Shown: piece by piece, positions 1-40,413 of the stretch
Position numbering within the stretch: the first letter of the stretch is position 1
Layout of the letters: every line of letters begins with the position of its first letter
From: Selenomonadaceae bacterium
GTDB lineage: Bacteria; Bacillota; Negativicutes; Selenomonadales; Selenomonadaceae
DNA length: 40,413 nt
NCBI GenBank assembly: GCA_017553205.1
Contig: JAFZMV010000078.1
Coordinates: 1 to 40,413 of the forward strand
Direction of reading: 5' to 3'
Translations under genes and position numbers: made by a program
Notes under the pieces: generated by a model
Databases searched by the model: none
Told to the model about the DNA's origin: nothing
Seen by the model: the letters and a program-made list of their open reading frames with translations, nothing else

Positions 1-2
1 AA

Positions 3-266
3 ATTGTGTCAAAGGCAAAAAAAGAAGGCGGAATGATTTTATTCGGCGATGAAACGGGAATTTGCAATCAAGAAAATTATCAGGACGAATATTTGAATAA
101 TATGTTGAAGAAAAATGTTCATTCGGGAGAACTTCCTCATGCCGAAAAACAACTTGAAAAAAAGACTACTGACTTTATGAACAATGTTGTCATTCATCCT
201 GAAAAAATTTCAAATTTATTTCTCCAAAAAAATTTGTCCTTTATCGAAGCTTGCTTTGTCGCTTGA
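3..266 (+). pseudogene. IS630-type transposase remnant, internally deleted and cut by the left edge
   Basis: The frame is open from the left edge to a TGA at 264-266. The segment AKKEGGMILFGDETG matches the first catalytic block of IS630-family DDE transposases, where the Asp and Glu of GDETG lie on a beta strand. A few residues later the frame jumps to DEYLNNMLKKNVHSGELPH and ends in NLFLQKNLSFIEACF. From memory of the family, these resemble the extreme C-terminus, which normally lies more than 100 residues further on. The central part with the second catalytic Asp and the final Glu is missing, so the product cannot be an active transposase. The deletion keeps the reading frame. The 5' part of the gene lies outside the window. 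Family assignment rests on recalled motifs, not a search. Confidence 0.6.
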
Positions 267-293
267 TTTTTTTATCTTTATTCGTCGAAGTAA

Positions 294-728
294 TACACAA
301 GCTTAGGACCTTCGGAACTTTTGAAAATAAAAACAGCAGATGTAGAATTGGAACAGAAATTTATGCACGGAGGAATGAAAACGGCGGCAGGTAAGAATCG
401 TGTGATACCGATTGCCGATAAGATTTTACCGTTCATTTCAGAAATGTATAATCCAAAACACGAATATCTTGTAACAGGACATCGCAAGCCAATGGATTAT
501 CAAAAAATGCGTTAGCAGATATGGGAGCATAGCAAAATTTTACAATCATTGCCGACGAAACATTTGCCGCACGACGGACGACATACTTGTGCGACGTTGT
601 TGGACGACGCGAAAGTTCCGTTGAAAATTCAGCAGTTGATTCTCGGACACAGTTCGCCAAATATTGCCAATCCAGTTTACACTCACAAAACAATTCAGCA
701 ACTGATTGATGCCATAAATCGAATTTAA
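294..728 (+). pseudogene. Tyrosine recombinase (phage-type integrase) catalytic-domain pseudogene
   Basis: Reading from 294, just after an in-frame TAA, the sequence encodes YTSLGPSELLKIKTADVELE, then GGMKTAAGKNRVIPI. This is the recombinase box I region, usually YTGLRxSEL, but the catalytic Arg is replaced by Gly (LGPSE). The frame is broken by an amber TAG at 513-515 and resumes in the same frame with HDGRHTCATLL (box II His-x-x-Arg), LILGHSS and a terminal VYTH carrying the nucleophilic Tyr, ending at TAA 726-728. The N-terminal arm-binding and core-binding domains are absent. Loss of Arg I, an internal stop and N-terminal truncation each argue for a dead gene. It may be the relic of an integrated element whose other end lies outside the window. 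Confidence 0.8.
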
Positions 729-741
729 AATTTGTGGTCTA

Positions 742-767
742 TAGGTAGTCTGTTTGTAGTCTACCTA
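742..767. repeat. Small hairpin just after the integrase remnant
   Basis: TAGGTAG (742-748) and CTACCTA (761-767) form a 7-bp inverted repeat around a 12-nt loop, 14 nt after the recombinase stop codon. The internal GTAGTCT also repeats directly. It could be an old terminator, or a core or arm site of the lost element, since att sites often abut integrase genes. Without the other junction this cannot be decided. Confidence 0.3.
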
Positions 768-1004
768 CAAAAACTCTGCTTAATTTATAGTAATTTTTTT
801 AAAATGGGAATCCGAAAAAACAGCGTAAATTCAAGCATTATGGGCTTGCCGAACAAGTCAAAAATCCTTATAGCGGTTTCAGAAAATAATGTCATCTAAT
901 ATACTTCATTTAACTTAATTTAACGCCATTCTTTTATGACAACAAGATGTAAAACCGCTAATAATCATTAAAAAATTTTTAAAATTGGGAGTGTGGAATA
1001 AAAA
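768..1004. other. Non-coding stretch between integrase remnant and metallophosphoesterase gene
   Basis: No credible gene is seen. The octamer AGCGGTTT at 872-879 recurs inverted as AAACCGCT at 952-959, 72 nt apart. A short frame reading KHYGLAEQVKNPYSGFRK around 830-890 looks like debris but I do not recognise it. A weak Shine-Dalgarno (GGGAGTG at 987-993) precedes the next gene. Confidence 0.3.
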
Positions 1005-2183
1005 ATGTTTTTGATAATTGTTTCGGGAATTCTGGCGGTGATTTTGGCTTTCGGTTTAATCAGCGTTTATTTTTTGCTTGACGGAAGAAGTAAACGCAGA
1101 TTTTATAAATTTTTTATTTTTGCTGACTTGCTGATAACTTTTTTGCTTATCGGAAGTTTTCTTTTGAGATTAAATCTGCCGAATAATTTAGTTGAACTTC
1201 TGGGAAGTTTGGCGACAATTTTTTTCATGACGCAATTATTTTGCGGCGGTTTGGTTTTGCTTGCAGTAATAATTCGTGCAGTTCACAGAAAATTAAATCC
1301 TCCGCGAATGTTCAGCCCGGAACGCAGAAAAATTTTGCGTTTGGGATTATTTTACCCGTTGACGGCGGCGGCAGTTTCGATTTACGGAAATAAAATTGAA
1401 AGAATGGAAACCGTAAAAAATTTTTTCAACATACCGATAAAAAATCTTCCGCCCACACTCGAAAATTTTAAAATTGCTCAAATCAGCGATGTTCATCTTG
1501 GTGCGTATTATTCTCTTGAAAGACTTGAAAAACTTTTGCAGAAAATTGCCGACGACAAGCCCGACTTGCTTGCAATAACCGGAGATATTTTTGACAGCGA
1601 AGAAATAAATTCTCAAGCAGTAAAACTTGTGGACAGTTTCACAGAAAAATTTAAATTCGGAATTTATTATTGTCATGGAAATCATGAACATCATCGCGGA
1701 ATTTCTGAAATTGAAAAATATCTTTCTGAAACAAAAATTCACTGGCTTGTAAATCGTTCTGAAAATGTCACGGAAAATTTATATATTCTCGGCGTTGATT
1801 ATCCGAAGTCCTCACCGATTATGAGCAGCGGAGGACGCGGAGATTTGGACAAAATGTTTGAAGAACAGAAAAAAAATTTTTTGGAGCAAGCTCTGCAAAA
1901 TGTTCCTTATGATGCAGTTTGTATTTTGCTGGCTCATCACCCTGAATTTATCGACAACGGAATTGAAAAAAATATTCCGCTGACTTTGACGGGACACACT
2001 CACGGCGGTCAAATAGGATTTTTCGGAATGGCACTTTTGCCGCTGTTCAAATATACTCGCGGAATGGTGGAAAAAAATAATTGTTTCGGTTATGTTCATG
2101 TTGGAAATGGAAGTTGGTTTCCGTTTAGGCTTGGTTGTCCGCCCGAAATTGCATATTTCACTTTGAAAAAAATTTCTGACTAA
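1005..2183 (+). CDS. Membrane-anchored metallophosphoesterase (YkuE/YaeI-like)
   Basis: A 392-aa protein. The first ~130 residues hold several hydrophobic helices (for example residues 3-25, 36-55 and 62-90). The calcineurin-like phosphoesterase domain runs from about residue 155. Its metal-binding motifs are all present: SDVHLG, TGDIFD, CHGNHEHH, LAHHPEF and TGHTHGGQIG. The fold binds two metal ions and hydrolyses phosphoesters; YkuE and YaeI relatives act at the membrane, with suggested UDP-sugar or lipid-phosphate substrates, but the substrate here is unknown. The ATG at 1005 follows GGGAGTG at about 12 nt. The gene stands alone between mobile-element debris and a convergent operon, with a bidirectional terminator behind it. 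Fold confidence is high, substrate confidence low. Confidence 0.9.
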   Translation: MFLIIVSGILAVILAFGLISVYFLLDGRSKRRFYKFFIFADLLITFLLIGSFLLRLNLPNNLVELLGSLATIFFMTQLFCGGLVLLAVIIRAVHRKLNPPRMFSPERRKILRLGLFYPLTAAAVSIYGNKIERMETVKNFFNIPIKNLPPTLENFKIAQISDVHLGAYYSLERLEKLLQKIADDKPDLLAITGDIFDSEEINSQAVKLVDSFTEKFKFGIYYCHGNHEHHRGISEIEKYLSETKIHWLVNRSENVTENLYILGVDYPKSSPIMSSGGRGDLDKMFEEQKKNFLEQALQNVPYDAVCILLAHHPEFIDNGIEKNIPLTLTGHTHGGQIGFFGMALLPLFKYTRGMVEKNNCFGYVHVGNGSWFPFRLGCPPEIAYFTLKKISD

Positions 2184-2197
2184 AAAATAAAAAAAAT

Positions 2198-2227
2198 CTC
2201 CGACAAAATTTTCATCGGAGTTTTTTT
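2198..2227. terminator. Bidirectional intrinsic terminator
   Basis: CTCCGA (2198-2203) pairs with TCGGAG (2215-2220), followed by seven T and preceded by six A. It lies between two convergent genes, so it can end the metallophosphoesterase transcript on the plus strand and the kinase transcript on the minus strand. Confidence 0.85.
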
Positions 2228-2237
2228 ATTGAAAAAT

Positions 2238-4046
2238 TTATCTGCTCTTGTTGCCTGTATCCTCTCTTGACGGCGGATTGACATCAGAATTATTTTCTGC
2301 AGAATAATTTGTTTCTTCAGCGGGCTGTGAATTATAAGTTTGAACCTCTGAATTTTCTTGAGTTTCTTCTCTGTGTTCGGTGCGTTGTTCTTCGTGAACT
2401 GCAATTACTAAATCCACAACTCCGCCGCTTGGTATTTCACTACCTGCCGCAGGATTCTGACTCACGACAGTTCCTTCAGCTTGGCTTGAAGTTTCATAAC
2501 TCACTGAACCGACTGTTAAACCGCGTCCCTCAATTCCTGCCCGTGCGACTTCCAAACTTGCATTATGAACATCAGGAACGCTGATTTTATTTTCGCTTTT
2601 GGATTTTTCACTTTCTCCGCGTGAAATTATCAAGTCGATATTTTGCCCGCGAATAATTTTTGTGCCTGCTTTCGGATCTGTTGAGAGAACCGTCCCGGGA
2701 TCTGATGAAGATTCTTTTTCATAAGTCGAGCCGAGATTTAAACTGAGTTTTTGAAGTCTTTCGATTGCCGCAGATTTTGTTAAGCCGACAAGATCGGGCA
2801 TTTCTATAGCCTCTCCGCCTTTGCTGACATAAATTGTAACAAGTCGACCGCCTTTAACTTTTCTTTTTGGGTCTGGGTCTTGAGAAACAACTTGACCGGG
2901 CGGAACTTCCGCATCATAAGTTTCGGCGACGTTTACTCTTAAATTTCCGTCCTCTAAAATCTGCCGAGCAAGTGCAAGCTGTTTACCTTTTACGTCAGGA
3001 ACTTCAACTTCTTCATCGCTCCAAGTTCTTCCGAATGCCATGAACATTCCAACACCGAACCCCATTAAAAGCACCAGCAACATTCCGAAAATAAAAAGTT
3101 TCGACTGCAGAAAAGATTTTTGTTCAGGCTGTGTTTTTGCGGGAGTTTTTCTTACAGGTGAATGTTTTGATCTGGAACGCGGCAAAATTTGTGTTGCGTC
3201 GGGATCGTTTTTTACTTGCGGAATAGTTGTTACACCTTCATCAATATTTGAAAGAACTTGAATCATTTCAAATGCAGTCGGACGCATTTCAGGATTTTTA
3301 CTCATTGCACGGAGAGTTATTGCCTCCAACATCGGCGGAATTTGAGAACGAAAAACGCTGGGAGGAGTCGGCTCTTCCTCAATATGTTTCATCGCGATGG
3401 CAACAGCATTATCGCCAGTGAAAGGCAGTCTGTTAGTCAGCATTTCATACATCACAACGCCCAAAGAATAAACGTCGGACTTTGGAGTAATTGTTCCGCC
3501 TTGTGCCTGTTCAGGCGAAAAATAATGAACCGAGCCGATAACACTGCCGCTGTAAGTCATTGTTGATTCGGTTACTGCACGAGCAATTCCGAAATCGGCA
3601 ATTTTTGCATGACCGTCTGCAGTCATTAAAATATTGTGCGGTTTAATATCGCAGTGAACCAAATTATTTAAATGAGCATGAGCAAGACCGCTTGCAATAT
3701 CTTTTGAAATTTTTATAATGTCGGGAATTTTCAAAGCACCTTCATCACGGATTTTATCTTTCAACGTATTGCCCGGCACATACTCCATAACAATATAATG
3801 ATCGTCGTTATCAATTCCAACGTCGTAAATGCTTACAATATTCGGGTGAGAAAGTTTTGCGGCGGCTTTTGCTTCGCGGTGAAATCTTTCTATAAATTCC
3901 ACTGCTTCTTTGTAGGCTTCGTGCAGAATTTTCACCGCCACTTGACGATCCAGCAAATTATCATGTGCGATATAAACTTCAGCCATTCCACCTGTGCCGA
4001 GTTTTTCTTCAGTCGCGTACCTTTCGCCCAAAATTCTCTGAGCCAT
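2238..4046 (-). CDS. prkC: PASTA-domain Ser/Thr protein kinase, PrkC/Stk1/PknB type
   Basis: A 602-aa Hanks-type kinase. Residues 1-270 form the kinase domain: glycine loop GTGGMAEV, Lys39 in VAVKIL, catalytic loop HCDIKPHN (131-138), DFG at 151-153 and SPEQA. A basic juxtamembrane stretch leads to one transmembrane helix (about 317-338). Three extracytoplasmic PASTA repeats follow (about 346-411, 414-480, 490-555), then a Glu/Ser/Asn-rich tail. PASTA domains of this family bind muropeptides or lipid II and couple wall status to phosphorylation of division and wall enzymes. The catalytic loop has HCD where most PrkC proteins have HRD, making this a non-RD kinase. It is the last gene of the fha-antitoxin-toxin-phosphatase-kinase series. 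A copy of the dispersed repeat separates it from the phosphatase gene. Confidence 0.95.
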   Translation of the reverse strand: MAQRILGERYATEEKLGTGGMAEVYIAHDNLLDRQVAVKILHEAYKEAVEFIERFHREAKAAAKLSHPNIVSIYDVGIDNDDHYIVMEYVPGNTLKDKIRDEGALKIPDIIKISKDIASGLAHAHLNNLVHCDIKPHNILMTADGHAKIADFGIARAVTESTMTYSGSVIGSVHYFSPEQAQGGTITPKSDVYSLGVVMYEMLTNRLPFTGDNAVAIAMKHIEEEPTPPSVFRSQIPPMLEAITLRAMSKNPEMRPTAFEMIQVLSNIDEGVTTIPQVKNDPDATQILPRSRSKHSPVRKTPAKTQPEQKSFLQSKLFIFGMLLVLLMGFGVGMFMAFGRTWSDEEVEVPDVKGKQLALARQILEDGNLRVNVAETYDAEVPPGQVVSQDPDPKRKVKGGRLVTIYVSKGGEAIEMPDLVGLTKSAAIERLQKLSLNLGSTYEKESSSDPGTVLSTDPKAGTKIIRGQNIDLIISRGESEKSKSENKISVPDVHNASLEVARAGIEGRGLTVGSVSYETSSQAEGTVVSQNPAAGSEIPSGGVVDLVIAVHEEQRTEHREETQENSEVQTYNSQPAEETNYSAENNSDVNPPSREDTGNKSR

Positions 4047-4082
4047 ATCTTCAACACCTTTATTTTAATTTGGAACTTGGTT

Positions 4083-4118
4083 AATTAGGAATGAGGAATT
4101 TTGAATTAGGAATTAAAG
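4083..4118. repeat. Dispersed AATTAGGAAT repeat, copy 1
   Basis: Two direct copies of AATTAGGAAT (from 4083 and 4104) flank GAGGAATTTTG. It fills much of the 96-nt spacer between the phosphatase stop codon and the kinase start, so it is transcribed within the minus-strand operon. It matches the repeats near 15.7, 16.4, 31.8 and 33.8 kb. Confidence 0.8.
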
Positions 4119-4142
4119 TTCGTTAGAAATTTTTTTATTCTT

Positions 4143-4847
4143 TTATGAATCAATTTTGACGACAATTACAGAAACATTATCATGCCCGCCGTTATTCAGT
4201 GCGGCTTGTACAAGGTCGTCAGCAGGATTTCCGCTTTCAAGCAAAATTTTTAAAATATTTTCGTCCGTAACCATATTTGTTAAACCGTCCGTGCAGAGCA
4301 TGAAAATATCATCAACATCAATCCGCAAATTTCCCGAATCAACAGAAATATTTTCGTCAGCTCCCACTGCTTGAGTTAAAATATTTTTCATAGGGTGGAC
4401 TCTTGCCTCTTCAGGAGTAATTTCACCACGTCTGACTAGAGTTTCAACATAAGAATGATCTTCGGTAATTTGTTCAAGGTTTTTATTTCTTACGCGGTAT
4501 AATCGACTGTCGCCGATATGAGCATAATAAGCACGATTTTTATAAATATGTAAAATTGTCGCAGTAGTTCCCATTCCGCGATAATTTTTATTTTCACGGG
4601 CAGTTTTTATAATTGCGGCGTTTGCTTTCATAATAGACTTTGTTAAAATTTCTTCGTTTAAAGGTTCAGGAACTAAAGGCAGAAAATTTTTCACGGTTTC
4701 AACAAGCATTTTACTTGCAACTTCTCCTGCAGCCTGTCCGCCCATTCCGTCCGCAACTACAAAAGTTTCCGGCTCTATAACAATTAGGGAATCTTCGTTA
4801 TTTTTTCTTATTCTGCCGACATCAGTTGCTTGATAAAATTTCGACAT
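4143..4847 (-). CDS. prpC: PP2C-family protein phosphatase (PrpC/Stp type)
   Basis: A 234-aa PPM/PP2C phosphatase. The motifs are in order: TDVGRIRKNNEDS, VADGMGGQAAGE, GDSRLYR, LCTDGLTNMV and GHDNVSVIVV. The aspartates coordinate the Mn/Mg centre that removes phosphate from Ser/Thr residues. The reading frame runs further upstream, but the start at 4847 (MSKFYQATDVG) fits the family N-terminus and has AAAGGAG 9 nt upstream; the longer form would overlap the toxin gene. Its usual partner is the PASTA kinase downstream: the two form a phosphorylation-dephosphorylation switch for wall synthesis and division. The 22-nt gap to the toxin stop codon implies co-transcription with the toxin-antitoxin pair and the FHA gene. 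Confidence 0.95.
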   Translation of the reverse strand: MSKFYQATDVGRIRKNNEDSLIVIEPETFVVADGMGGQAAGEVASKMLVETVKNFLPLVPEPLNEEILTKSIMKANAAIIKTARENKNYRGMGTTATILHIYKNRAYYAHIGDSRLYRVRNKNLEQITEDHSYVETLVRRGEITPEEARVHPMKNILTQAVGADENISVDSGNLRIDVDDIFMLCTDGLTNMVTDENILKILLESGNPADDLVQAALNNGGHDNVSVIVVKIDS

Positions 4848-4869
4848 GAAAAAAACTCCTTTCGATTTT

Positions 4870-5127
4870 TTATTCGTAATGACCTTTGCAAGAAATGACA
4901 TGAATATATTTTTCGTCAACGTTATAAATCAATCTGTGTTCGTCTGTGATTCTGCGTGACCAAGCGTCTTGGTGTTTCAATCGTTCAGGTTTTCCAATTC
5001 CTTTTGCCGCTCCGTTACGAGAAATATCTTTTAACAAATCCCAAATTTTATCAAGAATTTTTCTGTCGTGATGCGACCACCACATTATATGCCCCATAGC
5101 ATCTCCTCTAAATCTTACGGATTTCAT
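4870..5127 (-). CDS. yoeB: Txe/YoeB-family toxin, ribosome-dependent mRNA endonuclease
   Basis: An 85-aa protein matching E. coli YoeB (84 aa) almost position for position: GKPERLK, WSRRITDEHRLIY and the C-terminal SCKGHY. The catalytic residues Glu48, Arg59, Arg65, His83 and Tyr84 are all kept. YoeB enters the ribosomal A site and cuts mRNA after the second codon position. Its start overlaps the antitoxin 3' end by 20 nt. AGAGGAG lies inside the first codons, ahead of an alternative ATG at 5097; that form would lose the first beta strand, and the GDAM/WW positions align with family N-termini, so I keep the longer start. The toxin looks intact and is embedded in the kinase/phosphatase operon. 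Confidence 0.9.
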   Translation of the reverse strand: MKSVRFRGDAMGHIMWWSHHDRKILDKIWDLLKDISRNGAAKGIGKPERLKHQDAWSRRITDEHRLIYNVDEKYIHVISCKGHYE

Positions 5128-5380
5128 TCATAAATTTCTCCAATTCTTCAAAAGTAAACGTAACGCCTTCATTATCTGCAAAACCTCTGTCAAGCATAGC
5201 AAGATAACGGGCATTTCTCATAGCTTTTCCGATGTCAATAATTTTAGTTTCTGCAAGCTGTTTATTTATCTCGTCTTTAAAATGTACGGATTCTTCTTCA
5301 GTCAAAATCATGTCATCATTTTTAAAATTTTTCTCTTGAACATCAGAAACTTTCTTCTGTAAATTTTTTTTCGCCAACAT
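5108..5380 (-). CDS. Antitoxin partner of YoeB, not clearly YefM-like
   Basis: A 90-aa, charged, mostly helical protein placed directly before the toxin with a 20-nt overlap, the standard antitoxin position. I do not see the YefM/Phd N-terminal signature. The recognisable part is the C-terminal half, KAMRNARYLAMLDRGFADNEG followed by a helix ending in NEIRKI, which would be the toxin-wrapping tail. The frame extends three codons to a GTG at 5389, but GGAG sits 8 nt before the ATG at 5380, so I prefer that start. Its start lies 13 nt past the FHA stop codon, so it may depend on the FHA promoter. Type II antitoxins usually repress their own promoter; no operator palindrome is evident here. Confidence 0.75.
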   Translation of the reverse strand: MLAKKNLQKKVSDVQEKNFKNDDMILTEEESVHFKDEINKQLAETKIIDIGKAMRNARYLAMLDRGFADNEGVTFTFEELEKFMNEIRKI

Positions 5381-5393
5381 TTTTTTCACTCCA

Positions 5394-6188
5394 TTACAAG
5401 ACTTTATAAATCAGCGTAGTACTTCCGATTAAAATTTTGTCGCCGTCATTCAAAATATATCTGTCAATTTGTTTCTTGTTTACAAATGTTCCGTTCAAAC
5501 TTCCCGCGTCACGCAAAACATGTCTGTGGCGTTCGTAAGAAATATAAGCATGAACTCTTGAGGCTCCGTCGTCTTTCAAAACAAAATCATTATTTTCTTT
5601 TCTGCCGATATAAACTTGTCTTTCACCGAGAAAAATTTTTTCGTCGCTCATATCGCCCAAAATTGCCAATTCATATTCAACTGTATGTCCTGAAACTGTA
5701 CGCATTGATGAAGTAATTTTTTTCTTGTCCGCAATAATAGTTTCTTCAGAATTATTTTCGGAATCCTCTATTAAAGTGTGGCTCAAAATATCGTTAGCAA
5801 GATTTATTGTATCTTCCTCAAAATTTTTTTCTTTAATGTCTTGGGATTTAATAACAATCGGATCGTCATTTTCAGAATTTTTTTCGATTCTTACTGAAAG
5901 TCGCCCGTTCATGAAAAGATTTTCGCGAATAACTTTCCGTTCAACCGTTTCATAAAGTTCTTTTATAAATCTTGCCGCACTTAATCTGTGACAATCCTCT
6001 TCCGAAAGAAAAATTACATAATCGTTAGGCACAAAATTTAAGCCGTCGATTAATTTTTTTTGTTTCATGACTTCGCGTTCAAGATTTTTTACAATTATGG
6101 CAGGTTCAACTTCTCCCCGCTTTTGAAAAAGGTTTGATATTTGACTGCTGATAACATTTTTGAATTTCAAATCAAATACATCTCCCAA
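5394..6188 (-). CDS. FHA-domain protein with FhaA-like N-terminus (DUF3662 + FHA)
   Basis: A 264-aa cytoplasmic protein. Residues 1-115 resemble the DUF3662 domain of mycobacterial FhaA, with VEPAIIVKNLEREV near the start. An acidic linker (about 116-160) follows. The C-terminal FHA domain has IGRKENNDFVL, SRVHAYI and LNGTFVNKKQI, the Gly-Arg, Ser-x-x-His and Asn-Gly signatures that bind phosphothreonine. It is probably the reader for phosphorylation by the PASTA kinase in the same operon; in actinobacteria FhaA sits beside PstP and PknB and regulates wall synthesis. The annotated start is TTG at 6188, only about 10-15 nt after the predicted promoter. An alternative TTG at 6170 has GGGAG upstream at usable spacing. 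The function is inferred from domains and context. Confidence 0.85.
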   Translation of the reverse strand: MGDVFDLKFKNVISSQISNLFQKRGEVEPAIIVKNLEREVMKQKKLIDGLNFVPNDYVIFLSEEDCHRLSAARFIKELYETVERKVIRENLFMNGRLSVRIEKNSENDDPIVIKSQDIKEKNFEEDTINLANDILSHTLIEDSENNSEETIIADKKKITSSMRTVSGHTVEYELAILGDMSDEKIFLGERQVYIGRKENNDFVLKDDGASRVHAYISYERHRHVLRDAGSLNGTFVNKKQIDRYILNDGDKILIGSTTLIYKVL

Positions 6189-6204
6189 AAAATTTTTCGA
6201 CGGG

Positions 6205-6240
6205 ATTATATCACAGTCATGAAATTTAATCGATATTATA
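6205..6240 (-). promoter_or_regulatory. Promoter region of the fha-TA-phosphatase-kinase operon
   Basis: On the minus strand TGATATAAT (an extended -10, TATAAT at 6210-6205) ends about 16 nt before the FHA start. A second TATAAT lies at 6240-6235. No strong -35 hexamer is visible for the proximal one, as expected for an extended -10 promoter. No comparably good promoter was seen inside the operon, apart from whatever drives autoregulation of the toxin-antitoxin pair. Confidence 0.6.
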
Positions 6241-6255
6241 GTGAATAAATTTGAA

Positions 6256-6301
6256 GAGCCTCCAAATTCGGATTCGTGAAGAATGGCGAATTTGAAGGCT
6301 C
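6256..6301 (-). terminator. 15-bp stem-loop ending the rnhB operon
   Basis: The arms 6256-6270 and 6287-6301 form a 15-bp stem around a 16-nt loop. In the minus-strand RNA every position pairs, with one G-U wobble. In the plus-strand RNA the same position is a C-A mismatch. The asymmetry indicates the element acts on the transcript coming from the secreted-protein genes. The tail is only moderately U-rich (UUCAAAUUUAUUC), so termination may be imperfect or helped by Rho. Confidence 0.65.
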
Positions 6302-6365
6302 AAATGTGGAAAAAATCATTTAAAAATTTGTATCATGAAATTTTAAATTTTTATTAACGTTTCAA

Positions 6366-7280
6366 TTATTTTTTATCTTTGCCTGCGTCGGAAATACGTT
6401 CAACTTGTTTTGCTTTCAAAACATTTTTGGGGACTTCCAATCTTTGTTTAGCGTCAGCATTGAGGAAAGTTGTATAAGATTTCATTTCGCTGTAATAAGC
6501 GACACTTTCCAAAATTTCTCTAATTTCTTCGGGCCAGACTTGATCTTTATCGTTGAGTGCGGCTATTGCGACTTCCTGAAGTAAATTTGAAAGATGAATT
6601 GCCAAAGTCATGGTCTTTCCGTCTTTTTTGCTTACAGTCCATGTATACCACATTTCAGCATTTTTTAATCCTGTTTCAAGATAGCCCATAAATTTATCTT
6701 GGATTGCTTTTTCATCGGCTTTAAGATTAGTGATAGGATTTTTTTCAAATTCTTTCTTCATACTTTCGGCAATTTTTTCACCGTCAAGTCTTACCAAAAA
6801 AGTACGTTGGGTATCTGTATCGCGAAGAATTGTAATAGTTTTTGTTTCGGAAAGCATTTCTTCAAGTTCTGCATTTGTCGGAGATGCAACTACATCTGTT
6901 ACAGCCGCGGCAACGGCAGGACTTTGGAACTGATACCATTTTTTGTCCATCTGAAAATAAACTTTCATTTCTTTGCCGTTTTGAACAGCATAAAAAGGAA
7001 CGCTCAATTCTGTAGAAACTCCGTTTGCGGAAGTTACCCAAATATTAACCTCTCCTGCAGATTTGAAAACTCCTTTTTCAGTCGTTCCGAAAAGTTCCAA
7101 CTCACTTTGTACACTCGGAATGAAAAATAATAAATCTTCATGAAAAACTCTGTCATCTTCTCCGGAATTTGCAAGCATTGCCTCACGCAAAGTCTCAATT
7201 TCATAACTTCCCGCCGCAGAAGCCGTAGTACTTAAAATCATCATAAGGCAGAAAGTTACCGCCCAAAAAATTTTTCTCAT
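6366..7280 (-). CDS. Exported protein of unknown function
   Basis: A 304-aa protein with a signal peptide: basic MRKIF, a hydrophobic core and a likely signal peptidase I site after TTASA near residue 23. There is no lipobox Cys. The mature part is soluble, alternating beta-rich segments (VFKSAGEVNIWVTS, MKVYFQMDKKWYQFQ) with helices, reminiscent of the lipoprotein folds that carry hydrophobic cargo, but I cannot name a family. The start at 7280 follows GGAGGG; the frame extends five codons further without support. It lies 27 nt after the preceding exported-protein gene and is the last gene of the rnhB transcript. It ends in a Lys-rich tail (DAGKDKK). Envelope location is predicted; the function is unknown. 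Confidence 0.75.
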   Translation of the reverse strand: MRKIFWAVTFCLMMILSTTASAAGSYEIETLREAMLANSGEDDRVFHEDLLFFIPSVQSELELFGTTEKGVFKSAGEVNIWVTSANGVSTELSVPFYAVQNGKEMKVYFQMDKKWYQFQSPAVAAAVTDVVASPTNAELEEMLSETKTITILRDTDTQRTFLVRLDGEKIAESMKKEFEKNPITNLKADEKAIQDKFMGYLETGLKNAEMWYTWTVSKKDGKTMTLAIHLSNLLQEVAIAALNDKDQVWPEEIREILESVAYYSEMKSYTTFLNADAKQRLEVPKNVLKAKQVERISDAGKDKK

Positions 7281-7307
7281 TAAAAATCCCTCCAATTTTG
7301 CAAAAAT

Positions 7308-7988
7308 TTATTTTACTTTCTTGCCGAAGTCCTCAAAAAATGAATTGCACATTCTGCCGAACATATCTTTTTGAGCGGCGGCATCATTTCGGCTCCTCAC
7401 GTCATCGCGGGCAAAAATTACATTGTAAGTGCTTGCACCGAAAATTTTGAATGACGCTGTAATGTCAGAAGTGTCAACGCGATAAGGCGGGTAAGTTACC
7501 GGAACTGTTACATAGTAAACTTCTTCCCAACTTGAACCGTCGCTGCGTCTGTGCCAGCGTGTCATTTTTTTCTCTTCCCAGACAGTTCTTGCAGGGACGA
7601 TATGATAATCATCTTTCCAGACAGAAATATTACACTCGACCCAAGCATCTGCAATCGCTCTGATATTACTTTTAATCGCCTCTCTTGCAGAATTTCTGTC
7701 CAAATAACCTAAGTTTAACATCTGAATTGCCTGATCTTCTGTAATAACCATGCATTTTGATTTTCTTGCCTTGTCCACATAGTCGCCTTGAAGTTTGTAG
7801 CGAACCGCCTCCAAATTTCCGACATAGGCAGTTGACGTTACATTGAGAACAACAATTCTTCTGACAGATCTAAAATCATAAGACCTGTCAAACCAGTCCG
7901 TTTTTTCCGCGTGAACAATCTGCGGCATGAAAAAAATCACAGGCAGAAAAAATACGCAGAAAAAAATTTTTGAAATGAACGCTTTCAA
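7308..7988 (-). CDS. Exported protein of unknown function
   Basis: A 226-aa protein with a strong signal peptide (residues 1-27, cleavage likely after QIVHA). The mature region begins with DWFDRSYDFRSVRRIVVLNV and has an aromatic-rich centre (WHRRSDGSSWEEVYYVTVPVTYPPYRV). It looks like a small alpha/beta protein of the envelope; I recognise no catalytic motif. The start is TTG at 7988 with a perfect AAGGAGGA eight nt upstream. It lies 25 nt after rnhB and 27 nt before the next exported-protein gene, so all three are probably one transcript. The pairing of two exported unknowns suggests they act together, but that is inference from position only. Confidence 0.75.
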   Translation of the reverse strand: MKAFISKIFFCVFFLPVIFFMPQIVHAEKTDWFDRSYDFRSVRRIVVLNVTSTAYVGNLEAVRYKLQGDYVDKARKSKCMVITEDQAIQMLNLGYLDRNSAREAIKSNIRAIADAWVECNISVWKDDYHIVPARTVWEEKKMTRWHRRSDGSSWEEVYYVTVPVTYPPYRVDTSDITASFKIFGASTYNVIFARDDVRSRNDAAAQKDMFGRMCNSFFEDFGKKVK

Positions 7989-8013
7989 AAAAATTCCTCC
8001 TTCGCAAAAATTT

Positions 8014-8679
8014 TTATTTTATGCCGTCTTTCAACAGCATAGTTTTCACGGGATTAAAAGTTTTTCTGTGCAGAGGGCAGGGACCAAATTTTTTTATCGC
8101 CAAAAAATGTGCTTTTGTTCCGTATCCTCGATTATGTTCAAAGCCGTAGTCGGGATAAATTTTTCCCCACTCGTCCGCCATTCTGTCGCGTGTAACTTTT
8201 GCGATAATTGACGCGGCGGCGATTGATGCGGAAAGTGCATCACCATGAATTATTGAACGGCTTTTAATTCCTTCGTTTTCCAAATTTAATTTCATTGCGT
8301 CAGTCAAAACAAATTCGGGCTTTACTGATAAATTTTTTACTGCATTTTCCATTCCCTGCAAAGTTGCCTGATAAATATTTAATTCGTCAATTTTTTCCGC
8401 ACTGACTTCAGCAGTTGAAAAACTTATTGCTGCAGATTTTATTTCGTCAAAAAGTTCTTCGCGAATTTTTGCGGAAATTTTTTTTGAGTCGTTTAATTTC
8501 GGCAGATAAAAATTTTTCGGAAGAATCACGGCGGCAACAATCACAGATCCAACCAGTGAACCGCGTCCCGCCTCATCAACTCCCGCAACCAAATTAAACC
8601 CTTCCGCGTAAGCCTCATTTTCAAATTCATAAAGTTTTTTTACTCGTTCCCTGTCAAAGTTTTCATCAAATTTTTGCAT
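8014..8679 (-). CDS. rnhB: Ribonuclease HII
   Basis: A 221-aa RNase HII, which cuts RNA in RNA-DNA hybrids and starts removal of single misinserted ribonucleotides. The metal-binding acidic pair is in GVDEAGRG. Further motifs are LNDSKKI, DAMKL and SIIAKVTRDRM, followed by HNRGYGTKAH. After the conserved GRG the sequence reads SLVGSV where most RNase HII proteins read PLAGPV; the catalytic residues are unaffected. The ATG at 8679 has GAGG at 10-14 nt upstream. It is the first gene of a minus-strand operon that continues into two exported proteins, served by a near-consensus promoter at 8725-8753. Confidence 0.95.
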   Translation of the reverse strand: MQKFDENFDRERVKKLYEFENEAYAEGFNLVAGVDEAGRGSLVGSVIVAAVILPKNFYLPKLNDSKKISAKIREELFDEIKSAAISFSTAEVSAEKIDELNIYQATLQGMENAVKNLSVKPEFVLTDAMKLNLENEGIKSRSIIHGDALSASIAAASIIAKVTRDRMADEWGKIYPDYGFEHNRGYGTKAHFLAIKKFGPCPLHRKTFNPVKTMLLKDGIK

Positions 8680-8724
8680 TGCAATTTTCCTCGATGCTGA
8701 AAAAATATTTATTCACTTAAAAGA

Positions 8725-8753
8725 ATTATAATTTTTATTTTTTCAAGCGTCAA
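8725..8753 (-). promoter_or_regulatory. Sigma-A-type promoter of rnhB operon
   Basis: On the minus strand TTGACG (8753-8748) and TATAAT (8730-8725) are separated by 17 bp. This is the best -35/-10 match in the window. It sits 45 nt before the rnhB start. Confidence 0.85.
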
Positions 8754-8824
8754 TAAAAAGTCCGTTCGTTTTCAAAAATTTCTGATAAGTGAAATTTAGA
8801 TTTTGAAACGAGATTAAAGTTTTT

Positions 8825-8852
8825 TTGCAGATAAAATTTTTTGTGTTAAAAT
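8825..8852 (+). promoter_or_regulatory. Promoter of metNI
   Basis: TTGCAG (8825-8830) and TAAAAT (8847-8852) with 16-bp spacing; the -10 is extended (TGTTAAAAT). The metN start follows 39 nt later. I looked for an S-box or other methionine riboswitch in the 210 nt between rnhB and metN and saw none, so control by methionine, if any, would need a protein factor. Confidence 0.75.
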
Positions 8853-8891
8853 ACCCGCAGTTTTTCAAAAAATTTTTATCGGGGTTTTTCT

Positions 8892-9953
8892 ATGATTAAA
8901 TTATCTCATATCGAAAAAATTTACAATTCACCTGAAGGATCGGTTCACGCACTCAAAGGAATCGACTTGGAAATAAAAAAAGGCGAAATTTATGGAATTA
9001 TCGGTTTAAGCGGTGCGGGAAAATCTACACTCGTCCGCTGTATAAATATGCTTGAGCGTCCGACTTCGGGGGAAGTTTTTGTTGACGGAAAAGACATGAC
9101 AAAACTTTCTGAAAGTGAACTGCGTGACGCAAGAAAAAATATCGGAATGATTTTTCAGCATTTTAATTTGCTTTCAAGTGCGACGGTTTATGAAAATGTT
9201 GCCTTTCCGCTGACTTTGTCGAAAACCCCTGCCGAAGAAATTGAAAAAAAAGTTCGTCCGCTTTTGGCACTTGTCGGCTTGCAGGATAAAGCTAATCAAT
9301 ACCCTGCCCAACTCTCAGGCGGACAAAAACAACGCGTCGGAATTGCCAGAGCATTAGCCAGCGATCCGAAAATTTTACTTTGCGATGAGGCAACTTCTGC
9401 ACTTGATCCGCAAACGACAAAATCTATTTTGGATTTAATCAAAGTTATAAACGAAAATTTATCTTTAACTGTCGTTGTCATAACTCATGAAATGCAGGTT
9501 ATAAAAGAAATTTGCGACAAAGTTGCCGTAATTTCTGACGGAGTAATTGCCGAAAAAGGTTCAGTCTTGAAAGTTTTTACGAATCCTCAACATAAAATCA
9601 CGAAAGAATTTATCAGCGTACTTTTGTCAAATGAACTTCCTGCCGCTTTTCGAGGAAATGAAATTTCTGCAGAAAAAACTCATGGCAGTCTGCTTTTACT
9701 CCGCCTGATTTTTTTGGGAGATAAAGCCGACGATCCTGTACTTGCCGAAATGATTCGTACTTGTTCGGGTGTGGAATGTACAATGCTTTTCGGAAATCTT
9801 GACGAAATTCACGGAGTACCTTTCGGCAGATTTATTATCGGTTTAAGTGGCGAAGAAAATTCTGTACAAAATGCTTTGAAATTTTTATCTACAAAAGATG
9901 TCCGCGTGGAGGTGATCGGATATGTCCGCAGAAATAATTCCGCTTTTGACTAA
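8892..9953 (+). CDS. metN: D-methionine/L-methionine ABC importer, ATPase subunit
   Basis: A 353-aa ABC ATPase with Walker A GLSGAGKST, signature LSGGQKQRVGIARAL, Walker B ILLCDEATSALD and switch His in VITHEM. After about residue 265 a NIL domain follows (RLIFLGDKADDPVLAEMI, then FGRFIIGLSG), the methionine-sensing regulatory domain that inhibits MetNI when internal methionine is high. This C-terminal domain identifies the family as MetN rather than another amino-acid importer. It overlaps metI by 32 nt. No metQ binding-protein gene follows in the window, so it must be elsewhere or replaced. Confidence 0.95.
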   Translation: MIKLSHIEKIYNSPEGSVHALKGIDLEIKKGEIYGIIGLSGAGKSTLVRCINMLERPTSGEVFVDGKDMTKLSESELRDARKNIGMIFQHFNLLSSATVYENVAFPLTLSKTPAEEIEKKVRPLLALVGLQDKANQYPAQLSGGQKQRVGIARALASDPKILLCDEATSALDPQTTKSILDLIKVINENLSLTVVVITHEMQVIKEICDKVAVISDGVIAEKGSVLKVFTNPQHKITKEFISVLLSNELPAAFRGNEISAEKTHGSLLLLRLIFLGDKADDPVLAEMIRTCSGVECTMLFGNLDEIHGVPFGRFIIGLSGEENSVQNALKFLSTKDVRVEVIGYVRRNNSAFD

Positions 9954-10575
9954 GGCACTCGGCGAAACAATTTACATGGTAATAATTTCAATGGCGGTTG
10001 CGTCAATAATCGGGATACCTTTGGGCGTTCTCCTTCACACAACAGACAAAGGACAAATTTTAGAAAACGTCGCAATAAATCAAACAGTTGGTTCAGTTGT
10101 CAATGCAGTTCGTTCAATTCCGTTTATAATTTTGATGGTTGCGATAATTCCGCTGACAAGATTTATAGTCGGTTCGGCAATCGGAACAACTGCGGCAATA
10201 GTTCCGCTCGTCATTGCGTCGATACCTTTTATAGGTCGTCAAGTTGAAACGTCATTAAAAGAAATTCCCGCGGGATTGGTCGAGGCGGCTCTGTCAATGG
10301 GAGCAACTCCCACACAAATTATCACGAAAGTTTTGTTACCTGAGGCAATGCCCGGAATAGTTTCACAGCTTACTACGGTCATTATTACACTTGTCGGAGA
10401 ATCGGCAATGGCGGGAGCAATCGGCGGAGGCGGGTTAGGAGATTTGGCAATTCGATACGGTTATCAAAGATTTCGTCCCGAAGTCATGCTGGCAACTGTA
10501 ATAATTTTAATAGTTCTCGTTCAGCTGGTTCAATTTTTAGGCAACACTTTATCAAAACGATTAAACAAAAAATAA
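9922..10575 (+). CDS. metI: Methionine ABC importer, permease subunit
   Basis: A 217-aa inner-membrane permease with five predicted helices. The EAA coupling loop is EAALSMGATPTQIITKVLLPEA, and the C-terminal segment ESAMAGAIGGGGLGDLA is characteristic of MetI. The ATG at 9922 lies inside the metN coding region, 32 nt before its stop, with GGAGGTGAT upstream, so it is translationally coupled to metN. It ends 46 nt before the murC-ddl start with no obvious terminator, so the wall gene could be co-transcribed. Confidence 0.95.
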   Translation: MSAEIIPLLTKALGETIYMVIISMAVASIIGIPLGVLLHTTDKGQILENVAINQTVGSVVNAVRSIPFIILMVAIIPLTRFIVGSAIGTTAAIVPLVIASIPFIGRQVETSLKEIPAGLVEAALSMGATPTQIITKVLLPEAMPGIVSQLTTVIITLVGESAMAGAIGGGGLGDLAIRYGYQRFRPEVMLATVIILIVLVQLVQFLGNTLSKRLNKK

Positions 10576-10621
10576 TTTGCTGTAGTAAAATCAATTTAAT
10601 TTGAACAAGGAGGAAAAAAAT

Positions 10622-12952
10622 TTGAAACTCAGCGACATTAAAAATTTTAAATCATTTCATTTTATCGGAATAGGCGGTGCGGGTATGAGTGTACTCGCAA
10701 AAATTTTAATTGAATCCGGAATGACTGTGAGCGGCTCTGACAGAGTTGAATCCCCGACAACTGAAATGTTAAAAAAACTCGGTGCAAAAATTTTTATCGG
10801 TCACGACGAAAAAAATATTTCAAAAAATCTTGATGCGATTGTTTATTCTTCTGCAATTCCTCAAGACAATCCCGAAATTTTAAAAGCCGCAGAATTAAAA
10901 ATTCCGAAACTTCACCGCTCTGATATTAATGCAATGCTTGTTAATTCAAAAAAAGGTATTGCAGTTGCGGGAGCTCACGGAAAAACTACAACAACTTCCA
11001 TGATCGGTTTTGTTCTTCATAATGCCGGAACAGATCCCACAATTATTATCGGCGGAGAATCTACCGACTTGGGAACTGGTGCAATTTTGGGAAAAAGTGA
11101 CTGGCTTGTTTCGGAAGCTGATGAAAGTGACGGCTCGTTTATAAAATTGAAACCTTCCGTCGCAGTCGTCACGAATGTTGAAAATGATCATTTGGATTTT
11201 TACGGAACTGTTGAAAGAATTAAAGCGGCATTCAAAATTTTTATTGAGAATACTAACAAAGATGACGGAGTTGCCGTACTTTGTTATGACAGCGAAAATT
11301 TGAGAAATTTGGCGGGAGAAGTTCAAAGGAAAATTATTTCGTACGGAATTGAAAACGAATCTGACTACATGGCAAAAAATATTCGTGCAAATTCTGACGG
11401 AACAACTTTTGACGTTTTTAAGAAAACTGACGGCAGAGAAAAAAATCTCGGCAAAATTAAACTTGCAATTCATGGTCGTCATAATGTTTTAAATGCTCTG
11501 GCGACTGTTGCTGTTGCCATGCATGTCGGAGTAAAATTTTCAAAAATTGCGGAAGGCTTAAGCAAATTTCATGGAGCAAAAAGAAGATTTCAAACTTTAG
11601 GACGTGTAAAAAATGTTTGGGTTGTCGATGATTACGCTCACCACCCGACAGAAATTGCCGCCACTTTGAAAGCCGCACATGAAACTAATCCAAATAAAAT
11701 TATTTGCGTTTTCCAGCCGCACAGATATTCCAGAACAAAACTTTTGTTGAAAGATTTCGGAAAGGCTTTTGCCGATGCTGATTCATTAGTATTGACTGAT
11801 ATTTATTCAGCGGGCGAAGAAAAAATCGAAGGTATCAGCGGCGAATCAATTTTGGAAGAAGTTTTAAGCACGACTAATCAGGAAGTTTCGTATATTCCGA
11901 AAAGAGAAGAACTCGCGGAATTTTTACTGGACAGAGTTTCGCCCGGTGATTTGGTCATCACAATGGGTGCGGGAGATATTTTTAAAACGGGCAATGAACT
12001 TTTGGAACTTTTGAAACAACAACGCAAAAGAAAAATTGTTGTCGTCTGCGGAGGTCCTTCGACTGAATCGGAAGTTTCTCGCAGAACAGGTAAAGCCATT
12101 GCTGAGGCTTTAAAGTCTAAAGATTATAACGTTGAACTTATGGAGCTTAATCCGAAAACTTTTGCGGAGGAAATTAAAAAGAAAAATTGCGGAATTGTTT
12201 TCAATGCAATTCATGGATTTTGCGGAGAGGACGGACTTATACAAGGAACTTTGGACATGCTGAACATTCCTTACACTGGTTCTGATGTTCTTGCGTCCGC
12301 GTTGACTATGGATAAAGTTATGACGAAACATGTTTTAAATTCTGCAAAAATTTCCACGCCGAAATTTTCTGTTTATCGTTCGATTGAAAAAAGCGGTGCC
12401 CTTGCAAAAAAAATTGAAAAAGAATTCGGGTTGCCAGTTGTCATAAAAGCATCAAATCAAGGTTCAAGTATCGGAGTTTCTATTGTTGAAAATTCCGAAG
12501 AAATTTCTGACGCGATTGAAAACGCTTTCGATTACGGTGACGAAATTTTAGTTGAAGAATTTATTAAAGGTCGTGAATTGACGGTTGCAGTTTTCGGAAA
12601 CGAAGATGACGCACAGGCACTCCCGATAATTGAAATTACAACTTTGTCGGGTCGTTACGATTATGAGAGCAAATATACAAAAGGTGCGTCAACTCATATT
12701 GTTCCCGCAGAAATTCCCGCGAAACTCACTAAAAAAATTCAAGAATTGGCGATTAAATCTTTCAAAACTTGTAAATGTTCGGGAGTTGCCCGCGTTGACT
12801 TTATGCTTTCTGAAAATGATGTTCCGTATGTTTTGGAAATAAATTCTGTACCGGGCATGACTGAAACTTCTTTAGTTCCTGATGCGGCTCGTGCAGCTGG
12901 AATTGATTTCCCTGAACTCTGCGAAAAAATTTTACTTGCCGCAGATTTCTGA
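10622..12952 (+). CDS. murC-ddl: Fused UDP-MurNAc:L-alanine ligase / D-Ala-D-Ala ligase
   Basis: A single 776-aa frame. Residues 1-465 are MurC: GIGGAGMSVLA, the ATP loop GAHGKTTTTSM, EADESDGSF and DDYAHHPTEI. After a short basic linker (QQRKRK) a complete Ddl runs from about 470: VVCGGPSTESEVSRR, GSSIGV, RYDYESKY and LEINSVPGMTETS. MurC adds L-Ala to UDP-MurNAc; Ddl makes the D-Ala-D-Ala dipeptide added later by MurF. Fusing the two links the first and last amino-acid inputs of the stem peptide. The frame is open seven codons further up, but AAGGAGG there is the ribosome site for TTG at 10622. Such fusions are known in Chlamydia; both halves look complete here. No other mur genes adjoin. Confidence 0.95.
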   Translation: MKLSDIKNFKSFHFIGIGGAGMSVLAKILIESGMTVSGSDRVESPTTEMLKKLGAKIFIGHDEKNISKNLDAIVYSSAIPQDNPEILKAAELKIPKLHRSDINAMLVNSKKGIAVAGAHGKTTTTSMIGFVLHNAGTDPTIIIGGESTDLGTGAILGKSDWLVSEADESDGSFIKLKPSVAVVTNVENDHLDFYGTVERIKAAFKIFIENTNKDDGVAVLCYDSENLRNLAGEVQRKIISYGIENESDYMAKNIRANSDGTTFDVFKKTDGREKNLGKIKLAIHGRHNVLNALATVAVAMHVGVKFSKIAEGLSKFHGAKRRFQTLGRVKNVWVVDDYAHHPTEIAATLKAAHETNPNKIICVFQPHRYSRTKLLLKDFGKAFADADSLVLTDIYSAGEEKIEGISGESILEEVLSTTNQEVSYIPKREELAEFLLDRVSPGDLVITMGAGDIFKTGNELLELLKQQRKRKIVVVCGGPSTESEVSRRTGKAIAEALKSKDYNVELMELNPKTFAEEIKKKNCGIVFNAIHGFCGEDGLIQGTLDMLNIPYTGSDVLASALTMDKVMTKHVLNSAKISTPKFSVYRSIEKSGALAKKIEKEFGLPVVIKASNQGSSIGVSIVENSEEISDAIENAFDYGDEILVEEFIKGRELTVAVFGNEDDAQALPIIEITTLSGRYDYESKYTKGASTHIVPAEIPAKLTKKIQELAIKSFKTCKCSGVARVDFMLSENDVPYVLEINSVPGMTETSLVPDAARAAGIDFPELCEKILLAADF

Positions 12953-12967
12953 AAAAAAACAAACCAC

Positions 12968-13008
12968 AAAAAAATCAGACAATCTTTTTTTAGGTCGTCT
13001 GATTTTTT
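12968..13008. terminator. Bidirectional intrinsic terminator between murC-ddl and ribF
   Basis: ATCAGAC (12974-12980) pairs with GTCTGAT (12997-13003), extended by flanking A and T runs (A at 12968-12973, T at 13003-13008). The two genes converge here, and the element has a U tract on both strands. Confidence 0.85.
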
Positions 13009-13011
13009 ATT

Positions 13012-13932
13012 TCACAAATTATTTTTTCTCAACTCGTTTAAATCTTCGTGCAGTTGGCTTTTCAATTCTTCGACGGAAGAAAAAATTTTTTCATCTCTTA
13101 TTTTTTTCAAAAAACTGACAGAAATTTTTTCGCCATAAATATCTCCGCTGAAATTATCTATAAAAACTTCCAGCCGTCTTTTTGCAACTTTAAAAGTGGG
13201 ATTATCTCCGATATTTGCAATTCCGCCGTAAATTTTTCCGCGAACTTTTACGCGAACAATATAAACCCCATTCGGCAACATTGCCCGATGATCTTCAATT
13301 TCTAAATTTGCAGTTGGAAATCCTAATTTTCTGCCGCGTTTATCTCCGTTCACAACTTCGGAAACATATGTAAATTCTCTTCCCAAAAGTTCATTGGCTG
13401 ACTCCAAATTTCCCTCCGCCAAAAGTGAGCGAATTTTTGTACTGCTCACAATTTTTTTTCCGACGGTAACCGCGTGGCAAATTTCTGACTTGAATCCAAA
13501 ATTTTCACCTTCGCGAATTAACATTCTGCCGTTGCCCTTGCCGAATCTCCCAAAAGTATAATTCGGACCTGTGACAACATAAGCAGGAGAAATTTTTTCT
13601 TGCAGAATTTCTAAAAATTCTTCCGGAGTTTTTTTGCTTAATTCTTTTGTGAAAGGGATTTCTATTAAAATTTTTATTCCGAGTTCAGAAAAAATTTCAC
13701 GCCGCAAACTTTTACTTCCAATCATCAGCGGTGCGGAATTTGGATCTAAAACCGTCAGCGGGTGATTTGAAAAAGTAAAAACCATCGCCGTACCTTTAAT
13801 TTTTTCTGCAATTTCCACAGCATGGCGAATGACTTCAGCATGTCCCAAATGAACTCCGTCAAACATTCCGAGAGCAACGACGGGATTTAAATATTTTTTC
13901 GTGAGGTCAGATAATTTTTTTATAATTTCCAT
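13012..13932 (-). CDS. ribF: Bifunctional riboflavin kinase / FAD synthetase
   Basis: A 306-aa protein with both RibF domains. The N-terminal nucleotidyltransferase has ALGMFDGVHLGHAEVI (usually GNFDGVHLGH), GPNYTFGRFGKGN and STKIRSLL. The C-terminal flavokinase has VVNGDKRGRKLGFPTANLEI, PNGVYIV and GGIANIGDNPTF. It converts riboflavin to FMN and then FAD. The frame extends eight codons to a TTG that overlaps the Shine-Dalgarno AAGGAG; the ATG at 13932 is preferred, although the spacing of 15 nt is long. It stands alone on the minus strand. Its substrate-pathway relative ribH is 3 kb away on the other strand. Confidence 0.95.
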   Translation of the reverse strand: MEIIKKLSDLTKKYLNPVVALGMFDGVHLGHAEVIRHAVEIAEKIKGTAMVFTFSNHPLTVLDPNSAPLMIGSKSLRREIFSELGIKILIEIPFTKELSKKTPEEFLEILQEKISPAYVVTGPNYTFGRFGKGNGRMLIREGENFGFKSEICHAVTVGKKIVSSTKIRSLLAEGNLESANELLGREFTYVSEVVNGDKRGRKLGFPTANLEIEDHRAMLPNGVYIVRVKVRGKIYGGIANIGDNPTFKVAKRRLEVFIDNFSGDIYGEKISVSFLKKIRDEKIFSSVEELKSQLHEDLNELRKNNL

Positions 13933-13968
13933 GAAGTCAAAAAAAATCTCCTTCAAAAATTTTTTCGT

Positions 13969-13977
13969 ATTCTATCA
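13969..13977 (-). promoter_or_regulatory. Probable extended -10 of ribF
   Basis: On the minus strand TGATAGAAT reads from 13977 to 13969, an extended -10 element, about 37 nt before the ribF start. No convincing -35 is seen. It lies back to back with the rfbC promoter. Confidence 0.45.
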
Positions 13978-13984
13978 TACAAAA

Positions 13985-14013
13985 TTGCAAAATTAAACTG
14001 TATCAAGTAAAAT
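13985..14013 (+). promoter_or_regulatory. Promoter of the rfbC-rfbB operon
   Basis: TTGCAA (13985-13990) and TAAAAT (14008-14013) are spaced by 17 bp. The rfbC start follows 66 nt later, after a strong AAGGAGG ribosome site. Confidence 0.7.
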
Positions 14014-14079
14014 ACTTTATGATTAAAAAATGTTTCTCGAAAATATTTTTTTGAGCATAGAAGGAGGAAAAATTTTTTT

Positions 14080-14652
14080 ATGAATGTAACCGAAACTAAA
14101 TTGAAGGGTGTTTTTGTAATTGAACCGAAAGTTTTCGGCGACAGTCGCGGCTGGTTTATGGAAAGCTGGTCAAAAACAAAACTTGAGGCGGCAGGTTTGA
14201 ATTTTGATTTTGTCCAAGACAATCATTCTTTTTCCGCACAAAAAGGAACTTTACGCGGACTTCATTATCAGTTGAACCCGATGAGTCAGTCAAAAATTGT
14301 CCGTTGTACTCGCGGAACTATTATGGACGTTGCAGTTGACATCAGAAAAAATTCTCCGCAGTTTGCACAGTGGACTGGTGTTATTCTTTCCGAAGAAAAT
14401 AAAAAACAAATTTTAATTCCTCGCGGCTTTGCACATGGTTTTTTGACTTTAACCGATAATGTTGAAATTCAGTACAAAGCAGACAATTATTATGCTCCGC
14501 AATATGACGGAAATATTCGCTGGGACGATCCGCAGATTAAAATTGAATGGCCTTTTGAGCCGGTAATTTTATCCGACAAAGATAAAACTGCTCCGACTCT
14601 TGCCGAAAGAATCGAACGCAATGAATTAAATTTTCTCTTTGAGGGGGAATAA
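14080..14652 (+). CDS. rfbC: dTDP-4-dehydrorhamnose 3,5-epimerase
   Basis: A 190-aa cupin epimerase of the RmlC family. The catalytic His is in LRGLHYQ, with VDIRKNSPQF and the loop PRGFAHGFLTL. It epimerises C3 and C5 of dTDP-4-keto-6-deoxyglucose on the way to dTDP-L-rhamnose. It is four nt before rfbB. Neither rfbA (glucose-1-phosphate thymidylyltransferase) nor rfbD (final reductase) is in the window, so the pathway is either split across loci or feeds another deoxysugar. The likely use is a surface polysaccharide, possibly with the WbaP-type transferase 10 kb away. Confidence 0.95.
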   Translation: MNVTETKLKGVFVIEPKVFGDSRGWFMESWSKTKLEAAGLNFDFVQDNHSFSAQKGTLRGLHYQLNPMSQSKIVRCTRGTIMDVAVDIRKNSPQFAQWTGVILSEENKKQILIPRGFAHGFLTLTDNVEIQYKADNYYAPQYDGNIRWDDPQIKIEWPFEPVILSDKDKTAPTLAERIERNELNFLFEGE

Positions 14653-14655
14653 ATC

Positions 14656-15684
14656 ATGAAAATTGTTGTAACAGGTGGTGCGGGATTTATCGGCAGTAAT
14701 TTTGTCTATTATCTGCTGAAAAATCATGAAGAAGATTTTGTTATCTGCTACGATAAATTGACTTACGCGGGCAATTTGGAAACTTTAAAAGACGCACAGG
14801 AATACGGGAATTTTAAATTTATTCTCGGCGACATTTCCAACCGCGAAGAAGTTTACAGACTTTTTGAATTTGAACAGCCTGATGTTATTGTAAATTTTGC
14901 GGCAGAAAGTCATGTTGACCGCTCTATCGAAGACCCTGAACTTTTTTTACGCACAAATATTATAGGCACAAGTATTTTGCTTGACGCTTGCAAAGAATAC
15001 GGGATAAAAAGATTTCATCAAGTTTCAACTGATGAAGTTTATGGAGATTTGCCGCTTGACAGACCTGATTTATTTTTCACGGAAACGACAAATTTGCACA
15101 CGTCCAGCCCATATTCTGCAAGTAAAGCGTCGGCGGATTTATTGGTTCAAGCATATCACAGAACTTATCAAATTCCCGCAACAATTTCCCGTTGTTCAAA
15201 TAATTACGGACCGTATCATTTTCCCGAAAAACTTATCCCGCTTATGATTATTAACGCACTGCACGATAAAAAACTTCCGGTCTATGGTCAGGGAATAAAT
15301 GTCCGTGACTGGCTTTATGTTGAAGATCACTGCTCGGCTATTGATTTAATAATTCGCAAAGGAACAGTCGGCGAAATTTACAACGTCGGCGGACACAATG
15401 AAAAAACTAATATTGAAGTTGTCAAAACCATTTTAAAAATTTTGGGCAAGAGCGAAGATTTAATTGAGTTTGTCACAGACAGAAAAGGTCATGATCAGCG
15501 TTATGCTATCGACCCGACAAAAATTTCTAATGAACTCGGCTGGACTCCGCAGACAAAATTTGACGACGGAATTAAAAAAACTGTCGATTGGTATCTTGAA
15601 AATAAATCTTGGTGGGAAAAAATTGTCAGCGGAGAATATCAAAATTATTATTCCAAAATGTACGACAACAGACAAAGTAATTAG
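14656..15684 (+). CDS. rfbB: dTDP-glucose 4,6-dehydratase
   Basis: A 342-aa short-chain dehydrogenase-type dehydratase: NAD-binding TGGAGFIGSNF, AAESHVDRSI, STDEVYGDL with the catalytic Asp-Glu pair, and YSASKAS with catalytic Tyr and Lys. It converts dTDP-glucose to dTDP-4-keto-6-deoxyglucose, the step before RfbC. Its ATG follows GAGGGGG at 8 nt. The coding region ends at 15684 and the dispersed AATTAGGAAT repeat begins within 15 nt after its stop. Confidence 0.96.
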   Translation: MKIVVTGGAGFIGSNFVYYLLKNHEEDFVICYDKLTYAGNLETLKDAQEYGNFKFILGDISNREEVYRLFEFEQPDVIVNFAAESHVDRSIEDPELFLRTNIIGTSILLDACKEYGIKRFHQVSTDEVYGDLPLDRPDLFFTETTNLHTSSPYSASKASADLLVQAYHRTYQIPATISRCSNNYGPYHFPEKLIPLMIINALHDKKLPVYGQGINVRDWLYVEDHCSAIDLIIRKGTVGEIYNVGGHNEKTNIEVVKTILKILGKSEDLIEFVTDRKGHDQRYAIDPTKISNELGWTPQTKFDDGIKKTVDWYLENKSWWEKIVSGEYQNYYSKMYDNRQSN

Positions 15685-15686
15685 AA

Positions 15687-15745
15687 ATTGGGAGTGAGGA
15701 ATTAGGAATGTGGAATTTTAATTCCTAATTCCTAATTCCTAATTG
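15687..15745. repeat. Dispersed AATTAGGAAT repeat, copy 2 (hairpin form)
   Basis: GGAATTAGGAAT (15698-15709) pairs perfectly with ATTCCTAATTCC (15721-15732) around an 11-nt loop, with further direct ATTCCTA units to 15744. It lies between the rfbB stop and the ribosome site of the next gene. Confidence 0.85.
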
Positions 15746-15767
15746 AAAAAAGGGGGAGATTTTTTTC

Positions 15768-16361
15768 ATGGCTAAAAAACAACAACAGCAACCGCAAAAA
15801 AAAATAAATCCGAATAAATTGCCCGTCGTAACAAAACCGAAGGCGTTAATTGTCGTGGATATGCAAAATGATTTTGTTGACGGATCACTTGGAACAAAAG
15901 AGGCGGTCGAAATGTTGCCGCGTCTTATTGAAAAATTGGAAAAAGTTACGGCAGAAGGTCAGACAGATATTATTTTCACGCAGGACACTCACGGAGAAAA
16001 TTATCTTGAAACGCAGGAAGGAAAACTTTTGCCCGTCATTCACTGCGTCAAAAAAACTCAAGGCTGGGAAATTGTTCACGAACTTCAGGAATTTGCTGAA
16101 AATGCCCGCGAAGTTATCGAAAAAAAATCTTTCGGCTCAACTCGTCTGCCCAGTTTAATTAAACCTTATGAAGAGGTTGAATTTGTCGGACTTTGTACAG
16201 ATATTTGCGTAATTTCAAATGCACTTTTAGTCAAGGCTTTTTATCCTGAACAGAAAGTCAGCGTCGACGCGTCATGCTGTGCTGGAAGTTCTTCGGAAAA
16301 TCATAAAAATGCAATTTCCGTCATGAAAAATTGCCAGTGCGTCATTTATAATGAGGAATGA
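15768..16361 (+). CDS. Cysteine hydrolase of the isochorismatase/nicotinamidase family
   Basis: A 197-aa protein. After a Gln/Lys-rich N-terminal tail (residues 2-25) the hydrolase fold begins with the catalytic Asp31 in VVDMQNDF; the catalytic Lys120 is in EKKSFGS and the nucleophile Cys147 in GLCTDICVISNAL. QDTHGENYL resembles the metal-site region of nicotinamidases, so conversion of nicotinamide to nicotinate for NAD salvage is the best guess; other amides are possible. The ATG has GGGGGAG upstream. The stop codon TGA lies inside the dispersed repeat (GAGGAATGAGGAG), so a repeat insertion may have set the present C-terminus. Confidence 0.8.
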   Translation: MAKKQQQQPQKKINPNKLPVVTKPKALIVVDMQNDFVDGSLGTKEAVEMLPRLIEKLEKVTAEGQTDIIFTQDTHGENYLETQEGKLLPVIHCVKKTQGWEIVHELQEFAENAREVIEKKSFGSTRLPSLIKPYEEVEFVGLCTDICVISNALLVKAFYPEQKVSVDASCCAGSSSENHKNAISVMKNCQCVIYNEE

Positions 16362-16443
16362 GGAGTTAGGAATGAGGAATTGCAACTTGAAAAGTTTTTC
16401 TCTCTCTTTAATTCCTAATTTCTAATTCCAAATTCCTAATTCT
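16353..16443. repeat. Dispersed AATTAGGAAT repeat, copy 3, overlapping a stop codon
   Basis: Left units GAGGAATGAGGAGTTAGGAA (from 16353) and right units ATTCCTAATT, CTAATTCC and ATTCCTAATT (to 16441) can fold on each other. The middle part AAAAGTTTTTCTCTCTCTTT recurs reverse-complemented in copy 5 (AAAGAGAGAAAAA). The copy begins inside the last codons of the hydrolase gene. Confidence 0.8.
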
Positions 16444-16461
16444 CAAATCGGGGGGATTTTT

Positions 16462-16800
16462 TTGGCAAGACAATATAAAAAAATTTTGAAGAAAATTAAA
16501 CCGAAAGAAAAAAAAGTTGAATCTGCAAAAAAAGATAAAAAATCATGGTCTTATTATATTTTGGCAGCATTTTTGGCATTAACTGCAGTCGTCATGGTTT
16601 TGGGCTGGGAAAATTTTACAAATATAAATCGCGGCTTGTATGTCTTTTTGACAACAACACTTGCAATAAATTTTGCTCGACGGACTTATGACTTAACGCC
16701 TACTCAAGATTTGTGGGCTGAGCGTGCCTCTTATGCAACAATGGCAGTCGCTACAGTACTTTTCGGATTAAATATTTATGTTCAACACATAAACGGTTAA
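16462..16800 (+). CDS. Small three-helix membrane protein, unknown function
   Basis: A 112-aa protein. A very basic cytoplasmic N-terminus (residues 1-28, rich in Lys) is followed by three hydrophobic segments at about 29-49, 57-72 and 89-108, joined by short loops (RRTYDLTPTQDLWAER). I recognise no family. The start is TTG at 16462, preceded by GGGGGGA. It is flanked by the repeat upstream and ribH 51 nt downstream and is probably in the rfbC-to-ribH transcript. Confidence 0.65.
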   Translation: MARQYKKILKKIKPKEKKVESAKKDKKSWSYYILAAFLALTAVVMVLGWENFTNINRGLYVFLTTTLAINFARRTYDLTPTQDLWAERASYATMAVATVLFGLNIYVQHING

Positions 16801-16851
16801 GCACGGAAAAAAACTGGAACATAATAAAAAAATTCTGGAGGAGAAAAAGGC

Positions 16852-17325
16852 ATGAAAGTTTATGAAGGACAGATGACGGGACGCGGTTTAAAAATTGCGA
16901 TCGTTGTAGCAAGATTTAACGAATTTATTACAAGCAAACTTTTGGGCGGTGCTTTGGACGTTTTGAAACGTCATGAAGTCGAGGAAGAAAATATTTCTGT
17001 TGCATGGGTGCCGGGAAGTTTTGAAATTCCTCTTGTCGCAAAGAAATTGGCTGTCACAAAAAATTTTGATGCGGTAATTTGTCTTGGTGCGGTTATTCGC
17101 GGAGCAACTACTCATTATGATTATGTCTGCAATGAAGTTTCAAAAGGTGTTGCGGCTGTCGGTCTGCAAACTGAAATTCCCGTAATTTTTGGAGTTGTCA
17201 CGACTGAAAATATTCAACAGGCGATTGAACGTGCAGGGACTAAAGCAGGAAATAAAGGAGCGGACGCAGCCATGTCTGCTATTGAAATGGCAAATCTTTT
17301 GAGAACTTTTCCTTCCGCTGAATAA
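16852..17325 (+). CDS. ribH: 6,7-dimethyl-8-ribityllumazine synthase
   Basis: A 157-aa lumazine synthase: [35 protein letters not shown] with the catalytic His, GVAAVGL and FGVVTTEN. It condenses 5-amino-6-ribitylamino-uracil with dihydroxybutanone phosphate, the penultimate riboflavin step. The length is normal. The ATG follows GGAGGAG. The other riboflavin genes (ribD, ribE, ribBA) are not nearby and no FMN riboswitch is seen upstream, which is unusual for Bacillota, where these genes usually form one operon. Confidence 0.96.
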
Positions 17326-17368
17326 AAATTTTTGATAGTCTTGGTAATCTTGGGAAGTGGTGGATTTT

Positions 17369-18397
17369 ATGAGAAAACACAGAGCAAAATTTTCTCTTCA
17401 TTTCAAAGACGGCATAGAAATTCAAACTATGAAAGAACTCCGAGAAAATTTCGACATTAGAAGAATGATCGATTATTTTGAAAAAGGGAAATTGTTTGAC
17501 TGGTTACTTGACAGACTTTATGAAAATGAAGTTGAAGAGCTGAAAAAATTAGATCCTGATGACAAAGATTTTGCTGAAAAATTGTGCAAGATTTTTGACG
17601 TGGATTTTGATGAAGTTTCTGAACAGCTTGACGATCCTGAAACTATTGCTTGGAGAAATGAAAGACGTGCAAAACTGAAAAAGTTTACAAACGACAAAAC
17701 AATTTTGAAAGAAATTGATAACGTTGCTTTTAATCAGGAAGATTTGGAAGATATTTTTCTTGATGAAGTTCTGCCCTCAAAAATTTATTTGTGCGGAGAT
17801 AAATTTATTTTTCCGTCAGGCATTTTGAACAAAAAAAATATTTCTTATATCGGAGTCGGAAAAAAAGTTCTTGTCGAAATTGACAGCCATAAAAATATTG
17901 ACTTCGACGCATTAAATGTTTCATTCCACAATATTTATTTCAACGAGGCTTACAGAAAACTTGCCTTCTCAGACGACAAAGAAAAAATTTCTGATGAAGT
18001 TAATAAAGAAGAATCTCAATTTTATGCAGAAGATGTCAACCATGACAAAGAGCAGGTTTATGAAATTTTCCAAAATAATCAGCCTGAAAAAGTTGAAGAA
18101 GAAGAAGAAACTTACGAAGATATTTCGGGATATTTTGAACGCACAACGACTATTCAAAATAATTCCGGAGTTCATGCACACCCTGCAACTCAACTTGTAA
18201 AAACTGCCGACAAATTCAAAGCACAAGTTTATATCAGTGCAAGAGGCAAAACGGTCAACGCAAAAAATATTCTAGTAATAATGGGCATGGGACTGATTAA
18301 AGGAACACATGTTACAATTAAAGCCGAAGGACTTGACGCAAAAAGAGCCGTCGATACTTTAATCGAACTGATTGATAATAAATTCGGCGAAGACTGA
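17369..18397 (+). CDS. Unknown protein with C-terminal HPr domain
   Basis: A 342-aa soluble protein in three parts. Residues 1-100 are helical and charged (LRENFDIRRMIDYF, FDWLLDRLYENEV, LCKIFDVDF); I recall similar modules at the N-termini of other bacterial proteins but cannot name the family. The middle (about 125-200) is mixed. After an acidic linker (VEEEEETYED) an HPr domain spans about 255-342. The phospho-accepting His269 is kept in GVHAHPATQLV, with Arg17 of HPr replaced by His. The regulatory Ser46 site reads KNILVIMGMG instead of KSIMGVMSLG, so HPr kinase should not act on it. A role as a phosphorylation-sensing or carrier protein is inference. ATG 17369 is chosen over GTG 17357 for its GGTGG spacing. 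Confidence 0.8.
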   Translation: MRKHRAKFSLHFKDGIEIQTMKELRENFDIRRMIDYFEKGKLFDWLLDRLYENEVEELKKLDPDDKDFAEKLCKIFDVDFDEVSEQLDDPETIAWRNERRAKLKKFTNDKTILKEIDNVAFNQEDLEDIFLDEVLPSKIYLCGDKFIFPSGILNKKNISYIGVGKKVLVEIDSHKNIDFDALNVSFHNIYFNEAYRKLAFSDDKEKISDEVNKEESQFYAEDVNHDKEQVYEIFQNNQPEKVEEEEETYEDISGYFERTTTIQNNSGVHAHPATQLVKTADKFKAQVYISARGKTVNAKNILVIMGMGLIKGTHVTIKAEGLDAKRAVDTLIELIDNKFGED

Positions 18398-18413
18398 TAA
18401 AAATTTTTTTCGG

Positions 18414-18444
18414 AATCCGTTTTTTTGCAGGACGGATTTTTTTT
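18414..18444 (+). terminator. Intrinsic terminator of the rfbC-to-HPr-protein operon
   Basis: AATCCGT (18414-18420) pairs with ACGGATT (18432-18438), followed by a run of T to 18444. It lies 17 nt after the stop codon. Confidence 0.9.
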
Positions 18445-18446
18445 AT

Positions 18447-18474
18447 TTGATTTTTGTCACTCTTTTTGTATAAT
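18447..18474 (+). promoter_or_regulatory. Promoter of alaS-tkt
   Basis: TTGATT (18447-18452) and TATAAT (18469-18474) with 16-bp spacing, directly after the terminator. Only about 60 nt separate it from the alaS start, too short for a T-box leader. Confidence 0.75.
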
Positions 18475-18538
18475 GGAAAAAATATTTCTTGACAGAGATG
18501 TTTTTTTAACGTTTATAAATTTTGGAGGCTGAAAAGTT

Positions 18539-21169
18539 TTGAATTACATGACAGGAAACGAATTGCGTGAGGCGTATGTAAAATTTTTTGAAGAAAAACA
18601 CGGTCATTTACATTTGCCGAGTGCGTCACTTATTCCGAAAGATGATCCTACTCTTTTAATGATTGGAGCGGGCATGGCTCCTTTTAAAGCATTTTTCACG
18701 GGAAAGGTAAATCCTCCCCGTCGTCGCGTTACAACTTCTCAACGCTGTGTCAGAACCGGCGATATTGAAAACGTCGGACGCACTGCACGTCATCATACCT
18801 ATTTTGAAATGTTGGGAAATTTTTCTTTCGGCGATTATTTTAAAGAAAGTGCAATTCCTTGGGCGTGGGACTTTTTAACAAATATCTGCGGACTTCCTAA
18901 AGAAAAACTTTGGGTGTCAATTTATCCGAAAGATGACGAGGCAGAAAAAATTTGGCTCGAACAGCCCGGCTTAAATCCCGAACATATTGTAAGAATGGAA
19001 GATAATTTTTGGGAAATCGGAACGGGCGGTCCCTGCGGTCCTGACTCTGAAATTTATATCGACTTGGGCGAAGAAAGAGGTTGCGGAAAAGAAACTTGTG
19101 CACCAGGTTGTGACTGCGACAGATATTTGGAAATTTGGAATTTGGTTTTCACTCAATACAACAAAACTGAGGACGGAAAATATGAGCCGCTCGAACATAA
19201 AAATATTGATACGGGCTGCGGACTTGAAAGACTTGCGTCAGTTATCCAGAATAAGAAAACAAATTTTGAAACTGATTTACTTTTCCCGATTATTGAATAT
19301 GTTGAAAAATGTTGCGGCTTGAAATACGGCGACGACGAGAAAAAAGATATTTCTTTTAAAGTCATCGCGGATCATTCCCGCAGTATGTCTATCATGATTA
19401 TGGACGGGATTTTACCTTCAAATGAGGGACGCGGTTACGTTTTAAGAAGAATTTTACGTCGTGCAATTCGTCATGGTCGTATGCTCGGAATTAAAAATGC
19501 TTTTCTTGAAGGTGCAGTTGACGCAGTTAGAAAAATTTATGAAGGCGTTGACGACTTTGACGCACTTGAAAAAAATATCGACTACATTAAAAAAGTTATC
19601 AGAATTGAGGAAGATAAATTTGCGGCAACTTTAACTCAAGGTACTGAACTTTTAACAAAAGAAATTGACGCTGTTAAAAATTCCGGCAAAACTGAACTTG
19701 GCGGAGAATTTATTTTCAAACTCTATGATACTTACGGTTTCCCCTATGAACTGACTGAAGAAATTTTGCAGGAAAATAATTTGACTCCTGACAAAAAAGG
19801 TTTCGATACTGCTATGGAAAATCAGCGTCAACGTGCAAGAGCCGCAAGAAGTGCCAACGAATGGGCAGCCATTCCAGACTTGTCATCAATCGACACGAAA
19901 AATTTAAAAGTTGACGAAAATATTTCTGAATCAAAAGTTGTGGCGATTTGGGAAAAAGGAAAACTTATTGACGAAGTTTCTGACGGTGCGGAAGTCGGAA
20001 TTATTTTGGAAGGTACTCCATTTTATGCGGAAGGTGGCGGACAAGTCGGCGACTGCGGAGAATTTATCGGAGAACTTGGAAAAGTTCGCGTTGATAATGC
20101 CAAAAAACTTCCTGACGGAACTGTTTATCACGAGGCTTATATTGAAGAAGGTCAAATTAAAGTCGGCGAAACTGTCAAAATTAAAATCGACGTTGACAAA
20201 AAACTTTCTTCCGCAAGAAATCATACTGCAACTCATTTACTGCAGGCGGCTTTAAGAAAAGTTGTCGGGGAACAAGTTCATCAAGCGGGAAGTTTGGTAA
20301 CTCCTGAAAGACTTCGTTTTGACTTTTCAAATTTTGAACCTGTCACCGCTCAACAACTTGCGGACGTTGAGGAACTTGTAAACGAAGAAATTTTAAAATC
20401 TATTGATGTTGACATTCAGCAGATGAAAATTGACGACGCAAAAAAATTGGGTGCAATGGCTTTATTCGGAGAAAAATACGGAGATATTGTTCGAGTTGTA
20501 AATGTTCCGGGATTCAGCTGTGAACTTTGCGGCGGTTCTCATGTTAAAAATATCGGACAGATAGGCAGATTTAAAATTGTCAGCGAAAGCGGAATTGCGG
20601 CGGGTGTTCGTCGTATTGAGGCTATTACGGGACGTGCGGCAATTCAAGACGCGAATAAACAGACAAAAATTTTGAATTCCGTTTCAAGTTTATTAAAAGT
20701 CCGTGCAGAAGATTTGCCCGCACAACTTGAAAAAATTCTCTCCGAAGATAAAGCCATGAAAAAACAGCTTGAAGAAGTCAACACGATGAAAGAAAGAGCA
20801 GAGGCTCAAAAACTTTTAATGGGCATTAAAGAAATCGGCGAATTAAAATATTTGTCGGGAGTTGCTCAAGCAAAAAATATGGACGAACTCAGAGATACTG
20901 CAGACTTTTTGAGCGGAAAACTCGAAAAAGGTCTTGTCGTTCTCGCGGCTGTCAATGAAGGAAAAGTTAATATCGTAGTTAAAGCTGATAAACCGGCTGT
21001 AGCACTCGGAATACATTCAGGAAAAATTGTTAAAGAAATTTCTAAAATTATCGGCGGTGGCGGCGGTGGTCGTCCCGATATGGCACAAGCAGGCGGGAAA
21101 AATCCTGACGCTATCCCGAAAATGTTTGAGAAAGCTGAAGAAATTGTCCGCGATTCTTTGGGAGTCTGA
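18539..21169 (+). CDS. alaS: Alanyl-tRNA synthetase
   Basis: An 876-aa AlaRS, full length. The class II aminoacylation core has TGNELREAYVKFFEEKHGH, RCVRTGDIENVG and HHTYFEMLGNFSFGDYF. The editing domain zinc ligands are His562, His566 (HTATH), Cys664 and His668 (CGGSH), two positions off the E. coli numbering. The C-terminal C-Ala domain ends in the glycine-rich GGGGGGRPDMAQAGG. The start is TTG at 18539 with GGAGG 11 nt upstream; the ATG at 18548 is too far from it. It is followed after 33 nt by tkt. Confidence 0.98.
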   Translation: MNYMTGNELREAYVKFFEEKHGHLHLPSASLIPKDDPTLLMIGAGMAPFKAFFTGKVNPPRRRVTTSQRCVRTGDIENVGRTARHHTYFEMLGNFSFGDYFKESAIPWAWDFLTNICGLPKEKLWVSIYPKDDEAEKIWLEQPGLNPEHIVRMEDNFWEIGTGGPCGPDSEIYIDLGEERGCGKETCAPGCDCDRYLEIWNLVFTQYNKTEDGKYEPLEHKNIDTGCGLERLASVIQNKKTNFETDLLFPIIEYVEKCCGLKYGDDEKKDISFKVIADHSRSMSIMIMDGILPSNEGRGYVLRRILRRAIRHGRMLGIKNAFLEGAVDAVRKIYEGVDDFDALEKNIDYIKKVIRIEEDKFAATLTQGTELLTKEIDAVKNSGKTELGGEFIFKLYDTYGFPYELTEEILQENNLTPDKKGFDTAMENQRQRARAARSANEWAAIPDLSSIDTKNLKVDENISESKVVAIWEKGKLIDEVSDGAEVGIILEGTPFYAEGGGQVGDCGEFIGELGKVRVDNAKKLPDGTVYHEAYIEEGQIKVGETVKIKIDVDKKLSSARNHTATHLLQAALRKVVGEQVHQAGSLVTPERLRFDFSNFEPVTAQQLADVEELVNEEILKSIDVDIQQMKIDDAKKLGAMALFGEKYGDIVRVVNVPGFSCELCGGSHVKNIGQIGRFKIVSESGIAAGVRRIEAITGRAAIQDANKQTKILNSVSSLLKVRAEDLPAQLEKILSEDKAMKKQLEEVNTMKERAEAQKLLMGIKEIGELKYLSGVAQAKNMDELRDTADFLSGKLEKGLVVLAAVNEGKVNIVVKADKPAVALGIHSGKIVKEISKIIGGGGGGRPDMAQAGGKNPDAIPKMFEKAEEIVRDSLGV

Positions 21170-21202
21170 AAAAATTTTCCAGAAATTTGAAGGGAGAAAT
21201 TT

Positions 21203-23203
21203 ATGAACAATATTGAAAAAATCTGCGTCGATGCAATCCGCGTACTTTCTGCCGATGCCATTCAAAAAGCAAATTCGGGACATCCGGGCATGCCGCTCGG
21301 TGCATCTCCCGCAGCTTACGAACTTTGGACACGTCATATGAAACACAATCCGAAAAATCCCGAATGGATAAACCGTGACAGATTTATTTTGTCTGCGGGT
21401 CATGCGTCTGCCATGCTTTATTCGTTACTTCATCTTTTCGGATACGGTTTGACAATCGACGATTTAAAAAATTTCCGTCAAGAAAATTCTTTGACTCCCG
21501 GTCACCCTGAATACGGTTCGACAAAAGGAGTTGAGGCTACTACAGGGCCGCTTGGTGCAGGTATCGGCATGGCGGTCGGAATGGCAATGGCTGAAAAACA
21601 TCTTGCAGAAATTTTTAACAAGCCGAATTTTCCGATTGTAGATCATTATACTTTTGTAATGTGCGGTGACGGCTGTTTAATGGAAGGAACTTCCGCAGAG
21701 GCTTTTTCACTCGCGGGGACTCTCGGACTTTCCAAACTGATTGTGCTTTATGACTGCAACAAGATAACTATTGAAGGCAGTACAGATTTAACTTTCACCG
21801 AAAATATTTTGCAAAGAATGGCGGCATACGGTTTTCAAACTATTTCTGTTGAGGACGGAAATAATCTTGAAGAAATCGGAAGAGCAATTGAAACTGCGAA
21901 ATCTGATAAAGACCGCCCGTCTTTTATTAAAATCAATACTGAAATCGGTTACGGCTCTCCGAAACATGGCAGTGCAAGTTCTCACGGTGAACCGCTCGGC
22001 GAAGAAAATGTTACGGCTTTGAAAAAATTCTTGAACTATCCTGAAGAAAAATTTTTTGTGCCTGAAGAAGTTTATAACCATATTAAAAAATTTGCCGATG
22101 AAGGTGCAAAAGTTGAAGAAGAATGGAATAAACTTTTTGCGGATTATGCGGAAAAATATCCCGATGACAAAAAACTTTGGGATAAATATTATTCGGAAAT
22201 TGACGCGGAAAAATTATTTAATGATGAAAATTTCTGGACGCATGAAAATAAAACGCAGGCAACTCGTGCAGTTTCCGGAAATATTATCAATTATTTGAAA
22301 AATCTTTTGCCGAATTTAATCGGAGGAAGTGCAGATCTTGGTCCGTCAAATAAAACTTTGATGAAAGATGCTGGAAGTTTCGGAAAAGAAAATTACGCGG
22401 GCAGAAATATTCATTTTGGAGTTCGTGAAATTGCTATGGCGGCTGTTGCAAACGGTTTGTATTTGCATGGCGGTCTTCGTCCTTATGTCGGAACATTTTT
22501 CGTTTTCAGCGAATACATGAAACCGCTTGTCAGAATTGCGTCGCTCATGAAAATTCCGATGATTTATATTTTTACTCATGATTCTATCGGAGTTGGAGAG
22601 GACGGACCGACTCATGAACCGATTGAACAGTTGGCAATGTTCAGATCTCAACCGAATATAAATGTTTTCCGCCCTGCTGATGCCGTTGAAACTGCGGCTG
22701 GCTGGTATCTTGCTTTGACTTCAAAAAATACTCCTACTGCTTTAATTCTTACAAGACAAAATCTTCCGCCCGTCGAAAATTCCGGTCGAGATGCTTTAAA
22801 AGGTGCGTACATTATTTCCGAATCAAAAAAAGAAATTCCCGACGGAATTTTAATTGCAACAGGTTCAGAAGTTTCTGTCGCGATTGACGCACAGGCAGAA
22901 TTGGAGAAAGAAAATATTTTTGTCCGCGTCGTTTCAATGCCCTGCATGGAATTGTTTGAACAGCAGAGCGATGAATATAAAGAAAAAATTCTTCCGAAAA
23001 ATATTCGTGCTCGTGTTGCAGTTGAGGCGGGAACAAATTTCGGCTGGGGAAATTATGTAGGAATGGACGGCGATACAGTCACAATGAAAAATTTCGGTGC
23101 ATCTGCTCCTGCAAATGTTCTCTTCAAAAAATTCGGTTTCACGAAAGAAAATATTTCGGAAGTAATGAAATCAGTTATAAAAAAAATTTCACAAAATAAT
23201 TGA
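21203..23203 (+). CDS. tkt: Transketolase
   Basis: A 666-aa full-length transketolase of the pentose phosphate pathway. Substrate and thiamine-diphosphate motifs are present: ANSGHPGMPLGASP, GPLGAGIGMAVG, GDGCLMEGTSAEA with the downstream YDCNKITIEG Asn, the catalytic FGVREIAM Glu, and HDSIGVGEDGPTHEPIEQL. It transfers two-carbon units between sugar phosphates and supplies ribose and erythrose phosphate. The ATG follows GAAGGGAG. It shares a transcript with alaS and is closed by a terminator 28 nt after the stop. Confidence 0.98.
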   Translation: MNNIEKICVDAIRVLSADAIQKANSGHPGMPLGASPAAYELWTRHMKHNPKNPEWINRDRFILSAGHASAMLYSLLHLFGYGLTIDDLKNFRQENSLTPGHPEYGSTKGVEATTGPLGAGIGMAVGMAMAEKHLAEIFNKPNFPIVDHYTFVMCGDGCLMEGTSAEAFSLAGTLGLSKLIVLYDCNKITIEGSTDLTFTENILQRMAAYGFQTISVEDGNNLEEIGRAIETAKSDKDRPSFIKINTEIGYGSPKHGSASSHGEPLGEENVTALKKFLNYPEEKFFVPEEVYNHIKKFADEGAKVEEEWNKLFADYAEKYPDDKKLWDKYYSEIDAEKLFNDENFWTHENKTQATRAVSGNIINYLKNLLPNLIGGSADLGPSNKTLMKDAGSFGKENYAGRNIHFGVREIAMAAVANGLYLHGGLRPYVGTFFVFSEYMKPLVRIASLMKIPMIYIFTHDSIGVGEDGPTHEPIEQLAMFRSQPNINVFRPADAVETAAGWYLALTSKNTPTALILTRQNLPPVENSGRDALKGAYIISESKKEIPDGILIATGSEVSVAIDAQAELEKENIFVRVVSMPCMELFEQQSDEYKEKILPKNIRARVAVEAGTNFGWGNYVGMDGDTVTMKNFGASAPANVLFKKFGFTKENISEVMKSVIKKISQNN

Positions 23204-23231
23204 AACATCTTGTAAATCAAGTAATAAAAAT

Positions 23232-23270
23232 AGCCCCACCGAATTAAATCGGCAGGGCTTAATTTTTTTT
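23232..23270 (+). terminator. Intrinsic terminator of alaS-tkt
   Basis: AGCCC-CA-CCGA (23232-23242) pairs with TCGG-CA-GGGCT (23249-23259), broken only by a 2-nt internal mismatch, followed by TTAATTTTTTTT. Confidence 0.85.
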
Positions 23271-23307
23271 CTTTTTTCTGTTTCAATGTATTCAGCAAAA
23301 TTTTTAG

Positions 23308-23415
23308 GAAAAATTTTCTTTTCAAGCTGATGAAAAAATTTGTGATATGTTGGCTTTAAACGCTTTAGCAAGAGCCATTGATGAGAAAGGTTCTGACCAT
23401 TTTAACAAAAAATAA
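23308..23415 (+). pseudogene. C-terminal fragment of an unidentified small gene
   Basis: After an in-frame TAG at 23305 the sequence is open for 35 codons to TAA at 23413. It contains DMLALNALARAIDEKGSDHF, which has real amphipathic helical character. No ribosome site supports an independent start, and the upstream part seems lost at the terminator of tkt. I do not recognise the source. Confidence 0.3.
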
Positions 23416-23556
23416 AATTTTTATATTTATTTCGGATTTAATTATTTTCCATTGTGATTTTTTTTGAATGAAAATTTTTGGAGGGGAGATTTGCAGGAAA
23501 AAAATTTGCAGCTTTGAAAATGCCTTGCGAGGTGATAAAAATGTTTCAAGGTTGCA

Positions 23557-23619
23557 TTGAAAATTCCTGAAGCTGTGCTGTTTGATACAAAAATGAATTT
23601 GCAGGACGCAGAAAAATTT
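23557..23619 (+). pseudogene. N-terminal fragment of a UPF0175-type small protein
   Basis: From a possible TTG at 23557 the sequence reads KIPEAVLFDTKMNLQDAEKF, which matches, from memory, the N-terminus of small UPF0175-family proteins often found as antitoxin-like regulators near mobile DNA. The family's remaining 50-60 residues are missing: the next in-frame codons hit a TAG at 23632, and from about 23610 the DNA reads as an IS3 transposase in another frame. An IS insertion or deletion joined the two. Confidence 0.5.
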
Positions 23620-23885
23620 ATCTGTCGCCGATAGTCGATTGTTTTGACGGATTTATTCGATTGGAACGAGTCCTAATGCGACTTTGATTAATGAGATGCT
23701 TTTGAAAAGTTTTGATAAACTCAAACCGAATGAAAAGCCAATTTTACATACGGACTCACTACAGGTGGCAGGACTGGATTGACGTAACCAAAAATTTCGT
23801 TTTCAAACGCTCAATGTCTGCAAAAAGTTGTTCACCGGACAATTCTGCTTGCAAGGGTTTCTTCGGTCGACTTAAGAATGAATTT
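23610..23885 (+). pseudogene. IS3-family transposase (OrfB) remnant with two frameshifts
   Basis: Three pieces in successive frames follow the order of an IS3-family OrfB integrase core. RKIYLSPIVDCFDGFI (from 23610) covers the first catalytic Asp region. SPNATLINEMLLKSFDKL through ILHTDS (23670-23756) covers the second Asp. HYRWQDWI followed by RSMSAKSCSPDNSACKGFFGRLKNEF (to 23885) covers the final Glu/Lys region, where the usual catalytic Glu (SACEGFF) has become Lys. Shifts occur near 23670 and 23756. The N-terminus, OrfA and the last 50-60 residues are absent. The element is dead; I could not find its terminal inverted repeats. Confidence 0.8.
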
Positions 23886-23891
23886 CGTTGC

Positions 23892-24300
23892 TTAATTTGT
23901 CCAGTTTTTTGTCCGCACCTCCCTGACTCCTGACCAATTATGACGCTCTTTCAGCCATTCTGTATCTGTCATTTTTCTGCAAATTCTTTTCTCAATTCGT
24001 CCATGATTATTTTTCCTTTTACGTTCAAAATTTCCAGCATTTCTTGAAATGTCGGTATTTCGTTTGTTTTCTCGTGAATTTTTTCTTGCCCGAGTATTAA
24101 TTCGTTTTTGACGGAAATTTTTTTTATTCAAAAATTCTCTGTCAAAAATTCCGATCTGCTTTCTGCAAAAACCATTATTTCAAAAAGTTCGGTCATTCGG
24201 AACATTAGCACACACATCACTATTGTTAAAACATCTGCCAATTTGCATTTACATAACCTTCGTGGCGAGAATCTTCTATTTCAGAAAAATATTCTTTCAC
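23892..24300 (-). pseudogene. ISAs1-family transposase remnant, deleted and frameshifted
   Basis: On the minus strand a GTG at 24300 with a GGAGAGAG site upstream begins an ISAs1-type (H-repeat) transposase. EIEDSRHEGYV is followed, after a one-base loss, by KCKLADVLTIVMCVL and FAESRSEFLTENF. A deletion then removes the first catalytic region. The gene resumes with VKNELILGQEKIHEKTNEIP (from 24112) and LEILNVKGKIIMDELRKEFAEK to a stop at 23971-23969. A last piece, TDTEWLKERHNWSGV, lies in another frame ending at 23892. From memory the full gene would be about 1.1 kb. It faces the IS3 remnant tail to tail, six nt apart. Confidence 0.75.
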
Positions 24301-24368
24301 CTTTTACTCTCTCCTTATTTTTTTTCGGAGTGTAACATTTTAACGCCCGTGATTATTTGCCTGAGAAA
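24301..24368. other. Spacer between ISAs1 remnant and wbaP-like gene
   Basis: No gene. TTTTTTTTCGGAGTGTAACATTTTAACG could include one end of the ISAs1-type element, but no matching inverted end was found on the other side. No terminator is evident for the wbaP-like gene, whose stop codon adjoins this spacer. Confidence 0.25.
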
Positions 24369-25814
24369 CTAGTACGCACCTTTTTCGGCGATAACTGCTT
24401 TCACAGTTTTAAAAAGATACATTATGTCAATCCAGACTGACCAATTTCTGACGTACCAAGTATCCATCGCAACTCGTTCAGCATAAGTCGTGTCACTTCT
24501 TCCGGAAACTTGCCACATTCCTGTGATTCCCGGCAAAACCATATAATATTCTCTGATATTTTCGCCGTAACGTACAATTTCTTTTTCGACAATCGGACGC
24601 GGACCGACTAAACTCATTTCACCGCGAATGACATTCCAAAGTTGCGGCAGTTCGTCTAAACTTGTTCTTCTCAAAAAATTTCCCAACTTAGTAACTCGCG
24701 GATCATTTGTCAGCTTGAAAGATTCTTCCCACTCTTTTTTTGCGTCGGGATTTTCTTCAAGATATTTTTCCAAAACTTTTTCCGCATCTTTAATCATAGT
24801 TTGAAATTTGTAGCAGAAAAATTTTTTTCCGTGCAGACCAACTCTTTTATGCGGGAAAATAATTCTTCCGCGATTATCAACAGCAACGGCAACGGCAATT
24901 ATCAAAATAAACGGCAGAATTAAAAGCCCCCCGAAAATTGTAGCGGTCAAATCAAAAATTCTTTTAAAAATTCGGTTGTATCTTCGCGAAAGATTATTTC
25001 TCAAATTCAGCATTAAAATTTTTTCGCTGAATAAAATTGACGCATCAACTCCAGCCATCGGTGTTCCGATTAAATCAGGCACGAAAGAAATATTTTTTAC
25101 ATGCGGTTGAATATCGGTAATTAAATCTTGAAGTTGTTCTCTGCTGATACCCGGAGCGGCAATTATTACGGTTTGAACTTTCGCCCGCCGAATAATTTTT
25201 CTTGCGTCAGAAAATCCGCCCAAAATTTTAAATTTTTCGGGAAGAATTTCTGAAACGGGATGATCGTCAATCAAGCCGAAAATTTTATATCTGTATCCCA
25301 AATCTTCTTCAGAAAATTTTATAAGACGTTCCGCAGTCAATCCCGCACCAATTATTATGACGGGTTCACAGAAAATATTTTTTCGTTTCAAAAATTTTAA
25401 AATCGCGTAACGAATTATACAGACGTTACACAAAACAAAAATTCCGAACAGAATTATAAAAAGTCTGGACGCTTTCATGCCCGCCTGCAAAAAATAAATA
25501 ATTATGATTGAAGAAATCCAGCCGTAAAAAACCGACAAAAAAATATCCCGCATTGTATCGACTACAGGTTTCATTTGTCGATAAGTTCGCGAATGTCCGA
25601 GAAAAATTAAAAATACAGCAGGAACCCAGCAAAAAATATATTCATTCGGATAAAAATATTCTACGTTATTCCAAAAATCTAAAAAGTTACGGACTGCAAA
25701 CGCAAGATATTCAGTCAGAACTATTCCGACATAATCAAAAAACATAAAGAGAAGCGGTGCAAAAATATCATTGAACCGCTCCGAAAAATTTAAACTTTTC
25801 ATCAACTTATTCAT
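24369..25814 (-). CDS. Undecaprenyl-phosphate sugar phosphotransferase, WbaP/ExoY type
   Basis: A 481-aa polyprenyl-phosphate hexose-1-phosphate transferase. The N-terminal half has about four membrane helices (residues 15-140) and a nucleotide-binding-like fold (IIIGAGLTAERLI). The catalytic C-terminal domain starts near 285: KRIFDLTATIFGGL, the membrane re-entrant segment, FQTMIKDAEK, SLDELPQLWNVIRGEMSLVGPRP, LPGITGMWQVSGRS and DTWYVRNWSVWIDI. It starts surface-polysaccharide or O-antigen synthesis by loading a sugar phosphate onto the lipid carrier; galactose or glucose is typical, but the sugar is not readable from sequence. Its ATG overlaps the previous gene's stop by 8 nt with no own ribosome site, so translation is coupled. 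The ISAs1 remnant lies just downstream. Confidence 0.9.
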   Translation of the reverse strand: MNKLMKSLNFSERFNDIFAPLLFMFFDYVGIVLTEYLAFAVRNFLDFWNNVEYFYPNEYIFCWVPAVFLIFLGHSRTYRQMKPVVDTMRDIFLSVFYGWISSIIIIYFLQAGMKASRLFIILFGIFVLCNVCIIRYAILKFLKRKNIFCEPVIIIGAGLTAERLIKFSEEDLGYRYKIFGLIDDHPVSEILPEKFKILGGFSDARKIIRRAKVQTVIIAAPGISREQLQDLITDIQPHVKNISFVPDLIGTPMAGVDASILFSEKILMLNLRNNLSRRYNRIFKRIFDLTATIFGGLLILPFILIIAVAVAVDNRGRIIFPHKRVGLHGKKFFCYKFQTMIKDAEKVLEKYLEENPDAKKEWEESFKLTNDPRVTKLGNFLRRTSLDELPQLWNVIRGEMSLVGPRPIVEKEIVRYGENIREYYMVLPGITGMWQVSGRSDTTYAERVAMDTWYVRNWSVWIDIMYLFKTVKAVIAEKGAY

Positions 25815-26979
25815 GCATTATAAAAACAACATTCAAATCATCAAGAAATTTTGTCGATTTATTTTCAATCAAAACTTTGTTTGAATCTGCTGTAGAAATT
25901 ACGGGACTGGAATTGAAATTTTTCAAACTTTCGGCTTTTACTACGAGAGGATTTTTTCCCGCACGTTCCGTAACAACTTCATCAATTTCGGTGACGTAAG
26001 CCGCCATTCCTTTTTCGATAATTTTATCGTAGTCAAGATTTTTATCGCCGTAAATTGTTTCGGAATTGTCGTTTTGAATGGTCGGCGACATTACCGGCTG
26101 AAGATTAAGTTCACGGCAATCAATGACCAAGCCTGTATAATTTCCGTCAACTTTCGCCGAAGAAACTTTATCATCAGATGACTTGACAGTTTCGACTTTC
26201 GGAACTTGAACTTGTGGGACAGTCGGAGTCGTTACCTGCGGAACTGTGGGCGGTTGAAGTTGCGGGACTGTCGGAAATTTAACTTGAGGCTGTGCAGGAG
26301 TGACAACTTGCGGAGGTTGAATAATTGAGGGCTGATTTATTTTAGGAAGTGAAGTACCGCTGATATTTGACAAAGGCACAAAAGTATTTTCCGAGTAAAT
26401 TGAACTCATCGGAACTTTATTGACTGTGACATCTGCCGCACCTTTCACAATAATATCAACTCTTTGTTTCATTGGAGTTGTCGAAGTGTAAGCGGGAACA
26501 GTCGGAGCAACTGTGCGGACAGGTTCAGGAAAAGCAATTTTTTGTGCGGGTTTTTCAAAAACTACTCCCGCCAAAGAATTTACCTGACCAAAAAGCGGCA
26601 TTTGCATTGTGACTTCATAACCGCCACCGGAAATTTCTCTTTCCGAAATCGGCTGAACTCCTTTAATAACTGCATCAACTTTTGTCTTGATAATATCGGA
26701 AACTAAAGTCATGCTGTTTACGGTGGTTTCTCCCGAAACTTTTACGCCGTTTACAACTTCTGCAAGTTGTCTGTAAGCCTCTGCAGTTGCCGCACGTTTT
26801 GCAAGTTGTTTTGCTTGTTCGGGCGGATAATTTCCTGACGGAGCAAATCCCATGCCCTTGACTGTTATAACATGTCTTGCCCAGTCGATTGAAGTTGACG
26901 CGGCTGAAGTTTTTCCCGCCGTCAAAGTCAAAATAAAAATTGCGGCGAGAAACATTGAAAAAATTTTAAACGTTCTCAT
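25807..26979 (-). CDS. Exported LPP20-like protein with proline-rich linker
   Basis: A 390-aa protein. A signal peptide (residues 1-22, likely cleavage after GKTSA) has no lipobox. Residues 24-135 resemble the LPP20/FlgP-like domain: WARHVITVKGMGFAP, then a helix AKRAATAEAYRQLAEVVNGV and GYEVTMQMPLFG. A Pro/Gln/Val/Thr linker with VPQ and PTVPQV repeats covers about 210-270. The C-terminal 110 residues form another small domain (YTGLVIDCRELNLQPV). The start at 26979 follows GGCAGGAAAG; the open frame is twelve codons longer. It overlaps the sugar transferase, which suggests an envelope role coupled to polysaccharide assembly. The protein may attach to the outer membrane or wall; function unknown. 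Confidence 0.75.
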   Translation of the reverse strand: MRTFKIFSMFLAAIFILTLTAGKTSAASTSIDWARHVITVKGMGFAPSGNYPPEQAKQLAKRAATAEAYRQLAEVVNGVKVSGETTVNSMTLVSDIIKTKVDAVIKGVQPISEREISGGGYEVTMQMPLFGQVNSLAGVVFEKPAQKIAFPEPVRTVAPTVPAYTSTTPMKQRVDIIVKGAADVTVNKVPMSSIYSENTFVPLSNISGTSLPKINQPSIIQPPQVVTPAQPQVKFPTVPQLQPPTVPQVTTPTVPQVQVPKVETVKSSDDKVSSAKVDGNYTGLVIDCRELNLQPVMSPTIQNDNSETIYGDKNLDYDKIIEKGMAAYVTEIDEVVTERAGKNPLVVKAESLKNFNSSPVISTADSNKVLIENKSTKFLDDLNVVFIMHE

Positions 26980-27013
26980 TTTACTTTCCTGCCTTTCAAA
27001 AAAATTTTGCAAC

Positions 27014-27042
27014 ATGATAAACGAAATGTTGATTTATTTCAA
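27014..27042 (-). promoter_or_regulatory. Promoter of the LPP20-like / sugar transferase operon
   Basis: On the minus strand TTGAAA (27042-27037) and TATCAT (27019-27014) are spaced by 17 bp, 34 nt before the start codon. Confidence 0.75.
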
Positions 27043-27107
27043 TTATCGACAAAATTTTTAAAAATACATTAGATTTTTCATTTTTCCATGAACTTTAATT
27101 TAAGAAT

Positions 27108-27137
27108 TTTGAAATAAAGAAAATTTTTTGATACAAT
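27108..27137 (+). promoter_or_regulatory. Promoter of the queF operon
   Basis: TTGAAA (27108-27113) and TACAAT (27132-27137) with 18-bp spacing, about 40 nt before the queF start. The leader is too short for a preQ1 riboswitch plus expression platform, and I saw none. Confidence 0.65.
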
Positions 27138-27178
27138 TACACAGAATTTTTAAAAGTTTTGAAAGGAAGTTTTTTGTT

Positions 27179-27619
27179 TTGAAAGAGTTAAAAAGTCTTG
27201 GAAAAGTTACAAATTATCTTTTTGATTATTCTCCCGAAGTTTTGGAGGCTATCAACAACGAACACGAAAGAAATTATTTCGTTAAACTTACCAGCGAAGA
27301 ATTTACCTGCGTTTGTCCCGTTACTCATCAGCCTGACTTTGCAAAAATTAAAGTTCGTTACATTCCCGATAAAAAACTTGTCGAGAGTAAAAGTTTTAAA
27401 CTTTATTTGACGAGCTACAGAAACACGGGAATTTTTCATGAAGATGTCGTAAACAGAATTGCCGACGATTTAATTAAACTTTTAGACCCGAAATATTTGG
27501 AAGTCGAAGGCAATTTCAGTGTACGCGGCGGAATTGCGATTGAACCTTTTGCAAATTTTGGACGCGGAGAATTTGAAGAACTTGCAAAAAATCGTCTGGC
27601 ACATCATGACATGGAGTGA
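27179..27619 (+). CDS. queF: NADPH-dependent 7-cyano-7-deazaguanine (preQ0) reductase
   Basis: A 146-aa type I QueF. The catalytic Cys46 is in FTCVCPVTHQPDFA, and the QueF motif region reads ESKSFKLYLTSYRNTGIFHEDV. It reduces preQ0 to preQ1 with two NADPH, the step before insertion into tRNA as queuosine. The frame is open 17 codons further upstream, but TTG at 27179 has AAAGGAAG 9 nt upstream and fits the family length. queC, queD and queE are not in the window. It is the first gene of a four-gene plus-strand run. Confidence 0.93.
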   Translation: MKELKSLGKVTNYLFDYSPEVLEAINNEHERNYFVKLTSEEFTCVCPVTHQPDFAKIKVRYIPDKKLVESKSFKLYLTSYRNTGIFHEDVVNRIADDLIKLLDPKYLEVEGNFSVRGGIAIEPFANFGRGEFEELAKNRLAHHDME

Positions 27620-27626
27620 AAAAATT

Positions 27627-28472
27627 TTGAAACAAAAAAAAATTGCTCTGATAAATGACGTTACAGGTTTTGGACGCTGTTCGGTAGCGGTTGAACTTCC
27701 GATAATTTCCGCAATGAAAATTCAAGTCTGTCCGTTGCCGACTGCGATTTTGTCTGTTCATACGGGCTTTGAAAATTATTTTTTGGACGATTTTAAAGAC
27801 AGAATGAAAAATTATATTGACAGCTGGAATAAAAATAATTTGGAATTTGACGGAATTGCAACGGGATTTTTCGGCTCAGCTGAACAAATTGAAATTGTCG
27901 AAGATTTTTTAAAAAATTCTTCCGCACTTGTTATGATTGATCCTGTCATGGGAGATCACGGAAAAATTTATAAATCTTATACCCGCGAAATGTGCAGGAA
28001 AATGAAAAATCTTTTGCCGTTTGCCGATTTGGTTACGCCGAATTTAACTGAGGCTTGCGAACTTTTAAATATTTCTTATCCTGAAAACGGAATTATTTCT
28101 GATTCTGATTTGGCAACGATGGCGGCGAATATTTCCGCAAAAACTCGCGGCGGAAAAGTTGTAATCACCGGTGTTAATTTGGATTTTGACAGCAGAGAAA
28201 ATATTTCTAATTTCGTTTATGACGGCGGAAAAATTGATATTGTTACTTCAAAAAAATTGGGCGGTGACAGGTCGGGAACGGGCGACGTATTTTTTGCAGT
28301 TGTTGCCGCGTCTTTTATGAACGGAGAAAATTTATTAAACTCTGTCAAAAAATCGGCGGACTTTGTGACTAAATGTATTCTTCATGCTGAAAAATTAAAT
28401 CTTGCATGGAATTGGGGTTTGCCGTTTGAAGAATTTTTGACGGAATTAAATTTTAAAAATGAGGTGATGTGA
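27627..28472 (+). CDS. Pyridoxal/pyridoxamine kinase (PdxK/PdxY-like)
   Basis: A 281-aa ribokinase-fold kinase. INDVTGFGRCSVAVELPIISAMKI, PLPTAILSVHTGF, DPVMGDHGK, TPNLTEA and the ATP/anion-hole motif GGDRSGTGDVFFA are diagnostic of the pyridoxamine kinase group common in Bacillota. It phosphorylates vitamin B6 vitamers in the salvage route to pyridoxal phosphate. The start is TTG at 27627, 7 nt after queF, whose last codons carry the GGAG site. The frame is open far upstream inside queF, which is a shadow. Its stop overlaps the GTG/ATG region of the next gene. Confidence 0.9.
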   Translation: MKQKKIALINDVTGFGRCSVAVELPIISAMKIQVCPLPTAILSVHTGFENYFLDDFKDRMKNYIDSWNKNNLEFDGIATGFFGSAEQIEIVEDFLKNSSALVMIDPVMGDHGKIYKSYTREMCRKMKNLLPFADLVTPNLTEACELLNISYPENGIISDSDLATMAANISAKTRGGKVVITGVNLDFDSRENISNFVYDGGKIDIVTSKKLGGDRSGTGDVFFAVVAASFMNGENLLNSVKKSADFVTKCILHAEKLNLAWNWGLPFEEFLTELNFKNEVM

Positions 28473-28474
28473 AT

Positions 28475-29608
28475 ATGATTTTAAAATTTTTCAGTTTTGC
28501 CGCGATTATTTTTCTTGTCGCATCTGTTTTCGGACTTGTTTCAAATTATGATTTTAAAGCTAAAGCCGAAAATTTTGCCGCAGAAAATGTTGAGGAAAAA
28601 CTTGATCCGATTGAAGAACTTTTAAAAAATATGACGCTTGAAGAAAAAATCGGGCAGATGTTTGTTGTCGGAGTGCCGGGAAAAACCGCAGACGAAAATA
28701 CAAAAATTTTGTTCGATAAATGTCATTTCGGCGGAGTAATTTTTTTTGATAAGAACATGGACGACAAAACGCAGGTGAAAAATTTTTCCGATGAACTTCA
28801 GAAAATCGGCGGGCAAAAATTTCCGTTATTCATTGCGTTGGACGAGGAGGGCGGAAGAGTTGCCAGAATGAAACATGCTTTAATTCCGCCACTCTCTCAA
28901 GAAGAAATCGGGAGTACTGGAGATTTTAACCTTGCAAAAATTACTGCAGAAAGTATTTCCAGAGATTTGAAGGAAATCGGAGTAAATATAAATTTTGCTC
29001 CCGTTGCCGATGTCGGAACAAATGACACGAGAAGTTTTTCAAAAAATGCTGAAAAAGTTTCTGAATTTGTTTCCAATGCCGCACAAGGTTACGAGCTTGA
29101 AAAAATGTTTTATTGTCTGAAACATTTTCCCGGACTCGGACGCGGAAAAATTGATACTCATCAAGATATTTCTTCCGTTGACGCTGACAAAGAAACTTTA
29201 TTTGCAGAAGATTTACTTCCATTCAGCAAAATTATTTTCGAGCGTGACAATTCAAATTTCATGGTCATGGTCGGTCATTTAAAATATCTTTCAATAGATC
29301 CCGAAAATGCGGCTAGTTTATCTTATGAAATTATTACAAATATTTTGCGGAAAGATTTAAATTTTCAGGGCGTTGTAATTACTGATGATTTAAATATGGG
29401 TGCGGTGGCGAATTATGACAAAATAGAAAATCTTGCGGTAAAATCTATAAAAGCCGGTGCCGATATTGTTTTGATTTGTCACGAATACGAGGCAGAGCCG
29501 AAATCTTTTGAAAATGTTTTAAATGCCGTCAAAAAAGGTGAAATTTCTGAAGAGAGAATTAACGAATCTGTTCGCAGAATTTTGAAAATGAAAACAAAAG
29601 TGAAGTGA
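28475..29608 (+). CDS. nagZ: Glycoside hydrolase family 3 beta-N-acetylglucosaminidase (NagZ-like)
   Basis: A 377-aa protein. One hydrophobic N-terminal helix (residues 2-22) should anchor or export it. The GH3 barrel follows: MTLEEKIGQMFVVGVPG, DEEGGRVARM, NFAPVADV, KHFPGLGRGKIDTHQD with the His/Asp general-acid loop of the NagZ subgroup, and VITDDLNMGAV with the nucleophile Asp. It removes GlcNAc from muropeptides during wall recycling. E. coli NagZ is cytoplasmic; the N-terminal helix here implies action outside the membrane, as for Bacillus NagZ. GTG 28469 is possible, but AGGTGAT favours ATG 28475. Confidence 0.9.
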   Translation: MILKFFSFAAIIFLVASVFGLVSNYDFKAKAENFAAENVEEKLDPIEELLKNMTLEEKIGQMFVVGVPGKTADENTKILFDKCHFGGVIFFDKNMDDKTQVKNFSDELQKIGGQKFPLFIALDEEGGRVARMKHALIPPLSQEEIGSTGDFNLAKITAESISRDLKEIGVNINFAPVADVGTNDTRSFSKNAEKVSEFVSNAAQGYELEKMFYCLKHFPGLGRGKIDTHQDISSVDADKETLFAEDLLPFSKIIFERDNSNFMVMVGHLKYLSIDPENAASLSYEIITNILRKDLNFQGVVITDDLNMGAVANYDKIENLAVKSIKAGADIVLICHEYEAEPKSFENVLNAVKKGEISEERINESVRRILKMKTKVK

Positions 29609-29612
29609 TAAA

Positions 29613-30095
29613 ATGAAAATTGGAATACTTAGCGATACTCATGGAAACTGGGATTCAGTTGACAATGTTGTATGCAACGCAGGAAAAATTGATATGTGGC
29701 TCCATTGCGGCGACTGTGTTCCCGATGCAGAATATTTGCAAGATTTAGTTTCTGCTCCGGTTTATTTTGTTGCGGGGAACTGTGACTGGCCGACAAGTGA
29801 GGCATGCTACGAAAGAATTATCGACGCAGAAGGTCACAGAATTTTTTTGACGCATGGTCATAATTACGGAGTAAGACACACTCAAGAATATGTTGCAGAG
29901 GCGGCTGAAAGTCAACGGGCTGATATTGTTGTCTACGGGCATACTCATATAGTGGACTATACGCCCGGTTCTCTTCTGATTTTAAATCCCGGAAGTGCAT
30001 CGCGTCCAAGAGATGATAAACGGGGTTCGTTTATGATAATGGAATTATTTAGAAATGTTGAACCGCAAATTACAATTATTCGTTTAAAAAAATGA
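29613..30095 (+). CDS. YfcE/MJ0936-type metallophosphodiesterase
   Basis: A 160-aa calcineurin-like phosphodiesterase of the small YfcE group. Metal ligands are in GILSDTHGNWDSV, LHCGDC, VAGNCDW, THGHNYGV and YGHTHIVDY, followed by LNPGSASRPR. Relatives hydrolyse artificial phosphodiesters in vitro; the cellular substrate is unsettled. The ATG is four nt after nagZ's stop. It ends two nt from the convergent murG stop codon, with only a weak AAAAATGA/TCATTTTT palindrome there, so read-through antisense to murG is possible. Confidence 0.9.
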   Translation: MKIGILSDTHGNWDSVDNVVCNAGKIDMWLHCGDCVPDAEYLQDLVSAPVYFVAGNCDWPTSEACYERIIDAEGHRIFLTHGHNYGVRHTQEYVAEAAESQRADIVVYGHTHIVDYTPGSLLILNPGSASRPRDDKRGSFMIMELFRNVEPQITIIRLKK

Positions 30096-30097
30096 AA

Positions 30098-31207
30098 TCA
30101 TTTTTCCGATAACTTTAAAATTAAATCAGAAATTTCTTCAGCTGCCTGAGATCTGCCGAGTTTTAAACTTGCGGCGGACATTTTTTTTAATTCGTCGGGA
30201 TTTTTTAAAAGTTCGTCAAGTTGTTCAGATAAAATTTCTGAAGTCAAATTTTTATTCAAAATCATTTTTGCCGCTCCGCCGTCAACTAAGACTTTCGCGT
30301 TAAATTCCTGATGATTTTCTGCAGCGTAAGGATATGGAATTAAAATTGAAGGAATTCCGCGTGCAGTAAGTTCAGCAAGTCCAGTTGCTCCCGCTCTGAA
30401 AATTGCCAAATCCGCCATCGCCATTGCTTGAGGCATGTTGTAAAGATAGGGGACAATTTTTATATTCGGGTTGTCGAAATCAAAATCCGCGTCTTTTAAT
30501 TTCTGCGTGACGGAATCAAATTCAGTTTTTCCCGTGACATGAAGAAATTGAGCAGAATTTTTTTTTGCCGCGTTTATTAAAACTTCAACCATTGCATTAT
30601 TTATACTTCTTGCTCCGCGACTTCCTCCCGAAATTAAAATTACAGGTTTATCTTCAGTGAAATTAAATTCTTTCAAGCCGTCAGATTTTTTTGCAGTCAA
30701 AACTTCTGCACGAATAGGATTGCCCGTGTAAACAGTTTTTTCAGCGGGAAATTTTTTCAGTGCAAGAGTTGAACCGACAGCAATTTTTGTGACGAACTTA
30801 GACAAAATTTTATTTGTAACTCCTGCAACTGCATTTTGTTCTTGAATCAGCGAAGGAATTTTTTTTAAACTTGCCGCTAACAAAATCGGGCCACAGACAT
30901 AACCGCCCGTCCCGACTACTACATCAGGCTGAAAATCTTCTATAATTTTTCCTGCCTGTTTGACGCTTAACAAAGCATTTGCCGCCCGCTTAATATTTTC
31001 CAGAGTAAAACGACGCTCAAAACCGCCTTCCAAATTCAGTGCGGTGAAATTTATTCCCGCTTTAGGAACAATATCTGATTCTAACCCAAGTTCTGTACCG
31101 ACATATAAAATTTCTGCATCGGGAGATTTTTTTTTGACAGTATCAATTAAAGTCAATGCGGGATAAATATGACCGCCTGTCCCTCCGCCTGAAAAAATTA
31201 TCTTCAT
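30098..31207 (-). CDS. murG: UDP-GlcNAc:undecaprenyl-pyrophosphoryl-MurNAc-pentapeptide GlcNAc transferase
   Basis: A 369-aa GT28 glycosyltransferase that converts lipid I to lipid II on the inner face of the membrane. The motifs are the N-terminal GGGTGGHIYPALTL, QEQNAVAGVTNKIL, GSRGARSINNAM, and the donor-binding FRAGATGLAELTARGIPSILIPYPYAAENHQ. The ATG follows GGAGGGAAAG. It stands alone, away from any division and cell-wall gene cluster, as murC-ddl does, showing that the usual dcw cluster is dispersed here. Confidence 0.97.
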   Translation of the reverse strand: MKIIFSGGGTGGHIYPALTLIDTVKKKSPDAEILYVGTELGLESDIVPKAGINFTALNLEGGFERRFTLENIKRAANALLSVKQAGKIIEDFQPDVVVGTGGYVCGPILLAASLKKIPSLIQEQNAVAGVTNKILSKFVTKIAVGSTLALKKFPAEKTVYTGNPIRAEVLTAKKSDGLKEFNFTEDKPVILISGGSRGARSINNAMVEVLINAAKKNSAQFLHVTGKTEFDSVTQKLKDADFDFDNPNIKIVPYLYNMPQAMAMADLAIFRAGATGLAELTARGIPSILIPYPYAAENHQEFNAKVLVDGGAAKMILNKNLTSEILSEQLDELLKNPDELKKMSAASLKLGRSQAAEEISDLILKLSEK

Positions 31208-31245
31208 GAAAAACTTTCCCTCCGTATTTAAAATTATTTTTGAAA

Positions 31246-31275
31246 ATTATACGCAACACCTTGTCGAATCGTCAA
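31246..31275 (-). promoter_or_regulatory. Promoter of murG
   Basis: On the minus strand TTGACG (31275-31270) and TATAAT (31251-31246) with 18-bp spacing, 38 nt before the start codon. Confidence 0.8.
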
Positions 31276-31326
31276 GTATAAGCAATATTCGAAAATTTTT
31301 TTCCATGTCAAAAACCTTATTTTTAG

Positions 31327-31354
31327 TTGCAAAGTGCAGGAAGTTTGATATAAT
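31327..31354 (+). promoter_or_regulatory. Promoter of the helical-protein / TrkH operon
   Basis: TTGCAA (31327-31332) and TATAAT (31349-31354) with 16-bp spacing; the -10 is extended (TGATATAAT). The start codon is 31 nt downstream. Confidence 0.8.
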
Positions 31355-31385
31355 TTTTGTAACTTATTGAAAAGGAGAAATTTTG

Positions 31386-31769
31386 ATGGCGACGATTGAC
31401 AGATTTAAAGATGCACTGGCGAGCGGAATTGCTTTATCTGACGGCGAACAACTTGTCCCGCTTACTGCCCAGATGAAATATGATTATTTGGCGGCTGTTC
31501 ATACCATGGATCAGCTTTTAAATTTGAGCGAAGAATTTAAATCCAGAAAAAAACGCCGCAATTCTTTCAAAGAAAAAATTTCCAACGCCTGCAAAATGTC
31601 CATGAAAAAAATTGCTGACAGCGGAGAAATTTTGACTACAAAACAAATTGATAACGCGATTAAAATTCTGAGAGATTGCCGTGACGAACTTCTTAAAATT
31701 GAAAGTGTTGCTCAGGAAAGTGAAAAACTCGAAAAATTTATCGCGGACGGAGTTTCTGCAGGACACTGA
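31386..31769 (+). CDS. Small helical protein, unknown function
   Basis: A 127-aa cytoplasmic protein predicted to be almost entirely helical. It has an aromatic-poor N-terminus (TIDRFKDALASGIALSDGEQL), a basic middle (KSRKKRRNSFKEKI) and a coiled-coil-like end (QIDNAIKILRDCRDELLKIES). I do not recognise the family. The ATG at 31386 has AAAGGAG upstream; a TTG three bases earlier is less likely. It has its own strong promoter and is separated by a repeat copy from the next gene. The charged middle could touch nucleic acid, but nothing proves it. Confidence 0.7.
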   Translation: MATIDRFKDALASGIALSDGEQLVPLTAQMKYDYLAAVHTMDQLLNLSEEFKSRKKRRNSFKEKISNACKMSMKKIADSGEILTTKQIDNAIKILRDCRDELLKIESVAQESEKLEKFIADGVSAGH

Positions 31770-31775
31770 AATAAT

Positions 31776-31824
31776 TTGGAATGAGGAATTAGGAATGAGG
31801 AATTTTTAGTACACATTCCTAATT
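31776..31824. repeat. Dispersed AATTAGGAAT repeat, copy 4 (hairpin form)
   Basis: AATTAGGAATG (31787-31797) pairs perfectly with CATTCCTAATT (31814-31824), an 11-bp stem around a 16-nt loop. It begins seven nt after the upstream stop codon. Confidence 0.85.
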
Positions 31825-31852
31825 TTTTAATTGAATGAAAGGAAATTTTTTT

Positions 31853-32347
31853 ATGTTCAGAAAAATGCGGCGTGAAAAATGCGAACTCGAAAAAGAAACT
31901 GCAGAAAAAATTTTGACTGAAGGACTTTTCGGAGTACTGGCACTTTCAGGCGATGACGGATATTCTTATGCAGTGCCGATAAATTATGCGACGGAAAATA
32001 ACAAAATTTATTTTCACAGTGCGATTGAAGGTCATAAACTCGACGCGATAAAAAATAATGAAAAAGTTTCTTTCTGTGTAGTCGGTCAACATGAAGTCGT
32101 TGCGGAAAAATTTACAAGCTATTACACAAGTGCTATCGCTTTCGGAAAAATAAAAATTCTGGAGGACGACTCAGAAAAAATTCACGGTCTTGAACTTCTT
32201 GCAAAAAAATTTTCTCCAGAAATTGACATTGATTACAAAGAAAAAATTATTCATGAAAAATTAAATGCAACTGCCGTTATGGTTTTGGAAATTGAACATT
32301 TGACAGGCAAGGCGGCTCGTGAACTGATTCGACAAGGTTTGAAATGA
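31853..32347 (+). CDS. Pyridoxamine 5'-phosphate oxidase-fold protein (NimA-like flavoprotein)
   Basis: A 164-aa split-barrel protein. MRREKCELEKETAEKIL at the N-terminus, GVLALSGDDGYSYAVPINY, KIYFHSAIEGHKLDAI and KVSFCVVGQHEVV match the family that includes NimA 5-nitroimidazole reductases and flavin/F420-type oxidoreductases. FMN binding is likely; the substrate is unknown, so a nitroimidazole resistance role should not be assumed. The ATG at 31853 has AAAGGAA upstream; an in-frame ATG six codons earlier covers that site. Its stop overlaps the trkH start by four nt (ATGA), giving translational coupling. Confidence 0.85.
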   Translation: MFRKMRREKCELEKETAEKILTEGLFGVLALSGDDGYSYAVPINYATENNKIYFHSAIEGHKLDAIKNNEKVSFCVVGQHEVVAEKFTSYYTSAIAFGKIKILEDDSEKIHGLELLAKKFSPEIDIDYKEKIIHEKLNATAVMVLEIEHLTGKAARELIRQGLK

Positions 32348-33804
32348 ACAAGAGAATAACAGCCGGACTTTTAGGCTACTTAACTTTATTCACGGGAGCG
32401 GCAATGTTGCCGTCGTTTTTTCTTGCCGCATTCAGTGAAGAGGTCGGAGGAGCGGCGGCTTTTTTATTATCAATATTCATTTGCATTGCCGTAACTTTTG
32501 AGTTGGAAAGATTCGGCGGACTTAAAGGCAGAGATAATATCGGAGTACGCGACGGAATTGCGATAACTGGCTTGGGCTGGTTTTTGGTTTCGGTACTCGG
32601 AACGATTCCATATTTGGCAGGCGGATATTTGAATTTAGTTGACAGTCTTGTAGAATCTTTTGCGGGATTTTCGGGAACAGGTGCAACAGTTTTTGATGAC
32701 GTGGAAATTTTGCCGAAAAGTATTTTACTTTGGCGGAGTGTTTCAAATTGGATCGGCGGGCTTGGAATTGTTGTAATTTTCATGGCTCTTTTGTCGCAGT
32801 TCGGACGCGGTGCAATGTTTATTCTTCGTGCAGAAACTACCGGGCCGACTAAAGACAGACAAATGCCAAGAATCAGAGATAACGCTAAGGCAATTTTTAA
32901 AATTTATGTCGGATTGACTGCAATTTGTGCGGGAAGTTATTTTTTGTGCGGTCTTAATCCTTTCGCCTCGATAAATCATGCAATGACGACGATAGCAACG
33001 GGCGGTTACGGAATTTATAATTCAACTGTCAGAGAATACGGGAATTTTTATCTTGAATACTGCATGTCGTTTTTCATGATTATTTCCAGCGGAAGTTTTG
33101 CAATGTATGCGGTTGCTGCTCGTCAAGGTATCGGAGTAATTTTTCGCAACACGGAATTTAAAATTTATCTGCAAATAATTTTTTTTGCAACCGTGATGGT
33201 TTCTGCAGATTTATTTTTTGAAATGCACATGGAAATTGAAACTGCTGTCAGAAGTGCAGTTTTTCATGTTGCGTCGTTGAGTTCGACGACGGGTTTTGTT
33301 GCCGATGACTTTGATACTTATCCGCCGATAAGCAAAGCATTTTTTTTGATGATGATGTTTTTGGGAGGTTGTGCGGGTTCGACTGCGGGAGGTTTAAAAG
33401 TTGCAAGAATTATTCTGCTGTTTAAATTTGTTGCTTTAATCGTAAGACAAAAAATTCACCCGCAACTTATAAATCAAATTAAGCTGAACGGACAGATTAT
33501 TGATGAAAATGTTGTTTATGGGGCGGCAAAATTTTTCTTTGCAGTTGTTGCGATGGATATATTATTTGCCTTCGTGATGATGTTCGACGGGATAGATTTT
33601 GTAAACAGTATTTCTGTCAGCGTTTCGACTATGGCGAGTGTTGGTCCCGGTTTCGGTATTCAAGGAGCAACTTCAACTTATGATCTTCTTCCCGATTTCA
33701 GTAAAATTTCCGCGTGTATTTTTATGTTTTTGAGTCGCTTGGAAGTTTTCAGTGTTTTGGTTCTGTTTACTCCGTCATTTTGGAATAATCCCAAAGGCTG
33801 GTGA
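32344..33804 (+). CDS. trkH: TrkH/KtrB-type potassium uptake channel subunit
   Basis: A 486-aa membrane protein with the four-fold M1-P-M2 layout. The four selectivity-filter loops are SGTGATVFDD, TIATGGYGIY, SLSSTTGFVADD and ASVGPGFGIQ, each with the filter glycine. GGCAGSTAGGLKVARI marks the TrkH branch. It carries K+ into the cell and needs a cytoplasmic RCK regulator (TrkA/KtrA), which is not adjacent. It overlaps the flavoprotein gene by ATGA. The reason for pairing with a flavin-fold protein is unclear. Confidence 0.95.
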   Translation: MNKRITAGLLGYLTLFTGAAMLPSFFLAAFSEEVGGAAAFLLSIFICIAVTFELERFGGLKGRDNIGVRDGIAITGLGWFLVSVLGTIPYLAGGYLNLVDSLVESFAGFSGTGATVFDDVEILPKSILLWRSVSNWIGGLGIVVIFMALLSQFGRGAMFILRAETTGPTKDRQMPRIRDNAKAIFKIYVGLTAICAGSYFLCGLNPFASINHAMTTIATGGYGIYNSTVREYGNFYLEYCMSFFMIISSGSFAMYAVAARQGIGVIFRNTEFKIYLQIIFFATVMVSADLFFEMHMEIETAVRSAVFHVASLSSTTGFVADDFDTYPPISKAFFLMMMFLGGCAGSTAGGLKVARIILLFKFVALIVRQKIHPQLINQIKLNGQIIDENVVYGAAKFFFAVVAMDILFAFVMMFDGIDFVNSISVSVSTMASVGPGFGIQGATSTYDLLPDFSKISACIFMFLSRLEVFSVLVLFTPSFWNNPKGW

Positions 33805-33806
33805 GT

Positions 33807-33850
33807 GAATAATTTGGAATGAGGAATGAGGAATTAAAGAGAGAAAAATT
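33807..33850. repeat. Dispersed AATTAGGAAT-type repeat, copy 5 (half copy)
   Basis: AATAATTTGGAATGAGGAAT closely matches the start of copy 4, followed by GAGGAATTAAAGAGAGAAAA, which is the reverse complement of the middle of copy 3. The inverted right half is missing. It lies directly after the trkH stop. Confidence 0.75.
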
Positions 33851-33880
33851 TTTTCATGCTGAATTTTCGGCAGGATTTTT

Positions 33881-33909
33881 TTGCTAAATGTTTGTTAGTG
33901 TGATATAGT
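33881..33909 (+). promoter_or_regulatory. Promoter of the hybrid histidine kinase gene
   Basis: TTGCTA (33881-33886) and TATAGT (33904-33909) with 17-bp spacing and an extended TGA before the -10. The start codon is 33 nt downstream. Confidence 0.7.
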
Positions 33910-33942
33910 TTAAGAAAATTTTCGAACGACATGGAGGCAGTG

Positions 33943-36900
33943 ATGAAAAATTTAATGCCTTTGGATACTTCAGTATATGATGATCTACCGGTTACCATTT
34001 TTATCTACAAGGCTGTTTTGGATTCTGATAGCGTTATTTGCGATTATAGAATTGTTTACGGCAACAAAGAATTTATAAAGCAGTGGAAAAAATATCATGG
34101 CAGCAGTATTTTTCTCGGTGCGTCAATAATAGCACATAAAGTTTTGAATGATAAAGCTGTGGACATGATGAGAAGGTTTTTTGATGAAGAGCCTTACGCC
34201 TTCTCAACATTTCTGCACGATAAAAATTTGCATGTTCATCTTCAGCCGATTGTAAATTTGAAGAAACCTTTCGGCGGATTTTTCATGACAAATGTCACGG
34301 AATACGAAGAGGAGTCTTCCCGCATGCATTTTCTTCAGTCAATCAGGCAGATGAAAACTGCGGGTGTTCTTCTCCGCGAAAAAATTGACGGCGGTTATGA
34401 ATGTGTTTTTGCATCCAAAGAATTTGCAAAACTCATGGAATGTACTGAAGAAGAAGCTGTCAGAATGATGAGCGGCAAGGGCTATTTGTGGACAACTCAT
34501 GTTGATGACAGACTTGCGGTCAAAAGAATGATTCGGCGGAAAGTTTCTGAGGAAGAAAAAAATTTTTTGACTATCAGAAAAATCACAGCAAAAAATAATG
34601 AAATTTGGTGCAAGATTTATTTTTCGTTCATTGAGGATTTTAGAGAAAGTTATATTTACGCGACATATTTTGACGTGACAAATTCAAGAGTTTATGCAGA
34701 ACGTTTGCGTACAACTTATATGTCAATGGGAAATAATTTTTACCGCGAAAATGACAGGACGCTTGGAATGTTCCGAGTAAATCTCACGAAAAACAGAATT
34801 GAGGATTTAAAGGGCAGAGATTTATTTGCGACTGATTCAATTATGCGTCCTTATTCCGAAATTATCAGACTTCGTGCAGTAAGTTACATAATAGGCGAAG
34901 AGAAAGAATATTTTCTCCGCCAGCTTAGTATAGAAAATCTTACGCGAAAATATTTGACCGGTCAAAATCAGCTTTCATTTTTCTTGTTGTCACGCAGGAA
35001 GACTATGCGTCTTTGCTATGTAAATTATATTGTCGCACTGACCCGCCACCCTATTACAGGAGAAATTATCGCGTTTATTTCTGAACAAGAAGCCGACAAC
35101 GAAAAAGTTGAAAACCTGCTTATTGATAAAATTCTTGCCAGACAGTTCGACATGGTTTCTTATTTGTCTGAAGGAAATTACGGCGTTGTTGTCGGTGACG
35201 CGGCAAGAATTACAAAGGGAAATATTTTCCCGTTAACACTCAAAGGCAGATACACCGAATATTTGAAAAATCAAGTCATTCCAGTTCTTCATGGCGACGA
35301 AGAATCTAAAAAAGCCATGATTGACTCTCTTAAACTTGAAACTGTTCAGAAAAAAATTTTTGAAAAAGAACCTTACGTTGTAAATATTACCTGCAAGATT
35401 GACGGAGAAGTTTATTATAAACGTTTTGATTTTTTTTCCGTCGATCCCCGTGCAAATTTCTTTGTTATCCTGAAATCAGACACAACGGAAATTCAGAGAA
35501 AACAAATTGAACAGAATAAACGACTTAAAGAAACGCTTGAAGAATCCAAACAGGCAAACAAGGCGAAAACTGCTTTCATGTCCAGAATAAGTCATGAAAT
35601 TCGTACGCCAATGAATGCGATTATCGGATTGAATACCATTGCGATGCATGAAAAAGACCTTTCCGACAACATGAAAAATTATCTTGAAAAAATGAGAACC
35701 AGTGCAAATTGTTTGTTGTCGCTCATCAATGATATTCTTGACATGAACAGAATTGAAAGCGGTCGTACTACAATTCGCAACGCAGAATTTTCTTTCAAAG
35801 ATTTTGTCGAACAAATTGAGTCACTTGTACAAACTCAATGTCGCGAGAAAAATTTAAAATTCTCGTCAATTATGAGCGGTTCGATAAAAAATTTTTATAT
35901 CGGCGACGACATGAAACTCAAACAAGTTTTAATGAATGTTTTGAGCAATTCAGTAAAATTCACAGAACCCGGCGGAGAAATTTCTTTAACTGTGGAATGT
36001 ATTTCACAGTTTGAAAATAATTCTGCTTTTAAATTCACGGTAAAAGATACGGGAATCGGAATGGAAAAAAGTTATCTGCCGAAAATTTTTGAGCCTTTCA
36101 GTCAAGAGGACGCGGCGAATACTTCAAAATACGGCGGCTCCGGTCTTGGACTTGCAATCACGAAAAATATTATTGACATTATGAACGGTTCTATCTCGGT
36201 TGATTCTGAAAAGGGAGTTGGCACAACTTTTACAATTACTATCCCGCTGAAACATTCTGACAGAGTTGAAGAAAAAATATATCCCGAAAACTTCCGTCCG
36301 CAAGATTTTTCTGTTTTGGTGATTGATGACGATCCCATTTCCTGCGATCATGCAAAAATTGTTTTGGCTGAAGAAGGAATTTCTGCAGACATCTGCGTAA
36401 ACGGCGACGAGGCTTTAAATATGATTCGTCTGAGACATGCCCGCCGCGATGAATATAATTTAATTTTGATTGATTTGAGAATGCCGCACAGAAACGGTAT
36501 TGAACTTACTCGCGAAATCAGAAAAATTATCGGAAAAGACCCTACTGTAATAATGCTGACGAGATACGATTGGTTTGAAGTTGAGCAGGAGGCATTGGAG
36601 GCGGGAGTTGATGACTTTATAGCAAAACCGCTCACCGTGTCGAATTTGCTTTACGGTTTCCAGCAAGTCACGCTGAGAAAAAAACAAAATGCAAAACCTG
36701 CCGAACCTGTTTCACTGGAAGGACGAAAAATTTTAGTAGTCGAAGATATGGCAGTAAATGCAGAAATTATTATGATGCTTTTAGAAATGCAGGGAATGAT
36801 TTCGGAACATGCCGAAAACGGACAAATTGCCGTCGATATGTTCAAGGAAAAACCGCCGGGATATTATTCAGCGGTTTTAATGGATATTCGTATGCCTGTT

Positions 36901-37101
36901 ATGGACGGACTGAAAGCAACAGAAACAATTCGTGCTCTAGACAGAGATGACGCAAAAACAATTCCGATTTTGGCAATGACGGCAAATGCTTTTGATGAAG
37001 ATGTTCAGAGAAGTTTACAAGCGGGAATGAATGCACATTTGGCAAAACCGGTTGATCCCGAACTTTTATTCAAGTCACTGCAGGAATTTATAAAAAATTA
37101 G
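33943..37101 (+). CDS. Soluble hybrid histidine kinase with two receiver domains
   Basis: A 1052-aa protein with no membrane helix. The first ~520 residues hold several PAS-like sensor segments (about 10-125, 128-255, and probably two more to 520). A coiled coil leads to HisKA with His551 in SRISHEIRTPMNA. The ATPase domain has NVLSNSVKFTEPGG, DTGIGM and GSGLGLAI. The first receiver (about 790-905) has acidic DDD and phospho-Asp844 in LIDLRMP; the second (about 928-1045) has VVED and Asp981 in MDIRMPVMDG with the conserved AKPVD Lys. It probably senses a cytoplasmic ligand and relays phosphate to its own receivers. No output domain or cognate regulator adjoins. ATG 33943 follows GGAGG; the frame opens four codons earlier. 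Confidence 0.93.
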   Translation: MKNLMPLDTSVYDDLPVTIFIYKAVLDSDSVICDYRIVYGNKEFIKQWKKYHGSSIFLGASIIAHKVLNDKAVDMMRRFFDEEPYAFSTFLHDKNLHVHLQPIVNLKKPFGGFFMTNVTEYEEESSRMHFLQSIRQMKTAGVLLREKIDGGYECVFASKEFAKLMECTEEEAVRMMSGKGYLWTTHVDDRLAVKRMIRRKVSEEEKNFLTIRKITAKNNEIWCKIYFSFIEDFRESYIYATYFDVTNSRVYAERLRTTYMSMGNNFYRENDRTLGMFRVNLTKNRIEDLKGRDLFATDSIMRPYSEIIRLRAVSYIIGEEKEYFLRQLSIENLTRKYLTGQNQLSFFLLSRRKTMRLCYVNYIVALTRHPITGEIIAFISEQEADNEKVENLLIDKILARQFDMVSYLSEGNYGVVVGDAARITKGNIFPLTLKGRYTEYLKNQVIPVLHGDEESKKAMIDSLKLETVQKKIFEKEPYVVNITCKIDGEVYYKRFDFFSVDPRANFFVILKSDTTEIQRKQIEQNKRLKETLEESKQANKAKTAFMSRISHEIRTPMNAIIGLNTIAMHEKDLSDNMKNYLEKMRTSANCLLSLINDILDMNRIESGRTTIRNAEFSFKDFVEQIESLVQTQCREKNLKFSSIMSGSIKNFYIGDDMKLKQVLMNVLSNSVKFTEPGGEISLTVECISQFENNSAFKFTVKDTGIGMEKSYLPKIFEPFSQEDAANTSKYGGSGLGLAITKNIIDIMNGSISVDSEKGVGTTFTITIPLKHSDRVEEKIYPENFRPQDFSVLVIDDDPISCDHAKIVLAEEGISADICVNGDEALNMIRLRHARRDEYNLILIDLRMPHRNGIELTREIRKIIGKDPTVIMLTRYDWFEVEQEALEAGVDDFIAKPLTVSNLLYGFQQVTLRKKQNAKPAEPVSLEGRKILVVEDMAVNAEIIMMLLEMQGMISEHAENGQIAVDMFKEKPPGYYSAVLMDIRMPVMDGLKATETIRALDRDDAKTIPILAMTANAFDEDVQRSLQAGMNAHLAKPVDPELLFKSLQEFIKN

Positions 37102-37151
37102 TCTGCCATATCAAAAATTTGATTCAAAAATAATTTTGGAGCGTGAAAAAT

Positions 37152-38369
37152 TTGTTATTCACCGAACTTTTGAAAATGGCGGGCTTAAGTCTTATTTCAA
37201 ATAAACTTCGTACATTTTTGACAATGCTGGGAATAATTATCGGCGTTTGTTCAGTTATTGCAATGGTTTCAGTCGGTCAAGGCGTGAAAAAAAATGTTGT
37301 CGATTCTATTTCCCGACTTGGTTCAAATATGTTGATTGTTATGAGCGGAAGTTCTAATCGCGGAGGTATTCGAGGCGGTGCGGGTTCTGTTCAAACTTTA
37401 ACTTATAACGATGCGGAAGCCATCAAAGACAAAATTAAATATGTGAATTATGTTTCGCCTACGGTTCAGACAAATTCTCAAGTTGTCTACGGACATGAAA
37501 ACTGGAGTACGACTGTCACGGGAGTTACTCCGGAATATTTTTCTATTCAATCGCTGACAATGCAGAGCGGGATTTTTTTTAACGGGCATGATGTTGATGT
37601 CAGAAATCGTGTTGCGGTTATCGGAACAACTGTTGCTACAAATCTTTTTGGCACTGTAAATCCCGTCGGAAAAAAAATTCGTGTCGGAAATGCACCTTAT
37701 ACAGTTATCGGACTTATAGCCAGCAAAGGGCAGTCAATGGGCGGACAAGATCAAGATGACGTTGTTTTAATTCCGTTGACTACCGCACAAGAAAGACTCT
37801 TGGGAGTAACTTATGTTCGTTCAATAAATGTTCAAGTCGCCAGTGAAGAAAGAATGGACGAAGTGCAGGCAAATATTGAAAAACTTCTTCGCCAGCGTCA
37901 CAGAATCAGAGAAGATGCGGAAGATGATTTTAATGTCAGAAATTTGACCAGCTTAATGGAAACCATGAGCGAAACAACTACGATGATAACTTTGCTTTTA
38001 GGCTCAATCGCGGGAATTTCTTTAATAGTCGGCGGTATCGGAATCATGAATATCATGATGGTTTCAGTTACTGAACGAACGCGGGAAATCGGAATAAGAA
38101 AAGCAATCGGGGCAACTTTTAACAGCATAATGTTACAATTTTTAATTGAATCGACAATGATAAGTATTTTGGGCGGAATAATCGGAATAGTTGTAGGGAT
38201 AGGACTCGCTCAGGCAATTTCAAAATTTGGAGGATTTACAACAGTTATCAGCGGTTTAAGTATCGCGGCAAGTTTCGGCTTTTCATTATTTGTTGGAGTT
38301 TTCTTTGGAATGTTACCGGCAAGAAAAGCGGCGAAATTAGATCCTATTGATGCTTTGCGATACGAATAA
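37152..38369 (+). CDS. FtsX/MacB-type ABC transporter permease
   Basis: A 405-aa permease. The N-terminal helix follows a conserved LISNKLRTFLTMLGIIIGV. A large extracytoplasmic MacB periplasmic-core domain (about 45-265) has VTGVTPEYF and FGTVNPVGKKIRVG. Three C-terminal helices include SLIVGGIGIMNIMMVSVTERTREIGIRKAIGA and end GMLPARKAAKLDPIDALRYE. Such permeases act mechanically with an ATPase and a fusion protein to export peptides, lipoproteins or drugs. No ATPase or fusion-protein gene is adjacent, which is unusual. The GTG at 37143 is one nt from GGAG, too close; TTG at 37152 has better spacing, so I use it. Confidence 0.9.
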   Translation: MLFTELLKMAGLSLISNKLRTFLTMLGIIIGVCSVIAMVSVGQGVKKNVVDSISRLGSNMLIVMSGSSNRGGIRGGAGSVQTLTYNDAEAIKDKIKYVNYVSPTVQTNSQVVYGHENWSTTVTGVTPEYFSIQSLTMQSGIFFNGHDVDVRNRVAVIGTTVATNLFGTVNPVGKKIRVGNAPYTVIGLIASKGQSMGGQDQDDVVLIPLTTAQERLLGVTYVRSINVQVASEERMDEVQANIEKLLRQRHRIREDAEDDFNVRNLTSLMETMSETTTMITLLLGSIAGISLIVGGIGIMNIMMVSVTERTREIGIRKAIGATFNSIMLQFLIESTMISILGGIIGIVVGIGLAQAISKFGGFTTVISGLSIAASFGFSLFVGVFFGMLPARKAAKLDPIDALRYE

Positions 38370-38502
38370 TATTTCTCGCGTCCGGAGTCTATGAACTTTT
38401 GAAATTGAAATAATTTTTAAATGCAGGAAAATTTTTTAGTGCGTCGAAGTTTTGACACTCAACAGGTACAGATGCTTTTTGTTTTATGTGAGGGGAAATT
38501 TT

Positions 38503-39513
38503 TTGACGTTCTTTTTAATTGTGCCGTGCGTAATAATTGTCGGCGTGTTCTTAGTTCATATCATATTCAATCGGCTGGGACTCAGAATCCATTACGGTGC
38601 ATTAATAATTTGTGCATTATTGTCGGCAGTTGCGGACGCGGGAGCGGCAGTACTTTCACCGACACCGGATAAATTTTATTTTATGCGGCTCGGAGGTTTT
38701 ATTTTATCATCGGCAATAATCGGCACTTTGGCAAATTATTTTTTTGTGCGTCGTGAAGTTCAAGAGCAGGAAGAATTTTCTGAAGAAGTTCGACAGGCTT
38801 ATCAAGGGAATGAAGATGAAAAAATCGAAGTTCCAAAAGAAAAAATTGAACCGCCTGAAAAAGTCGTACAGGAAGAAAAGCCGAAACCGATTAAAAAAGT
38901 TGACTTGGTAAAAAAATCTCCGCCGAAGAAAAAAGTCACGTCAGAAAAATCCGAAGAATTACAAAAAAAATCTGCCGAAGAAAATATTTCCAAAGTCAAA
39001 CTTGCAGAAAAACCACAGCCTGCAAAAGTTGAAAAAGTCAAGCCGAAAAAAATCGTCGCTAAAGAAGAAATTTCTAAACCCGTAGAAATTCACGAAGAAA
39101 TAAATATTCCCGATACGACTGAAACTTTAGACGAGTTACTTGACTTGGCTTATTCGGAAAAAACGCAGGGACATACTTGGCAAGCGATTGCAGCTTATAA
39201 AAAAGCCCTAGAAAAATACCGCACGGACAGTTATGCACCGTTTGTTGCGATAGACTTAGGAAATATCTACAAAGAACAGGCAATGTATGCGAAGGCGATA
39301 AAAGTTTTTGAAGACGCGATGGAACTTCCCGCAGTCAAAAGAAATTATTCGACTTCCGAAAAGTTCAAAAAAAATATCGTGTATTTGAAAGCCGTTCAGT
39401 CAGTTCTTCTAAGACATCAAGCACTGAAAACGCCATTCAGCAAAATCTCAAAAATTTATCTGCAAGAGATTGAGTCGGAATTTCAAGCGGCTCAATTAAA
39501 AATAAACAGCTAA
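38503..39513 (+). CDS. Membrane protein with Lys/Glu-rich linker and TPR-like tail
   Basis: A 336-aa protein. Three membrane helices lie at about 3-22, 31-50 and 60-83. A long charged, Pro-containing linker (about 90-215) has repeated KPK, KKV and EKP patterns. The C-terminal region (about 225-310) looks like two tetratricopeptide-type helical pairs: WQAIAAYKKALEKY, FVAIDLGNIYKEQAMYAKAIKVFEDAM. TPR units mediate protein contacts, so this may be an inner-membrane scaffold with a flexible tether. The start is TTG at 38503 with GAGGGGA upstream; the open frame is 17 codons longer. It lies 18 nt before the PRC-barrel gene. Function unknown. Confidence 0.75.
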   Translation: MTFFLIVPCVIIVGVFLVHIIFNRLGLRIHYGALIICALLSAVADAGAAVLSPTPDKFYFMRLGGFILSSAIIGTLANYFFVRREVQEQEEFSEEVRQAYQGNEDEKIEVPKEKIEPPEKVVQEEKPKPIKKVDLVKKSPPKKKVTSEKSEELQKKSAEENISKVKLAEKPQPAKVEKVKPKKIVAKEEISKPVEIHEEINIPDTTETLDELLDLAYSEKTQGHTWQAIAAYKKALEKYRTDSYAPFVAIDLGNIYKEQAMYAKAIKVFEDAMELPAVKRNYSTSEKFKKNIVYLKAVQSVLLRHQALKTPFSKISKIYLQEIESEFQAAQLKINS

Positions 39514-39531
39514 TTAGTTGGAGGTAAGATC

Positions 39532-40413
39532 ATGAAAAAGAGCGTGGAAATTCTCGGACTTCCGGTTATCAGCATTACCGAAGGTCGCGAACTCGGCATG
39601 AGCAAAACTTTGCTCATTGATGCCAAAAATGGTTTGATTGCCGCGATCACCATCGAAGATGAAGATTGGTATCGCGGTGTTAAACTCATTCCCTATGAGT
39701 CTGTTATCGCTATCGGCGAAGACGCAATTACTATCACTCACAGCGAAAATATTTTGAAACTTGATGAGGCAGGCGACTATGAAGGTCTGCTTGACGAAAA
39801 TATTCGCGTTATCGGCACAAAAGCCATTACCAAAAATGGTACGATTCAAGGAAAAGTCACTGAACTTTTTGTCGGCGAAAACGGCAAAATTGAAAAATGC
39901 GAAATTACCGCACCTGACGGCACTGCAAGTGAAGTAACTGCGGAACAAATTTCTATTTTCGGTAAACAAGTTACCGTTATTGACGCGGAAAAAAAAACTG
40001 AATTTATAACTGACATTCCTGCGACTGCACCTGTTGAAGAGCCTGTTCAGGCGGCGGAGGAAATTTCTCAAACAGCCTCAAATGATTCTGATTTTGGGGC
40101 TGTTTCTGTAAGCGAAGAAGTTCAGCCGGAACCGATTGAAGAGCCTGTTACAGAATTAGAATCAGTAATGACTCCCGAACCTGTAGCGGAAGAAGTTCCT
40201 GCAGTTGAGGAAGTTCCCGCAGTTGAAGAAGTTCCTGCAGTTGAAGAAGTTCCCGCAGTTGAAGAAGTTCCTGCAGTTGAAGAAGTTCCTGCGGTTGAAG
40301 AAGTTCCTGCGGTTGAAGAAGTTCCTGCGGTTGAAGAAGTTCCTGCAGTTGAAGAAGGTCCTGCGGTTGAGGAAGTTCCTGCGGTTGAAGAAGTTCCTGC
40401 GGTTGAAGAAGTT
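39532..40413 (+). CDS. PRC-barrel protein with (EEVPAV)n tail, cut by the right edge
   Basis: The ATG at 39532 follows GGAGGTAAG and the frame stays open to the window end (294 codons seen). Residues 3-80 form one PRC-barrel (EILGLPVISITEGRELG, then GVKLIPYESVIAIGEDAI). A second spans about 95-160 (IRVIGTKAITKNGTIQGKV, then EITAPDGTASEV). PRC-barrels are small adaptor domains found in RimM and photosystem H subunits. An acidic, Pro/Val-rich region starts near 165 and becomes a perfect hexapeptide tract (EEVPAV) from residue 220. The first 400 bases prefer ATC, CTC and GGC codons more than neighbouring genes, suggesting high expression. The function is unknown and the C-terminus is not visible. 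Confidence 0.8.
   Translation, partial: MKKSVEILGLPVISITEGRELGMSKTLLIDAKNGLIAAITIEDEDWYRGVKLIPYESVIAIGEDAITITHSENILKLDEAGDYEGLLDENIRVIGTKAITKNGTIQGKVTELFVGENGKIEKCEITAPDGTASEVTAEQISIFGKQVTVIDAEKKTEFITDIPATAPVEEPVQAAEEISQTASNDSDFGAVSVSEEVQPEPIEEPVTELESVMTPEPVAEEVPAVEEVPAVEEVPAVEEVPAVEEVPAVEEVPAVEEVPAVEEVPAVEEVPAVEEGPAVEEVPAVEEVPAVEEV
40189..40413 (+). repeat. In-frame 18-bp tandem repeat encoding EEVPAV
   Basis: Twelve full units of GAAGAAGTTCCTGCAGTT plus half a unit reach the right edge. Variants are mostly synonymous: GAG for GAA, CCC for CCT, GCG for GCA. The one amino-acid change is in unit 10 (40351-40368), GGT for GTT, giving EEGPAV. The reading frame is preserved throughout. Array length is likely to vary between strains by slipped replication. 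Confidence 0.95.

Follow-up and report, generated by a model that had tools for sequence, protein, structure and literature searches.

An HPr domain as a predicted exchangeable tail of a previously undescribed protein module in a Selenomonadaceae bacterium

The gene described here lies in a contig of 40,413 nucleotides from a Selenomonadaceae bacterium (JAFZMV010000078.1, positions 1 to 40,413), the whole of which we call the window. An open reading frame on the forward strand, running from the ATG at 17369 to 18397, encodes a protein of 342 amino acids, which an in-frame GTG at 17357 would lengthen by 4 residues. Three parts, all on the same strand, make up the protein: an N-terminal module (residues 13-189, 17405..17935), delimited by an HMM that we built, an alignment and a tree; an acidic linker (residues 190-255, 17936..18133), defined by its sequence and by model pLDDT values mostly below 50; and a C-terminal HPr domain (residues 256-340, 18134..18388), recognised by profiles, PDB sequences and a structural model. 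We refer to the first part as the N-module. The gene is the last one before a terminator-like hairpin (approximately 18414..18444, forward strand; stem AATCCG/CGGATT and then a T run, read by eye from the sequence and unscored) that separates it from alaS (18539..21169, forward strand). Directly upstream, across a gap of 43 bp, lies ribH (16852..17325, forward strand; TIGR00114, E 1.6e-58), and the genes farther upstream on this strand are rmlC, rmlB, an isochorismatase-family gene and the gene of a 112-residue protein without a Pfam match. No PTS gene was recognised among the neighbours in the window. In 29 other genomes of the genus, the sequence preceding alaS (at most 1.5 kb, and less than that in a few) contains no relative of the gene, and a conserved ribH-alaS locus was not seen. 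A link to aminoacyl-tRNA synthetases, considered for the window gene before alaS, for the homologue on contig C126 before hisS and for locus L140 before alaS, was set aside as being at roughly the chance level for genes dispersed among housekeeping genes, by a rough and uncomputed estimate. Elsewhere in the window, positions 10601-12952 encode a 783-residue protein in which MurC is fused to a D-Ala-D-Ala ligase.

The only Pfam domain above the cut-off in the 342-residue protein is PF00381 (residues 257-336, 87.6 bits, E 5.8e-25). TIGR01003 also matches the C-terminal domain (E 1.8e-23), and the 33 distinct PDB sequences to which this domain aligns are all HPr, Crh or NPr. An AlphaFold2 model built with HPr relatives reaches a pLDDT of 84-97 across the domain, and the best Foldseek matches of the model are solved HPr structures (3le3, E 9.9e-9, TM 0.94 by target). 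A preliminary description, made from the letters of the sequence, had proposed a C-terminal HPr domain with His269 in the place of His15; the profile, the model and Foldseek agree with this assignment, and the structure prediction, which could have revealed another fold, returned HPrs as all of its best matches. By profile and model alike, then, the protein ends in a true HPr domain with an open-faced sandwich fold. The alignments place His15, the phosphoacceptor position, at His269 (codon 18173..18175), Arg17 at His271 (codon 18179..18181) and Ser46 at Asn300 (codon 18266..18268), all on the forward strand, so that the replacements of Arg17 by His and of Ser46 by Asn had been read correctly. 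Position 27 is Asp in this domain and Ser in the free HPr of the same genome, and the two share 60% identity (50 of 84). Because of this distance, and because paralogues of the fusion exist in other genomes, a misassembly that joined ptsH to another gene is unlikely.

Compared with HPr as defined by PF00381 and TIGR01003, the domain has the same fold and keeps His15 and Pro18, as well as the greater part of the hydrophobic docking patch (equivalents of Ile47, Leu48 and Met51), but it is C-terminal in a much longer protein, has lost Arg17 and Ser46, and coexists with a separate, normal HPr. FPr/FruB and other multiphosphoryl-transfer proteins likewise carry HPr within a larger protein; here, however, the Pfam scan found neither an IIA nor an EI nor a kinase domain, the remainder is an unrelated module, and full-length FPr models match the protein only at HPr and immediately ahead of it. 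Crh, the HPr-like regulator of Bacillus, has Ser46 and no active His. With Crh the window protein may have in common the idea of an HPr fold used for regulation and not transport, whereas its residue pattern is the reverse (His15 kept, Ser46 lost) and HPr kinase was not detected in its genome.

The preliminary description had seen a helical N-terminal module and a separate middle domain. Both are present; in the alignment of 32 rows, however, the helical first half and the segment that follows it are conserved jointly, as a single unit of approximately 177 residues, whose second segment ends ...KIYLCGDKFIFPSG..YIGVG.. and whose conserved residues include W45, C73, Y160 and G162. No credible relative of this N-module was found in Pfam, the PDB or PADLOC, weak matches to ferritin, RexA and PtuA being rejected as not credible, and none in viral contigs; the phage and plasmid matches listed are confined to HPr and the linker. 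A structure model of the N-module alone, computed without relatives, has a pLDDT of 43 and was set aside. Of the 380 genomes of the class, 70 contain the module, most of them in one family, and we consider it, on the basis of these sequence comparisons, to be a previously undescribed domain family of this bacterial class. The preliminary description had suggested looking for the module alone or fused to other domains, and the search returned at least six types of partner (HPr, the FliN C-terminal domain FliMN_C, Sel1 repeats, AAA, lipoyl-like domains and DUF6273) as well as members with nothing recognised. Our tree comprises 89 N-modules, including that of the window, from genomes of which many are incomplete. 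Because the loci were fetched by similarity, the following frequencies are not population estimates: 21 have an HPr tail (4 of these with Sel1 repeats too), 13 have Sel1 repeats only, 3 have a FliN C-terminal label (two by Pfam and the third by near-identity to one of them), 2 have AAA and 1 has two lipoyl-like domains. In the remaining N-modules nothing was recognised by the checks made, the Pfam scan having covered part of the 89. The two lipoyl-like tails, both at L140, read KINTVYGE and KINTPYGE where biotin domains read AMKM. By this reading the modified lysine is absent, and a second carrier domain would therefore also be used without its carrier residue.

Other arrangements of the module were seen across the family. 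The Sel1-bearing subgroup lies near an AAA ATPase in 22 of 75 loci and near a protein of approximately 357 residues in 24 of them, and two members, L086 and L087, have the N-module fused to such an ATPase. The ATPase (approximately 500 residues), the 357-residue protein and the N-module/Sel1 protein form a conserved neighbourhood in many genomes of the family (L059:4270-8791, L130, L144, L147 and others). These Sel1-repeat proteins share the N-module with the window protein, and some have an HPr tail, but the window gene stands alone. No close relative of the associated ATPase was found in its genome, which has only general AAA relatives (FtsH-like by reading), and a partnership with such an ATPase was rejected for the window gene. 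Tandem arrays of N-module genes occur in some genomes, one of them with nine copies (L163:4378-14453, genome G091), of which the one scanned carries DUF6273. At L011:380-5998 and 12 other loci an N-module gene is followed by a DUF6734 gene, and in 9 such loci a coiled-coil gene and a gene of approximately 770 codons without a Pfam match are also nearby. A paralogue with six Sel1 repeats and an HPr domain in which His15 is Asn (L010:143-7991, G000:C25) sits downstream of a 1092-residue HerA/DUF87 ATPase and uncharacterised genes.

The genome from which the window comes (2.39 Mb, 92% complete) encodes a free HPr of 88 residues, with the motifs GIHARPA and KSILMIM, adjoining an Enzyme I (C155:76237-77100, E 4.7e-117), and at least 8 EIIC permeases, the number of matches obtained. 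The normal ptsH and ptsI that the preliminary description asked about are thus present, and its proposal that the fused domain receives phosphate is not undermined by a missing Enzyme I. Given this HPr/Enzyme I pair and the abundance of EIIC, phosphotransfer onto His269 is possible. The weight that the preliminary description gave to the loss of Ser46, as an escape from phosphorylation by HPr kinase, did not hold. In the 37 genomes searched from the genus, that of the window among them, TIGR00679 finds nothing that passes the cut-off and in two of them gives a sub-threshold match; six genomes of the class, all outside the bacterial family of the window's genome, match with E<1e-108. This absence rests on one model, whose control missed B. 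subtilis and whose positives come from within the class; it was used in place of PF07475, whose control also missed Bacillus subtilis, and PF02603, which exceeded the cut-off in one control genome only. Even so, each of the 22 canonical HPrs beside Enzyme I has Ser46, as do 20 of the 21 fused domains, where it is probably retained for structure. Since the kinase was not found in the genus and Ser46 is kept all the same, Asn300 carries no message related to HPr kinase, and it is unlikely to be a sign of escape from this enzyme in the organism.

The active site is much less constant in the fused domains than in free HPr. His15 is kept in 15 of the 21 N-module-fused domains and lost in 6; the triad of His15, Arg17 and Pro18 is complete in 11, and at least one of the three is missing in 10. 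The 22 canonical HPrs beside Enzyme I, a set from which additional HPrs at these loci (several of them degenerate) were excluded, all keep the triad. For this difference in retention a Fisher test that ignores shared ancestry gives p 1.8e-4. The nearest relatives of the window protein by N-module, G000:C126 and G212:C59, joined to it by a branch with a modest support of 81, have lost the first strand and His15 and kept the rest of HPr, and the window copy is intermediate, with His15 retained and Arg17 and Ser46 altered. Two fused domains with Gln at position 15 (L066/L068), a pair in which synonymous change is not saturated, have a dN/dS of 0.21, well below 1, the range among fused pairs where it could be computed being 0.07-0.36, and a degenerate form has been retained in two species, between which the domain is 72% identical. 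These values describe other family members, as no close orthologue with HPr was found from which dN/dS could be obtained for the window gene itself.

His-less HPr-like proteins were also observed apart from the N-module. L181:4373-4759 (G020) and L186:185-574 (G215) each encode a protein of approximately 129 residues in which an apparent signal peptide precedes an HPr-like domain whose active His is Asp (DARP); the HPr parts of the two share 96% identity. An HPr-like protein of 114-152 residues without the active His (FRESA/FRECA motif; L170-L172 and L174-L176, one ORF each) occurs in many genomes of the genus and was not recovered in the window's own genome.

All of the N-module-HPr fusions found lie in the genus of the window, and their distribution indicates repeated change at the tail. 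The HPr label requires at least 11 changes on the tree of N-modules, and strongly supported branches alone force 6, counted for the HPr-only group. Pairs of loci whose flanks are approximately 89-97% identical display the individual events. L076 (G016) and L083 (G035) have flanks that are 92% identical and differ by approximately 300 bp encoding HPr in the former, against approximately 32 bp in the latter; as related proteins without HPr share the same GYGL tail end, HPr was probably added at L076 rather than lost from L083. Between L061 and L060 the difference comprises HPr together with the gene that follows it (930 bp against 18 bp), and between L056 and L134 it amounts to 455 against 225 bp. 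In L072 and L077 the N-modules are 94% identical (dS 0.13) and the HPr domains 58% identical (dS 2.3), which points to a tail that has been replaced. Proteins of the genus that are unrelated in other respects also contain HPr segments (L177, L180, L183, L184 and L187). One of these, L187:3280-4962 (G193), is a 560-residue protein with an intact N-terminal HPr domain and a remainder of approximately 470 residues containing a glycine-rich segment. At L061, L091, L139 and L188 the HPr-tailed N-module genes have in their vicinity a gene of approximately 200 codons that looks Uma2-like by eye, and in the L061/L060 pair this gene was gained or lost jointly with the tail.

The preliminary description had offered two roles for the protein, a reporter of PTS or PEP status and a dedicated carrier. 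For the first, Enzyme I would phosphorylate His269 according to PEP and sugar flux, and the phosphate would alter the activity of the N-module. The retained His15, the 60% identity of the domain to free HPr, the presence in the genome of this free HPr, of Enzyme I and of 8 matches to EIIC, and the intact triad in 11 of the 21 fused domains agree with this, and a working phosphoacceptor is possible in the window protein itself; but Arg17 is His there, and the family weakens the proposal, with His15 missing from 6 of 21 copies and from the nearest paralogues, an incomplete site in 10 of 21, and a tail that is absent or swapped in near-identical proteins, from which it follows that the family does not need an HPr tail. 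Phosphate carrying thus does not appear, from these comparisons, to be a conserved function of the N-module family, and we regard the reporter as possible and as the main rival to the explanation favoured below, if on the whole unlikely. A dedicated phosphocarrier for one partner has a precedent in FruB, a multidomain HPr carrier of the IIA-HPr type (PMC2405797), to which the protein could be compared as it could to FPr. Yet it lacks an IIA, EI or kinase domain, as well as Arg17, has no recognised PTS gene beside it, and belongs to a family that mostly occurs without HPr, all of which makes this role very improbable. The rapid gain, loss and replacement of the tail, the many degenerate copies and the HPr segments in unrelated proteins would also be expected if tails acquire copies of HPr by recombination and the domain then decays without function. 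This we consider doubtful, since most copies are in-frame and complete, dN/dS is low in the pairs where it is computable, and a degenerate form has been retained in two species.

An exchangeable tail that serves mainly as a docking surface, with phosphorylation of His269 optional, is the explanation that we favour, at about even odds. The conserved N-module would do a job common to the family, and the tail would decide the docking partner; an HPr tail would recruit HPr-binding proteins (Enzyme I, HPr-binding enzymes or regulators) to the N-module, or compete with free HPr for them. Unphosphorylated HPr binds and regulates partners such as MtlR and Rsd (PMC6763467), and the PDB holds complexes of HPr with Rsd (4xwj), glycogen phosphorylase (9s8k) and a fructose regulator (7x7h). 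His269 may still accept phosphate from Enzyme I, and this could switch docking on or off. The transfer would probably be less efficient, since Arg17, together with Thr16, is among the main contacts of HPr with Enzyme I (PMC8509676) and its replacement by His should weaken phosphotransfer. We infer the docking function, the identity of the partners and the reduced phosphorylation from the six partner types, the losses in the active site, the constraint on the L066/L068 pair, the swapped tails and the L140 tails. Against docking we count the His15 kept in the window and the full site in 11 of the 21 fused copies, with which phosphorylation may matter in many members; the altered HPr interface of the window copy, at Arg17 and at position 27; and the acidic linker, which could also bind the HPr domain of its own chain. 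A related idea is that the N-module proteins are sensors with interchangeable baits, whose tail copies a host domain (HPr, FliN or a carrier domain) as integrated decoys do. Such a tail would watch for, or soak up, whatever attacks or binds the real host protein, the catalytic residues of an HPr tail would be free to decay, and recombination would swap one tail for another; we think this a long shot.

The usual view of HPr is that of a conserved phosphocarrier with a housekeeping role, whose fusions are mostly with other domains of the PTS. In this genus it would instead be a tail that can be exchanged on a previously undescribed module, one that comes and goes between nearly identical loci and that often lacks its His, and the pairs of occupied and empty loci make the use of the HPr fold without phosphate transfer directly testable.
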